Assembly (NCBI GenBank): GCA_022843465.1
Contig: JALHNO010000012.1
Span: 62,001-126,000, forward strand
Length of the DNA: 64,000 nt
Source: Pseudomonadota bacterium
GTDB taxonomy: Bacteria; Pseudomonadota; Gammaproteobacteria; Xanthomonadales; Ahniellaceae
Reading direction: 5' to 3'
Positions 1 through 64,000 of the stretch are shown here, in pieces. The position numbers were made by a program, and so were the translations under genes. The notes below the pieces were generated by a model, which had not been told where the DNA came from, did no database searches, and worked only from the letters and a program-made list of their open reading frames with translations. Numbering within the stretch: the stretch's first letter is position 1; each line of letters starts with the position of its first letter.

Positions 1-363
1 CACCCCCGTTTCGATGAACTCGACAGCGGACTGGCCAAGGCGCATATCCGGCGTCGACGCAGTGTCCAGAATCACATCGGCACGATCCATGCGATCGCCC
101 TGTGCAATCTCGCCGAGTTGGTCGCCGGCGTTGGTATCGAAGCCACGCTGACGCCTGATCGGCGCTGGATTCCCAAGGGCATGACCGTCCACTATCTGGC
201 CAAGTGCCGACACGAGGCCCATGCCACTGCCCGCATCGATATACCCACCGAGATCGGCGAAGGCGTCGATTGCATCGTGCCGGTGGAAATTTTCGATCGT
301 GATGGCAGCAAGGTCGCGCATGCCGACATCAAGATGTGGGTGACCCCGAAGCGATCTGCATAG
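1..363 (+). CDS. DUF4442 / PaaI-like hotdog-fold protein (5' end outside window)
   Basis: The frame is open from the first base and stops with TAG at 361, so only the last 120 codons are seen. The visible part has the NHIGTIHA stretch (residues 24-31) that begins the central helix of DUF4442 and PaaI-type hotdog thioesterases, followed by beta-strands such as GMTVHYLAK and a lysine/serine tail. Family members bind acyl-thioesters and often hydrolyse acyl-CoA, but the substrate cannot be told. Its neighbour downstream is a REP pair, and no operon partner is visible. Family call fairly sure, enzymatic role inferred. Confidence 0.75.
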   Translation, partial: HPRFDELDSGLAKAHIRRRRSVQNHIGTIHAIALCNLAELVAGVGIEATLTPDRRWIPKGMTVHYLAKCRHEAHATARIDIPTEIGEGVDCIVPVEIFDRDGSKVAHADIKMWVTPKRSA

Positions 364-385
364 AAGCGCGGCCGCGCCGTTGTCT

Positions 386-460
386 TGTAGGGCATCTCTG
401 TGAGATGCCATTCCAACACTGCCGCAGATTCACCATGGCATCTCACAGAGATGCCCTACA
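386..460. repeat. REP pair, copy 1 (GTAG-headed inverted hairpins)
   Basis: A 75-bp module bounded by TGTAGGGC on the left and its complement GCCCTACA on the right. Each end forms its own hairpin: GGCATCTC-TGT-GAGATGCC on the left and GGCATCTC-ACA-GAGATGCC on the right, separated by about 30 bp. The GTAG tetranucleotide next to an 8-bp hairpin, in head-to-head pairs, is the design of REP sequences mobilised by RAYT (TnpA-REP) transposases. No RAYT gene is in the window. Confidence 0.85.
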
Positions 461-475
461 CGAAAGCCGCTCGTA

Positions 476-550
476 TGTAGGGCATCTCTGTGAGATGCCG
501 TTTCAACATCGCGGCAGATTCACCATGGGATCTCGCAGAGATGCCCTACA
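476..550. repeat. REP pair, copy 2 (GTAG-headed inverted hairpins)
   Basis: A second 75-bp module, 15 bp after the first and in the same orientation. The left hairpin is identical to that of copy 1. The right one carries substitutions (GGGATCTCGCAG instead of GGCATCTCACAG) and so is slightly weakened. It lies just past the stop codon of the minus-strand barrel gene, between convergent genes, as is usual for such elements. Confidence 0.85.
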
Positions 551-569
551 GCAGCCGCCTGCAAATTCG

Positions 570-1109
570 CTAGAACGGCATGCTCAGACCGAAGGTCACG
601 ATGGCATCACCGAAGCCGTCTTCACCGGGTTGCTCGGTACGACCAAAGTCGTAACGCACGCGGACATCGGCACGCAGCAGCAGTTTGCCGCTCTCGAGGA
701 GTTCCCAGCTGCCACCGACTGCGGCCTGGATCATGGCATTGGTACCGCTGGAGATTTCGGCTGGCGAATCGAAGGTGATCACACCGGCGCCCACCAGCAG
801 GTAGGGATCCCACAGCGGCTCGCGATTGATCTCGAGGTAGTTCACCGCGAAGCTTGTGTGCTTGAGTCCATAGTCGATACCGAAATCAAGCTGATCGGCG
901 CTGACCTCGAACTCGACCGCGCGCTTGGGGCCGAGCGTGCGCAACAGACTGATCGTCTCGACATTGCCATCCAGACTGTAGCTGTCATCGGTGATCGCGC
1001 CACCGACGCGGATTCCGAATTCCCAGTGGTCCGCCTGGGCGGGCGCGGCACAGGCCATCGGCACTACAAACAGTAGTGCCACCGCCCACAGATACAGGGT
1101 TATCTTCAC
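570..1109 (-). CDS. Small outer-membrane beta-barrel protein
   Basis: A 179-residue exported protein. The start is GTG at 1109, overlapping the stop of the upstream transporter as GTGA, with AAGGA about ten bases before it. A longer upstream extension lacks a signal peptide and was not used. Residues 1-28 form a Sec signal ending AAPAQA. The rest alternates short polar/hydrophobic strands (WEFGIRVGG, FAVNYLEI, YLLVGAGVI, LLRADVRVRYDFG) and ends in LSMPF, a C-terminal Phe typical of BAM-assembled barrels of the OmpA/OmpW size class. Translational coupling suggests it works with the inner-membrane transporter before it. No specific ligand can be named. Confidence 0.75.
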   Translation of the reverse strand: MKITLYLWAVALLFVVPMACAAPAQADHWEFGIRVGGAITDDSYSLDGNVETISLLRTLGPKRAVEFEVSADQLDFGIDYGLKHTSFAVNYLEINREPLWDPYLLVGAGVITFDSPAEISSGTNAMIQAAVGGSWELLESGKLLLRADVRVRYDFGRTEQPGEDGFGDAIVTFGLSMPF

Positions 1110-2392
1110 GCAGTTCCGTCCTTCTGCAATCCGCGCAGGCGCTCGATGTTGCGACTCAGGTAGACACCGAGCATCGCGGTGCCCACACAAACCAGACCCA
1201 GTTGCATGATTCCAGCTCCGGCATACTTCAGCACAGTGAGCATCTGCGTGGCCAGCACATCGCCGCCACGCCAGACCGCGGTATCAATGAAATTCTTGGC
1301 CTTGTAGCGCGATTCACGATCGACTCGCGTATAGAGACTTTCGCGGGCCGGCATCACCAGACCGTAGCCGGCCGAGCGCGAAACCACGAGCGCTACCATC
1401 AACCAGATCGCCCCAGGCTGGGTAGCGAGCAGCAACAACGCAATGGCGTTTACCGTGCCGGCAGCCATCAGGGTGATCGCCGGACCAAATCTCGTCAGCA
1501 GCCAAGGCGCAATCACCAGTTGCAGGATCACCTGTACCGAATTCGTATACAGATCGATCTTCCCAAAGAACGCGGTCCGGTCTTCCGCACTCTGGAACAG
1601 GCTGGCGCCAAGATCAAGATTGAGTGCGTAGAGGACCGTACCGACCATGTCCGAAAGCAGCAGCAACAGCGCCATTCGACGCAGAAAGGGATGGGTGAAA
1701 ACGAGTCTGGCCCCAGCCCAGAAACTGCCACCGATCACCTGGTCACCGAGATTGGCATCGCGACGGCCATGCCGTTTGGCCCATTCACCGAGCGCAATGG
1801 CCACCAGCATGGCAATGCCCAAGATCGCAGCAGACACATGAAGCAGCCCGGTCACCCCGATCCGGTGCACCAGTCCGATCGCCATCAGCGGCCCGCAGAT
1901 TGCCCCGAGCGTGCCACCGATACCGATCGCGCCGTACATGCGCTTTGCCTGCTCGTTGGTGAAGATGTCCGCCATGTAGCTCCAGAACACGGCGACCACG
2001 AACAAATTGAAGACACTGACCCATACGTAGAACGCGGTCGCCAGCCAGGTCGAAGGCGGCTCATTGCCAAGCACGACCGACATCAGCAGCATGCCGCAGC
2101 CGAAAAATGCGTACACGACGGGGATGAAGATGCGCCGCGGAAACCGCGATACGAGCGCGCCGTAAACCGGCGTCAGCAGCAACATCACGAAGAAGACAAT
2201 GAGCCAGATGGTCGGCAGCGCAGAGGAACCACCCGCGGCCGCGCCCAGTTGCTCCCGCACCGGCCGGATCACGTAGTACGCCGCCAGCACGCAGAAGAAA
2301 TACAGGAACGCCAGCCCGAAGGCCGGCGCCTCGCGTCGGGTCACGCCGATCAGGGGCAGGGGAACATCGCTGGCCGCTGCGCTTGGATTCAC
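1106..2392 (-). CDS. Npt1/Npt2-like (ATP:ADP antiporter-related) MFS transporter
   Basis: A 428-residue integral membrane protein with about twelve hydrophobic segments, read from GTG at 2392. The early AFLYFFCVLAAYYVIRPVRE segment and the later IFTNEQAKRMYGAIGIGGTLG loop are characteristic of the family that free-living bacteria share with chlamydial and rickettsial nucleotide transporters (COG3202-like). Substrate specificity outside obligate parasites is not settled, so nucleotide exchange is only one possibility. The last codons overlap the GTG of the beta-barrel gene, giving a two-gene coupled unit. About 120 bp separate it from the cytochrome c' gene upstream on the same strand. Confidence 0.75.
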   Translation of the reverse strand: MNPSAAASDVPLPLIGVTRREAPAFGLAFLYFFCVLAAYYVIRPVREQLGAAAGGSSALPTIWLIVFFVMLLLTPVYGALVSRFPRRIFIPVVYAFFGCGMLLMSVVLGNEPPSTWLATAFYVWVSVFNLFVVAVFWSYMADIFTNEQAKRMYGAIGIGGTLGAICGPLMAIGLVHRIGVTGLLHVSAAILGIAMLVAIALGEWAKRHGRRDANLGDQVIGGSFWAGARLVFTHPFLRRMALLLLLSDMVGTVLYALNLDLGASLFQSAEDRTAFFGKIDLYTNSVQVILQLVIAPWLLTRFGPAITLMAAGTVNAIALLLLATQPGAIWLMVALVVSRSAGYGLVMPARESLYTRVDRESRYKAKNFIDTAVWRGGDVLATQMLTVLKYAGAGIMQLGLVCVGTAMLGVYLSRNIERLRGLQKDGTA

Positions 2393-2515
2393 TGCTGATG
2401 TTCCGACGGGATCAAGCCCGAAGTGTAGCCGGGGCTCGTCGCTACCGGGCAGTCAATGAAGGCGAACCTGCATGTCCATTCGCCGCGGGAGCGTGGCGCC
2501 AGCGACGACAACGGA

Positions 2516-2974
2516 TCAGTCGGCCTTGTAGCTGTCGTGACAGCCCTTGCAGGCCGCACCGAGTTTGCGGAACTGGGCCGTGAAGCTTTCCTGCTGGCCC
2601 TGCTCGGCGACCTTGCGCAGTTCGTTCGCCTCAAACTGGAACGTCTTCAACCTGGCTGCAAAATCTTCAGGCTGCTGCCAGATCGCATCGAGCGCATCGG
2701 TGGTGCCGGCATTGCTGCCTGATCCCTTGGGAAATGCCTCTGCCAGCAGCAAGGACAGGTAGGAAACCGTCAGGGCGCGTTTTTTTGCCTCCGCCGCATC
2801 AAACTCGCGCTTGCCCCGCACCATCTCGCTCATCGGCGAAAAATTCCAGACGATGGACTTGAACAGGGCCTGGCGATACGCGAGCGCCGCTTCGTCGGCC
2901 TCATTGGCCGCGACCGAAGTTGCCAGGGGAATAATCAAAGCCAGCGCGGCCAACCAAAATTTGCTCAAACGCAT
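2516..2974 (-). CDS. Cytochrome c' family protein
   Basis: A 152-residue periplasmic haem protein. ATG at 2974 is followed by a signal peptide (MRLSKFW...SVAANEA). A four-helix-bundle sequence follows, with the single haem site CKGCH at residues 142-146, almost at the C-terminus, then DSYKAD. C-terminal CxxCH plus a helical body of about 130 residues is the cytochrome c' (PF01322) arrangement. Family members bind NO or O2-type ligands or carry electrons in the periplasm. GGAG lies about ten bases upstream of the ATG. The gene diverges from the dienelactone hydrolase across a 245-bp shared intergenic region. Confidence 0.9.
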   Translation of the reverse strand: MRLSKFWLAALALIIPLATSVAANEADEAALAYRQALFKSIVWNFSPMSEMVRGKREFDAAEAKKRALTVSYLSLLLAEAFPKGSGSNAGTTDALDAIWQQPEDFAARLKTFQFEANELRKVAEQGQQESFTAQFRKLGAACKGCHDSYKAD

Positions 2975-3219
2975 TCTGCAACGCTCCGGGCCCAGGGCCG
3001 CCAAAAAATCCAAAGATATCGCTGCGCAGTATAGTGACAACCCGTCTTCCGACAGGTTGCCCTTTGTGCAACCCGATTGACGCACCCGCACCGTGACCCA
3101 ACAATGGCCCACAGCGCAAGGATGTCGACTTCACATCTTGCATTTCCACCATCATGGAACATTCAGCGCGGAAGCCCGCGCGCATTCATCCCCAAGATCA
3201 CCAGCACCCAGGAGCTGCC

Positions 3220-4002
3220 ATGCACCCTACCAAGATTCTGGCCATCCTTGGCCTCGTATTTGCAAGCCAGATTCATGCCGAAATGCGTGCAGAATCCGTG
3301 AACTACAAGATCGGCGAGACCAGCTTCAGCAGCACACTGGTGTATGACGGCAATGTGAAGACCAAGCGGCCCGGCCTGGTGATGTTTCCGAACTGGTATG
3401 GCATGAACGACGGCCAGATCGAGAAGGCCAAGGCAATCGCTGGTTCGGATTTCGTGATCCTTGTTGCCGATGTCTACGGTGTGGAAACCCGCCCCAGCAA
3501 CGACAGCGACGCCGGCGCGGCGGCGAAGGCGATGTACGCCGATCGCAGCGTGCTGCGCGCACGCGCCAATGCTGCGCTCGATGCCCTGCGGGCGCAGGCC
3601 GACAAGGTGGCACTGGACACCGCCAACATCGGCGCGATCGGCTTCTGTTTCGGCGGTGCCACCGCGCTGGAACTGGCGCGCAGCGGAGCGGATATCGATG
3701 GAGTGGTCAGTTTCCATGGCAATCTGTCCAGCGACGATCCGACGCTGGCGAAGAACATCAAGGGCAGCGTGCTTGCGCTCAATGGCGGCGATGACAGCTA
3801 CGTACCGGCGGAGCAGATCGAGGCTTTTGGCAAGGAAATGCGCGACGCCGGTGTCGACTGGCAGTTCGTGAACTTTGGCGGTGCGGTGCATTGCTTCGCC
3901 GAATCCGACGCCCAGTCGCCGCCGGGATGCGTCTACAACGAGCGCGCGGCGCGCCGTGGCTTTGCGATGATGCGGGCATTCTTCGCCAGCACATTCCAGT
4001 AA
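3220..4002 (+). CDS. Secreted dienelactone hydrolase family protein
   Basis: A 260-residue alpha/beta-hydrolase. AGGAG at 3210-3214 sets the ATG at 3220, which opens a signal peptide (MHPTKILAILG...SQIHA). Most dienelactone hydrolases are cytoplasmic, so export is notable. The nucleophile elbow is GFCFGG with Cys143, the acid is probably in GGDDSY (Asp191/192), and the base is His224 in GGAVHCF. This is a complete Cys-Asp-His triad of the DLH family (PF01738). Chloroaromatic ring-cleavage genes are absent nearby, so the natural ester or lactone substrate is unknown. Confidence 0.88.
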   Translation: MHPTKILAILGLVFASQIHAEMRAESVNYKIGETSFSSTLVYDGNVKTKRPGLVMFPNWYGMNDGQIEKAKAIAGSDFVILVADVYGVETRPSNDSDAGAAAKAMYADRSVLRARANAALDALRAQADKVALDTANIGAIGFCFGGATALELARSGADIDGVVSFHGNLSSDDPTLAKNIKGSVLALNGGDDSYVPAEQIEAFGKEMRDAGVDWQFVNFGGAVHCFAESDAQSPPGCVYNERAARRGFAMMRAFFASTFQ

Positions 4003-4143
4003 CGGCAGCCGATCGGCGGCGGCAACCGACGCTCGCAACGCATGGCACCGGGGCTCGGCGACGGGCCCTGGGGTCTCAATGCGCGGACAGGCATGCGACA
4101 ATGCAGCTTCCCTTGCGCAGTGCGTAGCCACGAGTGTCCTTGC

Positions 4144-5661
4144 ATGACCCCAGCTTTCCGCAATTCCGCAACGACCGTGCCCCTTCGGACCCGGACCGCG
4201 ATCAGCTTTCGCTGGCTCGCCATCGTCTTTCTGGGTCTGTTGCCGTCCTGGGCGTCGGCCGTGGTCTGTTCCTTCAGTACCCATGTGCCCAAGGGCGAAC
4301 ATATGGTCGGCCACGCGACCGAGTGGATTGCCGGCGATGCCAGCGGGCCGACGCGGCTGATCCAGTGGTGGTTCCCCATTGCCGACCAGGAACCTTCCGA
4401 TGCCGGCTATCACTCCTACGGCGACTATCTTCGGGAACTGCTGCAGACCGGCCCGATTCCACCGGGCGAGCGCGATCAGGCCGTGCTGCAGCGCCAACGC
4501 GAAATCTCCGAACAGGCCATTCGTCGCGGCTCACCCTCGGTCCGTCACAGCCATACCCGGGCTGCGGGCATGCTTGCCCTGCGTGAAGTGCCAGCCAAGG
4601 CAGGAAACTGGCCGGTGATCTGGCTGGGCGGCGACCCCAGCTTTGGCGACATGCTCGCCTCGCATGGCTTCGTGGTGGTCTCGACACCTGCGGTCTATGG
4701 CACCGAGCCCGATTTCGAGCAGAGGGTCTTCGCGGCGAGGGCCGGTATCGAGCTGACGCGTGAGCGCTTCGGCTTGCAGATCCGGTCGATCAGTTCTGTC
4801 GGCTTCAACGAACAGGCGATACTGGCCGCCCGTGTCAGCGGAATGGTCCCGCAGTCTTCCGGGCTGGCGCTGATTGGCGACTGGAAGCCGCTGAATGCGC
4901 GCGATCCGCGCCGCGACGAGTCGCGCTGGTTCGACCCCAGCGAAGTGCGCGTGCCGACACTGCTGATCACCGCCGGTGATGATTATGCTCCGCTCAAGTC
5001 GCACCCACTCGGCTCTCCATTTTCAACGACCACGCGTATGCATTTCGGCGGCATGGACGCGGTCCATCTCGAGTTCGGCATGCCCGAATCCTGCGCGCCC
5101 AACTGGATCGACGGCCGTCGCGTCAAACCGCTGGCGCTGGTTCAGTCCCAGCATGCGATGCGACTGAAACTGTCCGAGTTCGTCGCAGCCAACGCCGGCG
5201 TCACGACCAAGCCGGCACCACTGAAATTTCTGCCGATCGACGAACGCCGCAAGGAGCCGCTGGAAATCCATCATCAGACCCTGCCGGCACTGGTGCAGGC
5301 TCCGCCCAGCCTTGAGCAGGTGGGCCGGCTCGTAAGCGAAGGGGGTGTCGACCGTCTGCTGGCAGCGCTGCCCGATGCCACCCGCAAGCAGGCCCCCACC
5401 GTCTGGTGGGAGTTGGCCATGCTGCAACTCCAGGTCAGCGGTGACCCTGCGCAGGGGCGCCGGCTGCTGGATGCCTGGCAGGCGGTACAGCCCGATAGCC
5501 TGGTCGCAGCGGTACTGCGCGCCGGGGCGTCTGATGCTGAAGCTGGCGACAGCAAGGAACAGTGGAAACGCGCGCGCGGTCTGGTCCGCAAGGACCTGAG
5601 CGTGTCGCCGCCCCGGCGTCGCGAACTGGGCGCAGCCATCGAGGCCGCACTGGCGCACTGA
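4144..5661 (+). CDS. Exported alpha/beta-hydrolase-like protein with Asn in place of the nucleophile
   Basis: A 505-residue protein read from ATG 4144, with a signal or anchor segment at 20-39 (FRWLAIVFLGLLPSWASA). Residues 155-310 resemble the core of PAF-acetylhydrolase/dienelactone-type alpha/beta hydrolases: an oxyanion-side WLGGDP strand, LASHGFVVVSTPA, the acid in LLITAGDD (279-280) and a late His308 in DAVHLE. At the nucleophile elbow the sequence is VGFNEQA (219-225), so Asn222 stands where GxSxG needs Ser. Unless another residue serves, it should be inactive as a classical hydrolase. The C-terminal 110 residues look like a small TPR-like helical tail. Function unknown. Confidence 0.7.
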   Translation: MTPAFRNSATTVPLRTRTAISFRWLAIVFLGLLPSWASAVVCSFSTHVPKGEHMVGHATEWIAGDASGPTRLIQWWFPIADQEPSDAGYHSYGDYLRELLQTGPIPPGERDQAVLQRQREISEQAIRRGSPSVRHSHTRAAGMLALREVPAKAGNWPVIWLGGDPSFGDMLASHGFVVVSTPAVYGTEPDFEQRVFAARAGIELTRERFGLQIRSISSVGFNEQAILAARVSGMVPQSSGLALIGDWKPLNARDPRRDESRWFDPSEVRVPTLLITAGDDYAPLKSHPLGSPFSTTTRMHFGGMDAVHLEFGMPESCAPNWIDGRRVKPLALVQSQHAMRLKLSEFVAANAGVTTKPAPLKFLPIDERRKEPLEIHHQTLPALVQAPPSLEQVGRLVSEGGVDRLLAALPDATRKQAPTVWWELAMLQLQVSGDPAQGRRLLDAWQAVQPDSLVAAVLRAGASDAEAGDSKEQWKRARGLVRKDLSVSPPRRRELGAAIEAALAH

Positions 5662-5696
5662 ACGGTCGGCCTCTGCGGGTCGCTGGCCAGGCCGGC

Positions 5697-6497
5697 CTAC
5701 TGTGTGCGCGCCTCGGTCAGCACCGTGTTCATCAGTACCGCCAGGCGCCGGCCGGCAAGTTCGATCCGCTCTTCGGCGATTGGCAGCATGCGCTGCAGGT
5801 AGTCATCACCGATCTGTCCCGAATCGGGATAGATCTGGCTGTTGACGATGTGGCAGGACTCGAGCGCCCAGACCACGGGCCGATTGCGGGTCCACTGCAG
5901 ACGACCTTCGAGGATCGGCGTGGCCAGCAGCTTGTCGGCATGCTCACGCACACGCAGCTTGGCCTGACGCGCCAGGAAATCGTCCCACAGCGAGTGCAGG
6001 TTCATGCCCTTGCGGCCGACACGGACCTGGAAATCGTTGCCGCCGCGATCGTCCGACCAGCCGGCATGCAGGGGTTGATGGATATCGCCCACGTAATGGA
6101 TGACGAAGGCCATGGCCTCCGCCCGCTCGCCATCGGTCAGCCGGTGATCCGCCATGCGGCGCACCTGGCGACCCAGCTCATCGACGATGCAGCGGCCGTC
6201 GCGGCAGCTCGTGCGCACCACATAGTTGCAGGTGCCGCGCGGAAAATTGACATAGTGCAGCGGCACCGTATCGCGATACCTGGCCTGGTTGCGCACGCGG
6301 TCGGCCCAGGTCGAAGCCTCGCGCATCGCAAGATCGGCGCGATCGCCGAGCAGTTGTTCGACTTCCTTGCGGACCTCGGGATCAAGATGGCGCGCCGCGA
6401 TCTCGGCTACCACTTCGTGACTGTGCGGGCCCCAGGCGTGCGTGGGTCCAGCCAGCACGGCCAGCAGCCAGAAGAAGTTCGCTATCTGCATTCGCAT
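5697..6497 (-). CDS. S1/P1-type zinc nuclease
   Basis: A 266-residue secreted nuclease. ATG 6497 (alternative 6491) begins a signal peptide ending THA, so the mature protein starts with Trp22, whose free amino group is a zinc ligand in the S1/P1 (PF02265) family. Further ligands are visible in WGPHSHEVV, STWADRVR and the core motif FVIHYVGDIHQPLHAG. The family holds three zinc ions and cleaves single-stranded DNA/RNA and 3'-nucleotides outside the cytoplasm. The length is normal for the family. The gene diverges from the exonuclease gene at 6623, and no clear Shine-Dalgarno is seen. Confidence 0.9.
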   Translation of the reverse strand: MRMQIANFFWLLAVLAGPTHAWGPHSHEVVAEIAARHLDPEVRKEVEQLLGDRADLAMREASTWADRVRNQARYRDTVPLHYVNFPRGTCNYVVRTSCRDGRCIVDELGRQVRRMADHRLTDGERAEAMAFVIHYVGDIHQPLHAGWSDDRGGNDFQVRVGRKGMNLHSLWDDFLARQAKLRVREHADKLLATPILEGRLQWTRNRPVVWALESCHIVNSQIYPDSGQIGDDYLQRMLPIAEERIELAGRRLAVLMNTVLTEARTQ

Positions 6498-6622
6498 TCG
6501 TGCATGGTGCCAGCGCAGACCCTGATTGAACAAGTCGAAATGGTCGGTCAGCGACCCTGCCGGTACACGACTTGACCTGGCAACGGCTTGCGAGGGGCGA
6601 AAGTCAGGGGCTACAGTGCGCA

Positions 6623-7519
6623 ATGAACAGCATTCACCTGATCGACGCCAGCATCTACGTGTTCCGCTCCTATTTCTCGGTGGCTACCGAGTTTCGTGAC
6701 CGCGACGAAGCCCCGGTGCACGCGGTGTTCGGCTTTCTCAACATGCTGATGGGACTGCTGGCCGATGCCCAGCCTTCGCATATGGCGGTGTGCTTCGACG
6801 AGTCGCTGACGACCTCATTCCGCAATCGTCTGTATCCCGCCTACAAGGCCAACCGCGAATTGCCGCCGGCCGACCTTGCCCTGCAGTTCGCCTACTGCCA
6901 GAAGCTGTGCCATGCGCTCGGGCTGCGGGTACTCGTCGACGGCGAGTACGAAGCCGATGATCTGGCCGGCAGCGCGTTGGCAAGGATGCGCGAGCATGGT
7001 TTCCGCGGCGTTCTGGTCACTGGCGACAAGGACTTCTCGCAACTGCTCGGCGAGCACGATCTGATCCATGATGTCAGTCGCAAGGAGCGCACGGACGCGG
7101 CCGGCGTCAAGCGCAAGTTCGGCATCCGTCCCGAACAGTTTGCCGACTATCTCGCCCTGATGGGCGACAGCGTCGACAATATTCCAGGAATCTCCGGCAT
7201 CGGGCCCAAGACTGCTGCCACCCTGATCGGCCATTTTGGTTCACTGGACGGCTTGCTGGCGCGTATTGACGAGGTCGCCTTCCTGCGCATGCGCGGCGCC
7301 AGCCAGATCGCCCAGAAGCTCAAGGCCGGGCGCGACGATGTGCAATTGTTCCGTCAGCTCAGCACGATTGCCCTGCATGCGCCGGTGCCGCCTGAGCCCG
7401 AGGCCTACCGGATCGGCGGCGCCAATGGCGACGCCCTGACCGAACTGCTGGACCAGCTGCGATTTGGCCCGATCACCCGCCGACGTTGCCTGGAATGGGC
7501 CCAGGCGCAGGCAAGCTGA
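6623..7519 (+). CDS. Stand-alone 5'-3' exonuclease (FEN/Pol I N-terminal type)
   Basis: A 298-residue protein starting at ATG 6623 with MNSIHLIDASIYVFRSYFS, the metal-binding first strand of the PIN-like 5'-nuclease domain. Acidic cluster motifs (CFDES, YEADDLAGS, VTGDKDFSQLL) and the helix-three-turn-helix GDSVDNIPGISGIGPKTA follow in order. It corresponds to the N-terminal nuclease of DNA polymerase I without 3'-5' exonuclease or polymerase domains, like E. coli Xni (ExoIX), though family members differ in activity. Flap or RNA-primer processing is likely. The gene runs towards the propeller gene on the opposite strand with a 44-bp gap. Confidence 0.88.
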   Translation: MNSIHLIDASIYVFRSYFSVATEFRDRDEAPVHAVFGFLNMLMGLLADAQPSHMAVCFDESLTTSFRNRLYPAYKANRELPPADLALQFAYCQKLCHALGLRVLVDGEYEADDLAGSALARMREHGFRGVLVTGDKDFSQLLGEHDLIHDVSRKERTDAAGVKRKFGIRPEQFADYLALMGDSVDNIPGISGIGPKTAATLIGHFGSLDGLLARIDEVAFLRMRGASQIAQKLKAGRDDVQLFRQLSTIALHAPVPPEPEAYRIGGANGDALTELLDQLRFGPITRRRCLEWAQAQAS

Positions 7520-7563
7520 GCGCAGCGCGGGTCCGGAGCGGCGAACAGGCGCCGCCGCCGGGC

Positions 7564-9126
7564 TCAGCGCTTGGCCGGCGTCACCGGAATCTCGGTAGTG
7601 CGGTTCTGCACGCTGTCGAGCGCAAATTTGAGATCGCTCTGCCAGATGTCGACACCTTCCAGGCGGGTCTTGTCGGGTAGACCATAGCGGTCGTAGTGCG
7701 GGCGCTGCGAGTTGGCGATCACGTACAGCTTGTCATGATGGATCACTCCGCGGGTCGGCGCTTCGAGCTCGGGATGACCGGCATCCAGCGGCAGCGAAGC
7801 GACGATCTTGACGCCGGCAGGGTCGAGCTTCAGGCGCATGATCCGCGCCGGCGGAAACGCGTTCTGCACCACGATCAGATGACCCTTCCAGTAATACATG
7901 CCGTCGATACCGAACAGTGTAAGCGTCGACGGACCGACCACGGCGAAAGGCTTGCCCAGTTGCAGATCGATACCGAAAATACCGAGCTCGGTATCGGCGA
8001 AATAGAGCATCCGCCCATCATCGCTGCTGGTGATGCCGCGGACATGGGTGAGATTGGGGTTCTGCATGACCAGCTTCAGGTTCTCGCCGTCCAACTGATA
8101 GATCCGTCGCTGCGCCGAATCGCCGGCGAACACGCGACCCTGACGGTTCACATGGATGTGATCGAGCAGGTGCGGCCCGTTGGCAGTGGGCATGTCATAG
8201 CGCTTCAGGAATTTTCCGCTTGCAAGTTCAAACTGATAGAGCGCGGTCTTGCCGTAGTCGGTGTCCTTGATGGTCTTGAAATGCGGCAGACCCGTTGCGG
8301 TCAGCCAGAGATGGCCACGCTCGTTGTCGGCCTGCATGGCCACGATCGAACGCAACTGATTCGCCCCGTCCGCTTCGATGTAGTGGATCAGCTCACTGCC
8401 GTCTGCCGATACCCGGTAGACCGCGCCGTCGCGGGCCGATCCGGCCAGCAGCTGGCCGGCTTTTTCGTCATAGGCCAGGGATTCGATCAGAATGTCTTCA
8501 GCCGGCAGGCTCATCGCTACCTTGCCCTCGCCGAATGGCTTGGCATTGGCCTGCAGGTTCAGCACGATGTATTCCCAGACTTGGGTGCCGTGCACCTTCT
8601 TGAAACGCTCGTCAAGCGCGGGATCGTAGGCATAGCCCGTGGTCTGCAGCTTGAGCAGCAGATCGTAGGTGCGCTGCTTGTTGTCGAGCTGGGCATAGGT
8701 GGCCGCCAGCTCATACTGGATATTGCCTGCCATCGGCCGCAGCTGCAGTACCCGTTCCAGCGCCACGGTGGCTTCAAGGTATTCGCCGCGGGCGTCGAAT
8801 GCGGCAGCAGTCGCCAGCAAACGGGTGACATCCCTTTCCGAGGAAAGCTTGCTCTGCAGCTCGATGATTTCCGGCGGTGTCGGAGCTGGCGGTGTCTTGC
8901 CCCGCTTCAGCGCGGCCGGCACCTCGGGCTTGACCGCAGTCTCCGGAGCCGGAGCCGCTGCCGGAGCCGCTGCCGGAGCCGCTGCCGGAGTCGGTGTCGG
9001 TGTCGGCGCCGTGGTAGTCGCAGTCGCTTCGGTGGTGGCAGTGACCGCGGGCTCACTGGCCTGGACGGCAAGGCCACAGCCGGCCAGCAGGACAAGAATC
9101 GAAATAGTGTGTCGCGAGGCGTTCAT
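7564..9126 (-). CDS. TPR / beta-propeller (SMP-30/NHL-like) lipoprotein
   Basis: A 520-residue envelope protein from ATG 9126. The signal ends in a lipobox LAGC (residues 14-17), so it is probably lipid-anchored. It then has an Ala/Pro/Thr-rich linker in which a four-residue AAAP-type unit is repeated (bases about 8950-9000, a 12-bp tandem repeat of GCCGCTGCCGGA). TPR-like helices follow (about 95-180), then repeated beta-strand blades (DGAVYRVSADG, GRVFAGDSAQRRIYQL, DGRMLYFADTELGIFGID), like gluconolactonase/NHL propellers. Such proteins bind or hydrolyse small ligands, and no catalytic call is possible. It diverges from the Nudix gene across 106 bp. Confidence 0.75.
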   Translation of the reverse strand: MNASRHTISILVLLAGCGLAVQASEPAVTATTEATATTTAPTPTPTPAAAPAAAPAAAPAPETAVKPEVPAALKRGKTPPAPTPPEIIELQSKLSSERDVTRLLATAAAFDARGEYLEATVALERVLQLRPMAGNIQYELAATYAQLDNKQRTYDLLLKLQTTGYAYDPALDERFKKVHGTQVWEYIVLNLQANAKPFGEGKVAMSLPAEDILIESLAYDEKAGQLLAGSARDGAVYRVSADGSELIHYIEADGANQLRSIVAMQADNERGHLWLTATGLPHFKTIKDTDYGKTALYQFELASGKFLKRYDMPTANGPHLLDHIHVNRQGRVFAGDSAQRRIYQLDGENLKLVMQNPNLTHVRGITSSDDGRMLYFADTELGIFGIDLQLGKPFAVVGPSTLTLFGIDGMYYWKGHLIVVQNAFPPARIMRLKLDPAGVKIVASLPLDAGHPELEAPTRGVIHHDKLYVIANSQRPHYDRYGLPDKTRLEGVDIWQSDLKFALDSVQNRTTEIPVTPAKR

Positions 9127-9232
9127 GAAGTATCCGTAGCAAAAATACTGAGAGTAGTCCGGGCTGCTGCAAGTTCCCGCCGGCTCTGCTTTGGGTCTTG
9201 GTAGCATGTGTCGGAACCAAGGGAACAACGCG

Positions 9233-9778
9233 ATGACTGACACTGAAACCCTGCATCTGGGCCGCTGGATCCATCTCAAGCGCCGCAACGGCTGGGAGTT
9301 CGCCGAGCGCAGCAATCCGAAGGGGGCGGTGATTATCGTGGCAATCACCCGCCAAGGCGAGTTGCTCTTTGTCGAGCAGTACCGCGAACCCCTGCGCCTG
9401 CGCACGATCGAGATGCCGGCCGGCCTGATCGGCGACGTCGCCGGCAGCGAACACGAGGATGCCTGCAGCACCGCGCAGCGCGAGTTGATCGAGGAAACCG
9501 GCTACTCGGCGAACCGCATCGATTACGTGGTCGGCGGCCCGGTATCGGCCGGCATGAGCACCGAGATTGCCCATTTCGTGCGTGCCACCGAGCTGACCGA
9601 GGTATCGGCAGGCGGCGGCGACGAATCCGAGGACATCACCGTGCATCGGGTGCCGCTGGCCGAGGCCGGGGCATGGCTGCTGGGCAAGGGTGCCGAGGGC
9701 TATCCACTGGATCCCAAGCTATGGGCGGGCATCTATTTCGCCCACCATGATGCCGCTGGCCGGCCCTGGCTGGAGTAG
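9233..9778 (+). CDS. NUDIX hydrolase, ADP-ribose pyrophosphatase-like
   Basis: A 181-residue protein from ATG 9233, with AAGGGA about ten bases before it. The Nudix signature ends in RELIEETGY (83-91) preceded by Glu75. The loop between PAGLIG and the helix is about three residues longer than the usual G-x5-E spacing. The upstream PAGL and strand EQYREPLR match the ADP-ribose/NDP-sugar pyrophosphatase subfamily, which hydrolyses ADP-ribose to AMP and ribose-5-phosphate. Substrate specificity cannot be fixed from sequence alone. Confidence 0.88.
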   Translation: MTDTETLHLGRWIHLKRRNGWEFAERSNPKGAVIIVAITRQGELLFVEQYREPLRLRTIEMPAGLIGDVAGSEHEDACSTAQRELIEETGYSANRIDYVVGGPVSAGMSTEIAHFVRATELTEVSAGGGDESEDITVHRVPLAEAGAWLLGKGAEGYPLDPKLWAGIYFAHHDAAGRPWLE

Positions 9779-9803
9779 ATTTCGCAAGCCCTGGCCGACC
9801 GCG

Positions 9804-11231
9804 CTACAGTGGTCCGTCAGCCCAGGGACCGGTGATGGCAACGGTGAAGCCGGGGCGATAGACGTTGGCGAACAGCCAGCGCCCATCCGGTGAGAAGCAG
9901 GCACCACACCATTCCTCGCCACTGAAATCCTGTGGCTCGCCGGCGGCATTGGGGCGCCGCACGGTATTGGCTGCCAGCTCGAAGGTCGCACCTTCGGCCG
10001 TCATGCCGATCAGCCGCTGTGGCGCATCACGGGTATTGTCCTCGCAGATCACCAGACCACCGCGCGGCGATACGCAGACATTGTCCGGGTAATCGAGCGC
10101 ATGCACGGAGCGGGTCTCGTAGAGCAGCACCAGGCGCTCCTCCAGCGGGTAGTAAACGAAGACCTGACCGTGGCCGAGATCACCGCCATTGGTTGAAGTG
10201 AAGAAGATCGCATCGCCGTGCGCGAAGCAGCCCTCGAGTCGGGTGAACACCGCACCGCCGGCACGCTGGCCCTGCTCGAACACGCCGCCGCCGACGCGGC
10301 CATCGCTATGCCGCAGTCGTTCCGGCTCGGCGATATCCACCCAATGGGTGGCGAACGATTGGCCCGGGCGCAGACCACGGCAGAGATCGCTGCGTTCGGC
10401 GCAGGCCAACATCTGCAGCTGGCCACCTTCGACCAGTCGACCCGGCTGTCTGGGCACATAGCGATAGAAGCCCGATGCCATCGAGTAGTCTTCGGTCTGG
10501 TAGACGATGCCGGTGCTCGCATGAACCGCCACCGCCTCGTGCTTGAAGGCGCCCATGCCGCTCAGACAGACCGGCGCGGCGCGTCCACTGGGATCAACCT
10601 CGAACACGAATCCATGCGCGCGCTTGAGACGATTGCGACGAGAACCCTGATCATCACGGTTGATCACCGGATCGAACACCAGTTCCTCGCAGGAAAGCCA
10701 GGTACCCCAGGGCGTGATGCCACCAGAGCAGTTCTGCATGGTGCCGCTGAGTACGCAGCGGAAGTCGCTGGCCTCGCCGGTTTCGACATCAAATTCGAAC
10801 GCCACACAGCCGCCCGCGGCCGCGGCGTCGTAATGCAGATGCGCCGGCCCAAAGGCGCCGTACTCGGCCACGACCTCGTGGTTGCGCACCAGGGTCAATC
10901 GGCTGCCATTGACGGCGACAATACCCATGCCATCGTGCGCTGATGGCGTCAGCGCGCCATCGGCGAGAACACCGTCCACCCAGCCGAGACTGCGGTAACT
11001 GAAGCCGGCCGGCAAGCTGAGCAGGTACTCGCCGGTGTGATCATCGGCACAGGGCTGCAACGGTCCATAGCCGGACGTAGCGGACCGTTGTTGCGGCCCA
11101 CGTGCTTCGCGACAGCCGGCCAGACCCAGCAGGCTGGCGAGCGGCAGACTGGCGCCGAGCCCAAGCCGCGCCGTGCCAGCAAGAAATGCCCTGCGGGCAA
11201 GCGCGGCGGACGCCGGCGAACTGTCGCGCAT
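9804..11231 (-). CDS. PhoX-like alkaline phosphatase (DUF839), Tat-exported
   Basis: A 475-residue protein starting at ATG 11231 with a twin-arginine leader (RRAF at 13-16, then a hydrophobic stretch and LAGC near residue 40). The body matches the PhoX/DUF839 (PF05787) propeller: an early HDGMGIV...LVRNHEV segment, GGITPWGTWLSCEE, HEAVAVH, VYQTEDYS, and late ICEDNTRDAPQRL and FSPDGRWLFANV strands. PhoX enzymes use Fe and Ca and hydrolyse phosphomonoesters outside the cytoplasm. The start lies only three bases after the DUF4920 gene, so they are likely co-transcribed. It is a DUF839 member, but phosphatase activity is inferred. Confidence 0.85.
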   Translation of the reverse strand: MRDSSPASAALARRAFLAGTARLGLGASLPLASLLGLAGCREARGPQQRSATSGYGPLQPCADDHTGEYLLSLPAGFSYRSLGWVDGVLADGALTPSAHDGMGIVAVNGSRLTLVRNHEVVAEYGAFGPAHLHYDAAAAGGCVAFEFDVETGEASDFRCVLSGTMQNCSGGITPWGTWLSCEELVFDPVINRDDQGSRRNRLKRAHGFVFEVDPSGRAAPVCLSGMGAFKHEAVAVHASTGIVYQTEDYSMASGFYRYVPRQPGRLVEGGQLQMLACAERSDLCRGLRPGQSFATHWVDIAEPERLRHSDGRVGGGVFEQGQRAGGAVFTRLEGCFAHGDAIFFTSTNGGDLGHGQVFVYYPLEERLVLLYETRSVHALDYPDNVCVSPRGGLVICEDNTRDAPQRLIGMTAEGATFELAANTVRRPNAAGEPQDFSGEEWCGACFSPDGRWLFANVYRPGFTVAITGPWADGPL

Positions 11232-11234
11232 GAG

Positions 11235-11708
11235 TCAGCGGACCGCGACGCCGAGCGCCGCTATGCGGTATTCGCGGCTGGCGATTTCCGATTCGGGTTT
11301 GCCGGAATCCTTGGCCATGTGCGCAACTTCCTTCGCATCAAGATCGAGCACTTCGAGCTTGCCGTACACCACCACCGAACCAGCGAGGTCCTTTGGCAGG
11401 GCAAACTTGTGATCGGTCATTACCCTTGCCATCAAGTCACCATCGCTCAGCGTCATCCAGCAACCCTGCTTCTGGCAGACCTGGGCCACGCGCCCGCTGA
11501 TCAACTGGTCCCTGCTGCCAGCAGCATGGTCCGCCACCGCCTCGGCCAGCGTGGAGGGCACCGCATCGGCGGGTATTGGATCACCGAACTGTGTCGCCTG
11601 TGTGGCGGCCGCAGCGGCCGCAGCCGGCTGGGCATCGCCATGATCGTGCGCGCTCACCGACGCGGCGAGCGTGCAGGACAGCAGGACGGCTGCAAGGGAA
11701 TTTCTCAT
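11235..11708 (-). CDS. DUF4920-type secreted protein
   Basis: A 157-residue periplasmic protein from ATG 11708, with GGAG about ten bases upstream. Signal peptide at 1-20 (SVSA|HDHG), then an Ala/Thr-rich stretch and a compact beta domain with GRVAQVCQKQGCWMTL (Cys78, Cys83, Trp84). This is the hallmark of DUF4920, an OB-like fold thought to bind a ligand or metal. Several His and Asp follow directly after the signal cleavage site. First gene of a probable pair with the PhoX-like phosphatase. Function not established. Confidence 0.8.
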   Translation of the reverse strand: MRNSLAAVLLSCTLAASVSAHDHGDAQPAAAAAAATQATQFGDPIPADAVPSTLAEAVADHAAGSRDQLISGRVAQVCQKQGCWMTLSDGDLMARVMTDHKFALPKDLAGSVVVYGKLEVLDLDAKEVAHMAKDSGKPESEIASREYRIAALGVAVR

Positions 11709-11757
11709 GATCGCGGACTCCAGGGACAGGTGAACGCCAATCATGCCACGACCGGAC

Positions 11758-12948
11758 TCAGGCCGGGGCCGGGGGCGGGGGCGGCGGTGCGGTCGGCATC
11801 GCCGGCGCGGCAGCAGACCTGCGGCGGCGCGACCAGATCAGCAAACCCACCACTGCAGCAATCAGGGTGCCGCCCAGCAGTGGACGGTAGAACACCCAAC
11901 TGATCGCGATGGTCAGCAGCGACAACAGCAGGGAGATCAGTCCGGTCACCAGGCCAATACCCCAGCTGCCAATGGTGCCCAGCATCGGCAGCACATCGAG
12001 CACGCGCGAAATCGGTGCAAACACCATCGACAGACCGAGCCACATCGCCACCGTGCCGCCCAGCCTGATCAGCCAGGTGGTGATCGTATTGCGCTTCTGT
12101 GCGCCCTCGAACATCTGCGCAGGCGGCACCTCGCCGGCTTCGACCAGAAGTACGCCGCGGCCATTGCGGGTGGTATAGGAATCCAGTGTCTGTCCAGCCT
12201 GGCGCGCGACGATGCTGAAGACCTCTTCAGGCTGGTATTCGTAGCGGATCCGGACATCGCCGACCCGCGGCTTGTCCGGATTCTCGCCCAGATACATGCG
12301 ACTGTCGGCAATGAGGCGAAAACCCTCGAATTGCTCTGGGAAGCGCGCGGCCTGTGCGGCATCAAGCTGTCGCCAGCGGCCCACCGCCGAGCGCGCCGAA
12401 GCGCTCAGGCTGAAGGCACCGAGGCGGGTGTCGCTGGCCTCGAACGTTGCCGACTCGACTGGCCACTCGGTGGGATTGACGTGATCCTCGCTGAGGCGGA
12501 AATCGGACGAGTCGATCCGATCGTCATTCCATTCCATCCTGTAGGTGTACTCGGTAGTCGTCTCGCTGCCGCCGCCCAACGTCTTCCTTTCGCGGCTCTC
12601 GCTGGATTCCTTCCACTGGTACATCTCCACGATGCGGCGCAGCGCCAGCCCATCGACGTCGACACCGAGAACCTGGTCGGAAACCGCAGGACTGCCTTCG
12701 ACGCGCGCCGCGGCATGGATCAACCTGCCCTCGTTGGCGGCGTCAACGGAATCGGCGGCGACCTGCACCACGGCGCCGGCACCTTCCTTCAGCGCGCGAT
12801 ATTCGGCGATTGCACGACCTTCGTTCCACCATAGCGCCGGAAACGAGGCGATGAACAGCAGGCCACCGAAGATGGCGGCGCTGATCGAATCCGATAACCG
12901 CTTGCCAAAGCCATTGCGCGTGACTTCGGTATAGGAGTTGCGTGCCAT
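11758..12948 (-). CDS. TMEM43 family membrane protein
   Basis: A 396-residue membrane protein. One N-terminal helix at about 22-41 (IFGGLLFIASFPALWWNEGRA), a long extracytoplasmic domain to about 285, then three or more C-terminal helices (LGGTVAMWLGLSMVFAPI, IGLVTGLISLLLSLLTIAI, LLGGTLIAAVVGLLIW) and a Pro/Ala-rich tail. The WWNEGRA motif after the first helix and the late GLSMVFAPI helix match TMEM43 (LUMA, PF07787), a family known from animal nuclear envelopes and found in scattered bacteria. Its bacterial role is not known. ATG 12948 follows a purine-rich CTCCGGGGGC. Stands alone between the DUF4920 and MBL genes. Confidence 0.85.
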   Translation of the reverse strand: MARNSYTEVTRNGFGKRLSDSISAAIFGGLLFIASFPALWWNEGRAIAEYRALKEGAGAVVQVAADSVDAANEGRLIHAAARVEGSPAVSDQVLGVDVDGLALRRIVEMYQWKESSESRERKTLGGGSETTTEYTYRMEWNDDRIDSSDFRLSEDHVNPTEWPVESATFEASDTRLGAFSLSASARSAVGRWRQLDAAQAARFPEQFEGFRLIADSRMYLGENPDKPRVGDVRIRYEYQPEEVFSIVARQAGQTLDSYTTRNGRGVLLVEAGEVPPAQMFEGAQKRNTITTWLIRLGGTVAMWLGLSMVFAPISRVLDVLPMLGTIGSWGIGLVTGLISLLLSLLTIAISWVFYRPLLGGTLIAAVVGLLIWSRRRRSAAAPAMPTAPPPPPPAPA

Positions 12949-13036
12949 GAAGCCCCCGGAGATGGTGACGAGGGCCGATTGTGGCGATTGCAGGCAAATA
13001 ATTCAAAGCGCTCGCCAGCCGACGTGCGCAGCGGAT

Positions 13037-13897
13037 TCAGAGCGCGACGCCGGCCAATGCCTGCTGTTCGTTGCGGGTGCCGTAGCGACCACGCTCATCA
13101 ACACTGACGTCGGCCATGGCGCAGTCCGGATCGTGCGTGAAGTAGAGCCGCACGCCACGCGCCAGCATGTCGTCGAGAAACTGGCGCTTCTCGTCGATCA
13201 GAAGTTCTGGAAAACGGTCGTAGCCCATGGTGATCGGCAGATGCACCCAGGGCCGCCCCGGAATCAGATCGGAACAGAACACCACGCCGTGTTCGCCGGT
13301 GATCTCGGCGAGCATCAGCCCAGGCGTATGGCCACTGCTGTAGTGGAAGCGCACCCGCTCACCGAGCAAGGCACAGTGTGAACCCTCGACCCTGTGCAGG
13401 CGTCCGCTTTGCTGCAGCAGATCGGTCAAGCCGGGAATGAACGAGGCGCGGTCACGCGGATGTGGATCGCAGGCACGCTGCCATGCCTCTTCGCCGACGA
13501 CAAAACTCGCCTTCGGAAACAGCAGTCGCTCGGGCTCACCTTCCTGCCAGGGCGCCAGCAGACCGCCGGCATGATCGAAATGCAGATGCGAGATCACCAC
13601 TACATCGATATCGGAATCACCCAGTCCAATCGCCGCCAGCGAATCCAGCAGCACGTGACGCGATTCGACCACGCCGTAGCGCTCGCGCAATTTGGGCTCA
13701 AAGAAGGCGCCGATGCCGGTTTCGAACAGTACATTCCGGCCATCCAGATCCTGCGCGAGCAGGGCACGGCAGGCCAGCGGCACACGGTTGTCGGCGTCGG
13801 TCGGCAGCCACCTGGACCAGACCGCCTTGGGCGCGTTGCCGAACATGGCACCGCCATCGAGCTTCTGGGAATTGCCAAGCAGGGACCAGAGTTTCAT
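13037..13897 (-). CDS. MBL-fold metallo-hydrolase
   Basis: A 286-residue cytoplasmic protein from ATG 13897, with GGAAGG eight bases before it. The zinc motif HLHFDHAGG (His104, His106, Asp108, His109) and the later [11 protein letters not shown] define a metallo-beta-lactamase fold. The opening [20 protein letters not shown], where an N-terminal DGGAMFG strand precedes the motif, is seen in lactonase-like quorum-quenching relatives, but the family is broad (glyoxalase II, lactonases, arylsulfatases). Substrate unassigned. About 60 bp separate it from the gamma-glutamyltransferase gene upstream. Confidence 0.85.
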
Positions 13898-13959
13898 TCA
13901 TGCCTTCCGATGTCGCCAGAATTCACAGCGCGGCCGCGCGAGCGACCCGACTACGAATG

Positions 13960-15642
13960 TTATTTTACCTCGGCTTTGCCGACCACGCCGCGCGGATCCG
14001 AGCCGGCGCTCAGCGTGTTTTCACGCAGATCCCAGACCACCGACTGCATATTGCCCCAGGCACGCTCGCCCTCGTTGACGACATGGCCGCGCGCCCGCAG
14101 CGTCGCAGCATCCTCAGCACTGATCGCGCCGGGCTCGGCCGAGATGGCATCCGGCAGGTACTGGTGATGGATACGTGGCGCCGCGACGAACGCCGACGGC
14201 TGCGCGCCCTCGAAAAATTCGAGCAGTCCGATCAGCACCATCGTTGCGATCCGGCTGCCACCGGGCGTGCCGATCACGGCGATGCGATCCTTGCCGAACG
14301 CAAAGGTCGGCGACATCGTCGACAGCATGCGCTTGCCACCCTGCGGGGCATTGGCATCAGTGCCGATCAGGCCATAGGAGTTGGCCTGATTCGCCGCCAG
14401 CGCAAAATCATCCATCTCGTTGTTGAGCAGTACGCCGGTGCCCGGAATGATCAGACCCGAGCCCATCGGAAGGTTCACACTGGCAGTCACCGCGGCCATG
14501 TTGCCGTCGGCGTCGATGATCGAAAAATGGGTGGTATCGGTACCGCCATCGATGACACCGCCTTCGGGCAGTGCGCTCGAAGCCGTGGCGCGATCCATCC
14601 GCAGGCTGGAACGCAGACCGGCCGCATAGGCCTTGCTGGTCAGCAGACGGATCGGCATGTCGACAAAATCGGGATCGCCCAGTATGTAACTGCGATCGCG
14701 ATAGGCACGACGCATCGACTCGACCATCAGGTGCAGACGATCAGCGCGCTCCATGGCGGCAAAATCATAGCCTTCCATGACATTGAGGATGGTCGCCAGC
14801 AGGACACCACCGGATGAGGGCGGCGGCGCGGTCACCAGTTCGTAACCACGATGATGGAACTTCAGCGGCGTGCGTTCCTTGATGCGATAGTTGGCCAGAT
14901 CGTCCGCACTCCAGTTGCCGCCCTGCTTGCGCACACCCGCGACCAGCAACTCTGCGGTCCTGCCACGATAGAAACCGTCGAAACCATCCTTCGCCAATCG
15001 TTCCAGGGTACGCGCCAGATCCGGCTGCCGGATCAGGGTACCGAGCGCAGGGACCTCGGCCTTCCGCAGAAAAATTTCGACTGATGCCGGGTAGCGCAGC
15101 AAGACGTCCTTGCGCACGCTGATCATCCCCTGCAGGCGCGATTCCAGCGGAAATCCCTGGCGTGCGAGCCGGATCGCCGGCGCCAGCGAGACCTTCAGCG
15201 GCAGGCGCCCGTACTTGTGTGCGATATGGGCCAGGGCCGCGGGCTCACCGGGAATACCGGCCGCGAGGGCGCCATTGACGCTCCGGTCGCGATCAAGCTT
15301 TCCGTCGGCGTCCAGATAGGCCTTGGCATCCACAGCCATTGGCGCGGTCTCGCGGCCATCCACCATCACCTGATGGCCATCGCTGGCGCGATGCAACAGC
15401 CAGAAGCCGCCGCCGCCGATTCCGGAACTGCTTGATTCAACCACCGCGAGCGCGGCGGTCACCGCCACCGCGGCGTCAAAAGCATTGCCACCCTGGGCGA
15501 GCACCTCGAATCCGGCATCAGTGGCCAGATGATGGGCGCTGGCGATCGCCGCCTTTCCAGGTGCCCTGGTCGCGGCGTCGGCAACTCCGGCAGCGGCCAC
15601 GGCAAAGCCGATCAACACTATCCGCAATGCGCTCAGTCTCAC
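13960..15642 (-). CDS. ggt: Gamma-glutamyltransferase (glutathione hydrolase)
   Basis: A 560-residue periplasmic proenzyme. GTG 15642 overlaps the ferredoxin stop as GTGA, with GAGG eight bases upstream. Signal peptide 1-23. The Ntn-hydrolase features are present: GIGGGGF near residue 75, PPPSSGG, and the self-cleavage site and nucleophile Thr370 in DTTHFS, with the small-subunit GSG and PGGSRI motifs after it. It cleaves gamma-glutamyl bonds of glutathione and transfers the glutamyl group to water or amino acids. Length is normal. The coupling to a ferredoxin gene is probably fortuitous. Confident. Confidence 0.95.
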   Translation of the reverse strand: MRLSALRIVLIGFAVAAAGVADAATRAPGKAAIASAHHLATDAGFEVLAQGGNAFDAAVAVTAALAVVESSSSGIGGGGFWLLHRASDGHQVMVDGRETAPMAVDAKAYLDADGKLDRDRSVNGALAAGIPGEPAALAHIAHKYGRLPLKVSLAPAIRLARQGFPLESRLQGMISVRKDVLLRYPASVEIFLRKAEVPALGTLIRQPDLARTLERLAKDGFDGFYRGRTAELLVAGVRKQGGNWSADDLANYRIKERTPLKFHHRGYELVTAPPPSSGGVLLATILNVMEGYDFAAMERADRLHLMVESMRRAYRDRSYILGDPDFVDMPIRLLTSKAYAAGLRSSLRMDRATASSALPEGGVIDGGTDTTHFSIIDADGNMAAVTASVNLPMGSGLIIPGTGVLLNNEMDDFALAANQANSYGLIGTDANAPQGGKRMLSTMSPTFAFGKDRIAVIGTPGGSRIATMVLIGLLEFFEGAQPSAFVAAPRIHHQYLPDAISAEPGAISAEDAATLRARGHVVNEGERAWGNMQSVVWDLRENTLSAGSDPRGVVGKAEVK

Positions 15643-15899
15643 GATGGAACCTCCTCGCTGATCAGGCCACGATACTTCAATTCGAGCTCTTCCCGTGTCT
15701 CGGGCCGCGCGCTGTCGACATCGATGCACTCGACGGGACAGACGGCAACGCACTGCGGTTCATCGAAGTGACCGACACACTCGGTGCAGCGTTCGCGGGC
15801 GATCTCGTAGATCGTCTCACCCTGATAAATCGCCTTGTTCGGGCACACCGGCTCGCAGACGTCGCAGTTCACGCACAGGTCATTGATCAGCAGTGCCAT
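15639..15899 (-). CDS. YfhL family 4Fe-4S dicluster ferredoxin
   Basis: An 86-residue ferredoxin from ATG 15899 (MALLINDLC, the usual family start). A GTG three codons earlier is possible. Two cluster motifs are seen, CVNCDVCEPVCP and CTECVGHFDEPQCVAVCP, the second with the insertion between the second and third Cys typical of YfhL/Alvin-type ferredoxins with low reduction potential. An acidic C-terminal helix follows. Soluble electron carrier. It lies downstream of a terminator and shares a four-base overlap with ggt, so both are probably transcribed from a promoter between 15900 and 15960 or by read-through. Confidence 0.92.
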   Translation of the reverse strand: MALLINDLCVNCDVCEPVCPNKAIYQGETIYEIARERCTECVGHFDEPQCVAVCPVECIDVDSARPETREELELKYRGLISEEVPS

Positions 15900-15910
15900 C
15901 GTCGTCACTC

Positions 15911-15945
15911 AAACAAGAACGGCACCGACGCCAGGTCGGTGCCGT
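15911..15945 (-). terminator. Rho-independent terminator after the lipoprotein gene
   Basis: An 11-bp perfect stem, ACGGCACCGAC (15919-15929) and GTCGGTGCCGT (15935-15945), with loop GCCAG. Read on the minus strand it is followed by the T-rich TTCTTGTTTG. It ends the transcript that carries the lipoprotein gene and perhaps coaD and rsmD, and separates it from the ferredoxin-ggt pair. Confidence 0.85.
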
Positions 15946-15968
15946 CGTTGATCATCCTGGTCGCGCTG

Positions 15969-16466
15969 TTACTTGGCTTCGACAAAAACAAAATCAGCAT
16001 CCGACGGCGCGACCGCGGCCTTGACGCGCTCTTCCTCGGCAGGCGCACCGATATAGAGCACGCGAACACCCTTCAGCGAGCCGGCTCCGGCGAGCTTGAA
16101 TGCTTCGACGACCAGATCGCCGAGCTTGGTCGAGTCGGGCGATCCGAACGCTACCAGGTTGCCTGGCAGCACGCCGCGCGCCAGCATGTCCTGGATATTG
16201 GTCAGCTGGGCGTCGTACTGGCGCTGGGTTTCCTCATCGGTCACGGCCGGCACGAAGTACATGTAGGGACGCTGGCGGATGCCCTCCATGTTCTGCTTGA
16301 CGGTCGCGCTGAGATATTTCTTCCAGCCTTCCAGATCGGCCGGATCGGTCGGAACAGGCACCACGACTGGCGCCGCCACCGGTTTGGCTGCGTCTTCCTT
16401 CTTGCAGCCGGCCAATGCCATCACGCAGAACAGCGAAATCAGGACGGAACTCAGAATCTTCTTCAT
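15969..16466 (-). CDS. Uncharacterised lipoprotein
   Basis: A 165-residue lipoprotein from ATG 16466. The signal MKKILSSVLISLF leads to lipobox ALAGC with Cys21, then a KKED-charged start, a Val/Pro linker and a compact alpha/beta domain ending VFVEAK. Asp and charged residues after the Cys do not fix its membrane. Motifs such as QRPYMYFVPA and VRVLYIGAPAEEERV recur in xanthomonad conserved lipoproteins, but I do not recognise a named family. Located between coaD and a strong terminator, 77 bp from coaD. It may be co-transcribed with coaD and rsmD. Confidence 0.75.
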   Translation of the reverse strand: MKKILSSVLISLFCVMALAGCKKEDAAKPVAAPVVVPVPTDPADLEGWKKYLSATVKQNMEGIRQRPYMYFVPAVTDEETQRQYDAQLTNIQDMLARGVLPGNLVAFGSPDSTKLGDLVVEAFKLAGAGSLKGVRVLYIGAPAEEERVKAAVAPSDADFVFVEAK

Positions 16467-16543
16467 GGTGTGCTTCCCCGGAAAAACTGTGGTGAGTTGC
16501 TCTGCTGCAGTTTCGATCACTGCGTGTCGAACGATCATTCTAG

Positions 16544-17071
<528 letters not shown>

Positions 17072-17100
17072 TCAGCGCCGAATGTGAAGACCTTGTTAGC

Positions 17101-17670
17101 TTAACCCAGCGGACTGTCCAGCCGGTAGAGCGAACCGCCCACAGTCGACACCCGGGTTTCACGCAGCAGGCCCCAACCAGGCCCGGCCGACACCGGCCGG
17201 TCAGCTGGATATTCCATATACATCAAAGCATTGCTGGCTAACCAACCGGCTCCGGAGAGCAGTTTCAGAGTCGGCTGCCACAGGTCCAGTTCAAAGGGAG
17301 GATCCAGAAATACCAGATCGAACGGACGCGCAGGACCGACCAGAAAGTCTGCGGCACTGCGCGCCACCACGCTCGCGTTTTCGCGCAACCGGGTGAGATT
17401 GGCCACAATTGCGGATGCAAGCGCAGGATCGCGCTCCACCAGAACCACCTCGGCGGCGCCGCGCGACAGGGCTTCAATACCGAGCGCTCCGGTACCCGCA
17501 AACAGATCCAGACAGCGGGCACCGGTGATATGCGGCGCCAGCCAGTTGAACAGCGTCTCGCGCAGACGATCGGGGGTCGGACGCAATCCTGGACGCGTCG
17601 GCACATCCAGTCTGGAGTTGCGCAGGCGTCCGGCGATGATCCGGATGCGTCCCGACCCCGTCACCGGCAC
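17101..17670 (-). CDS. rsmD: 16S rRNA (guanine(966)-N2)-methyltransferase
   Basis: 189 residues. The enzyme methylates G966 of 16S rRNA during small-subunit assembly. SAM-binding motif DLFAGTGALGIEALSRGA (about 54-71) and catalytic LDPPF (about 121) are both present, and the N-terminal RIIAGRLRNSRL matches RsmD. The only good start is GTG 17670 (or GTG 17664), with no clear Shine-Dalgarno, four bases after the preceding gene's stop, which suggests translational coupling. Followed by coaD 32 bp downstream, and divergent from ftsY as in many gammaproteobacteria. Confidence 0.95.
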   Translation of the reverse strand: MPVTGSGRIRIIAGRLRNSRLDVPTRPGLRPTPDRLRETLFNWLAPHITGARCLDLFAGTGALGIEALSRGAAEVVLVERDPALASAIVANLTRLRENASVVARSAADFLVGPARPFDLVFLDPPFELDLWQPTLKLLSGAGWLASNALMYMEYPADRPVSAGPGWGLLRETRVSTVGGSLYRLDSPLG

Positions 17671-17673
17671 AAG

Positions 17674-18027
17674 TCAATTGTCCGTGGCGGCCTGACAATC
17701 GAGCAGATCGTCGTCATTGATCACCCAGGCATCGGCATCGGCACACAGGGTAACCCCGCCGACCACGCACTCGTCGCCATCCTCGTCGACCAGTTTGACG
17801 TCATAGTCATCGCAGGGAATCCCGCTGAGCCTGAAGGTTTCCCGATGGCCGATGACATCATCGCCGAGTTGGTCGGGACCCCAGTCGTCGCTGTCGGTCG
17901 AAGACAGATACAACTGATGGATGTCCCAGCTGGAAGTATTGCGGATGGCCACGACCGAGTCATACGAACCGGCGATCACCACGCCCGATACCAGTGCCGC
18001 GGCAAGCATGGAGTACTTGAGTTTCAT
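17674..18027 (-). CDS. Small secreted acidic protein, function unknown
   Basis: A 117-residue exported protein preceded by a strong Shine-Dalgarno (GGGAGGG) and a TATACT -10-like element at 18064-18059. Signal peptide 1-19. The mature part is strongly acidic (runs such as STDSDDWGPD, DEDGDE, NDDD) with a W-G-x-D-x-L-G motif, two Cys pairs and a predicted beta-sandwich feel (AIRNTSSWDIHQLYLS). Similar WGxDxLG secreted proteins are frequent in xanthomonads, often mis-annotated. The fold and ligand are unknown, and Ca binding would fit the Asp density (inference). Immediately upstream of rsmD. Confidence 0.75.
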   Translation of the reverse strand: MKLKYSMLAAALVSGVVIAGSYDSVVAIRNTSSWDIHQLYLSSTDSDDWGPDQLGDDVIGHRETFRLSGIPCDDYDVKLVDEDGDECVVGGVTLCADADAWVINDDDLLDCQAATDN

Positions 18028-18269
18028 GACTGCGTCCCTCCCCTGTTGTGGAGTGGCGAGTATAAGCGGGCGCAGACCTCGGGCGGATGACTGGCGAATG
18101 CAACACTTGGAAAACGCCCGAACCGGTCATCGCGGCCTCACCGATACCCGAATCCGCAAGCGGCGCAGCCCGAACCTGCCGGGTCTGGCGGTCGGTCTGA
18201 AGTCCTCCGAACGGGCTCTTTACATGGCTCTGGCATACTGCGCGCCGCCCTGTACGAGTTCTGCCACGC

Positions 18270-19319
18270 ATGTTCAAGTTCTGGAAGAAGAAACCCGAGA
18301 CCGCTGCGCCGATGCCAACGGGCGGCGATCCTGCCCATCCGGCGCTCGCAGCCGGGCATCCGGCAGCGGCGCCAGCAACCTCGACTGGTGACATCGAAGC
18401 GCGCAACTGGCGCGACCGTCTGCGCAGCAGTGCGCTCGGCCGCAGCGTCAGCGCGCTGTTTTCCGGCAATCCAAAGCTCGATGAAGCGCTGCTGGAACAA
18501 CTGGAAACCACCCTGATCGCGGCCGACGTCGGTGTCGCTGCCAGCAGCGACCTGATCGACGATCTGCGCAAGCGCATGCAGGCACGCGAATTCGCCAATG
18601 CAACCGCAATGCTCGGCCATCTGCGTGCACGCATGATCGCGCAATTGCGCGTGGTCGAGCAGGCGCTGGAAATTCCTGAGCAGCCACGCCCGTTCGTGAT
18701 GCTGGTCATCGGCGTGAACGGGGTCGGCAAGACCACGACGATCGGCAAGCTCGCCAAATGGATGAAGCGCGAGGGGCTTTCGGTGACGCTTGCCGCCGGC
18801 GACACCTTTCGTGCCGCTGCGGTGGAACAGTTGCAGACCTGGGGTGAGCGCAACGATGTCCAGGTCATCGCACAGACCGGCGGCGCCGATTCCGCTTCGG
18901 TCATCTTCGACGCCCTGCAGGCAGCCAAGGCACGTGGCGCCGATGTGCTGCTGGCCGATACCGCCGGCCGCCTGCATACCCAGGCGGGTCTGATGGATGA
19001 GCTGGCCAAGATCAAGCGGGTACTCGGCAAGATCGATGCTGGCGCACCCCACGAAACACTGCTCGTCATCGATGGCAATACCGGACAGAATGCGATCTCC
19101 CAGGCACGACTGTTCCACAAGGCGGTAGGTCTGACCGGTCTGGTCATCACCAAGCTGGATGGCAGTGCCAAGGGCGGCGTGGTGTTTGCACTCGCGCGTG
19201 AGTTCAAGGTACCGATCCGCTTCATCGGTGTTGGCGAAGGCATCTTCGATCTGCGCAGTTTTGATGCCGAAGAGTTTGTCGATGGCCTGCTGCCCGCCGA
19301 CCTCGTTGCCGAGGACTGA
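18270..19319 (+). CDS. ftsY: Signal recognition particle receptor FtsY
   Basis: 349 residues. The membrane-bound GTPase pairs with Ffh to deliver ribosome-nascent chains to SecYEG. N-terminal basic amphipathic start MFKFWKKK and a short A domain of about 40 residues precede the NG domain: P-loop GVNGVGKTTT (148-157), DTFRAAA (178-184), DTAGR (230-234) and TKLD (294-297). The A domain is much shorter than in E. coli, as usual outside the enterics. Five bases before the AsmA-like gene. Confidence 0.98.
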   Translation: MFKFWKKKPETAAPMPTGGDPAHPALAAGHPAAAPATSTGDIEARNWRDRLRSSALGRSVSALFSGNPKLDEALLEQLETTLIAADVGVAASSDLIDDLRKRMQAREFANATAMLGHLRARMIAQLRVVEQALEIPEQPRPFVMLVIGVNGVGKTTTIGKLAKWMKREGLSVTLAAGDTFRAAAVEQLQTWGERNDVQVIAQTGGADSASVIFDALQAAKARGADVLLADTAGRLHTQAGLMDELAKIKRVLGKIDAGAPHETLLVIDGNTGQNAISQARLFHKAVGLTGLVITKLDGSAKGGVVFALAREFKVPIRFIGVGEGIFDLRSFDAEEFVDGLLPADLVAED

Positions 19320-19324
19320 TCCCC

Positions 19325-20428
19325 ATGCGACGCTGGAGCCGGTACCTGTTGTTGCTCGCCGGCGTCGGAACCGTGGTCGTCGGATTCGGGCTCTGGCGCC
19401 TCTCGCGCGACGATGAACGGCTCACGCGCTGGCTCGCCGACTCGGTGCGCTCCGCTACCGGCCTGCAGATGCACAGCCGGGACAGCGGCAGTTTTGGCTT
19501 CTGGCCGCAGCTTTCGGTGGCCCTGAACGACATCGAGTTGCGCGCCTTCAGCGGCAGTTCGACACCGGCACGAATCGATTCGATCCGGGTCCAGGTACCC
19601 TGGTCGAGCGTTTTCGGACGCGAGCTGCACGCCAGCAGGGTGGTATTGCGCGGCGTCGATCTGGATGCCGCCGCCATCTCGTCCTGGCTCGCGCACCGCG
19701 CTGATGCCGGACCGCTGCCGGCCTGGCGTTGGCCGGAACTCGACGCCGCATTGCTGGTCGAGGATCTGCGCTACCTCAGTGCGGATGAAGCGGGCACGCC
19801 GGTCGAGCAATTCGTGCTCGAGCGGCTATATCTCGATCGCTGGATCATCGACCAGCCCGCCTCGCTGTCGGCGCGGATGCATGTGCCGGCGCTCGCTGAC
19901 GAGACACTGCAGATCAATCTCGGCTGTACACCCAGGCAGACGCGCAATGCGATCGCCATCGAACCCTGCTCGGCCAGCATCGGCGTCGACAATCGCAGCG
20001 AACTGGCGGTGCGCGGCTATCTCCGACTCGACGACAGCGCGCGCAGCGAGGTGCAGTTGCGTATCGAGGCCAGTGCCTTGCCGGCCTGGTTGCCGGTGGC
20101 GGCGATGGGCGCCCAGGAGCAACCGGTGAACATCGTGATGCGTCTTATCGGCGCGGCCGCCGGTCCGCTCAAGCTCAAGTCCGGCGGCACGCTGGCAGAC
20201 AGCACACTCGACATCGATGTCGTGCTCCCCTACGGCTGGATCGATCTGGCGAGCGCAGCCGACTGGACGGGACTTGCCGACCGCGCGACCGGAAGCCTGA
20301 GCATCGACAAGTGGCAGCAGGGCGAACTGCAGCTGGAAGACATCCGCTGGCGCAATGAGCCCACCAATGGCAATGCCACCGAGGCGGGCGCGGTGCCGGC
20401 GAATGCGACCGCCGCGGACAGCCTGTGA
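19325..20428 (+). CDS. AsmA-like family protein
   Basis: 367 residues, with an N-terminal membrane helix (YLLLLAGVGTVVVGFGLWRL) and then a periplasmic beta-rich repeat of the AsmA/chorein kind (SGSFGFWPQLSVALNDIELRA, IDSIRVQVPWSSVFGRELHASRVVLRGVDL). This is shorter than full AsmA (about 600 residues). AsmA-family proteins take part in outer-membrane lipid homeostasis. Its last four bases overlap the mutY GTG, a coupling seen with asmA-mutY neighbours in many proteobacteria. Family call is good, function inferred. Confidence 0.8.
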   Translation: MRRWSRYLLLLAGVGTVVVGFGLWRLSRDDERLTRWLADSVRSATGLQMHSRDSGSFGFWPQLSVALNDIELRAFSGSSTPARIDSIRVQVPWSSVFGRELHASRVVLRGVDLDAAAISSWLAHRADAGPLPAWRWPELDAALLVEDLRYLSADEAGTPVEQFVLERLYLDRWIIDQPASLSARMHVPALADETLQINLGCTPRQTRNAIAIEPCSASIGVDNRSELAVRGYLRLDDSARSEVQLRIEASALPAWLPVAAMGAQEQPVNIVMRLIGAAAGPLKLKSGGTLADSTLDIDVVLPYGWIDLASAADWTGLADRATGSLSIDKWQQGELQLEDIRWRNEPTNGNATEAGAVPANATAADSL

Positions 20429-21519
20429 GCGGCGATTTTTCGGATCGTCTGCTGCACTGGTTTGCCAGCGAAGGTCGCCACGACCTGCCCTGGCAGCATC
20501 CGCGCACGGCCTATCGAGTCTGGGTCAGCGAGATCATGCTGCAGCAAACCCAGGTCGCCACGGTGATCGGCTACTTTGATCGCTTCATCCGCGCTTTCCC
20601 TGATCTGGACGCACTGGCTGGCGCATCGCTCGATCAGGTGCTGGCAATGTGGGCGGGGCTTGGCTATTACAGTCGCGCGCGCAATCTGCACAGGGCGGCA
20701 CAGCTTTGCATCGCGCAGCATGGCGGCCAGCTTCCCGATCGATTGGAGGAATTGCTGGCGCTGCCAGGCATCGGCCGTTCGACCGCAGCCGCAATCCTGG
20801 CGCAGGCCCACGGTCAGCGGCTCGCCATCCTGGATGGCAACGTCAAACGGGTGTTGAGCCGGCACGCCGGCATCGCCGGCTACCCGGGGCTACCGGCGGT
20901 CGAACGCCTGCTCTGGCAAGAAGCCGAAACGCGACTGCCGCCGGACAAACTGGGCGATCGCATGCCCGACTACACCCAGGCACTGATGGATCTTGGCGCC
21001 GGCCTCTGCACGCGGACACGACCGCGCTGCACGGACTGTCCGGTCGCTGGCGACTGCGTGGCCGCGCTTACGGGCAGCACGCAGGAACTTCCAACGCGCA
21101 AGGCCACCCGCAGCGTTCCGGAAAGATCCGTGCATCTGCTGCTGGCCGTCGATGGCCGCGGCCGGGTTCTGCTGGAGCGGCGCCCGGCAACCGGCATCTG
21201 GGGCGGATTGTGGAGTCTTCCCGAGTGCACAGCAGCCGCATCAAGTGGTGACGATCCACAGCGCGAACGCGCCGAAGCGACTGCACGTGCGCTCGGCCTT
21301 GAACTCGGACCGCTGCAGAATCTGGCAACGCTCGAGCATCGCTTTACCCACTTCCTGCTGCACATTGAAACCAGTGTCGCCACCGCACGAACTGTCGCCG
21401 AACGCGCCAGCGAAGTCGCCGACCAGGCCTGGGTCAGTTCCTCGGCGATCGCGCAATACGGTACCCCGGCCCCGATCCGGCGTCTGCTGGACTTGCAGTT
21501 CGACGCCGAACGGACCTGA
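20425..21519 (+). CDS. mutY: Adenine DNA glycosylase
   Basis: 364 residues from GTG 20425. Removes adenine mispaired with 8-oxoguanine. Catalytic Glu36 in EIMLQQTQV, HhH motif LPGIGRSTAAA (113-123), catalytic Asp137 in ILDGNVKRVL, and the 4Fe-4S ligands Cys195, Cys202, Cys205 and Cys211. A C-terminal NUDIX-like 8-oxoG-recognition domain covers about 230-364. Start and upstream stop share GTGA, so it is translationally coupled to the AsmA-like gene. Confidence 0.97.
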   Translation: MSGDFSDRLLHWFASEGRHDLPWQHPRTAYRVWVSEIMLQQTQVATVIGYFDRFIRAFPDLDALAGASLDQVLAMWAGLGYYSRARNLHRAAQLCIAQHGGQLPDRLEELLALPGIGRSTAAAILAQAHGQRLAILDGNVKRVLSRHAGIAGYPGLPAVERLLWQEAETRLPPDKLGDRMPDYTQALMDLGAGLCTRTRPRCTDCPVAGDCVAALTGSTQELPTRKATRSVPERSVHLLLAVDGRGRVLLERRPATGIWGGLWSLPECTAAASSGDDPQRERAEATARALGLELGPLQNLATLEHRFTHFLLHIETSVATARTVAERASEVADQAWVSSSAIAQYGTPAPIRRLLDLQFDAERT

Positions 21520-21548
21520 CGGCGGCTTCACACGCCGCGGCCGGCACC

Positions 21549-22724
21549 TCAGGCCTGCGAGTTGCGAGCACGCGCCTGGCTGGGCCGAGCCACCAGACCG
21601 GCGCGCGTCTGCGCAATCAGACTGCGAACCACTTCCTGGCCAGCCGCCAACCGGCTGGCACCGGCATCACGTGCACCCTGGAATATCGCCAACTGCTGAT
21701 CGGCACTGCTGCCATGCTCGACGATGGTCGCCAGGCTGGCGATCTGATCCTGGCAGCCGAAAAACGCGGCGTCCTCGGCAACCAGAGCACTCAACTCCTG
21801 CAGCCAGCTGGATACCGGACGGCGCTCGCCACTGCCGATATCGACCAGTTGCGCGCGCACGCCGTGACGCTTGGCCAGCCAGCGGTTCTCGTCGATCAGC
21901 AGGCGCGTCATCGAGTTGCGGGAACGGCCCAGATCCGCCCGCCGCACCAGCATGCGCAGCAGACAGCGGAACAGGGCCGCCAGCGCAATGGCATCGTCGA
22001 TCCGCGGACACATATCGCAGATCCGCAGTTCCACCGTGGGGTAACGCATGGACGGTCGGATGGTCCACCATAGATAGCTGGCGTTCTCGATGATGCCGGA
22101 CTGGGTCAGCCTGGCAACAAACCCTGCGTAGTCGGCCTCGTTCTCGAAGTGATCGGGAATGCCAGTGCGCGGCCACTCGTCATAGGCGGCCTGGCGATAG
22201 CTCATCAGTCCGCTGCGCTCGCGCCGCCAGAACGGCGAGGAGGCGCTGAGCGCGAGAAACAGTGGCAGCCAGGGCAGTGCCCGGTTCATCAGGTCGATGC
22301 GATCGACTCCAGCCGGTGGCGCCACATGCACGTGCAGTCCGCACAGCAGATTGCGCCGGCCGATGAGCTGGAAATCCTCCAGCATCCTGCGATAGCGCGC
22401 CTTGGAAGTATTTACCTGACCGTCCCAGTCGGCGGTTGGAAAGGTACCGGAGGCGACCACGGCCAGCTGATGCGTGTCCGCAGCTGCGATCACCTGGTTC
22501 CTGAGCTGCCGCATCTCGTTGCCCAGTTCAGCAATGCTGGCGCAGACGGACGTGTTGGTCTCGATCTGTGACTGGAGCAGTTCCCGCGCCAGGCGTGCAC
22601 CCATACGCTCACGACAATCACGCAAGAATGGCGTCGACATCCGCCGCGCAATCCGCAGGCTGCGGGCATCGGCAAGAAAAAACTCCTCCTCGCAGCCAAT
22701 CGTGTAGTCGCGATCAGATGACAT
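21549..22724 (-). CDS. Carboxylate-amine ligase / glutamate-cysteine ligase type 2 (GCS2, YbdK-like)
   Basis: 391 residues from ATG 22724 (GAGG eight bases upstream). A GTG four codons earlier is possible. GCEEEFFLAD near the start and LCGLHVHVA (about 130) and YPTVELRICDMCPR are signatures of the GCS2 family, which makes gamma-glutamylcysteine or related gamma-glutamyl products in an ATP-dependent way. E. coli YbdK has weak activity, so the true product is unsettled. Only 152 bp from the GATase-like peptidase gene on the same strand, which hydrolyses gamma-glutamyl bonds. Convergent with mutY. Confidence 0.85.
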   Translation of the reverse strand: MSSDRDYTIGCEEEFFLADARSLRIARRMSTPFLRDCRERMGARLARELLQSQIETNTSVCASIAELGNEMRQLRNQVIAAADTHQLAVVASGTFPTADWDGQVNTSKARYRRMLEDFQLIGRRNLLCGLHVHVAPPAGVDRIDLMNRALPWLPLFLALSASSPFWRRERSGLMSYRQAAYDEWPRTGIPDHFENEADYAGFVARLTQSGIIENASYLWWTIRPSMRYPTVELRICDMCPRIDDAIALAALFRCLLRMLVRRADLGRSRNSMTRLLIDENRWLAKRHGVRAQLVDIGSGERRPVSSWLQELSALVAEDAAFFGCQDQIASLATIVEHGSSADQQLAIFQGARDAGASRLAAGQEVVRSLIAQTRAGLVARPSQARARNSQA

Positions 22725-22876
22725 CCGGAACCTCACTGGGCGGCGCCGTGGCGCCGATGTGGATCAAGCTGGTCACGTCGAAGTTGATGACAGGTAAAGC
22801 CGACTGCAGCCTCGCGCGAATCGGTGACCGGTGCAATCGGTACTGCTCGACAGGGGAGTACCAGAGCCGGATGACG

Positions 22877-23680
22877 TCAGTTCGCTGTCGCACCCAGCGC
22901 ATCGGCAACGCGCGCGGCAGTATCCACGAAGGCACCCATCAGCGGCTCGGGCGACAGCAGGTCGGACGCCTGCGGCCAGTGAAACTCCGGATGCCATTGC
23001 ACGCCATAGACAAATCCGTCGCCCTCGCGACGGATGGCTTCAACTACACCATCGAAGGCCCGCGCTTCGATCACGAAGCCGGGAGCCAGCCGGCGCACCG
23101 CCTGGTGGTGGATCGAATTGACCCGGGCGACGGTGATGCCCTCGTGCAACTGCGACAGCAGGGCGCCCTCGACGATACTGATTTCGTGCCCGTGCAGATC
23201 ATAGGCGTCGGCATCGACATGGTCGTGGCTGGTGGCGCCGTCGTCGACCAGATCCTGGTACAGGCTGCCACCGAAGGCGACATTGATCAGCTGCATGCCA
23301 CGACAGATGCCGAGTACTGGCTTGCCGGCGGCAACGAAAGCATGCAGCAGCGCGAGTTCAAAGCGGTCGCGAACCGAGTCCGGAGTACCCCGGCAGGCCC
23401 GCAGTTCCTCGCCATAGGTTGCCGGGTGCAGGTCGGCCCCGCCCTGCAGTATCAGGCCATCCAGGCGCTGGGCATAATCCTCGACATCGATCTCGGAGCG
23501 CTTGATATCGCCCTCGCGCTGCACTGTGGGAATCATCACCACCACGGCGCCGGCGGCAACCGCCCAGTGTGCCACCGATTGTTCGAGATACTGCAGCGTC
23601 TTGCCACGGAAACCGAGCTCCTTCGGGACATCCCGCAGGATTCGGGGTGAAATGCCAATCAGGGGCGCGCGCGGCTTCAT
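22877..23680 (-). CDS. Gamma-glutamyl-gamma-aminobutyrate hydrolase family (peptidase C26)
   Basis: 267 residues. A class I glutamine-amidotransferase-like fold with nucleophile Cys126 in GICRGMQLIN, and His230 and Glu232 in VQWHPEFH. LHGHEISIVEG and NSIHHQAVR, and RPLIGI-like opening residues, match the PuuD/C26 group, which cleaves gamma-glutamyl amides such as gamma-glutamyl-GABA in putrescine use. No other puu gene is visible, so the substrate is uncertain. Located next to the GCS2 gene and divergent from the TonB receptor. Confidence 0.88.
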   Translation of the reverse strand: MKPRAPLIGISPRILRDVPKELGFRGKTLQYLEQSVAHWAVAAGAVVVMIPTVQREGDIKRSEIDVEDYAQRLDGLILQGGADLHPATYGEELRACRGTPDSVRDRFELALLHAFVAAGKPVLGICRGMQLINVAFGGSLYQDLVDDGATSHDHVDADAYDLHGHEISIVEGALLSQLHEGITVARVNSIHHQAVRRLAPGFVIEARAFDGVVEAIRREGDGFVYGVQWHPEFHWPQASDLLSPEPLMGAFVDTAARVADALGATAN

Positions 23681-23924
23681 GCCTGCAGATGCTATCGCTC
23701 CGGGCCTGGCTGCGGCTCACGTCGAACAGGCATTTTGCTGGCAAGCTGCGCGTGAGCGCCGTAGCCGGGCTGGTCGGGACGCCACCCTGGCTTCCGGCAT
23801 AGATGACCGCGCCTGGAGACTCTGTTACTTTCCCGTTAAGACCGGCGCCTCCAGGGCACCGGGCTGCCGTCCGGCGAGTGCGCAGGGACGAACCGCAACC
23901 ACAGTCCAATCCTTTGGGGTGAAC

Positions 23925-26753
23925 ATGAAATCCACGTTCCACAGCCGCCTGCGCCGCAGCGCACTGGCGCATTCGCTCTCGCTGGCGTTGATCTCCCTCT
24001 ACGCCGTACCCGCGTTGGCCCAGGATGCCGAGGCAGAAGCCGAAGCCGCCGCCAAGCCTGCAGAAACGACCAAGATGGAGACGATGGTAGTCACCGGATC
24101 GCGCATCAAGCGCTCCGAGATCGAGGGCCCGGCCCCGGTCACCGTGATCACATCGGAACAGATCGAACGTGAAGGTTTCATCACCGTATTCGATGCCTTG
24201 AGCACGCTGACCCAGGCCAGCGGCTCGACCCAGAACGACTTCAACTCGGCAGGCGGATTCACGCCCAATGCCAGCGTGATCAATCTCCGTGGCCTCGGCC
24301 CGGGCCGCACCCTGCTGCTGATCAACGGCCGTCGTGCCGCCGATTACCCGTTCCCGTACAACGGTCAGAGCAATTTCCAGAACTTCAACAACATCCCGTC
24401 GTCGGCGGTTGACCGTATTGAAGTCCTGGCCGGTGGCGCTTCGGCCATTTACGGCTCGGACGCGGTCGCTGGCGTGGTCAACGTGGTCCTCAAGACCAAT
24501 TTCTCCGGTGATGTCTTCAAGATCCGCGGCTCGACCGCAACCCGTGGCGGCGCCAATGTCGGCGACCTGCAATGGGTCGGTGGTCGCAGTGGCGACGCCT
24601 GGAGCCTGACCTATGCGTTCGAATTCCTGCATGTCGATCCGCTGTTCGGCTACGAGCGCGACTTCATGGATTCCGGCGAAGACAATCCGTTCCCGCCGGC
24701 GATTGGCGGCTACCAGCCCTCGATCGGCACCCAGATCCGCCGCACCCGGCCGTCGACCAGCTACATCCAGCCGGCCGGCTATGACTGCAGCGCGCATGCC
24801 GAATGGCGTCCGCACACCTATATCAGCTCGACCACCGGGGCCACGCTCGGCCCAGGCTGCGGATACGACGAGTTCGTCGCCCAGCAGACCGTCGTCAACC
24901 AGAACGATGATGCCTCCGGTTACCTGTACGGCACCTACGATTTCGACAATGGCATGCAGGGCTGGGCCAGCCTGCAGATGTACAGCTCGAAGGCGCGCAC
25001 CAGTGGCGGCATCGAGCAGTGGGCCGGTGGCCCGAACTTCAATACGCAGTTCTACGACCCGCAGTTCGGGACGACCATCCTGCCTATTCGCGTCATCATG
25101 CCCTCGGAATACGGTGGCTCCTCGGGCACCTTCCAGAAGTTCGATGAAACCTCCTATGACGTCGCATTCGGCTTGAACGGCAGTTTCGGCGAGCGCTTCG
25201 ATTGGGATTTCACCATCGGTCGCGCCGAGTACAACTCCGATCGCACCCGCCCGCGCATGCTGGCCTCGGCGGTGACCTCATTCTTCCTCGGCCCAAGACT
25301 CGGCACGACGTCCGGCATCACCGGCATCCCCAACGGCATCGCGATCTACCAGCTCAATCTGGATCGCTTCTACGGCGCGCTGACACCGGAAGAGTACGCG
25401 TCGATCAGCACCCAGGTTGTCTACGACTCCAAGTCGTACAACAACACCGCGAACTTCGCGGTCACCGGCGATCTGTTTGAACTGCCGGCTGGCCCGGTCG
25501 GCATCGCCGCCATCGTCGAGACCACCCAGCAGGGCTATACCCTGGATTCGGACGAGCGCCTGCTGCCGGCGCGTCGCGAGATCTACAACCTGACCGGTAC
25601 CGGCGGCGGTGGCGATCGTGACCGCTACGCGGTGGGCGCCGAGGTCAGCGTGCCGATCGTCGATTCCCTGAAGCTGTCGCTGGCAGGCCGCTTCGACAAG
25701 TACGACGACATCACCGACGTCGACAATGCCACCACCTGGAATGCCGGCCTGGAATGGCGGCCGTTCGAGAGCCTGCTGCTGCGCGGCACCCACTCGACCA
25801 GCTTCAAGGCGCCGGACATGCACTTCGTGTTCGCCGAACAGAGCGGCGGCTTCTCGACCGTGTTCGATACCTTCCGCTGCCTCAGTGATGGTTTCACTGC
25901 AGCCCAGTGCGGCACCGCCAACGCGCGCTACAGCTACTCGGCATTCAGCGTCCGCCAGGGACAGCCGTCGTTGAAGGAAGAGACCGGCGATTCCTCCACG
26001 ATCGGATTCGTCTGGGACATCATGGATGATCTCTCGGTGCAGGCCGACTACTACGAGGTCGAGCTGACCGACACGATCGGGGATCTCAGTTCCAGCTTCA
26101 CCCTGGACGCTGAAGCGGGCTGCCTGACCGGTTTGACCCGCAATCGCCAACCCTACGAGTTCGCTCCCGACTCGGCGTTCTGCCAGGCCATCCTGACCCG
26201 CGTCGATCGCCTCAGCTCACCCGGCTCGACCCAGGACGGCCAGATCAGCGAGATCCGCAGCGGCCCGATCAACCGTGCCCTGCTGGCGACCAAGGGCATC
26301 GATGCCTCGGTGACCTATCGTTTCGACACCGATCGACTCGGTGCGTTCAGCTGGTCGACCGGCTGGTCGCATACGCTGGAGCAGGAGACCCGCGAGTTCG
26401 AGAACGATCCGATCATCAGCTACCGTGACAGCCTGACCAACTTCGACTTCCGCAGCCGTGTCCGCAGCACGCTGAACTGGCAGCTCGATACCTGGTCGGC
26501 CTCGGTGTTCATGCTGCGACTGGGCAGCCTGCCGAACTGGCAGGAAACCGGCCGCATCGCACCGGCGACTTTCTGGAACCTCAATGTCGGCAAGCAGTTG
26601 AGCAAGGACCTGAAGGTCACCCTGTTCGTGAACAACGTGTTCGACAAGATCGCTCCGCGTGATGATGGCTTCAACAGCTATCCGTACTTCTGGCGCGCGT
26701 TCGATCCGGTCGGCCGCGAGATCGCCCTGCAGGCGGATATCGCGTTCGACTGA
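23925..26753 (+). CDS. TonB-dependent outer-membrane receptor
   Basis: A 942-residue receptor from ATG 23925. A signal peptide ends PALAQDA, and the Glu/Ala-rich stretch leads to a TonB box-like METMVVTGSRIKRSE (about 48-62). Plug domain to about 215 (VTVITSEQIEREG, LRGLGPGRTLLLINGRR, IEVLAGGASAIYGSDAVAGVVNVV), then a beta barrel with aromatic-rich strands, ending FD. Two-thirds of the way it has Asp/Cys loops. The substrate (siderophore, carbohydrate or peptide) is not identifiable, and no TonB/ExbB or transporter partner is close. Strong terminator after it. Base composition is like its neighbours. Confidence 0.93.
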   Translation: MKSTFHSRLRRSALAHSLSLALISLYAVPALAQDAEAEAEAAAKPAETTKMETMVVTGSRIKRSEIEGPAPVTVITSEQIEREGFITVFDALSTLTQASGSTQNDFNSAGGFTPNASVINLRGLGPGRTLLLINGRRAADYPFPYNGQSNFQNFNNIPSSAVDRIEVLAGGASAIYGSDAVAGVVNVVLKTNFSGDVFKIRGSTATRGGANVGDLQWVGGRSGDAWSLTYAFEFLHVDPLFGYERDFMDSGEDNPFPPAIGGYQPSIGTQIRRTRPSTSYIQPAGYDCSAHAEWRPHTYISSTTGATLGPGCGYDEFVAQQTVVNQNDDASGYLYGTYDFDNGMQGWASLQMYSSKARTSGGIEQWAGGPNFNTQFYDPQFGTTILPIRVIMPSEYGGSSGTFQKFDETSYDVAFGLNGSFGERFDWDFTIGRAEYNSDRTRPRMLASAVTSFFLGPRLGTTSGITGIPNGIAIYQLNLDRFYGALTPEEYASISTQVVYDSKSYNNTANFAVTGDLFELPAGPVGIAAIVETTQQGYTLDSDERLLPARREIYNLTGTGGGGDRDRYAVGAEVSVPIVDSLKLSLAGRFDKYDDITDVDNATTWNAGLEWRPFESLLLRGTHSTSFKAPDMHFVFAEQSGGFSTVFDTFRCLSDGFTAAQCGTANARYSYSAFSVRQGQPSLKEETGDSSTIGFVWDIMDDLSVQADYYEVELTDTIGDLSSSFTLDAEAGCLTGLTRNRQPYEFAPDSAFCQAILTRVDRLSSPGSTQDGQISEIRSGPINRALLATKGIDASVTYRFDTDRLGAFSWSTGWSHTLEQETREFENDPIISYRDSLTNFDFRSRVRSTLNWQLDTWSASVFMLRLGSLPNWQETGRIAPATFWNLNVGKQLSKDLKVTLFVNNVFDKIAPRDDGFNSYPYFWRAFDPVGREIALQADIAFD

Positions 26754-26774
26754 TCGGTCGCACAGCAGCACACA

Positions 26775-26806
26775 GAAAGCCCGGCGCAAGCCGGGCTTTC
26801 CCTTTT
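26775..26806 (+). terminator. Rho-independent terminator of the TonB-receptor gene
   Basis: An 11-bp perfect stem, GAAAGCCCGGC (26775-26785) and GCCGGGCTTTC (26790-26800), with a stable GCAA tetraloop followed by CCTTTTCC. It lies 22 bp after the receptor stop codon. Confidence 0.92.
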
Positions 26807-26891
26807 CCGGGTGCAGCCTTCACAAACCCCCGGCCAGCCATGCCTGCAAGTGCACATGCCGGCAGCGCTGCGCAATGCGTGATAATGGCGC

Positions 26892-28430
26892 ATGACCGCT
26901 ATCGTTCTTGCCACCCTCAACGCACGCTACGCGCACGCCTCGCTCGGCCTGCGCTACCTGCGCGCCAACCTCGGCGCGCTGCACGCCGACTCTTGCATCG
27001 CCGAATTCGTGATCGGCCAGAAAACCGAGGAAATCGTCGAACAGATACTGGCCCATGCCCCGCAGGTGCTCGGCCTTGGTGTCTACATCTGGAATGTCGA
27101 GGAATCGACGCGACTGGTCGCTCAACTCAAGGTGGTGGCACCCGAACTGGTGATCGTGCTCGGTGGGCCCGAGGTCAGTTACGAGTCGACCGAGCAACGC
27201 ATCTGTGCCCTCGCCGACTATGTGATCACCGGCTGGGGCGACATCAGCTTTGCCAGGCTGTGCCAGCAACTGCTTTCCGGCGAGCGCCCGCCGCACAAGC
27301 TGATGGCGGGCATCCAGGCGGCCCTGCCCGAACTGCAACTGCCTTACTCGGAATACACCGATGAGGACGTGCGCGGTCGCCATCTTTACGTCGAGGCCTC
27401 GCGCGGCTGTCCGTTCAAGTGCGAGTTCTGTCTGTCGGCGCTCGACAAGACCGCCTGGGCATTTCCGCTCGAAGCCTTTCTGGCGGAACTTGAATCGCTT
27501 TATCAGCGCGGCGCACGCCAGTTCAAGTTTGTCGATCGCACCTTCAATCTGAAAATCGATACCTCGCTGGCGATTCTGGATTTTTTCCTGCAGAAGATCG
27601 AACTCGCCCCGGAGGATCCCTGCTTTGCGCATTTCGAATTGATTCCGGATCACCTGCCGGAGAAACTGAAATCCTCGATCGCGCGGTTTCCGCCCGGTAC
27701 CCTGCAGTTCGAGATCGGCATCCAGACCTTCGATGTCGAAGTACAGGCGCGCATATCGCGACGACAGAAGAATGACCTGGCCTCGTCCAACATCCGCTGG
27801 CTGCGCGCACACAGCCAGGCACATCTGCATGTCGACTTGATTGCCGGCCTTCCCGGCGAAGGCATCGAGCAATTCGCGAACGGCTTTGATCGACTGGTCG
27901 AACTGGCCCCGCACGAAATCCAGTTCGGCATCCTCAAGCGCCTGCGCGGCGCGCCGATCGCGCGGCACAGCGAGGAACACGCACTGCGCTTCAATCCCGA
28001 TCCGCCGTACAACATTCTGTCCACCCGGGTGATCGATTTCGCCACCATGCAGCGGCTGTCGCGCTTCTCGCGTTACTGGGACATCATCGCCAATTCCGGC
28101 CGCTATCCGCGTACGCTCACTCTCCTGTTGTCGGACCAGCCGTTCGCCAACTTCCTGGCGTGCTCCGACTGGCTCTATGCAACGACACGACAGACGCATG
28201 CATTGGCCCATGAACGACTGGTACACCTTCTGCACGATTACCTTGTCTCGGTCCGCAAACTGCCCGCCGACCAGGTGAACCCGGTTCTTCTCGACGACTA
28301 TCGCGCCGCCGGCGGACGCAGCCGCCTGCGCTTCGAAGCGGAAGACAGCCTGTTGCCACCACCGCGGCCACGCAAGACCGCATCGGCGCTGCCGAGCCGG
28401 CAATCACGGCATCTGCAGGGCAAGGCCTGA
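26892..28430 (+). CDS. B12-binding-domain radical SAM protein (DUF4080-type)
   Basis: A 512-residue protein. Residues 1-140 form a cobalamin-binding Rossmann domain (LATLNARYAHASLGLRYLRA, VLGLGVYIWNVE, VLGGPEVSYE) with no obvious DxHxxG. The radical SAM core carries the 4Fe-4S motif CPFKCEFC (Cys173, Cys177, Cys180), then GIQTFD and LIAGLPGE strands. The C-terminal region of about 120 residues is of the DUF4080 type. Class B methylases and rearranging enzymes have this layout, but this subgroup has no assigned reaction. No substrate gene is adjacent, and the gene is monocistronic between the receptor terminator and a long gap. Confidence 0.9.
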   Translation: MTAIVLATLNARYAHASLGLRYLRANLGALHADSCIAEFVIGQKTEEIVEQILAHAPQVLGLGVYIWNVEESTRLVAQLKVVAPELVIVLGGPEVSYESTEQRICALADYVITGWGDISFARLCQQLLSGERPPHKLMAGIQAALPELQLPYSEYTDEDVRGRHLYVEASRGCPFKCEFCLSALDKTAWAFPLEAFLAELESLYQRGARQFKFVDRTFNLKIDTSLAILDFFLQKIELAPEDPCFAHFELIPDHLPEKLKSSIARFPPGTLQFEIGIQTFDVEVQARISRRQKNDLASSNIRWLRAHSQAHLHVDLIAGLPGEGIEQFANGFDRLVELAPHEIQFGILKRLRGAPIARHSEEHALRFNPDPPYNILSTRVIDFATMQRLSRFSRYWDIIANSGRYPRTLTLLLSDQPFANFLACSDWLYATTRQTHALAHERLVHLLHDYLVSVRKLPADQVNPVLLDDYRAAGGRSRLRFEAEDSLLPPPRPRKTASALPSRQSRHLQGKA

Positions 28431-28850
28431 TCGCGCAACGGGATCTGCTGGTTCCAGACTGGCACTGGCCACGCTCGGCTGGCGGCGGACTCGCGAAGGC
28501 TTCGTGGAACGGCAGCTGTTCGCCCGAAGGAAAATCGCTCCAATTACCTTCACGCTCAGCCCGCTGCCCTCCTGACACAAAAATTCCGGCGATTTTTGCG
28601 CCGCGCCCGAGTGACTCCGGGCCTGCAAAACCTTTCAGTCCCGAGGATATGCACGCATTCTGTCGGCCCCCAATTCCGCTGATAATTTGCAGGCACCCCG
28701 TAAATATTGTTCACACCACACGGCGATTGCCCAGGCCACCAGTTGCGCCAGCGAGGATGCATCCCGATAGAGTCGAATCACCATCGAATTCATGAGAAGG
28801 CGTGGACGCCGGTCCGCCATGCGGGTCGGCCTTCCGGTTTGGGCACCAGC
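28431..28850. other. 420-bp gene-free stretch upstream of hybrid kinase
   Basis: No convincing coding sequence on either strand. It contains one A/T-rich inverted repeat (entry at 28578) and an A/T-rich run near 28700 (TAAATATTG). The kinase reading frame extends upstream to 28707 but without a plausible start or conserved sequence, and so is treated as leader. Confidence 0.5.
28578..28598. promoter_or_regulatory. Inverted repeat CAAAAAT-N7-ATTTTTG
   Basis: A perfect 7-bp inverted repeat, CAAAAAT (28578-28584) and ATTTTTG (28592-28598), around TCCGGCG. It lies 150 bp past the radical SAM gene and 250 bp before the kinase, in otherwise G+C-rich DNA. As RNA it could be a terminator without a long U-tract. 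As DNA it could be a regulator site. Purely structural evidence. Confidence 0.35.
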
Positions 28851-30641
28851 GTGCAGACTACCGATCAGACAACACGCGACAACAATGCCGACCGGTCGGA
28901 ATGGTCGCAGGAATTGCGTACGCGTTTCCTCGGGATCGGGATGGTCGCGGTAGCGGCCGCCTGCCTGTTGTTCGGCATCACCCGACTCGTATTGCAACTG
29001 CAGACTGGCCTGCGCACTCCCTGGTTATTCAACCTTGCCGGCGTCGCTCTGATCGCCGCGCTCTACTGCTGGTATCGGCAGTCTCCGGGAGCCCGCAGCG
29101 AACTGGCCGTGCACGGCACCGCCGCCATCGCCAGCGTGCTGCTGGTGATCCCAGTCGCCTATGGAATGCCATCCACGGTCTGGTGGCTGTGCCTGGTCGG
29201 TTTCGCGATGACCCTGATGAGCAGACGTCGCGAGGCCGCGTTATGGGCGGTTTCCACCGTGGTCCTGGTTACGCTTGCGCCGATGCTCGGCGAACTCGTC
29301 CAGGTTGCCGGTGCCGCGGGCGAACAGGTGCTGGAGGCCAATCTCGCACGCACCGCATTTGCGATCATCCTGTTCGGCATTGCCTATGCCTTTCGTCGCG
29401 AGTTGGAGCAGCGCACCAGCAGCCTGACCGCGTTGACGGCAGACCTGCAGGTCGCGAGCACCACCAAGGATCGTTTTCTCGCGCACATGAGTCATGAATT
29501 GCGTACGCCGCTGCATGGCCTGCTCGGCATGGCCGAGCATGCGCTCAATGAGCCACTGGACGGTGCCCAGCGGCGCCGTATCGAGGCAATCCGCGATTCC
29601 GGCACGACCCTGCTGCGTCTGCTCAACGATGTTCTCGACTTCGGTCGCGCCAATGCCGATACCCTGGTACTGGATGCGCAGGCTTTTCCATTGCACGATA
29701 CGATTGCCGACGTGCTGCCACCGTTCATCGCCCAGGCGCGCCAGCGGGGGTTGCGCTGCAGTGCCAGCGCAGCGTCCGGCATGCGGCGATGGCGAGTTGG
29801 CGACGCCGCGCGCGTCCGTCAGATCGTACTGAACCTGATGTCGAACGGACTGAAGTTCACCCGCGAGGGTTTTATCGAGGTCCATCTGGCACCTTGGCCC
29901 GAACATGCCGATGGCGTTCTGCTGCGGGTTACCGATAGTGGTATCGGCATTCCCCCCGAACTTGGCGATCAACTAGGCGAGGCCTTCGTGCAGGGCGAGA
30001 GCGGACACGCGCGCACCCATGGCGGAGCTGGACTCGGCCTCGCCATGGTGCATGAGTTGGCGCAGCGCATGCAGGGCAAGGCCGAACTCGCGGTATCAGC
30101 GCGTGGCGGTACGGTCGCCTCGGTCTATCTCAGGCTGCCCTTCAGCGAGGACGATCCCGACAGCGGTACTACCGATCTTCTTGAAGTGCGCAGACCACCC
30201 GCGGCCCGGACCACAGTGCCCAGCAGGCGGTCTCGCACACAGCGCATCCTGGTCTGCGAGGATGATCCGCTGGGCCAGGTGCTGCTTGCCGCTACGCTGA
30301 CCCTGCTCGGTCATGACTACGTGCTGGCCAATGATGGCGCAGAAGGGATCGAGCTGATTTACCGCGACAGATTCGACCTGGTGCTCAGTGACATCGAAAT
30401 GCCGAAACTCGATGGCTATGGCTTCCTGCAGAAACTGCGCGAGTTCGAGGCCGAACAGACACGAAGGCCGATCGCGGTCGTGGCCGTTACTGCACATGCC
30501 GAACCGCGCGATCGCGCGCGATTTCTGGAAGCGGGATTTGACGAGTATCTGGCCAAGCCGTTTTCAATCGACGAACTGGAGCAACTGCTGGGCAGGCTGG
30601 CGACGCGCGACACCGACGCGGCCACAACCGAACCCGGTTGA
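28851..30641 (+). CDS. Hybrid sensor histidine kinase / response regulator
   Basis: 596 residues from GTG 28851 (the frame stays open upstream to 28707, so the start is uncertain). An N-terminal membrane part holds about five hydrophobic helices (38-185), then HisKA with phospho-acceptor His215 in MSHELRTPLHG, HATPase_c motifs (NLMSNGLKFT, DSGIGIPPE, GGAGLGLAMV), and a C-terminal receiver domain with Asp514 in LVLSDIEMP and Lys in YLAKPFS. No HPt domain and no DNA-binding output, so phosphotransfer must go through a separate HPt protein. The next gene, a flavin monooxygenase, starts 75 bp later. Ligand unknown. Confidence 0.9.
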   Translation: MQTTDQTTRDNNADRSEWSQELRTRFLGIGMVAVAAACLLFGITRLVLQLQTGLRTPWLFNLAGVALIAALYCWYRQSPGARSELAVHGTAAIASVLLVIPVAYGMPSTVWWLCLVGFAMTLMSRRREAALWAVSTVVLVTLAPMLGELVQVAGAAGEQVLEANLARTAFAIILFGIAYAFRRELEQRTSSLTALTADLQVASTTKDRFLAHMSHELRTPLHGLLGMAEHALNEPLDGAQRRRIEAIRDSGTTLLRLLNDVLDFGRANADTLVLDAQAFPLHDTIADVLPPFIAQARQRGLRCSASAASGMRRWRVGDAARVRQIVLNLMSNGLKFTREGFIEVHLAPWPEHADGVLLRVTDSGIGIPPELGDQLGEAFVQGESGHARTHGGAGLGLAMVHELAQRMQGKAELAVSARGGTVASVYLRLPFSEDDPDSGTTDLLEVRRPPAARTTVPSRRSRTQRILVCEDDPLGQVLLAATLTLLGHDYVLANDGAEGIELIYRDRFDLVLSDIEMPKLDGYGFLQKLREFEAEQTRRPIAVVAVTAHAEPRDRARFLEAGFDEYLAKPFSIDELEQLLGRLATRDTDAATTEPG

Positions 30642-30716
30642 GCGGACCGCAATTCTGCGGCGGTCTCCCGCCAACATGGACATCCGAAGTGACAGCAAGG
30701 ACCGCGCAGCACCACG

Positions 30717-32186
30717 ATGACTGACTACGACAATGCCGCCACGCTGCTTGATGTGCTGATCGTCGGCGCCGGTTTTTCCGGACTGGCGATGGCACATGCC
30801 CTCCAGCGCAGCGGCGTTGCGCACTACCGGATTGTCGAGAAGGCGGCCTCGGTCGGAGGCACCTGGCGCGAGAACACCTATCCAGGCGCCGCCTGCGACG
30901 TGCCCTCGCATCTGTACTCGCTGTCGTTCGCGGCGAATGCACGCTGGTCGCGGTTCTTCGTCGGCCAAGCTGAGATCCTGGCCCACCTGCAAACCAGCTG
31001 GTCGGATTGGATCGCCCGCGGGCTGGTCAGCTTTGGCTGGCAGCTTTGCGATCTGCGATGGGATGCCGAGGCGCATCACTGGATCGCCCGCAGCAGCAGC
31101 GGCGAGCAGTTGCGCGCACGCTTCGTGGTATCGGCCCTCGGCGGCCTGCATGTACCCAATCTGCCGGATATTCCTGGCCGCGAGCAATTCGCCGGTGCCA
31201 GCTGGCACAGCGCGCGCTGGCAGCACGAGCAACCGATCGCAGGCAAGCGCATTGGCGTGATCGGCACCGGCACCAGTGCAATTCAACTGATACCGGAACT
31301 GGCGAGGCTGGCAGGCCAGCTGACGGTCTTCCAGCGCACGCCAGTCTGGGTGCTGCCCCGCCCGGATCTTCGCATCCGGCGCTGGATGCAGAGCCTGCTG
31401 GAACGGGCACCCATGCTGCGACTGTCCTTGCGCGGCGCCCTGTACCTGATGCTGGAGGCCCTGTCGTTGACCCTGCTCAGGCCGCGGACCGCATTCTGGG
31501 CACGTGCCAGCGCGCGCTTTCATCTCTGGCGGCAAGTGCGCGATCCGGCGCTGCGCTCGCGGCTGCGACCGGATTATCCGCTCGGCTGCAAACGGATCGC
31601 ACTGTCCAACGATTTCTACCCCAGTCTGACGCGGGGAAACGTCATGCTTGAATCGGCGAAGATCGCCGCCATCGAGCCCTCCGGCGTGCGGCTCGCCGAC
31701 GGACGCCTGATTGAGCTTGATGTACTGATCCATGCCACCGGGTTTCGTCCGATGGACGTAATCGCCGATATCTGCATAACCGGCAGCGGGGATCGCAAGC
31801 TGTCGGCGGCCTGGGCGGAGCGCCCGCGCAGTCTGCTCGGACTGGCGGCCAACGGATTTCCCAACCTGTTTTTTCTGCTCGGCCCGAACACCGCGCTCGG
31901 CCACAATTCGGTGCTGTACATGATCGAGACCCAGGCGCTGCACATCAGCCGTCTGCTTGAGCGCATGCGTGCGCGCGGCCAAACCAGGGTCGAGGCGACC
32001 GCTGCTGCCGAGCAGGCCTTCATCGATCGTATCGATGCCGCGTTTCCTGGCACCGCCTGGGCCGGTGGCTGCACGAGCTGGTACGTCGATGCCCGCGGCC
32101 ACAATATCGCCCTCTGGGTAGGCCCATCGTGGCGCTATCGGCTGCTGGCGCGGCGCCCGCGCGATTCCGACTACGAATTTGCCTGA
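30717..32186 (+). CDS. Flavin-dependent monooxygenase (Baeyer-Villiger type)
   Basis: 489 residues. FAD motif GAGFSG (17-22), the Baeyer-Villiger fingerprint FAGASWHSARW (158-168, F-x-G-x3-H-x3-W), the NADPH Rossmann motif GTGTSAIQ, and the C-terminal ATGFRP strand. It oxygenates ketones to esters or lactones, or is a CzcO-like group B monooxygenase. The substrate is unknown, and there is no adjacent hydrolase or dehydrogenase. Its stop is 222 bp before the next flavoprotein, on the same strand. Confidence 0.88.
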   Translation: MTDYDNAATLLDVLIVGAGFSGLAMAHALQRSGVAHYRIVEKAASVGGTWRENTYPGAACDVPSHLYSLSFAANARWSRFFVGQAEILAHLQTSWSDWIARGLVSFGWQLCDLRWDAEAHHWIARSSSGEQLRARFVVSALGGLHVPNLPDIPGREQFAGASWHSARWQHEQPIAGKRIGVIGTGTSAIQLIPELARLAGQLTVFQRTPVWVLPRPDLRIRRWMQSLLERAPMLRLSLRGALYLMLEALSLTLLRPRTAFWARASARFHLWRQVRDPALRSRLRPDYPLGCKRIALSNDFYPSLTRGNVMLESAKIAAIEPSGVRLADGRLIELDVLIHATGFRPMDVIADICITGSGDRKLSAAWAERPRSLLGLAANGFPNLFFLLGPNTALGHNSVLYMIETQALHISRLLERMRARGQTRVEATAAAEQAFIDRIDAAFPGTAWAGGCTSWYVDARGHNIALWVGPSWRYRLLARRPRDSDYEFA

Positions 32187-32408
32187 GCCGTCTGCACGCT
32201 GCCTGCAGCGCTCAAGAGCGCACGACGTAGTATCTTTGCCAGCCGTAAAATCTGCCTCACTGAACCGCTGGCCCCCTCGGCACAGGGACTTCGCCGGCCC
32301 ATCTGGTCGCTGCGATTCGACCGGGGATATCCGGTTGCCAGCGCCCGACCCCAGCTGTCGCGGCGTGGGCAGGGTTCAGAGTTGCCCCCATCGACAGGAT
32401 TCTGCTGC

Positions 32409-34076
32409 GTGCTCCGAATCTCCAACATCAAGCTGCCACTCGAACATCAGGAATCCGATCTGGTGGCCGCGATCCTGCAACGCCTGGCCATTGCGCCGGC
32501 GCAGTTGCGCTCACATGCGCTGGCCAAGCGCAGTCACGATGCCCGTCGTCGTGGCGCCATCCAGCTGATCTATGCGGTCGACGTGGAGGTGGACGACGAA
32601 GCAGGTGTACTGCAGGCCTTGCCGGTCGATCCTTCCGGACGGCTGCCCAACGTCCAGACCACACCGGACACCGAATATCGATGGGTTGCGCGGGCGCAAG
32701 CCGACAACAGCGGAGCGCGGCCGCGACCGATCGTGATCGGCACCGGGCCCTGCGGCCTGTTTGCCGCGCTGGTCCTGGCGCAGATGGGTTTCCGACCCAT
32801 CGTGCTTGAACGCGGCAAGGCCGTGCGTGAGCGCACGGTGGATACCTTCGGACTCTGGCGTCGGCGCCTGCTCGATCCAGAATCCAACGTGCAATTCGGC
32901 GAGGGCGGCGCCGGGACCTTTTCCGATGGCAAGCTCTACAGTCAGATCCGTGACCCCTTGCACCATGGCCGCAAGGTGCTCAGCGAATTCGTCAAGGCAG
33001 GCGCGCCGGAAGAAATTCTCTATGTCAGCAAGCCGCACATCGGAACCTTTCGGCTGGTCACCATCGTCGAGCATATGCGCGCGAGCATCCAGCAACTCGG
33101 CGGCGAAATCCGTTTCTCCAGTCGCGTTGATGACCTGATGATCGAGACCGATGCCGAGGGCAGCCGCCGACTGCGCGGCGTTGTGCTCGCCAGCGGCGAA
33201 CAGCTGCGCACCGATCACGCCGTGCTGGCCCTCGGTCACAGCGCGCGCGACACCTTCGCGATGCTCGCCGAACGCGGCGTCTATCTGGAGGCCAAGCCGT
33301 TCTCGATCGGCTTTCGCATCGAGCATCCACAATCGCTGATCGATCAGGCGCGCTTCGGCAGCCAGGCCGGGCACCCGATACTCGGCGCCGCAGATTACAA
33401 GCTGGTTCATCACTGCAAGGGCGACCATGCCGGTCGCGGACGCTCTGTCTACAGCTTTTGCATGTGTCCCGGCGGTACCGTGGTGGCGGCGGCATCGGAG
33501 ACTGGCCGTGTGGTAACCAATGGCATGAGCCAGTACTCGCGCAACGAACGCAATGCCAACGCCGCCATCGTGGTCGGCATCGACCCGGTCGACTATGCGG
33601 GCCATGGCAGCGGGCCACTCGCGGGCATCGCCCTGCAGCGTCATTGGGAATCGCGCGCCTTTGTCGATGGCGGCAGCAACTACAGCGCGCCAGCACAACG
33701 CGTTGGCGATTTCCTGAAAGCGCGTCCTTCGACATCATTTGGTACCGTGGTTCCGTCGTACACGCCGGCGCCGAACCCGACCGATCTCGGCAACTCGCTG
33801 CCTGACTACGCCATTGCCGCGATCCGTGAAGCACTGCCGGCGTTCGACCGGCAGATTCGCGGATTCGCCATGGCCGATGCCCTGTTGACCGGCGTCGAAA
33901 CGCGCACCTCATCCCCCCTGCGCATCCGCCGTGGCGACGACTGCCAAAGCCTCAACACCCGCGGCCTCTTTCCCGCGGGCGAAGGCGCAGGTTACGCCGG
34001 CGGCATCCTGTCCGCGGCCATTGATGGCATCGCGGTCGCTGAAGCACTCGCCCTGGACATGGGCGCGGGCCGATAG
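32409..34076 (+). CDS. NAD(P)/FAD-dependent oxidoreductase (COG2509-type)
   Basis: 555 residues from GTG 32409 (VLRISNIKLPLEHQ, the usual start of this family). An N-terminal domain of about 100 residues with RRGAIQLIYAVDVEV precedes the dinucleotide fold GTGPCGLFAALVLAQMG. Further family signatures: ERGKAVRERTVD, FGEGGAGTFSDGKL, MCPGGTVV, and C-terminal LFPAGEGAGYAGGI. These proteins are conserved uncharacterised flavoproteins, and the N-terminal domain resembles one that binds nucleic acids in some relatives (inference). No functional partner nearby. Confidence 0.88.
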   Translation: MLRISNIKLPLEHQESDLVAAILQRLAIAPAQLRSHALAKRSHDARRRGAIQLIYAVDVEVDDEAGVLQALPVDPSGRLPNVQTTPDTEYRWVARAQADNSGARPRPIVIGTGPCGLFAALVLAQMGFRPIVLERGKAVRERTVDTFGLWRRRLLDPESNVQFGEGGAGTFSDGKLYSQIRDPLHHGRKVLSEFVKAGAPEEILYVSKPHIGTFRLVTIVEHMRASIQQLGGEIRFSSRVDDLMIETDAEGSRRLRGVVLASGEQLRTDHAVLALGHSARDTFAMLAERGVYLEAKPFSIGFRIEHPQSLIDQARFGSQAGHPILGAADYKLVHHCKGDHAGRGRSVYSFCMCPGGTVVAAASETGRVVTNGMSQYSRNERNANAAIVVGIDPVDYAGHGSGPLAGIALQRHWESRAFVDGGSNYSAPAQRVGDFLKARPSTSFGTVVPSYTPAPNPTDLGNSLPDYAIAAIREALPAFDRQIRGFAMADALLTGVETRTSSPLRIRRGDDCQSLNTRGLFPAGEGAGYAGGILSAAIDGIAVAEALALDMGAGR

Positions 34077-34399
34077 CCAAGGGCAAACACGATCCCGACA
34101 TCAGGATTGCGCGCCGACAGGCCTCTCATCCACTCCAATCGGCAGCCGGGCAAATTTCGGACCATGGAGGCGGCTGCGCTCGCGCCGCAGCACCAGCCCG
34201 TCCTTGATCGCAAGATCAGCCTGATCGTCACATCGATGCAAACCTGAAGCCGGCTTTCTGCGTCTATGCCCAGGCTGCAGTGCGTTGCAACGCGCGCGCC
34301 TGCTGATGCTCCAAAAATCAAGGGCTCCCAGGCCAACCCTTGGCACGTGCCGTGGCGCCAGTGCACCACTAGGCTCCTCCCAACCCTGCTGGACACCTC
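34077..34399. other. 323-bp gene-free stretch
   Basis: No supportable gene. A minus-strand frame reads LAIKDGLVLRRERSRLHG and looks mildly protein-like for about 80 residues. It has no start with a ribosome site, and I can assign no family to it. Could be a decayed gene or chance. Confidence 0.4.
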
Positions 34400-36616
34400 A
34401 TGCTCAAACCGCTCTCCCGAACCGTCTTCTCCGCAGGATTGGTGCTGTCCCTGGTGCCTGCTGCGGTACTTGCCGATCCTACGACGGTAACCGAAGTGCC
34501 TGCCGTTGAGGGTGAACTGATTCTCGATGGTGTCCCGGATGAGGACTTCTGGGCCAAGGCGGCACAGATCGAGCTTGTCTACGAAACGCAGCCAGCAGAG
34601 AACGCAAAGGCAGCGGTCAGGACCACCGCCTACCTGGCCGACAACGGCCGCGAAATCCTGCTCGCGTTCCGCGCCGAAGATCCGGACCCTTCGAAGATCC
34701 GCGCGTTTCTGCGCGATCGCGACAGTCTCTGGCAGGACGATTTTGTCGGCTTCTCGATCGACACCTTCAATGATCAGCGACGCGCCTTCGAGTTCTTCGC
34801 CAATCCTCTGGGCGCACAGGGAGACCTGATCCTCGATGGTGCCAGCGGCGAGGAGGATTCGAGCTGGGATGGCCTGTGGGACAGCGCCGGCCAGATCAAC
34901 AGCAGCGGATACACCGTCGAGATCCGCATTCCCTATTCGACCTTGCGCTTCCAGAAGTCTGCCGGCCCGCAGATCTGGGGCGTCGATGTGCTGCGCTTCT
35001 ATCCGCGTGACAACCGCTATCGCCTCTCCAACAACAAGCTGGTGCGCAGCAACAACTGTTATCTGTGCGGGCTCAGCAAGTTGCGCGGATTTTCCGCAGC
35101 CACGCCGGGCCGGGATCTCGAAATCACGCCCACACTCACCGCGCGCTACGGCCAGCAACGGCAACCTGGCCAGTCCTGGCAGGGGGATGGCGGCGATGCC
35201 GAATTCGGTGTCGATGTGAAATGGGGACTGGGCCCGAACAGCACGCTGAATGCGACGCTCAATCCGGACTTCTCCCAGGTCGAGAGTGATCAGGCGCAGC
35301 TGGATCTGAACACCACATTCGCGCTGTTCTTCCCCGAGAAGCGCCCGTTCTTCCTCGAGGGCGCCGATTATTTCAATACCCCGAACAATGTGCTGTACAC
35401 GCGAACGGTCGCCGATCCCGATGCCGGTCTGCGTTTGACCGGACGCAACCAGGAGCACACCTACGGCGTCTTTGCCGCACAGGATGCGAGTACCCAGATC
35501 CTGATCCCCGGCGTGTTCGGCTCGCAGTTTCGCTTCCTCGATCAGGGTTCGACCGCGGCCGCCGGTCGCTACCGCTACGATTTCGATGGTCAGGCCAGCA
35601 TCGGCGCGGTCAGCACCCTGCGCAGTGGCGATGACTACCAGAATTTTCTGGGCGGCCTCGATGGCCGTTGGCAGTCTGGTAGCCACACCCTGGTCGGACA
35701 ATGGTTGAGTACGCGCACCGAAAATCCCGCGGACATGGGACTGCCGGATCGCCAGGACGGTGACGCCCTGTTCGCCTCCTACGATTTTTCGAACCGCAAC
35801 TGGAATTTCAACGCGGCCCATATCAGTTTCGACGAGGGCTTCCGCGCCGATCTCGGCTTCATTGGTCAGGTCGGCTACGACAAGTCAGTCGTAGGCGGCG
35901 GGCGCACCTGGCATGGTGCGGATGGCGCGGCGATCAACCGGGCCCGCCTCAACGGCGACTGGGACATCACCCACGACGAAAGCGGTCGTGTGCTCGAACG
36001 CGAGATCGAAGCCTACTTCTCGGTCAACGGGCCCAGGCAGAGCTACTTCGAGCTGGGTGGCCTGAGCCGCGACCGGCTCTGGAACAATCAGTTGTTTCCG
36101 GAAAAATGGCTGAGTTTCTACAGCGAAATCACACCGCGTTCGGGCCTGAGCCTTGGCGGCTTCGTCCGCAAGGGCGATCAGATCGACTATGCCAATACGC
36201 GCCTCGCTGATGTCGTCAACTTCGAGCCCTGGATCAACATGAACATTGGCAAGGGCGTCGATGCCCGCATCAGCCACAGTCATCAGAAGATTTCCCGCGA
36301 TGGCGGCGACCTGGTGACAGCAGGATTGACCGACCTGCGCCTGAGCTGGCAGCTCAATCTCCGTCAGCGCCTGCGGCTCTCGGCAATCTGGCAGGACATC
36401 AGGCGCGATCTCGCGCTCTACGACCAGCCCGAGCACTTCGACACCCGTACGCGCGATCTGGGCCTGCAATTTCTGTACTCGTACAAGATCAATCCGCGCA
36501 CCGCCCTGTTCGCCGGTTACTCGGATGGTCGCTTCGCCAATGACCAGGTCAGCGGCCTGTTCAATTCCGACCGCACGATCTTCATGAAGCTTGGCTATGC
36601 CTGGCAGCCCGAATAA
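34400..36616 (+). CDS. DUF5916 protein with CBM9-like N-terminal domain
   Basis: A 738-residue exported protein. Signal peptide 1-25, then a CBM9-like sugar-binding beta-sandwich (EGELILDGVPDEDFWAKA to about 225, with DDFVGFSIDTFNDQRRAFEFF), then a large DUF5916 beta-barrel-like domain (LNATLNPDFSQVESDQAQLDLN, FFPEKRPFFLEGADYF) ending GYAWQPE. Such proteins are thought to sit in the outer membrane and bind carbohydrate. Polysaccharide-specific enzymes are absent nearby, so the ligand is unknown. Faces the ECF sigma factor gene, which ends 222 bp downstream on the opposite strand. Confidence 0.88.
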   Translation: MLKPLSRTVFSAGLVLSLVPAAVLADPTTVTEVPAVEGELILDGVPDEDFWAKAAQIELVYETQPAENAKAAVRTTAYLADNGREILLAFRAEDPDPSKIRAFLRDRDSLWQDDFVGFSIDTFNDQRRAFEFFANPLGAQGDLILDGASGEEDSSWDGLWDSAGQINSSGYTVEIRIPYSTLRFQKSAGPQIWGVDVLRFYPRDNRYRLSNNKLVRSNNCYLCGLSKLRGFSAATPGRDLEITPTLTARYGQQRQPGQSWQGDGGDAEFGVDVKWGLGPNSTLNATLNPDFSQVESDQAQLDLNTTFALFFPEKRPFFLEGADYFNTPNNVLYTRTVADPDAGLRLTGRNQEHTYGVFAAQDASTQILIPGVFGSQFRFLDQGSTAAAGRYRYDFDGQASIGAVSTLRSGDDYQNFLGGLDGRWQSGSHTLVGQWLSTRTENPADMGLPDRQDGDALFASYDFSNRNWNFNAAHISFDEGFRADLGFIGQVGYDKSVVGGGRTWHGADGAAINRARLNGDWDITHDESGRVLEREIEAYFSVNGPRQSYFELGGLSRDRLWNNQLFPEKWLSFYSEITPRSGLSLGGFVRKGDQIDYANTRLADVVNFEPWINMNIGKGVDARISHSHQKISRDGGDLVTAGLTDLRLSWQLNLRQRLRLSAIWQDIRRDLALYDQPEHFDTRTRDLGLQFLYSYKINPRTALFAGYSDGRFANDQVSGLFNSDRTIFMKLGYAWQPE

Positions 36617-36838
36617 TCGAAGCCGGGTCCCACTCAGGCGATCCTTATCCGCGCAATCGGATCGCGATGGATGATCGCAGCGACCCATCCGCTGCGCCGC
36701 GTACGCACCGCAAGCTTCTGCAAGCTCCGTCCCGCGGGTCCGGCTCGATCCATCAGGAGGGGCAGCATGTCGGACTTCAGAACGCCAGCGCGAGCCCTGT
36801 AGACCGCCTTGGGCCTGATGTCGCAGACATTGCGGTGA

Positions 36839-37417
36839 TCAGATCTTGCCTTCCAGCCGGCCATGCAGCCAGGCCCGCGCGGTGCGCCATTGTCGTACCA
36901 GAGTCGCCCGCGAAACACCGGTGGCCGCGGCCGTCTCCTCGATCGACAAGCCGGCAAAGTAGCGCAGCTCGATGATGCGAACGCTGCCGGCATCAACGCG
37001 CTCGAGTTCGTTCAATACCGCGTCGATGCCCAGCCAGTCGACGCCGGTCTCGGCAATAGGCAAATCGCCTTCATCGAGCAGGTCAATTGAAACCGTCAAT
37101 TCGTTGCGTCCGCGTTTTTCGGCGCCACGCTCACGCAGGTAGTCGATCACCACGCGGCGTACGATGCGTGCGGCGATGGCAAAGAAATGACCACGGCTCT
37201 GCCAATCGGTGACGGCTTGACCGGCAAGCCGCAGGTAGGCCTCGTGCGCCAATTCGGTGGGCTGCAGGGTGAGACCTCGATCGCCAGAAATCTGCCGATG
37301 TGCAAACGCCCGCAGAAAGGGATAGATGGCATCCATCACCTCCGGCTCGATCGAACGATCACCGGCCCGCCAACGATTGAGCAGGGCGGTCAATTCGACA
37401 TTCGCGACTTCGGCCAC
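36839..37417 (-). CDS. ECF-type RNA polymerase sigma factor (TIGR02999 group)
   Basis: 192 residues. Region 2 holds ERFLRAFAHRQIS-like helices and LTLQPTELAHEAYLRLAG (about 49-66), with region 2.4 RVVIDYLRERGAEKR, and region 4 ends with the helix-turn-helix LSIEETAAATGVSRATLVRQWRTAR. The QPTELVHEAYLRL motif marks the family usually linked to a downstream Ser/Thr kinase with TPRs. Here no kinase follows (the next 220 bp hold no gene), so it is an orphan. No anti-sigma factor is seen. The ATG at 37417 lies 15 bp from the truncated gene on the other strand. Confidence 0.9.
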   Translation of the reverse strand: MAEVANVELTALLNRWRAGDRSIEPEVMDAIYPFLRAFAHRQISGDRGLTLQPTELAHEAYLRLAGQAVTDWQSRGHFFAIAARIVRRVVIDYLRERGAEKRGRNELTVSIDLLDEGDLPIAETGVDWLGIDAVLNELERVDAGSVRIIELRYFAGLSIEETAAATGVSRATLVRQWRTARAWLHGRLEGKI

Positions 37418-37431
37418 GGCGGGTTTTCCGG

Positions 37432-39774
37432 TTGTCCACAGTCAGTATATCGAAGCGTTCCGGATCAAACCGGGCCGGATTCAGCCAATTTTCGGCGCGC
37501 AGAACCATTGCCAGAGCGATCCGCCGCAGACCACTGCGCCGCCGCAATGGGGCCAGCACCGGCAACGACGTCTGGGGCTGGACCGATCCACTGACGGGCA
37601 AGGAATACGCCCTGATGGGATTGAACAATGGCACCGCCTTTGTCGACATCAGCGATCCCGAGTTTCCGATCCGACTGGGTCGATTGCCGACCCACACCAG
37701 CAACTCCAGCTGGCGCGACATCAAGACCTATGGTCACTACGCCTATATCGTGTCAGAGGCTGTCGACCACGGCATGCAGGTGTTCGACCTGCATCGGCTG
37801 CGCAATGTCGTGGCACCGCCAGTCGTGTTCACCGAGGATGCGCACTACCCACAGTTTGGCCGTGCCCACAATATCGTGATCGATACCGACAGCGGATTCG
37901 CCTTTGCGGTGGGCTCGGTGCAGGGCACCCAGACCTGCAATGCCGGTCTTCACATGATCGATATCCGGACACCGCAGAGCCCGACGTTTGCCGGCTGTTT
38001 CGGCAGCGATGGCTACACCCACGATGCGCAGTGCCTGATCTATGCCGGGCCGGATACCGAACATGCAGGCAAGGAAATCTGCCTCGCTGCCAACGAGGAC
38101 ACCGTCACCATCGTCGATGTCAGCAACAAGGCGGCGCCGGTACAGCTCTCGCGCACCAGCTATGCCGGCAGCGCCTACACGCATCAGGGCTGGCTGACCG
38201 CGGATGGCCGCTATTTTCTGGTGAATGACGAGATCGATGAGATCAACAATGGCCACAACACCCGCACCTATGTGTTCGCGGTCAGCGATCTGGATGCGCC
38301 GAGTCTGCATACTGTCTATTCCGGCCCGGTGGCGGCATCCGATCACAATCTGTACGTGCACAATGGCTATGCCTATGAGTCGAACTACCGCTCTGGCCTG
38401 CGCATCGTCGATCTCGCCAATATCGACGCCGGTGTGCTGACCGAGGCGGCGTTCTTCGATACCCAGCCGGCCAGCAACGCCTCCGGCACCAGTGGCGCCT
38501 GGAGCGTGTATCCGTACTTCGCCAGCGGCCGCGTCGTTGTCAGCGATATCAGTGCCGGCCTGTTCGTGCTTGAGCCGCAACTCTGCAATGGGCCGGATGC
38601 TGCGACCGGATTGCTGGCCACGGCGGCGGGCGACAACCAGATCCAGCTCGGCTGGAATGCCGGCGTGGTCGGTGGGAGCTTCGATCTCTATCGCGCCATC
38701 GACGGCTGCGGCGGCGCCGAGACCTTGATCGCGGCGGGACTGACCGGCGCCTCGTTCCTCGACACAGGCGTCTCCGGGGGCATCAGTTATGGCTACCGGA
38801 TTCGCCAGCGCAGTGCCGACGGCGAGTGTGTCTCGGAGTTTTCCAGTTGCCAGGCTGCCACGACCAGCGGAACCTGCACAGCAGCGCCGATGTTCGCCGG
38901 GCTGACGGCAGCGACGACACCCGGCAGCAGCCAGTGCACCATCGATCTGGACTGGAATGCCGCTACCCCGCGCTGCGCCGGCCCCGCCCAGTATCGTGTC
39001 GAACGCTCAGCGGGCGCGGTCTTTGATGTGCTGGCAGCCACTGTGGTCGCCGATGGACTTGCGGTCACGCAATACAGCGACTTGGCCGTCGAATCGGCGA
39101 CGACCTACAGCTACCGCGTGCAGGCGATCGACGCCAGCAACGGCGCCAGTGATGGCAACAACGCAACGATCAGCGCCCGCGCCGACGGCCCGGCCAGCGA
39201 TGGCACCTTCAGCAGCGGCGCCGAAGTCGGCGACACCCTGCTCAACATCACCGGCAACCGCCACGTCGGCTGGGAAGTAGTTGACAACATCGCCCACAGC
39301 GGCAGCCGCAGTTATTTTTCGACCTATGCCAATGGCAATTGCCTGCAATTGTTTGCGCCGCCGCTGACCATCACCACAGGACAGACGGCGCAGCTGAGTT
39401 TCCATACCCGCTACGCCATCGAGTCAGGCTGGGACGGCGGCCTGGTGCAGGTGTCGACCAATGGCGGCAGCAACTGGACGACGATCAGTCCGCAGGGCGG
39501 CTATCCCGCCGCGATGAACAACCAGAACAGCAACGACGCCTGCGGATTCGCCAATGGCCAGGCGGTATTTTCGGGCAGCAATCTCAACTGGCAGCCGTAC
39601 GTGTTCGATCTGTCGGCTTTCTCCGGCGAGATCCAGCTGCGCTGGCTGTTCTCGACCGATGGAGCTGTCACCGACCAGGGCTGGTGGCTCGATGACATCA
39701 GCATCAGCCATGTGCAGTTGCCCAGCATGTGCGATGGCAGCACGCTGTTTGACAATGGCTTCGAGCAGCCCTGA
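37432..39774 (+). CDS. Choice-of-anchor B domain secreted protein, N-terminus missing
   Basis: The frame from TTG 37432 is 780 codons, but family similarity begins only at residue 42 (TGNDVWGWTDPLTGKEYA). Before it is a basic, non-conserved 41-residue stretch with no signal peptide and no ribosome site, while members of this family have a Sec signal and 40-100 more residues. The rest is complete: the repeated beta-propeller/LVIVD-type section (NNGTAFVDISDP, HTSNSSWRDIKTY, HDAQC) to about 390, fibronectin III-like domains, a C-terminal jelly-roll segment, and the tail LFDNGFEQP. So it is probably a 5'-truncated gene. No promoter can fit between it and the sigma factor. Confidence 0.72.
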   Translation: MSTVSISKRSGSNRAGFSQFSARRTIARAIRRRPLRRRNGASTGNDVWGWTDPLTGKEYALMGLNNGTAFVDISDPEFPIRLGRLPTHTSNSSWRDIKTYGHYAYIVSEAVDHGMQVFDLHRLRNVVAPPVVFTEDAHYPQFGRAHNIVIDTDSGFAFAVGSVQGTQTCNAGLHMIDIRTPQSPTFAGCFGSDGYTHDAQCLIYAGPDTEHAGKEICLAANEDTVTIVDVSNKAAPVQLSRTSYAGSAYTHQGWLTADGRYFLVNDEIDEINNGHNTRTYVFAVSDLDAPSLHTVYSGPVAASDHNLYVHNGYAYESNYRSGLRIVDLANIDAGVLTEAAFFDTQPASNASGTSGAWSVYPYFASGRVVVSDISAGLFVLEPQLCNGPDAATGLLATAAGDNQIQLGWNAGVVGGSFDLYRAIDGCGGAETLIAAGLTGASFLDTGVSGGISYGYRIRQRSADGECVSEFSSCQAATTSGTCTAAPMFAGLTAATTPGSSQCTIDLDWNAATPRCAGPAQYRVERSAGAVFDVLAATVVADGLAVTQYSDLAVESATTYSYRVQAIDASNGASDGNNATISARADGPASDGTFSSGAEVGDTLLNITGNRHVGWEVVDNIAHSGSRSYFSTYANGNCLQLFAPPLTITTGQTAQLSFHTRYAIESGWDGGLVQVSTNGGSNWTTISPQGGYPAAMNNQNSNDACGFANGQAVFSGSNLNWQPYVFDLSAFSGEIQLRWLFSTDGAVTDQGWWLDDISISHVQLPSMCDGSTLFDNGFEQP

Positions 39775-39804
39775 GCCGCGGGTGAAGCAGTCGCTACCGG
39801 CTGC

Positions 39805-40626
39805 TCAGGGGCGCCGCCCGGAAATGACCGGCACATGCCAGACCGCATACTGCGGTGGCGTGGCAATGGCGTCGATCATCCGCTCCATGTCGGCACGTAC
39901 TTCCGCGATACTGCGGGCGCTGGCCTCGGCGAGCACCGTGGCATAGCCATCGCGCCAGGATTCGATGATGCCGGCGAACACCGCGCGCTCGACACGCAGG
40001 GTATCGATCGTGAGGTAATCCATCGCAATCTGCTGATAGCCGGCCTGCTCAAGCAGCACCGGTGAATGCCTCCCGATGTGGGCATCGCAGCCGATGCTGC
40101 GCATATAGGGAATGACGTGCTGGTTCCAGAAGCGGTCGGAATCGAACGCCGCGCTCGACGGCATATGCAGCATTCCGTAGTCCTCCGACAGCAGATGCAG
40201 CCAGCCGCCAGGACGCAGCACGCGGCTGAACTCGGCCAGCACCAGCGGAAAATCCGGCACCGATTGCGACATGTGCCGGCAGACCACGAGATCCACCGAG
40301 GCGTCGGCAAGCGCGAGCGCAAAGGCATCACCCACCTGGTAGCTGATGCGCTGATCGGCCCCGGCATTGTCGCGGCGCGCCAGCACCAGGTTGGACTCCA
40401 GCACATCAAGGCCGAGCACCTGCGCCTGCGGATAGTGCTCGGCCAGCCGCCGCGTGATCTCACCGGTGCCGCAACCGACATCGACGATCCGGATTTCGCC
40501 GCGCAATGCATAGCGCGCGAACAGAGGCTGTTCCTGCGGCCAGATCGCGCGCGCCTGCAACGAAAGATTGCGCGCCATTGATTCGTCGGCCATCTGCTCG
40601 GCCTGGGGATTGCGTGATTGCGTCAC
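39805..40626 (-). CDS. Class I SAM-dependent methyltransferase
   Basis: 273 residues, GTG 40626 with AAGGAC about eight bases upstream (ATG 40593 is a second option). Motif I VDVGCGTGEITRR (48-60), acidic loop LGLDVLESN, then VCRHMSQSVPDFPLVLAEFSRVLRPGGWL. UbiE/Methyltransf_11-like core with a C-terminal helical cap. The substrate is not predictable. Convergent with the choice-of-anchor gene. 165 bp to the icmF stop codon upstream. Confidence 0.88.
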   Translation of the reverse strand: MTQSRNPQAEQMADESMARNLSLQARAIWPQEQPLFARYALRGEIRIVDVGCGTGEITRRLAEHYPQAQVLGLDVLESNLVLARRDNAGADQRISYQVGDAFALALADASVDLVVCRHMSQSVPDFPLVLAEFSRVLRPGGWLHLLSEDYGMLHMPSSAAFDSDRFWNQHVIPYMRSIGCDAHIGRHSPVLLEQAGYQQIAMDYLTIDTLRVERAVFAGIIESWRDGYATVLAEASARSIAEVRADMERMIDAIATPPQYAVWHVPVISGRRP

Positions 40627-40791
40627 GGTCTGTCCTTGCGGGCGCTCTGCCCTTTGCCTGATACGTGGTGCCGGACCGGCGACTGCCGACGCGACCTCGG
40701 CAGCTACCGAACTGCTGCGATCCGGGTAAAACCTGATGCACGGTACGCGCGACGCGGCAATCGCATCGCGCTGGCGGATTCGTTAGCTTCC

Positions 40792-43700
40792 CTACATGTT
40801 GCGCCGGTATTCGCCGCCGACATCGTAGAGCGCATGGCTGATCTGACCGAGGCTGTGCGACTTGACAGCCTCGATCAGCGCAGCAAACACATTCTCGCGG
40901 CGACGTGCGGTGTCCTGCAGATGCGCAAGCCGCGCCGAATTCGCACCGCCGCCGGTCGTCACTGCCTGACTATCGGCCGCCGTGGTACCGGCCGCGATGT
41001 AGTGCGCGACATTGGTGATCTGCTGCTGCTTCTCGGCCTCGGTGGAACGGATCAACTCGATCTCGGTGACCACCTCGCCGGCGTGCTCCTTGGGCAGGAA
41101 GGTATTGACGCCAATCAGCGGCAGCGAGCCATCGTGCTTGCGATGCTCGTAGTACATCGACTCCTCCTGAATCTTGCCGCGCTGGTACATGGTGTCCATC
41201 GCGCCGAGCACGCCACCGCGCTCGCTGATCGCCTCGAACTCCTTGTAGACGGCTTCCTCGACGATATCGGTCAAGCGGTCGACGATGTAGCTGCCCTGCC
41301 AGGGGTTTTCGTTGAAATTCAGCCCCAGCTCCTTGTTGATGATCATCTGGATCGCCACCGCGCGCCGCACGCTGTCCTCGGTCGGCGTGGTGATCGCCTC
41401 ATCAAAGGCATTGGTGTGCAGGCTGTTGCAGTTGTCGAACAGGGCATAGAGCGCCTGCAAGGTAGTGCGGATATCGTTGAACTGGATCTCCTGCGCATGC
41501 AGCGAACGACCGCTGGTCTGGATGTGATACTTCATCATCTGCGAGCGCTCATTGGCGCCATAGCGCTCGCGCATCGCCCGCGCCCAGATACGCCGTGCCA
41601 CCCGACCGATCACGGTGTATTCCGGGTCCATGCCATTGCTGAAGAAGAAGCTCAGGTTCGGCGCAAAGTCATCGATGCGCATGCCACGCGCAAGGTAATA
41701 CTCGACGATGGTCAGGCCATTGCTCAGGGTGAAGGCGAGCTGCGAGATCGGATTGGCTCCGGCCTCGGCTATGTGATATCCGGAGATCGACACCGAGTAG
41801 AAGTTGCGCACCTTGTGGTCGACAAAATACTGCTGGATGTCGCCCATCATCCTGAGCGCGAACTCTGTGCTGAAGATGCAGGTGTTCTGTGCCTGGTCTT
41901 CCTTCAGGATGTCGGCCTGCACGGTGCCGCGTACGCTCTGCAGCGTCTCGGTCTTGATGCGCTGATAGGTCTCGACATCGACGACCTGATCACCACTGAT
42001 GCCCAGCAGACCCAGACCCAGCCCATCATTGCCATCCGGCAGGCTGCCCGAATAGACAGGCCGGGCGCAATCGCGATAGCGCGCATCGATGATCGCGTGC
42101 GCCTTGTCCCAGCGCGCGGCATCGGAGCGCAGATACTTTTCGACCTGCTGATCGATGGCGGTATTCATGAACATCGCCAGGATCATCGGCGCCGGGCCAT
42201 TGATCGTCATCGACACCGACGTCGTGGGTGCGCAGAGATCGAAGCCCGAGTACAGCTTCTTCATGTCATCGAGCGTGGCAATCGAGACGCCGGAGTTGCC
42301 GATCTTGCCGAAGATGTCGGGACGCACCGCCGGATCTTCGCCATACAGGGTGACCGAGTCGAACGCGGTCGACAGCCGCGCTGCCGGCAGGCCCTGCGAC
42401 AGATAATGGAAGCGCCGGTTGGTGCGCTCGGGCGTGCCCTCGCCGGCAAACATCCGGATCGGATCTTCGCCGCTGCGACGATACGGGTACACGCCGCCGG
42501 TGTACGGATAGGCACCCGGCAGATTTTCCTTCATCAGGAACACCAGCAGATCGCCCCAGTCGCGCAGCCGTGGCGGCGCGATCTTTGGAATCTTCTGGTG
42601 GCTCAGCGATTCGCGATAGTTCTCGACGCGGATCGTCTTGCCGCGCACCTCGTACTCGGTGACCTCATCGGTGACCGACTGGTAGCGCGCTGGCCAGTCG
42701 CGCAGCAGCGCAATCGCCTCGGCCGACAGCGCGCGCACGGCATCGTTGTAGCGCTGCCGCAGGGTCAGCAGGGAGCGATCCGAGCCATCGCGCAGATCCT
42801 CTGCGACGTAGGCATCCAGAGCCCTGGGCAGCCGGGGATCGGCCAGTTCGGTCAGTGCCTGGTAAAAACTCTGGGCGCGACTGGCGGCTTCGGCCTGCTG
42901 CTGGATGCCCTTGTTGATGCTGCGCCCGGATTCGGCGATCTCGGCGAGATAGCGTACGCGTGCGCCGGGAATCAGCACCGTGGCACGCGGCTCCTTGAGG
43001 GTGACATCCAGATCGGGACTGAAGTCGCAGCCTGGCCGTGTCGCCGGCTCGGAGGCGCCGCCGGCATCGGCACCGGGCAGGCGCGCACGCAACAGCCGGC
43101 ACAAATTGAGGAACATCCAGCTGACGCCGGGATCATTGAACTGGCTGGCGATAGTCGGATAGACCGGCACGTCCTCATCGGCCAGCTTGAACGCGGTGCG
43201 GTTGCGCTTCCACTGCTTGCGGACATCGCGCAGGGCATCCTCGGCACCGCGGCGATCATACTTGTTGAGCACGATCAGCTCGGCGAAATCGATCATGTCG
43301 ATCTTCTCGAGCTGCGAGGCAGCGCCGTAATCGCTGGTCATCACATAGATCGGAAAATCGACCAGATCAACGATTTCCGAATCGCTCTGGCCGATGCCGG
43401 CGGTCTCGACGATGACCAGATCGAAGCCGGCGCCACGCAGGAACCCAATGCAGTCCTTGAGCACGGCATTGGTCGCAACGTGCTGGCGGCGGGTGGCCAT
43501 CGAGCGCATGAATACCCGCGGTGAACGCAGGGAGTTCATCCGGATGCGATCACCGAGCAGGGCCCCGCCGCTGCGTCGGCGGGTCGGATCGACCGCAACC
43601 ACCGCGATCCGCACTTCCGGAAAATGCTGCAGAAAGCGATTGAGCAGCTCATCGGTCACCGAACTCTTGCCGGCACCGCCGGTGCCGGTGATGCCGAGTA

Positions 43701-44334
43701 CCGGGGTACGGCTGCCGGCCAGTTGCCATTGCTTGCGCAGACGCACCAGTTCGGCCTCTTCCAGCACACCGTCCTCGATCGCCGAGAGCGCTCGACCGAG
43801 CGCGATCTCATCGCGCAATTCCGGATTCATCGCAGTCGGCTTGTCGCCCGATGAAGACCGGACCGCAGACTCGCGCGCCTTCTGCGTACGACGCATCAGG
43901 TCCTCGATCATCGCGACCAGGCCCATCGCCATGCCATCGTTGGGGTGGTAGATGCGCTCGACACCATAAGCCTGAAGCTCGCGGATCTCCTCCGGCGTGA
44001 TGGTGCCACCGCCACCGCCGAATACGCGGATATGCGCAGCGCCACGTTCGCGCAGCATGTCGACCATGTACTTGAAATACTCGACATGACCGCCCTGATA
44101 ACTCGACAGCGCGATGCCATCGGCGTCTTCCTGCAGGGCCGCCCGCACCACATCCTCGACCGAACGGTTGTGGCCCAGATGCACCACCTCGGCGCCCTGC
44201 GACTGGATCAGCCGGCGCATGATATTGATCGCGGCATCGTGGCCGTCAAACAGACTGGCGGCGGTGACAAAGCGCAGAGGCGCGGCTTCGGGCGCGCTCT
44301 CCACGGCAGTTGTGTGCGGGGCTGGTGTACTCAT
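40792..44334 (-). CDS. icmF: Fused isobutyryl-CoA mutase (B12 domain, G-protein chaperone, mutase)
   Basis: 1180 residues from ATG 44334 (AGGACGG upstream). Order of domains: B12-binding with His32 in [11 protein letters not shown], the MeaB-like GTPase with P-loop GTGGAGKSS (217-225), a linker, and the (beta/alpha)8 mutase domain in the C-terminal half ([41 protein letters not shown]). IcmF interconverts isobutyryl-CoA and butyryl-CoA, and some also convert isovaleryl- to pivalyl-CoA, with its own chaperone loading cobalamin. Sequence around [10 protein letters not shown] is the IcmF rather than the methylmalonyl-CoA mutase form. Diverges from the M14 gene. It fits the branched-acid theme of this region. 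Confidence 0.95.
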
Positions 44335-44489
44335 GGAATCCGTCCTGTCACAGCGTAGGCGGCCATTGTACGTGCTCGCCCATGCGCTCGCCTGTGCCGA
44401 TCTACCCGCGCTGCCGAACGGCTGCGTATGGCGGTTCGCTGGGGCCCGCATTGGCCTACACTCCGGATTTGCTTCGCGGAGTTTCGACC

Positions 44490-46256
44490 ATGCAGCCCAG
44501 CCTTCTGCTCAGCCTCGCCCTGCTGTCCGGTTCCAGTGACTGGACCACGCCGGCAGAGCGCAGCCAGTACCAACTGACGCCACGCTATGCAGAGACCATG
44601 AGCTACTTCTCGCGCCTGGATGCGGCCAGCGAGCGGGTCTGCATGTTCTCCTTCGGCATCTCGCCGCAAGGCCGCAGTCTCAATGCGGTAGTGATATCCC
44701 GCGAGGGCATCTGCACGCCTGACCAGGCACGGGCCTCGGGCAAGGAAGTGATCCTGGTCCAGTCCGGCATTCATGCCGGCGAGATCGAAGGCAAGGACGC
44801 CCTGATGGCGCTGGCGCGAGATCTCAGCGTGGGCGGGAAGCATCAGAAGCTGCTGAAACACGCGGTCATCCTGGCAATCCCGATCTTCAATGTCGATGGC
44901 CACGAACGATTCTCGCGCTACAACCGGATCAATCAGAACGGCCCGGAACAGATGGGCTGGCGCGCGACCGCGCAAAACCTCAATCTGAATCGCGACTTCG
45001 TCAAGGCAGACGCGCCCGAGATGCGGCACTGGTTGCGCCTGTGGAATGCCTGGCAGCCTGACCTGCTGATCGATCTGCACAATACCAATGGCGCCGACTA
45101 CCAATACGAGCTGACCTGGGCCTTCGAAACCAGGGGCAACATCCACCCTGCGCTGGCAGCATGGAACCGCGAGGCCTTCGGCGAACGCGTGCTCGGCGCC
45201 ATGCGCAGGAAGAACTGGAAGGTGTTCGACTACGTCACCACGGTGGACGATACCGATATCCGCGCCGGCCTGGTGATGGACCATTCCGGACCGCGCTATT
45301 CGACCGGCTATGCGGCGATCGCCAATCGTTCGGGCCTGCTGATCGAAACCCATATGCTCAAGGATTTCCGCACCCGGGTGCGCGTCAATGAGGCCGTGCT
45401 GCTTGAGGTGCTGCGCGAGATCGCGCGCCGACCGGGCAGCCTGCGCGCTGCGGTACGTGCCGCCGAAGCGACTACCACGGCGCGCTCCGGCGCGGCAGGC
45501 AGCGAGCTCGCGGTACGCTTCAAGCTGGAGGATGCCAAGCGCGAGATCAAGTTCCTGGGTGTGCAGGACGCGCGAACGGCCAGTGAGATTTCGGGCGCCC
45601 AGTGGGTGCAATACCAAGCGGACAAGAAGATCACGCTGAGTCTGCCGGTACGCGACCAGGTATCCGTCAGCGCAAAGGTTTCGCCACCGGTGGCGTATCT
45701 GATTCCGCCGCAGTGGACCGAGGTGATCGAACGGCTCCATGCCCACGGCATCGAATTCCGCCAACTGGAGCAGGCGCATACGGCCAGTGCCACCGCCTAC
45801 CGATTCGACAGATTCGAGTGGGCCAGGCAACCCTTCGAAGGCCGGCTGATGCTGACCATGCTGGAAATGCATGCCGAGCCGATCGAACTCGAGGTCCCCG
45901 CCGGCAGCGTCCTGGCGCTGACCGGGCAGCCGCGCGGCGACATCCTGATGCACCTGCTGGAACCGGAGGCGCCGGATGCGCTGATTCGTTGGGGATTCTT
46001 CAACACGATTTTCGAACAGAAGGAATACGCCGAGCCGCGCGTGCTCGAAAAACTGGCGCGCGACATGCTGGCCGCCGATCCGAGCCTGCGCGCGCAGTTC
46101 AACGAAAAACTGAAGGACCCGGCTTTTGCCGGCGATCGCTGGGCGCGGCTGTATTTCTTCTATCAGCGCTCACCCTGGTTCGACCCCGAGTACCTGCGCT
46201 ACCCGGTGCTGCGACTGGACGCTGCCGGCGTGCAGCAGCTGCTGTCGGTGCCTTGA
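44490..46256 (+). CDS. M14 family zinc carboxypeptidase
   Basis: 588 residues from ATG 44490 (GGAG upstream). Short N-terminal signal segment ([12 protein letters not shown]). Zinc ligands His95 and Glu98 in HAGEIEGKD and His197 in IDLHNTNG, with Asn/Arg substrate-binding NLNLNRDF (163-170). The catalytic Glu is expected near ETHMLKDF. The zinc domain ends near 310, and the rest (about 270 residues) is unlike a standard prodomain. Secreted peptidase removing C-terminal residues. The gene is 155 bp from icmF, divergent. Confidence 0.88.
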
Positions 46257-46391
46257 ACGGCGCTGTCACAAACGCGGCCTTGCCGCAGTGGTCGCGGCTG
46301 GCACGCGACCCGCCCGCACAAAAAAGCGCAGAGCGCCTTGCCGCTCAAGGTCTTGCAGGCTTTTTGTCCCTACTTCGTCCCGTGCTGAGAC

Positions 46392-46419
46392 TGGACAATG
46401 TGGGGCCCCTGTCTAAGAT
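46392..46419 (+). promoter_or_regulatory. Sigma-70-type promoter for the Cys-rich protein
   Basis: TGGACA (46392-46397), 16-bp spacer, TAAGAT (46414-46419). Expected start of transcription near 46426, giving a leader of about 20 bases with AGGAG at 46434-46438 before the ATG. Five of six and four of six consensus matches. Confidence 0.6.
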
Positions 46420-46446
46420 GGGGCTCCCTATCCAGGAGCCTGTGCG

Positions 46447-46926
46447 ATGACGCGTGCTTTTTGCCTTGCGGCAATCCTCACCCTGTTCTGTGGCCAGGCC
46501 GCAGCACACAGCGAACTGCCGTCGGCGCAATGGTGCGAAACCGGTACACCGGTTGAGGTGGCCAGCTTCAGGTTTTCACCGGCAGCCCTGCTCTCGCCTG
46601 CCGCTGGCGGCACCAGTTGCCCGGCAGACGCTGGCGGATCGACGCCACAGGCGAAGAATTGCGGTCAATTCGATGATGATTACAAGCACGCGATGACGAC
46701 CTGCCAACACTACTGCGACAGCTTCCGCCGCGAGCGCAGGCCCAATGAAATCGCCGATGCCGGCAGCGTGATTCCGCTTGTGAGCGCGCCCGCAAGCTTT
46801 CTCAGCGCCAGCCACCATCGTGATTACACGCTCAACCAGGGGCTGGAGGGCGTCTGTGTCCGCTGCGAGGCACGTGCCGTGGCGCCACCGCGCTCAACCG
46901 TCAGCGAGAGCGCTGGCAACCGTTGA
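46447..46926 (+). CDS. Small Cys-rich secreted protein, function unknown
   Basis: 159 residues from ATG 46447 with a good ribosome site. Signal peptide 1-20 (FCGQAAA|HSEL). The mature part has seven Cys, including TTCQHYC and VCVRC, in an otherwise Ser/Ala/Pro-rich chain, which suggests disulfides or a metal site. I do not recognise the family. Its last 33 bp overlap the 3' end of the TPR-PAS gene on the opposite strand. Preceded by a readable promoter, so it is likely expressed. Confidence 0.6.
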   Translation: MTRAFCLAAILTLFCGQAAAHSELPSAQWCETGTPVEVASFRFSPAALLSPAAGGTSCPADAGGSTPQAKNCGQFDDDYKHAMTTCQHYCDSFRRERRPNEIADAGSVIPLVSAPASFLSASHHRDYTLNQGLEGVCVRCEARAVAPPRSTVSESAGNR

Positions 46927-49041
46927 GGCCTGGGTGATCGAGCGCAGCCTGCTGATCCGCTGTTCGATCGCGGCGCGCTGCGCCGGTTCCAGCTGGCAAT
47001 CGGCCAGTATGAAGTAGGCGGTACGCAGCACTTCCCGCCAGCGCGGCCGCGTCGGCAGGGTGGCAAGCTCCAGGTAGCGATTGAGCGTTCTTGTGCGCAG
47101 GCGGCCATCGTCGATGGTGATGCGCCAGATTCCGCTTTTCTCCGCCAGTTCGAGCCGGGTAGTACAGGTGCTGCGCTCCCAGGTTTCTACACAGGTCTGC
47201 ATCAGCTCCACGATCGCGTGACGCGCATCCGCGGTCTCGCCAGCGGCAACCGGGCTGGCACCGGGATCCGCGCCCTGCTGTTCCCATTGCGCATGCGCAC
47301 GGTTGAGCGATTCCACCCATTCCGGCGCCTGGGCATTGCGTTCCAGGGTCAGCACACCCAACTCCTCCTCCAGCGACAGGGACAGTGCGCGAATGCGCTG
47401 GGCATTGGCCGGGCCGCTCTGGATGCTGATCGGCGACTCGCTCTCGCCGCTGCTGAGGCTTTCGAGTGCAGCCTGCACCTGGGCCGCCGCGTCGGCACCG
47501 AACAGTTCATCCAGGCGCTGACCGCGGAGCGAGGCCGCACTGCGCTGCAGATGACTGGCGGCAGCGGCATTGGCCAGCCGGACCACACCGGCGGCATCAA
47601 CGACGAGCACCGGGCCGAGGGTCTGATCGAGCGCGACCCGCACCGAGCGCAGGTCGGCCCGCAGCGAGTCGGCGACCCGGCGCGCTTCCTCGGCCTGGGC
47701 GCGCTGTTCGGCCTGGACCTGCTGCATGCGCAGCCGCTGCTGGTACAGCCGACGCTGAAAGAATGCCAGCAGGAGGGCCAGCACCAGGGCCGACAGCAGT
47801 CCCAACCCGAGCAGCTGATTGCGGCGCTGCTGCAATTTGAGCGCCTGCTCGGTCGTGGTCCGTTGCAGGCGATCGCGCTCGTGCGCGAGTTCGACGAATT
47901 CGAAGCGGGCGCGCAGGGCGTCCATGCGCTCACCATGTCGCTGTTGCAGTACGCCCAGGTCAATCGCATGCGCAGCGCGCAGCGCACCCAGCGCCAGCTG
48001 CGGCTTTCCCGAGGCCTCGGCCCACTCGGCCTCGGCCAGCCGCCAGTCGCGTTGCAGGGCCGGCTCGGCACGCTCGAGCGCCGCCGCCTGCTGCTGCAGA
48101 TGCGCCAACGCCGCAGCGGGGCCGCCGGAGTTGGCAAGCAGGCGCGACCTCAGCAGGATCATGTCGGCCGGGGTCGCCAGCTCGAGCTCGGCCGACAATG
48201 TGGCGGCACGCGCAATCCCGTCGGCTGCCGCCTTCGGATCGCCAGCGCGCCATTCGAGTTTGGCGCGATGTCGGGCTAGGCGCAGGCGGTCGGCACGGGC
48301 ATCTTCACGGACGAAAACGAGGTCGGCCACATCGAGCGCGGCCCTTGCCGCGGCCCAGTCCGAACGCTCCGCAGCCAGCAGACCGAGATCCTCACGGGTA
48401 TGCGCGGCCAGCACCACGCGTCCTTCCTTCTCGTGGCCAGCAAGCGCCCGTTGCAGGTACTGCTCAGCCTGGTCGAGTTCGCCGAGGTCGCGATAGAGAT
48501 TGCCGATATTGTTTTCGGTGGCGGCCAGATCGGTCTCACCGAGCGCGCGCTTGCTTTCCAGACTGAGCAACCAATGGCTGAGCGCCTCGCGGTCATCGCC
48601 GAGTCGGCGATAGGCGACGCCGAGATCGTTCTCGCTGATGGCGATGGCGTGCTGATCGGCCAGCGCGCGCGCGGCCGCTGCCCCCTCCAGAAAATGCGCG
48701 AGCGCCAGACCGTAGTCGCCACGCCGATAGGCCAGCAGTGCGCGCCGGCGCGCGAGGCGGTGCGCCGCCAGCCGGTCGCCCACGCGCGCGAGCAACTGCT
48801 GCGCCTGATCGAGGTGTTCTGCCGCTGCCGGCATCGCACCTGCGGTGGTCGCGAGTTCGGCGAGATGCATGCGTGCTTCGAAGCGATCATCCGCGGTTTG
48901 CGCCGCCTGCAACGCCTGCTCGCAGAGCGCCGCAGCCTCGGCAGGACGCTCATGTCGTGCCACGCGGCAATCGCCGAGCAGATCCGCCGCGCCGCCAGCG
49001 GACGGCATCACGAGCCAGCACAGCGTCAACAAATGCAACAT
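46894..49041 (-). CDS. TPR-PAS transmembrane sensor protein
   Basis: 715 residues from ATG 49041. Signal peptide about 1-20 (MLHLLTLCWLVMPSAGGA), a periplasmic block of TPR repeats to about 395 (the ENDLGVAYRRLGDDREALSHWL and ENNIGNLYRDLGELDQAEQYL pattern), one membrane helix at 409-427, a coiled coil (QQVQAEQRAQAEEARR), a PAS-like domain (VLVVDAAGVVRLANAAAASHL), then a C-terminal domain (MQTCVETWERSTCTTRLELAEKS, NRYLELATLPTRPRWREVLRT). The latter resembles the end of other gammaproteobacterial TPR sensors, and no kinase, cyclase or GGDEF/EAL motif is present. How it signals is unknown. Confidence 0.75.
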   Translation of the reverse strand: MLHLLTLCWLVMPSAGGAADLLGDCRVARHERPAEAAALCEQALQAAQTADDRFEARMHLAELATTAGAMPAAAEHLDQAQQLLARVGDRLAAHRLARRRALLAYRRGDYGLALAHFLEGAAAARALADQHAIAISENDLGVAYRRLGDDREALSHWLLSLESKRALGETDLAATENNIGNLYRDLGELDQAEQYLQRALAGHEKEGRVVLAAHTREDLGLLAAERSDWAAARAALDVADLVFVREDARADRLRLARHRAKLEWRAGDPKAAADGIARAATLSAELELATPADMILLRSRLLANSGGPAAALAHLQQQAAALERAEPALQRDWRLAEAEWAEASGKPQLALGALRAAHAIDLGVLQQRHGERMDALRARFEFVELAHERDRLQRTTTEQALKLQQRRNQLLGLGLLSALVLALLLAFFQRRLYQQRLRMQQVQAEQRAQAEEARRVADSLRADLRSVRVALDQTLGPVLVVDAAGVVRLANAAAASHLQRSAASLRGQRLDELFGADAAAQVQAALESLSSGESESPISIQSGPANAQRIRALSLSLEEELGVLTLERNAQAPEWVESLNRAHAQWEQQGADPGASPVAAGETADARHAIVELMQTCVETWERSTCTTRLELAEKSGIWRITIDDGRLRTRTLNRYLELATLPTRPRWREVLRTAYFILADCQLEPAQRAAIEQRISRLRSITQASTVASALADG

Positions 49042-49301
49042 CCTGCGCCGACCTGGCGCGATTTTACGTGTAGATAAGTACACCCGGTCCCACCCCGTCG
49101 GAAGCGGCTCGCCATCGACCAGCGCGCCAGCCCGCCCAGTGTAGGGCGCGGTCGGACCTGACAGCCAATGCCGGTCACCTCCCGGCCGATAATCCGCGGC
49201 GCGATCACCGTGCCGGCCCGGGGTCCGTCGGATTACCGGTCGCGCCACGGCAGCGGCACCAAATTTTGCTACCTTCGACAGAGCGAAATTGGAGCCCCTG
49301 C

Positions 49302-50924
49302 ATGCACCGAGACCTGTACAGCCGCGCGACGCGGCTGATGAATGCGCTGACGGCTCGAAAACCGGAGCTGTCCCGACGTGAAGTGCTGCAGGCCGCCATG
49401 GGTCTCGCCGCCACCGCAATGCTGCCGCTGCCGCTGCGTGCTGCCACCCCCGCCAATCCCGCACGTTTCACCGCGTATCCGTTCTCGCTCGGCGTCGCCT
49501 CCGGCTATCCACGGGCGGACCGGGTCACCTTGTGGACACGGCTGGCGCCGGAACCGCTGCAGGCCGACGGCGGCATGTGGGGCGATGTGGTGCATCTGGA
49601 TTGGGAAATCGCCAGGGACGACAGCTTCCGCCAGATCGTGCAGTCGGGCAGTGTCCGCGCAGCACCGGAACTGGCCCACAGCGCGCGCGTCACCGTGCGC
49701 GGGTTGAATCCCGACCATGACTATTTCTATCGCTTCATCTGTGCCGATGCGGTCAGCCGAGTCGGCCGTACGCGCACGCTGCCGGCGCTCGACGCCCGAC
49801 CCGATCACTTCCGTCTGGCGTTCGGGTCCTGCCAGCATTTCGAGCAGGCATGGTTCTCGGCGCATCGTCATATTGTTGCGGACGATGTTGATCTGATGAT
49901 TTTTCTCGGCGACTACATCTATGAGAGCAACTGGGGCGATGACCTGGTGCGGCGCCATCACGGCGGCGAGGCGACCAGTCTGGCCGAGTATCGCGTCCGC
50001 CATGCCCAGTACAAGACCGATGCCGATCTGCAGACCGCGCACGCGATGATTCCATGGATCTACACCTGGGACGACCACGAGGTCGACAACGACTATGCCG
50101 GCGCCCAGTCCGAGCACCTTGCCCCGTCCTTTCTGGCGCGCCGTGCCGCTGCCTACCAGGCATTCTACGAACACCAGCCGCTGCCGCTGGACATGCATCC
50201 GGTCGGCGCCGACATGCGCATCTATACCCAGCTCGATGTCGGCCGTCTCGCACGTATCCACATCGTCGACAATCGACAGTATCGCAGCCCGCAACCGTGC
50301 CCGAGCGAATACAAGGGCGGTGGTTCGACCGACGTCCAGCCCAAGGACTGTGCGATGGTGAACGCACCCGCACAGACGATGCTCGGCAGCGCCCAGGAGG
50401 CCTGGCTGGATCGCTCCTTCGCCGAATCCTCGGCACAATGGAACCTGCTCGCCCAGCAGACGCTGTTTGCCCGTTTCGACGGCGCACCCGGCCCGGAACG
50501 CCTGGTCTGGACCGATGGCTGGGATGCCTATCCCGCCGCGCGCAATCGCCTGCTGCAGGGCTTGCGCAAACACAAGGTCCGCAATCCGTTGATCCTCGGT
50601 GGCGACATCCACGCGGCCGTCGTGGCCAATGTCCAGGCCGATTCCGAGGACCCGCGGTCGGCCGTGGTCGCCGCCGAGATCTGCGGTACATCGATCGCAT
50701 CGCAAGGCTGGGTGCCGGAGAAGTTCAATGCCCGCTTGCCGGAAAACCCCCATGTGCTGTACGGCGACACCACGAAGCGCGGTTACACGGTGCTGGACCT
50801 TACCCCCAAACGCTGCGCCGCCGAACTCAGAGTAGTCAGCGATGAGAAGAAGTCCGATACCGCGGCGACCACGGCTGCTGCCTTCGTCATTGACGACGGC
50901 AGGCCGGGCATCCGCCGCGCCTGA
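49302..50924 (+). CDS. PhoD-type alkaline phosphatase, Tat-exported
   Basis: 540 residues from ATG 49302 (GGAG ten bases before). Tat leader SRREVLQAAMG (24-34). An N-terminal beta domain (ASGYPRADRVTLWTRLA) is followed by the metallophosphatase core: FGSCQHFEQ, IFLGDYIYES, IYTWDDHEVDNDY, and LLAQQTLFARF and LILGGDIHAAVV. These are the PhoD (PF09423) metal-binding motifs (Fe and Ca in Bacillus PhoD). It hydrolyses phosphomono- and diesters outside the cytoplasm. A second secreted phosphatase type beside the DUF839 gene at 9.8 kb. No Pho box is confidently seen. Confidence 0.92.
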   Translation: MHRDLYSRATRLMNALTARKPELSRREVLQAAMGLAATAMLPLPLRAATPANPARFTAYPFSLGVASGYPRADRVTLWTRLAPEPLQADGGMWGDVVHLDWEIARDDSFRQIVQSGSVRAAPELAHSARVTVRGLNPDHDYFYRFICADAVSRVGRTRTLPALDARPDHFRLAFGSCQHFEQAWFSAHRHIVADDVDLMIFLGDYIYESNWGDDLVRRHHGGEATSLAEYRVRHAQYKTDADLQTAHAMIPWIYTWDDHEVDNDYAGAQSEHLAPSFLARRAAAYQAFYEHQPLPLDMHPVGADMRIYTQLDVGRLARIHIVDNRQYRSPQPCPSEYKGGGSTDVQPKDCAMVNAPAQTMLGSAQEAWLDRSFAESSAQWNLLAQQTLFARFDGAPGPERLVWTDGWDAYPAARNRLLQGLRKHKVRNPLILGGDIHAAVVANVQADSEDPRSAVVAAEICGTSIASQGWVPEKFNARLPENPHVLYGDTTKRGYTVLDLTPKRCAAELRVVSDEKKSDTAATTAAAFVIDDGRPGIRRA

Positions 50925-50991
50925 ACCCAAGCGGCCGGGAGTGGAGAAATAACGGAGCTTTTGCAGCGCGTACAGGAGCCTCTGCGGCGCG

Positions 50992-52461
50992 ATGCTGACA
51001 GCCCTTCTGTCAGCGAGTACCGCAATGCTGCAACGATGGATTGTTCTGCTGGCGTTCGCAGTTCCCACCTGCGCCTGCGCCGATCCTGCCGGCTACCGCT
51101 GGCAGGCGCTGATCTCGACCGACCACAAGGCCGATACCGGCTGCCCGGTCAGTGTGGACGGCCGTATCGAGCACGGTATCGACGCCCGCGTGATTGCCCT
51201 GTCCGATCGAACCCGGATCAACAGCGTCGCGCTCGAGTTCTGCGAAGCCGGCCAATGGCAGCTGCGCGAAGTGCAGCAGGTCGGACTGGAACATCGCCTC
51301 GACCTGGTCGGATCGGGGACTGATCGGGTCGAATGGTCGATCGCCCGCAATCACTTCGATCGCTACGCGCAGCTGTCGCTGAGCATCTCGGCCGAGCGAC
51401 TGGATAAGCCCGGGCTTGATCGCCTCGGCATCGATGCCAGATTCACGGCGCTGCATCTCGCGCTCGGCGCGCCACCGCGACCGGTACCGCTGGCCGGCGC
51501 GTTCCTGTTGTTCGCCTGCATCCTGATTGCTGGCGCCCTCTCGGTTCGTCGCTCGCAGACGACTACCCTGATCCCGGCGCTCGTGCTGCCCCTGATCCTG
51601 CTGATCGGGCCGGGCTCGTCCAGGGTCACAGCCGATCCTGTGCGCACCGGCCATGCCGCCGCTCACGATCAGCTCAACGACAGCCTGGGCCAGGATGCCG
51701 GCGTCGATATCGCCCGCGCCGAGGTTTCCATGGACGGCGGCCACATCCGCTTCGGAATCGAAGTCAACAACATCCAGGACAATGCCCTGTCCGAGGGGGC
51801 CCGGGTACTTTTCGTCGGCAACAGTCTGACCTACTACAACGAATTGCCTCTGATGCTGCAGGCGGTCGCAGCCCAGGCCGGACTGCCGATCGAAGTCCAT
51901 GCGGTTACCATCGGTGGCGCCAGCCTGCAGGATCACTTTCGCGATCGAACCGCTCTGGCGGAAATCGCGCGCGGCCGCTACCAACTGGTCATCATGCAGC
52001 AGGGGCCTTCCTCGCTGGCTGAAAGCCAGGAACATCTGCGCGAATGGTCGCTGCGCTTTGCCACCGAAATCCGCGCCAGCGGCGCGCGCCCGGCGCTGTA
52101 CATGGTCTGGCCGGAACGCGCGCGATTCGCCTATTTTGGTGCCGTCCACGAGTCCTACCGCAATGCGGCAGTGGCCGTTGAAGGCATGCTCATCCCCGCC
52201 GGCCAGACCTGGCTGGAAGCCTGGCAGATCGATCCCCAGCTCGCGCTGTATGGCCCGGACGAGTTCCACCCGTCGCCCCTGGGCTCCTATGCCGCCGCGC
52301 TCAGCATGTTCTGCGCGCTTTTCCGGCAGTCGCCAACCGGCCTGCCCGCCGACCTGTCACTGGCCGATGGACAGCTGCTGCAGTTTGCGCCCGGTCAGGC
52401 ACGCCTGCTGCAGCAGAGTGCCTGGCAGAGCCATCTGCTTTACGGCATCGGCGGTCGTTGA
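50992..52461 (+). CDS. SGNH-hydrolase with N-terminal beta domain and two membrane helices
   Basis: 489 residues from ATG 50992 (AGGAG thirteen bases upstream; ATG 51025 also possible). N-terminal signal-like segment, a beta domain with the sequence NSVALEFCEAGQWQLREV (to about 160), two hydrophobic helices (about 165-183 and 192-209), then an SGNH/GDSL hydrolase: block I FVGNSLTY with nucleophile Ser278, block II TIGGASL, and block V DEFHPS with Asp423 and His426. Probably exported or membrane-linked esterase or deacetylase. This domain combination is not one I recognise. 67 bp after phoD, same strand. Confidence 0.75.
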   Translation: MLTALLSASTAMLQRWIVLLAFAVPTCACADPAGYRWQALISTDHKADTGCPVSVDGRIEHGIDARVIALSDRTRINSVALEFCEAGQWQLREVQQVGLEHRLDLVGSGTDRVEWSIARNHFDRYAQLSLSISAERLDKPGLDRLGIDARFTALHLALGAPPRPVPLAGAFLLFACILIAGALSVRRSQTTTLIPALVLPLILLIGPGSSRVTADPVRTGHAAAHDQLNDSLGQDAGVDIARAEVSMDGGHIRFGIEVNNIQDNALSEGARVLFVGNSLTYYNELPLMLQAVAAQAGLPIEVHAVTIGGASLQDHFRDRTALAEIARGRYQLVIMQQGPSSLAESQEHLREWSLRFATEIRASGARPALYMVWPERARFAYFGAVHESYRNAAVAVEGMLIPAGQTWLEAWQIDPQLALYGPDEFHPSPLGSYAAALSMFCALFRQSPTGLPADLSLADGQLLQFAPGQARLLQQSAWQSHLLYGIGGR

Positions 52462-52503
52462 CGGCGAAGCGGAGGGTCGGGCAACCGCCCGGTCCGCGCC
52501 CTG

Positions 52504-53121
52504 TCAGTCTGGCGCCGAGATCCGGATGCTGTCGTCGTACTCGTAGTCGGCAACGGTGATGGATTCCTTGCCCATCGCCTTGCCGGTGCTCTCCACGCGC
52601 AGCGGATAGCCATCGACCACGCTGAGAAAGATCTTGCTGGTACCACTGCTGTTGATGCCCATCACCTCGACATTGAAGTCGTAGGTGTAGACCTTGACCG
52701 GTTTGCCATTCACGGTATCGAGCCCGACGAACTGCACGTTGCGGGTTCCCTCGATCGATTTGCGGGTCATCTCGGGCGTGTACTGGGCAACGATTTTCTG
52801 CATGTCGACCGGGATCTTCATCCACCGGCCACCGGCGTTCATCCAGGTTCCGGATGGCAGGATGACCATCTCGGAATCATCCGTCTTCATGTGGAACTGG
52901 TTCGGCCAGCGCACCTGCATCGTCGAGCGCAGCGGCTTGCCCTTCTTGGTCGTGGTGACGCTGGTCACCCGGAACGCCAGATCCTTGCGCTGGGTCATTT
53001 TCTCCCAGAGCCCGATCAACTCGGCACGGGCGGCGGTATCTTCGGCGAATGCAGGCGGCGCCAGCATCGCGATGATCACAATCAGGGCGCCGATCAGACG
53101 CAGGGAACGGATGGATGACAT
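52504..53121 (-). CDS. LolA-like outer-membrane lipoprotein-sorting protein
   Basis: 205 residues from ATG 53121 (GGAG twelve bases upstream). Signal peptide 1-30 (SSIRSLRLIGALIVIIA...AFAEDT). Beta-rich half-barrel body with GKPLRSTMQVRWPNQFHMK, TWMNAGGRWMKIP and VVDGYPLRVEST, which fits the LolA/LolB/LppX fold. Genuine LolA is about this length, but it lacks the ordered motifs I would need to call it the chaperone itself, so it may be one of the many paralogues. Diverges from the leucine dehydrogenase gene over 348 bp. Confidence 0.75.
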   Translation of the reverse strand: MSSIRSLRLIGALIVIIAMLAPPAFAEDTAARAELIGLWEKMTQRKDLAFRVTSVTTTKKGKPLRSTMQVRWPNQFHMKTDDSEMVILPSGTWMNAGGRWMKIPVDMQKIVAQYTPEMTRKSIEGTRNVQFVGLDTVNGKPVKVYTYDFNVEVMGINSSGTSKIFLSVVDGYPLRVESTGKAMGKESITVADYEYDDSIRISAPD

Positions 53122-53469
53122 GCAACAACTCCAGTCGAAGTGAAAGAACCAGGTGTGCCGGCAGCAGCCACGCCTGCGTCGCGTTGCAATGCGCAGATCG
53201 ACAGCACGCTGCCACCGCACGCCGCCGAAATGCCGGCAGTGTGTGGCGTCGTCCCATGACAGCGGAATCATCAGGGGACGCGGCAATTGTAATTGCTCAG
53301 AATCATGACGCCAGACGCATTGCACACGCTGACCGGCTGTAGTACGTAAAACAGCCTCACTTCCGGACACCGGCCTGCGTGGTTACACTGCGCGCCCTTG
53401 CCGGCCTCGCGCACGTGGTTCAGTTTCACTGCGCGGGCCGGCCAGATCCTTTCCGTTCTGGAGTACGCC
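53122..53469. other. 348-bp divergent intergenic region (LolA-like / leucine dehydrogenase)
   Basis: No gene visible. It holds an inverted repeat GCAATT-GT-AATTGC at 53283-53296 in A+T-richer DNA, about 165-175 bp from both starts, and a GGAG ribosome site just before ATG 53470. Divergent promoters are expected here, but I cannot fix -35/-10 boxes with confidence. Confidence 0.5.
53283..53296. promoter_or_regulatory. Palindromic site GCAATT-GT-AATTGC
   Basis: A perfect 6-bp inverted repeat with a 2-bp centre. Size and A+T-rich arms are typical of a dimeric regulator operator between divergent genes. The regulator is unknown, and no regulator gene is adjacent. Confidence 0.4.
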
Positions 53470-54573
<1,104 letters not shown>

Positions 54574-54582
54574 TGAGCGCTG

Positions 54583-54622
54583 ACCGGGTGATCCGCGGCG
54601 GGCTGCGTTCGCCGCACCCGGT
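54583..54622. promoter_or_regulatory. G+C-rich bulged hairpin between leucine dehydrogenase and liuA
   Basis: Outer stem ACCGGGT (54583-54589) with ACCCGGT (54616-54622), and inner stem GCGGCG (54595-54600) with CGCCGC (54610-54615), separated by a bulge GATCC and a 9-base loop. No U-tract follows, so this is not a normal terminator. It lies 22 bp before the liuA start and could act as an attenuator or processing site. Structure only. Confidence 0.35.
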
Positions 54623-54643
54623 CCCAGACACGGGTGATTGCTG

Positions 54644-55801
54644 ATGCGTGCTTTTCCGCTCGGTGAAGAGATCGACTTGCTGCGCGAAAGCGTGCGGGCG
54701 TTTGCCGAAAAGGAAATCGCTCCCCGCGCCGACCTCATCGATCACGACAATCTGTTCCCCGCCGACCTCTGGCGGAAGCTGGGCGACATGGGCCTGCTCG
54801 GGGTTACCCTGCCGTCAGAGTACGGCGGCTCCGAGATGGGCTATCTGGCGCATCTGGTCGCGATGGAAGAAATTTCGCGCGCATCCGGATCGGTCGGCCT
54901 GTCCTACGGCGCGCACTCCAACCTGTGCGTGCAGAACCTGTACAACAACGCCAGCCCGGCCCAGCGCGAGAAATACCTGCCGCGCCTGTGCAGCGGTGAG
55001 CACGTCGGTGCACTCGCGATGAGTGAGCCAGGCGCCGGATCGGACGTGGTCGGCTCGATGAGCTGTCGCGCCGAACTGCGGGGCGACCGCTATATCGCCA
55101 ATGGCAGCAAGATGTGGATCACCAATGGGCCCGAGGCCGATGTGCTGGTGGTCTACATGCGCACCGCCGGAAAGGAATACAAATCGCGGGCGATGAGCGC
55201 CTTCATCATCGAGAAGGGCATGCCGGGATTCCGCACCGCCCAGAAGCTCGACAAACTGGGCATGCGCGGTTCCAATACCTGCGAGCTGGTCTTCGAGGAC
55301 TGCGAGATTCCTGCCGAAAACCTGCTCGGCGAGCTCAACCAGGGCGTCCAGGTGCTGATGAGTGGCTTGAACACCGAGCGTCTGGTGCTTTCGGGCGGGC
55401 CGCTGGGTCTGATGCAGGCCGCGCTCGACCTGGCGCTGGCCTACGTGCGCGAGCGCCGCCAGTTCGACCAGCCGATCGGCACCTTTGGCATCATGCAGGC
55501 CAAACTGGCCGACATGTACACCGCCCTGCAGAGTGCGCGCGCCTTTGCCTACATGGTGGCCGCCGACTACGACCGCGGCGACAAATCGCGGATGGACCCG
55601 GCTGCCTGCCTGCTGCACGCCTCGCGTTCTGCGGTCGAAGTCACCCTGGAGGCCATCCAGTGCCTGGGCGGCAATGGCTACATCAACGAGTACCCGACCG
55701 GCCGCCTGTTGCGCGACGCAAAACTCTATGAAATCGGTGCCGGAACCAATGAAATCCGGCGGATGCTGATTGGCCGCGAGCTTTTTGCCGGCGCCCATTG
55801 A
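54644..55801 (+). CDS. liuA: Isovaleryl-CoA dehydrogenase
   Basis: 385 residues from ATG 54644. No strong Shine-Dalgarno. Acyl-CoA dehydrogenase fold with FAD-binding [11 protein letters not shown] (125-135) and WITNG (158-162). Catalytic Glu245 lies in [13 protein letters not shown], which is the isovaleryl-CoA dehydrogenase position, and the position used by medium-chain enzymes is glycine ([12 protein letters not shown]). It converts isovaleryl-CoA to 3-methylcrotonyl-CoA, passing electrons to ETF. Acts after leucine dehydrogenase and before liuB, from which it is now separated by three genes. Confidence 0.95.
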
Positions 55802-55901
55802 CGCCTTCCGGGCCGATCCGGATTTCGTGACGGCAGGTCTACAAAATCCCGGCTGATCGCTGCTATGGTCGGAGCCATCGGATCTGGGGTGGAGTCGATC
55901 A

Positions 55902-57413
55902 ATGGAATCCCTGTTTGCACCTGAACAGCCGGGCACGCTCGCCGCCTGGAAGGTGATGATCGTCGACGACGAGCCCGAGGTGCATAACGTCACCCGCCTG
56001 GTCCTGGGCAATTTCCGCTTCGAGAATCGCGGCATCGAGTTCATCCACGCCTATTCCGGCCAGGAGGCGCGCGAGAAATTGCGCAATACCTCGGATCTGG
56101 CGGTGATGCTGCTCGATGTGGTGATGGAAACTGATCAGGCGGGGCTTGATCTTGTTCGCTTCGTCCGCGACGAACTGGAAAACCACTTCGTCCGTATCGT
56201 GCTGCGCACCGGTCAACCCGGACAGGCGCCGGAACAGGACGTGATCGCCAACTACGATATCAACGACTACAAAGAGAAGACCGAACTGACCGCGCAGAAG
56301 CTGTCGACGATGATGTATGCGACCCTGCGTGCGCATCGCGACATCATGACCATCGAGGCCAGCAAGCGCGGACTGGAACGAGTCATCGAGGCCTCGGCCA
56401 AGATCTTCTCGCTGCATGAGTCCCACGAATTTGCCTCGGCGGTGCTCAGCCAGCTGACCAGTCTGATGAGCATGGAGCGCGGCGCGCTGTACTGCAAGGT
56501 GATGAAGCCGGCTGCATCGGCACCGGATCATTTCGTGGTGGCAGCGGCGACCGGCGACTACGCCCGCTTTGTCCACAGCAATGCCGACGAGGCGCTGCCG
56601 CCGCAGATTGCCGACTCGCTGCGCGAGGCCTACACCAACAAGCGGCACCAGATCACCAAGGACCACTACGTCCTGCACTTCACCGACAGTCACCGCACCG
56701 AGAGTCTGTTGTACGTCGGCGAGGCCTGGAGCCTGTCACCGCTCGACATGAAGCTGGTCGAGGTGTTCTGCACCAATGTATCGATCGCCTTCGAAAACCT
56801 GCATCTGCAACGCGAGCTGTTCGAGGGCCAGGTCGAGATGGTGACCCTGCTGGCGGGCCTGGCCGAGAGCCGATCGCGGGAGACGCTGGCCCACGTCAAG
56901 CGCGTCGGCATGGTCGCTGATCTGCTCGGCGAGGCCTGGGGTCTCGATCCGCAGTCGCGCGAAATGTTGCGCTACGCTGCGCCCCTGCACGACATCGGCA
57001 AGATCGGAATACCCGATGCCATCCTCAACAAGCCCGGCACCCACACCGCGAGCGAGACCGAGGTCATGCGCACGCATGCCTCGCTGGGCGCCAACTGGCT
57101 GTCCGGTTCGCGCCTGCCGCTGATGCAACTGGCGGCCATCGTGGCCGAAGATCATCATGAGAACTGGGATGGCAGTGGCTATCCGCGCGGCCTCAAGGGA
57201 GAGGAGATTTCCATCGGCGGCCGGATCACCGCGCTGGCGGATGTGTTCGACGCGCTTGGCTCCAAGCGCTGCTACAAGGACGCCTGGCCGCCGGATGAAA
57301 TCCGTGACTTCATTCGCGCCCAGTCCGGCGTCAAGTTCGACCCGCGTCTGGTCGACATCCTGTTCGAACACTGGGACCGCGCCCACGCGATCCGCGAGCA
57401 GATGCCGGATTGA
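55902..57413 (+). CDS. HD-GYP response regulator (DUF3369)
   Basis: 503 residues. Receiver domain at 1-140 with Asp22/Asp23 and phospho-acceptor Asp72 in LLDVVMETD, a central DUF3369 domain (about 165-320), then HD-GYP: HDIGK (His363, Asp364), AEDHHENWDGSGYPRGL (GYP at 426-428) and ADVFDALGSKR. HD-GYP enzymes hydrolyse cyclic di-GMP. Phosphorylation would link this to a kinase, and the convergent PAS kinase at 57438 is the obvious candidate. GYP residues are complete, so activity is likely. Downstream of liuA by 100 bp, but its regulation is not visible. Confidence 0.93.
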   Translation: MESLFAPEQPGTLAAWKVMIVDDEPEVHNVTRLVLGNFRFENRGIEFIHAYSGQEAREKLRNTSDLAVMLLDVVMETDQAGLDLVRFVRDELENHFVRIVLRTGQPGQAPEQDVIANYDINDYKEKTELTAQKLSTMMYATLRAHRDIMTIEASKRGLERVIEASAKIFSLHESHEFASAVLSQLTSLMSMERGALYCKVMKPAASAPDHFVVAAATGDYARFVHSNADEALPPQIADSLREAYTNKRHQITKDHYVLHFTDSHRTESLLYVGEAWSLSPLDMKLVEVFCTNVSIAFENLHLQRELFEGQVEMVTLLAGLAESRSRETLAHVKRVGMVADLLGEAWGLDPQSREMLRYAAPLHDIGKIGIPDAILNKPGTHTASETEVMRTHASLGANWLSGSRLPLMQLAAIVAEDHHENWDGSGYPRGLKGEEISIGGRITALADVFDALGSKRCYKDAWPPDEIRDFIRAQSGVKFDPRLVDILFEHWDRAHAIREQMPD

Positions 57414-57437
57414 TCCGGATCCGCGCGTACGCCGACC

Positions 57438-58949
57438 TCAGACCGGTACTGGAGCGACCACCGGCTCGAGGGGAAAACGGATCACGAAATGGACGCCCTG
57501 CCCCGGCGTACTTTCACAGCGCACCGAGCCAGCAAGCAGGCGGGTGACCAGATTGAACAGGATGTGCATGCCGAGGCCGCTGCCGCCCTGGCCGCGCTTG
57601 GTGGTGAAGAACGGCTCGAAGATGCGCCGGCGCACCTCGTCGTCCATGCCGCAGCCGTCGTCGCGATAGTCCACGACGATGTCGCCATCCTGCGCCCGCA
57701 CCCCGATCCGGATGAGGCCGGCTTCCTGGTGTTCGAAGCCGTGTGCCAGTGAGTTCATCACCAGGTTGGTGACCACCTGGTAGATCGCACCCGGGTAGGT
57801 CTCCAGTTGGATGCCCTCGGCGCAATCGATCTCGACGCGATGCCGGGTCTTGCGCAGGCGCGGCTGCAGCGAGGTAAGGATCTCGTCCAGATAGTTGGCC
57901 AGATCAATCCGGCGACGGTCTTCGGTACTCTGGTCGACCGCGACCTGCTTGAAGCTCTTGACCAGATGATCGGCACGCCGCAGATTGCGCAGGATCAGCT
58001 CACTGCTCTCGCTGGCAGCGGCGAGATAGCTGTCCAGATCGCTGCGCTTCATCTCGCCAGAGGCCAGCAGCCCGAGCAGCCTGCGGGTCTCACCCTGCAG
58101 ATGCGACGATGCGGTGACACCGATGCCGAGCGGAGTATTGATCTCATGGGCGACGCCGGCAACCAGGGCACCGAGTGCGGCCATCTTTTCGGATTCAACC
58201 AGTTGCTTCTGCGCCTGCCGCAGATCATCAAGAGTGCGCCGCAGATGCTCATTGGCAAGCCGCAGATCACGGGTGCGACCTTCGACACGATGCTCGAGAT
58301 CGATATTGACGCGTTGCAGCGCCTCTTCCTGCTCCATCAATTCGGAGATATCGCGCGATACCCCGCTCATCCATACCGCGCGGCCCTGGGCGTCGCGTTC
58401 GGTGACCTTGCCGTAGGACAGCGCCCACAGCCAGCCGCCCGCCTTCAGCGCCACCCGATAGCGCGCCTTCATGCGCTGGCTTTGCCCTTTCACCAGTCCG
58501 CTAAATGCCGAGATGAAGGTCTCGCGGTCGGCCGGATGGATGACCTCGAGCACCTGGCTGGTCGGGATCGGCCCATCGTGGTTCGGCAACGCAATACCCA
58601 GATGCGGCACGATCCGGCGGAAACTGGAATTGGGCAGATCGACTTCCCAGATCTCGTCACCGGAGGATTCCAGCGCCAGCGAAAGATGCTCTTCACTGGT
58701 GCGCAGCCGTTCGGCGGCCTCCAGCTTGGCGGCGGTCGTCGCAAGTCGGCGCCGCAGCATCCAGCCGCCGATCAGGACCAGGGCGAGCACGCAGATCGCC
58801 AGGCTGCTGATCACCTTCCAGGCCAGCAACTGGCTCATCAGCGAATCTGCCTGCACGCCCGGGCTGTACGCCAGCCAGGGCAGCGCGCAGGCCAGAATAC
58901 CGCTGGCAGCGGTCCATCGGGCAGCACTCGTTCCACGGCACATGAGCAT
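57438..58949 (-). CDS. PAS-containing sensor histidine kinase
   Basis: 503 residues from ATG 58949 (ATG 58943 equally possible; weak ribosome site). N-terminal signal-like segment and a membrane helix (about 45-65), PAS fold (about 80-205: GDEIWEVDLPNSSF, VSRDISELMEQ), coiled coil, HisKA with His268 in GVAHEINTPLGIG, and HATPase_c motifs NLVMNSLAHGFEH, DDGCGMDDE and GGSGLGMHILFNLV. No receiver domain. Its stop is 24 bp from the end of the HD-GYP gene on the other strand, so the two form a tail-to-tail pair that probably acts as a two-component system. Confidence 0.92.
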   Translation of the reverse strand: MLMCRGTSAARWTAASGILACALPWLAYSPGVQADSLMSQLLAWKVISSLAICVLALVLIGGWMLRRRLATTAAKLEAAERLRTSEEHLSLALESSGDEIWEVDLPNSSFRRIVPHLGIALPNHDGPIPTSQVLEVIHPADRETFISAFSGLVKGQSQRMKARYRVALKAGGWLWALSYGKVTERDAQGRAVWMSGVSRDISELMEQEEALQRVNIDLEHRVEGRTRDLRLANEHLRRTLDDLRQAQKQLVESEKMAALGALVAGVAHEINTPLGIGVTASSHLQGETRRLLGLLASGEMKRSDLDSYLAAASESSELILRNLRRADHLVKSFKQVAVDQSTEDRRRIDLANYLDEILTSLQPRLRKTRHRVEIDCAEGIQLETYPGAIYQVVTNLVMNSLAHGFEHQEAGLIRIGVRAQDGDIVVDYRDDGCGMDDEVRRRIFEPFFTTKRGQGGSGLGMHILFNLVTRLLAGSVRCESTPGQGVHFVIRFPLEPVVAPVPV

Positions 58950-59119
58950 GGCGCAGGCTAGTTCGCCATGCCCGCAAGGGCAAGGGCGATAACCGCGGCT
59001 CGTCCCGGGCGTCCACAACGCGCCGCAGCCGGAAAGCTGCCTGCCCCTTGGTCCGATTTGCCGCAGCGCACAACCGGGTCCATAATCGGGCGTCCAGCCC
59101 TCGTCCTCGGGAGTCCTCC

Positions 59120-60298
59120 ATGTCAGACGCCATCGTAATCGTCGGTGCCAAGCGCACGCCCATCGGCTCCCTGCTCGGCCAGTTCACCGGCTACCCCACG
59201 CCCAAACTGGGCGCCACCGCAATCCAGGCGGCATTGACGCAGAGCGGCCTGTCGGCGGACGCGGTTTCCGAAGTCATCATGGGCTGTGTGCTGCCGGCGA
59301 ACCTCGGCCAGGCACCCGCACGCCAGGCCGCGCTGGCGGCTGGACTGTCACTCGCCACCGGCTGCACCACGATCAACAAGGTCTGCGGTTCCGGCATGAA
59401 GGCCATCATGCTGGGCCACGATCTGATCGCCGCCGGCAGCGCCGATGTGGTGGTCGCCGGCGGCATGGAGTCGATGACCAATGCGCCGCACATGATTCCG
59501 AACAGTCGCGCCGGCAACCGATTCGGCAATTTCGAAGCGGTCGATCACATGGCCTGGGATGGTTTGCAGAATCCCTACGACAAGCAGGCGATGGGTGTCT
59601 TCGGCGAGATGTGCGTGGAGAAGTACAGCTTCAGCCGCGAAGCCCAGGACGCCTTCAGCACCGAGAGTGTGCAACGCGCGCTCGCCGCCGCCGGCGATGG
59701 CAGTTTCGGCGACGAAATCGCGGCGGTCACCGTGCCCGGTCGCAAGGGCGATGTGATCGTCGACAGCGACGAAGAGCCCGGCAAGTGCGATATCGGCAAG
59801 ATTCCCGGGCTGCGTGCTGCCTTCAAGAAGGACGGCACCATCACCGCGGCGAGTTCGTCGAAGATTTCCGATGGCGCTGCCGCCACCGTGCTGATGCGTG
59901 CCTCCGCCGCCGAGGCACAGGGAATCACGCCACTTGCACGCATTGTCGGCCACGCCACCCACGCCCAGGCACCCGAATGGTTTACCACCGCGCCCGTCGG
60001 TGCGATCGCGACGCTGCTGAAGAAATTGAACTGGACCGTCGCCGACGTCGATCTGTTCGAGATCAATGAAGCCTTCGCCTGCGTGCCGATGGCGGCAATG
60101 AGCGAACTTGGCATCGAGCGCAACAAGGTCAATGTACATGGCGGCGCCTGCGCACTCGGACACCCGATCGGAGCCAGCGGTGCGCGCATTGTGGTGACCC
60201 TGATCAATGCGCTGAAGGTCCATGGCAAGAAGCGCGGAATCGCCTCCCTGTGCATCGGCGGCGGCGAGGCCACAGCGCTTGCCATAGAATTGCCATAA
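59120..60298 (+). CDS. Acetyl-CoA acetyltransferase (thiolase)
   Basis: 392 residues from ATG 59120. Acyl-accepting Cys89 in NKVCGSGMKA, His348 in CALGHPIGASG and Cys378 in LCIGGGEA make the complete thiolase triad. GGMESMTNAPH and the spacing fit a biosynthetic/degradative acetoacetyl-CoA thiolase. It would split acetoacetyl-CoA, an end product of leucine catabolism, into two acetyl-CoA, or make it. Note that CALGHP has Cys where most have Ile/Leu. Located upstream of the lipoprotein gene and liuB, and probably shares their transcription unit only in part. Confidence 0.93.
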   Translation: MSDAIVIVGAKRTPIGSLLGQFTGYPTPKLGATAIQAALTQSGLSADAVSEVIMGCVLPANLGQAPARQAALAAGLSLATGCTTINKVCGSGMKAIMLGHDLIAAGSADVVVAGGMESMTNAPHMIPNSRAGNRFGNFEAVDHMAWDGLQNPYDKQAMGVFGEMCVEKYSFSREAQDAFSTESVQRALAAAGDGSFGDEIAAVTVPGRKGDVIVDSDEEPGKCDIGKIPGLRAAFKKDGTITAASSSKISDGAAATVLMRASAAEAQGITPLARIVGHATHAQAPEWFTTAPVGAIATLLKKLNWTVADVDLFEINEAFACVPMAAMSELGIERNKVNVHGGACALGHPIGASGARIVVTLINALKVHGKKRGIASLCIGGGEATALAIELP

Positions 60299-60304
60299 AT
60301 CGCC

Positions 60305-60332
60305 TTACCATTGGCTATTGCGCGTGTAAGAT
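60305..60332 (+). promoter_or_regulatory. Sigma-70-type promoter for the Ala-rich lipoprotein
   Basis: TTACCA (60305-60310), 16-bp spacer, TAAGAT (60327-60332). Predicted transcription start near 60339, giving a leader of about 87 bases. It starts 7 bp after the thiolase stop. Confidence 0.55.
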
Positions 60333-60425
60333 GCCGCCGACCTCTCGCGTCCGCGCTTGGATGACAGGCCAGTCGCCGAGCCGGATTGGGTCAAGAAACT
60401 TACCGACAACTCCTTGGAGAACATC

Positions 60426-60791
60426 ATGAAACTGAACCAACTTGCTTTGATTACCGCGCTGGCCGTAGCGCTGGCCGCCTGCGGTGGAGACGCTGCACAG
60501 GACGCCGCCAAGGATGCCGAGAAGGCTGCTGCCGACGCTGCTGCCAGCGTGCAGCAGGCTGCCGACGCCGCCACCGACGCCGCTGCTGAAGCCGCTGCCG
60601 CCGCCGATGCCGCTGCCGCTGCCGCCACCGACGCCGCTGCCACGATGGGCGATGCCGCAACCGACGCCAGCGCCGCTGCTGCCGCTGCTGCTGATGCCGC
60701 CGTGTCGGCCGACGCTGCTGCCGACACCGCTGCTGCCGCGACCGATGCTGCCGCCACAACCGACGCTCCGGCCGACGCGCCGAAAGAGTAA
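60426..60791 (+). CDS. Alanine-rich repetitive lipoprotein
   Basis: 121 residues from ATG 60426 (GGAG ten bases upstream). Lipobox ALAAC with Cys19, then over 90 residues made almost only of Ala and Asp with Thr, Glu, Val, Gln and Lys, in AADAA-type repeats with Asp at about every fourth to seventh position. A continuous acidic helix or coiled coil is predicted by eye, as in Lpp-like or periplasmic spacer lipoproteins. Promoter and strong terminator flank it, so it is a separate transcript. Function unknown. The low complexity makes homology searches hard. Confidence 0.72.
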
Positions 60792-60829
60792 TCGCCAGCG
60801 GCGTGCCGCTTGCATTGCTCGCTGTACAG

Positions 60830-60862
60830 AAAACCGCCGGCAGAAGCCGGCGGTTTTTTTTT
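60830..60862 (+). terminator. Rho-independent terminator after the Ala-rich lipoprotein
   Basis: An 11-bp perfect stem AAACCGCCGGC (60831-60841) and GCCGGCGGTTT (60846-60856), loop AGAA, followed by a run of T to 60862. It separates the lipoprotein from liuB. Confidence 0.95.
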
Positions 60863-60955
60863 GCCACGACTCCAGCTGTCGCCGGAACCGGGGGCTGGCA
60901 AGCGCCGCGTAGGCAGACCGGGCCGCGCGCTAAACTCAGCTATTGCCGACGAGTG

Positions 60956-62569
<1,614 letters not shown>

Positions 62570-62651
62570 TCCGACGCATGCGAAGTACTGGTTCCTGGTG
62601 TTGTCGAGCAGGGATTGCCCCGTGACGCGCGCTCATTGGTTTGCACCCGGA

Positions 62652-62691
62652 CGGCGTCGCTACGCCGCTGGAGGGCGTCGCTACGCCGCTG
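62652..62691. repeat. Two 20-bp repeats leading into the array
   Basis: The 20-bp sequence GGCGTCGCTACGCCGCTGGA type unit occurs at 62652-62671 and 62672-62691, forming degenerate short REP hairpins (GGCGT-CGCT-ACGCC) directly before the first full REP of the array. A truncated copy also starts each later unit (GAGGGCGTCGCTCCGCCG). Confidence 0.8.
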
Positions 62692-63531
62692 GAGGGCGTC
62701 GCTCCTGCGACGCCTGGCAGCTACCGACAGGCCATCTGCCAACCCGCGTCAACGCCCCTGATCCGAAGCCCGGGAACAGCGAGATCGTTTCGACAGAAAG
62801 CCAAAGCGACCGCGCAGGAGCGCGGCCCTCCACCGGCACCGAGGGCGTCGCTCCGCCGCTGGAGGGCGTCGCTCCTGCGACGCCTGGCAGCTACCGACAG
62901 GCCATCTGCCAACCCGCATCAACGCCCCTGATCCGAAGCCCGGGATCAGCGAGGGCGTCTCGATGCAGAGCCAGAGCGGCCGCGCAGGAGCGCGGCCCTC
63001 CACCGGCACCGAGGGCGTCGCTCCGCCGTTGGAGGGCGTCGCTCCTGCGACGCCTGGCAACTACCGACAGGCCATCTGCCAATCTGCATCAACGCCCCTG
63101 ATCCGAAGCCCGGGATCAGCGAGGGCGTCTCGATGCAGAGCCAAAGCGGCCGCGCAGGAGCGCGGCCCTCCACCGGCACCGAGGGCGTCGCTCCGCCGTT
63201 GGAGGGCGTCGCTCCTGCGACGCCTGGCAACTACCGACAGGCCATCTGCCAACCCGCATCAACGCCCCTGATCCGAAGCCCGGGATCAGCGAGGGCGTCT
63301 CGATGCAGAGCCAGAGCGGCCGCGCAGGAGCGCGGCCCTCCACCGGCACCGAGGGCGTCGCTCCGCCGCTGGAGGGCGTCGCTCCTGCGACGCCTGGCAA
63401 CTACCGCCAGGCCATCTGCCAATCTGCATCAACGCCCCTGATCCGAAGCCCGGGATCAGCGAGGGCGTCTCGATGCAGAGCCAGAGCGGCCGCGCAGGAG
63501 CGCGGCCCTCCACCGGCAGGGAGGGCGTCGC
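62671..63531. repeat. Five 170-bp tandem units, each a REP-pair (BIME-like) module
   Basis: Unit starts are 62671, 62841, 63011, 63181 and 63351, each exactly 170 bp apart, with about 11 bp of a sixth start. Each unit has a forward GGAG-headed REP (stem GGCGTCGC, loop TCCT; e.g. 62861-62884, 63031-63054), a spacer hairpin CTGATCC...GGATCAG (e.g. 62928-62949) and a reverse REP with stem GGCCGCGC (e.g. 62978-63001, 63148-63171). Units 2 to 5 are almost identical. Unit 1 is the most diverged, as expected at the edge of an expanding array. 170 is not a multiple of three, so coding is unlikely. Confidence 0.95.
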
Positions 63532-63585
63532 CGCCGTGCCGGCGCCGGGCTACGCGCACATCGCTACGACCCGCCGGTGACCACG

Positions 63586-64000
63586 TCAATTGCAAAACTG
63601 CGCGCGCAGCGCCTCGGCCTCGGGCATCCATTCGCGCAACTGACTGATGCGGCTGCCACTGCTCGGGTGGGTGGACATGAACTCGGGAGGACGCTGGCCG
63701 CCAGCGGCACCCATGCGTTCCCACAGTCCGATCGATTCCTCGGGGTCATAGCAGGCGGCTGCCGCCAGCAGCAGGCCCACGTAGTCTGCCTCGGATTCGT
63801 GGTCGCGCGAGAACGGCAGCATGATGCCGTACCTGGCGCCAGCGCCCAGCGCCGCCATCACCATCTGCTGCTGACGGATATCCAGGTCACTGGTCGACAT
63901 GCCCGCAGCCACCGTGCCGATCTGCATCAGCTTCTGCTGCGCCATGCGTTCCGAACCATGGCGCAGCAGGGCATGCGCAATTTCATGACCCATCACCGCG
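63586..64000 (-). CDS. M48 family metallopeptidase (5' end outside window)
   Basis: The last 138 codons, with the N-terminal part beyond base 64000. Zinc site VMGHEIAHALLRH (HExxH) lies at the window's edge, and the third ligand Glu is in RDHESEADYVGLLLAA. Late residues include FMSTHPSSGSRISQL, the C-terminal signature of M48 (Oma1/LoiP/YcaL-like) proteases, which process or degrade envelope proteins. The Ser/Arg-rich end stops at TGA/TAA near 63586, 55 bp from the repeat array. Subgroup not decidable from the fragment. Confidence 0.93.
   Translation of the reverse strand, partial: AVMGHEIAHALLRHGSERMAQQKLMQIGTVAAGMSTSDLDIRQQQMVMAALGAGARYGIMLPFSRDHESEADYVGLLLAAAACYDPEESIGLWERMGAAGGQRPPEFMSTHPSSGSRISQLREWMPEAEALRAQFCN

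Follow-up and report, generated by a model that had tools for sequence, protein, structure and literature searches.

The 64,000-nucleotide stretch of DNA analysed here (the window; window position is contig C12 position minus 62000) contains a tandem repeat between two convergent genes, and raises the question of what kind of element this is, how it became repeated, and in what respect it differs from repeats that are already known. The array lies in an intergenic space of ~1 kb, between genes that end at 62569 and 63586. On its left a gene with a carboxyltransferase domain (60803–62569, plus strand; Pfam PF01039 and ORF), termed liuB in the original prediction, has its 3′ end toward the array. 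On its right lies a convergent M48 peptidase gene (63586–63999, minus strand; Pfam PF01435 and ORFs) that runs past the end of the window; its full ORF is L067:4587–5489. A small alanine-rich, lipoprotein-like ORF with internal repeats of 12–18 bp is located just 5′ of the carboxyltransferase gene (60357–60791).

The array extends from 62671 to 63531 on the plus strand, where TRF gives a period of 170 with 5.1 copies, 96% matches, 0% indels and a score of 1554, and a repeat search places the units exactly 170 bp apart. Each unit comprises REP A on the plus strand, a spacer of ~94 nt, REP B on the minus strand and a further 29 nt before the next REP A. REP A is GGAG GGCGTCGC TCCT GCGACGCC, located from pattern search and sequence at 62691–62714 in unit 1, with further copies at 62861–62884, 63031–63054, 63201–63224 and 63371–63394. 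REP B is GGAG GGCCGCGC TCCT GCGCGGCC, found by pattern search at 62808–62831 in unit 1 (where one base is changed) and at 62978–63001, 63148–63171, 63318–63341 and 63488–63511. A third hairpin, CTGATCC/GGATCAG, is seen in the spacer both in the sequence and in the DNA fold (62928–62949 in unit 2, plus strand). It forms the tip of a longer imperfect hairpin and recurs every 170 bp; it is whole in units 2–5, while unit 1 reads GGAACAG. Folded as a single strand the 170-mer of unit 2 has z = −3.5, with none of 200 shuffles as good. A truncated copy of REP A also occurs in every unit, reading GAGGGCGTCGCTCCGCCG[CT]T in units 2–5 and with CTACG in unit 1. The 170-bp period and the two inverted GGAG-headed hairpins with TCCT loops in every unit, both claimed in the original prediction, are thus confirmed, with A and B located in all five units; the third hairpin, proposed for each unit, is intact in four and broken in the first.

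Modular BIMEs are described as head-to-tail modules of two inverted REPs and two intervening segments (Nunvar et al. 2010, PMC2817692). REP dimers repeated in tandem clusters are known, for example in Xanthomonas campestris (PMC2817692; PMC3733652), and large clusters are for the most part tandem repeats of singletons or dimers along with flanking DNA (Di Nocera et al. 2013, PMC3733652). The window array resembles the modular BIMEs of E. coli (BIME-2), Stenotrophomonas and X. campestris in its head-to-tail inverted pairs, its two different intervening segments, the direct association with a rayt gene, the modified REPs that keep their palindromes and the inclusion of flanking DNA in clusters (PMC2817692, PMC3733652). 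Since these published modular BIMEs and tandem dimer clusters match it, the window array is a real and ordinary modular BIME, of a kind already known. The original prediction had regarded a tandem of whole REP pairs as unusual; such arrays are the rule in this genome, and tandem REP dimers have been published. In the REPINs of Pseudomonas the repeated unit is an inverted REP pair with a conserved spacer. The unit described here is similar in having an inverted pair and spacer, but is found mostly in tandem arrays whereas REPINs are dispersed doublets. REP doublets occur in pseudomonads (PMC2817692).

The two REPs belong to a family distributed through the genome. Allowing up to three mismatches REP A has 117 matches genome-wide and REP B has 84, against 1 and 0 for the reversed-pattern controls, so both exceed what chance would give. 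Arrays contain 82 of the 84 B matches, and 96 of the 100 A matches listed (of 117 counted). Twenty stretches around REP matches were fetched and one (L066, with a single degenerate A) was left out; the remaining 19 hold 212 REPs at up to five mismatches, in 18 multi-copy arrays plus two single pairs. One of the 18 (L060) consists of two A copies only. Each array has its own period, and the A–B spacing falls mostly into two classes, of 90–95 and 113–122, with values of 71, 82, 100, 103 and 107 outside them. A–B spacers from the same array show 90% identity (163 comparisons), those from different arrays 61% (2393). A and B alternate in most arrays, some having extra A or B copies or a degenerate B, and all 18 lie between called genes (a RAYT inside array L053 was not called). 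Of the 126 A copies 119 have GGAG as their head, as do 83 of the 85 B copies (202/211 together); two A copies have GTAG. Stem cells are paired in 94.0% of cases against 80.8% in shuffles. Cells changed on both sides of the stem number 49 against 21.4 ± 3.0 in shuffles (0/500 as high), a signal much of which is the difference between A and B; the pairs with two-sided change (3 against 2.7; 271/500 as high) and the pair types (13 against 11.9; 132/500 as high) are close to their shuffled values. Taken in the broad sense of REP and BIME, the family has a hairpin palindrome with its stem kept by compensatory change, more than 100 extragenic copies of regular spacing and alternating orientation, and a RAYT gene flanked by inverted copies of its own REP. 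Its GGAG head places it outside the GTAG REP superfamily, which has a 5′ GTAG or GTGG. When 40 relatives were searched, with at most 20 candidates scored per genome, E 1e-5 or better was reached in one of them, by one match of 33 bases.

The genome carries a second REP family, GTAG GGCATCTC NNN GAGATGCC, with 403 copies at up to two mismatches (0 in the control); it is represented in the window at 386–550. This family also occurs in tandem arrays, for example C10:55149–55977, and the RAYT that probably serves it lies on C28 (L046), where 13 of these hairpins surround the gene. The idea that tandem arraying is a peculiarity of the GGAG system was rejected, as the GTAG family of this genome is arrayed too and arrays lie near 11 of the 29 RAYTs from other groups.

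A search of the genome for Y1_Tnp gave 16 matches, 15 of them above the cut-off, and one of the 16 is inside an array. This gene, encoding P0001, is at C16:14239–14712 within array L053, flanked by an A and a B REP whose separation is 682 bp instead of 90. The reading frame is intact, with 158 aa, and matches NF047646 (the NCBIfam REP-associated tyrosine transposase) with 101.4 bits (cut-off 80) and PF01797 with 28.9 bits (cut-off 23). The AlphaFold model has a pLDDT of 89.5, and its best PDB match is 4er8, TnpAREP bound to REP (E 3e-9; TM 0.68 by query length). P0001 has the properties of a RAYT/TnpAREP, that is an HUH nuclease with a single catalytic tyrosine and the family profile, and shares with E. 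coli RayT (4er8) and the classes of PMC6006769 the HUH motif DHIH, the Y motif YVRYNP, WQ, R104 and the Y1 fold. The other 15 Y1_Tnp loci have no A or B REP at up to four mismatches in the 1.9–3.3 kb fetched. From its position and sequence P0001 is likely to be the cognate RAYT of the GGAG REPs, and the RAYT with matching REPs that the original prediction named as something to search for is found in array L053.

It is very probable that the window array is a modular BIME derived from a RAYT-dependent, non-autonomous, GGAG-headed REP element and enlarged by duplication in situ. The RAYT P0001 would recognize single-stranded GGAG hairpins and move inverted A–B pairs into intergenic sites, a step suggested by the published biochemistry of TnpAREP together with the conserved stems. 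At the window site a REP pair would first have been bordered on each side by a half-REP remnant. The pair with its spacer would have been duplicated when the 12-bp repeats GGAGGGCGTCGC mispaired by slippage or underwent unequal exchange, and exchange among complete 170-bp copies would later have brought the number of units to five. A half REP A is present at both outer edges of the array, 850 = 5 × 170 bp apart, and these direct repeats (62670–62681 on the left and 63520–63531 on the right, plus strand; repeat search and comparison of spacer and flanks) are the probable end points of duplication. The 29-nt inter-unit spacer agrees with the first 20 nt of the right flank at 18 positions and with the last 20 nt of the left flank at 19; the two matches share 11 nt in GAGGGCGTCGC, which belongs to the half REP A. 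A spacer that joins both flanks in this way is what a duplication across short direct repeats spaced 170 bp from each other would leave, in agreement with the growth of whole REP pairs by duplication that had been predicted. Unit 1 is 92% identical to the consensus and units 2–5 are 98–99% identical, so later growth probably proceeded from the inner units. A 21-bp minisatellite of truncated REP A is located at the left edge (62649–62703, plus strand; TRF).

Both flanks match the inter-unit spacer in three of 14 arrays tested, L048 (where the spacer is 8 nt), L050 and L067. In L050, 24 + 36 of the 61 nt match the flanks, with two mismatches each. The flanks of L051 match too, with the right flank running into part of a further unit. 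We infer in situ duplication for the window array and not for all arrays. Inter-unit spacers are common to separate arrays in two sets (L051/L052 and L053/L056/L057), which suggests multi-unit transfer or gene conversion between arrays. Sharing of spacer variants by L053, L056 and L057 would also be expected if the RAYT itself built the arrays, as in the model of Nunvar 2010, where REPs are nicked, the basic module is circularized and copied by rolling circle, and a ready tandem BIME is inserted. RAYT genes of several phyla do lie in or beside arrays: an array with a period of 50–400 bp is within 1.5 kb of the gene in 22 of the 80 relatives examined below and elsewhere in the locus in five, and the RAYTs of other groups noted above point the same way. 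In the window array and L050, however, the inter-unit spacer is composed of sequence from the adjoining flanks, left and right, as predicted by duplication in situ, and we regard construction by the RAYT as possible though rather doubtful. That the copy number is an artefact of assembly is very improbable. The genome is a draft of 45 contigs with runs of N inside two other arrays (L054 and L065), but the window array has no N, its units differ by point changes, and the existence of many arrays with different periods speaks against such an origin.

The 18 multi-copy arrays lie between convergent genes in 11 cases, co-directional genes in five and divergent genes in two, where 29 of 150 gene pairs are convergent in 20 other stretches with genes called likewise (binomial P = 1.2e-4); three of ten weaker calls among the flanking genes have no Pfam match, and the right neighbour in L050, 1.9 kb off, is uncertain. 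Arrays of this kind lie mostly between convergent genes, where no promoter is interrupted, and could act passively as barriers to transcription or supercoiling, the enrichment being an observation and the effect a proposal. In a genome of the same genus (G001, L196) the stops of liuB and of a convergent SUMF1-like gene are 6 bp apart and there is no array, so the array at the liuB junction is not fixed in the genus; the comparison is confounded by the lack of an M48 gene between liuB and the SUMF1-like gene in G001. Adjacency of M48 and SUMF1 genes is seen in other members of the family, unlike G001.

The enrichment between convergent genes could also mean that the array has been kept by selection as a device at such junctions, either as a cluster of gyrase sites or as a bidirectional block to transcription, and E. 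coli BIME-2 is strongly bound by gyrase (PMC2817692). Yet convergent sites are also those where insertions do least harm, the corresponding junction of the same-genus genome has no array, and the array contains one terminator-like site where 0.4 are expected, so that a selected device seems unlikely. The cluster of IHF sites put forward in the original prediction is not supported, as the pattern WATCARNNNNTTR has no match inside the array at up to one mismatch; the IHF site between REPs that characterizes E. coli BIME-1 is thus missing here. Stabilization of the 3′ end of the liuB mRNA appears less probable again. The array begins 80 bp past the liuB ORF, and a transcript of 1016 nt folds strongly, at −589.7 kcal/mol (a value with no shuffles at that length), but similar arrays follow other genes and liuB has no array in the same-genus relative. 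No promoters were found, and a known RNA family was rejected, with the Rfam match to SorY at 18.6 bits against a threshold of 111.

The array itself is ordinary, and the part worth following is the lineage of its GGAG head and the corresponding branch of RAYTs. The head of REPs is given as GT(A/G)G by Nunvar et al. 2010 (PMC2817692), and as GTAG, with GYAG, GYRG, GTRG or GTMG in some families, by Di Nocera et al. 2013 (PMC3733652). GGAG is an unusual departure from the heads so described; the original prediction recorded the head and missed the departure. The modular BIMEs of E. coli, Stenotrophomonas and X. campestris have GT[AG]G where the window array has GGAG. A word-start search of the main texts of PMC2817692, PMC6006769, PMC8266576, PMC3733652 and PMC12306157 did not find GGAG, and a literature search for REP and RAYT with GGAG, or for GGAG REP strings, gave nothing relevant. 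The 2018 survey used an automated search with GTAG or GTGG heads, with atypical types found by manual inspection (PMC6006769), a design that could readily miss a GGAG lineage. Y1 transposases flanked by multiplying repeats that are not GTAG-headed are known as TIRtrons (PMC3733652) and as class 3 elements with a CnGA foot (PMC6006769), and the present system is similar in this respect. It differs in having a REP-type hairpin directly after the GGAG head, and P0001 has YxxxNP where the class 3 signature is Y----Q; these comparisons are with the main texts, and a GGAG case could be present in the figures (PMC3733652, PMC6006769).

When a collection with a single genome for each species (84,980) was scanned with the P0001 protein, 144 relatives were confirmed; the best 80 of them were retrieved. 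The record titles of 65 of these best 80 name PVC groups, a difference from E. coli RayT and the classes of PMC6006769. Among the matches listed the nearest relative is 63% identical, from a MAG of the Lysobacterales, the order to which this genome too probably belongs, and is itself inside a tandem GGAG-headed array. A perfect GGAG hairpin is present within 400 bp of the RAYT at 38 of the 80 loci, against two in stretches 2 kb away (61.4 kb scanned near the RAYTs and 50.7 kb in the controls), while the same scan gives four GTAG hairpins near the RAYT and two in the distant stretches. The order's 29 distant RAYT loci gave no GGAG hairpin, and neither did 11 other loci of this genome; GTAG hairpins turned up at two and three of them respectively, so the detector misses much in these sets. 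The motif GGAGGG is on both sides of the gene within 300 bp with the head outward at 48 of 66 eligible loci, taken from a 74-row branch with six basal loci set apart, and at none of 45 far controls. It is present in the opposite orientation at 39 of the 66, as inverted pairs and arrays would give. Fourteen genomes were chosen, all except that of L068 for GGAG hairpins with CTCCGT-like loops at their RAYT loci. In 13 of these the GGAG hairpin pattern occurs 4–184 times per genome, and 0 times in the reversed controls; the genome of L068, which has a different loop, has no match to the pattern. On a tree of RAYT proteins (quick LG+G4, no bootstrap) the type of head is clustered, with 13 changes against a mean of 30.9 when shuffled and none of 500 shuffles as low. 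The input was 114 rows, comprising the 80 relatives, 25 of the 29 control loci, seven of the 15 other loci of this genome, P0001 and E. coli RayT; 11 rows with no readable motif were dropped.

The change of head may be accompanied by a change in the segment of the protein that contacts the guide. In E. coli TnpAREP this region is discussed as W94, Q95, E100, H101 and R104 (PMC6006769), and Q95, D100 and R104 are relatively conserved in group 3 (PMC8266576). Within the 74-row branch W94 and Q95 are each kept in 66 of 74 rows and R104 in 72, and position 100 is D in 71. Position 101 is T in 52 rows and R in 15 (T or R in 67/74) and position 102 is Q in 51 and R in 20, so that this clade differs from TnpAREP in having mostly T or R instead of H at 101, and mostly Q or R at 102. 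H101 is kept in the six rows outside the branch and in the C28 RAYT of this genome. Five of these six have GTAG hairpins, two of the five also having a weak GGAG hairpin, and the C28 gene is likewise surrounded by GTAG hairpins. A relative found later (L228, 51% identical) has H101 and, on inspection by eye, is flanked on either side by inverted repeats with a GTAG head. A strict H101 rule was dropped in view of the counter-example L134, in which H101 goes with GGAG hairpins; L135 and L138, to which no head could be assigned, also have H. Some GT[AG]G classes have R at this position too (PMC6006769), so residue 101 alone cannot be the whole code. P0001 and the C28 RAYT are 39% identical and are surrounded by REPs with different heads. 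Two related RAYTs in one genome that differ in their REP heads and at a guide-contact residue would thus present a natural specificity switch, and the choice of REPs and cleavage sites by a RAYT can be tested directly by swapping residues.

In a set of 369 genomes of the class, just one besides this genome carries a RAYT at E 1e-20 or better, and that RAYT is of the GTAG type. The GC3 of the RAYT gene is 0.67, against 0.80 for liuB. On these sequence data horizontal entry of the RAYT/REP system is likely. On balance we favour, with some reserve, a reading in which the GGAG REPs are a separate lineage spread across phyla with its own branch of RAYTs, where the guide would have switched from GTAG to GGAG with the change of H101 to T or R and of 102 to Q or R. 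One such system would have passed from another phylum into this gammaproteobacterium or an ancestor of it, and given rise to tandem arrays beside a GTAG system.

The REP loops of the GGAG clade (L068–L147) recurrently contain CTCC, often as CTCCGT, the exact complement of GGAG, in several phyla. A strict head-complement loop is found in 34 of 159 distinct hairpins of the clade, sequences that are related to each other, against 2–18 for eight other tetramers. Pairing of the CTCC loop with the GGAG head is a lead only, since a head of 4 nt would seem too short to span the stem and meet the loop of its own hairpin. In a Fuerstiella MAG (L120:5480–5880) the GGAG-headed repeats beside the RAYT have the stem GGC-GA-GGC/GCC-GA-GCC with a tandem GA mismatch, and escape detectors of perfect stems. 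In an Opitutales MAG (L116:4043–4899) an array of 14 copies of a 61-bp unit, with the GGAG hairpin GGAAACG-CTCCGT-CGTTTCC, lies directly upstream of the RAYT.
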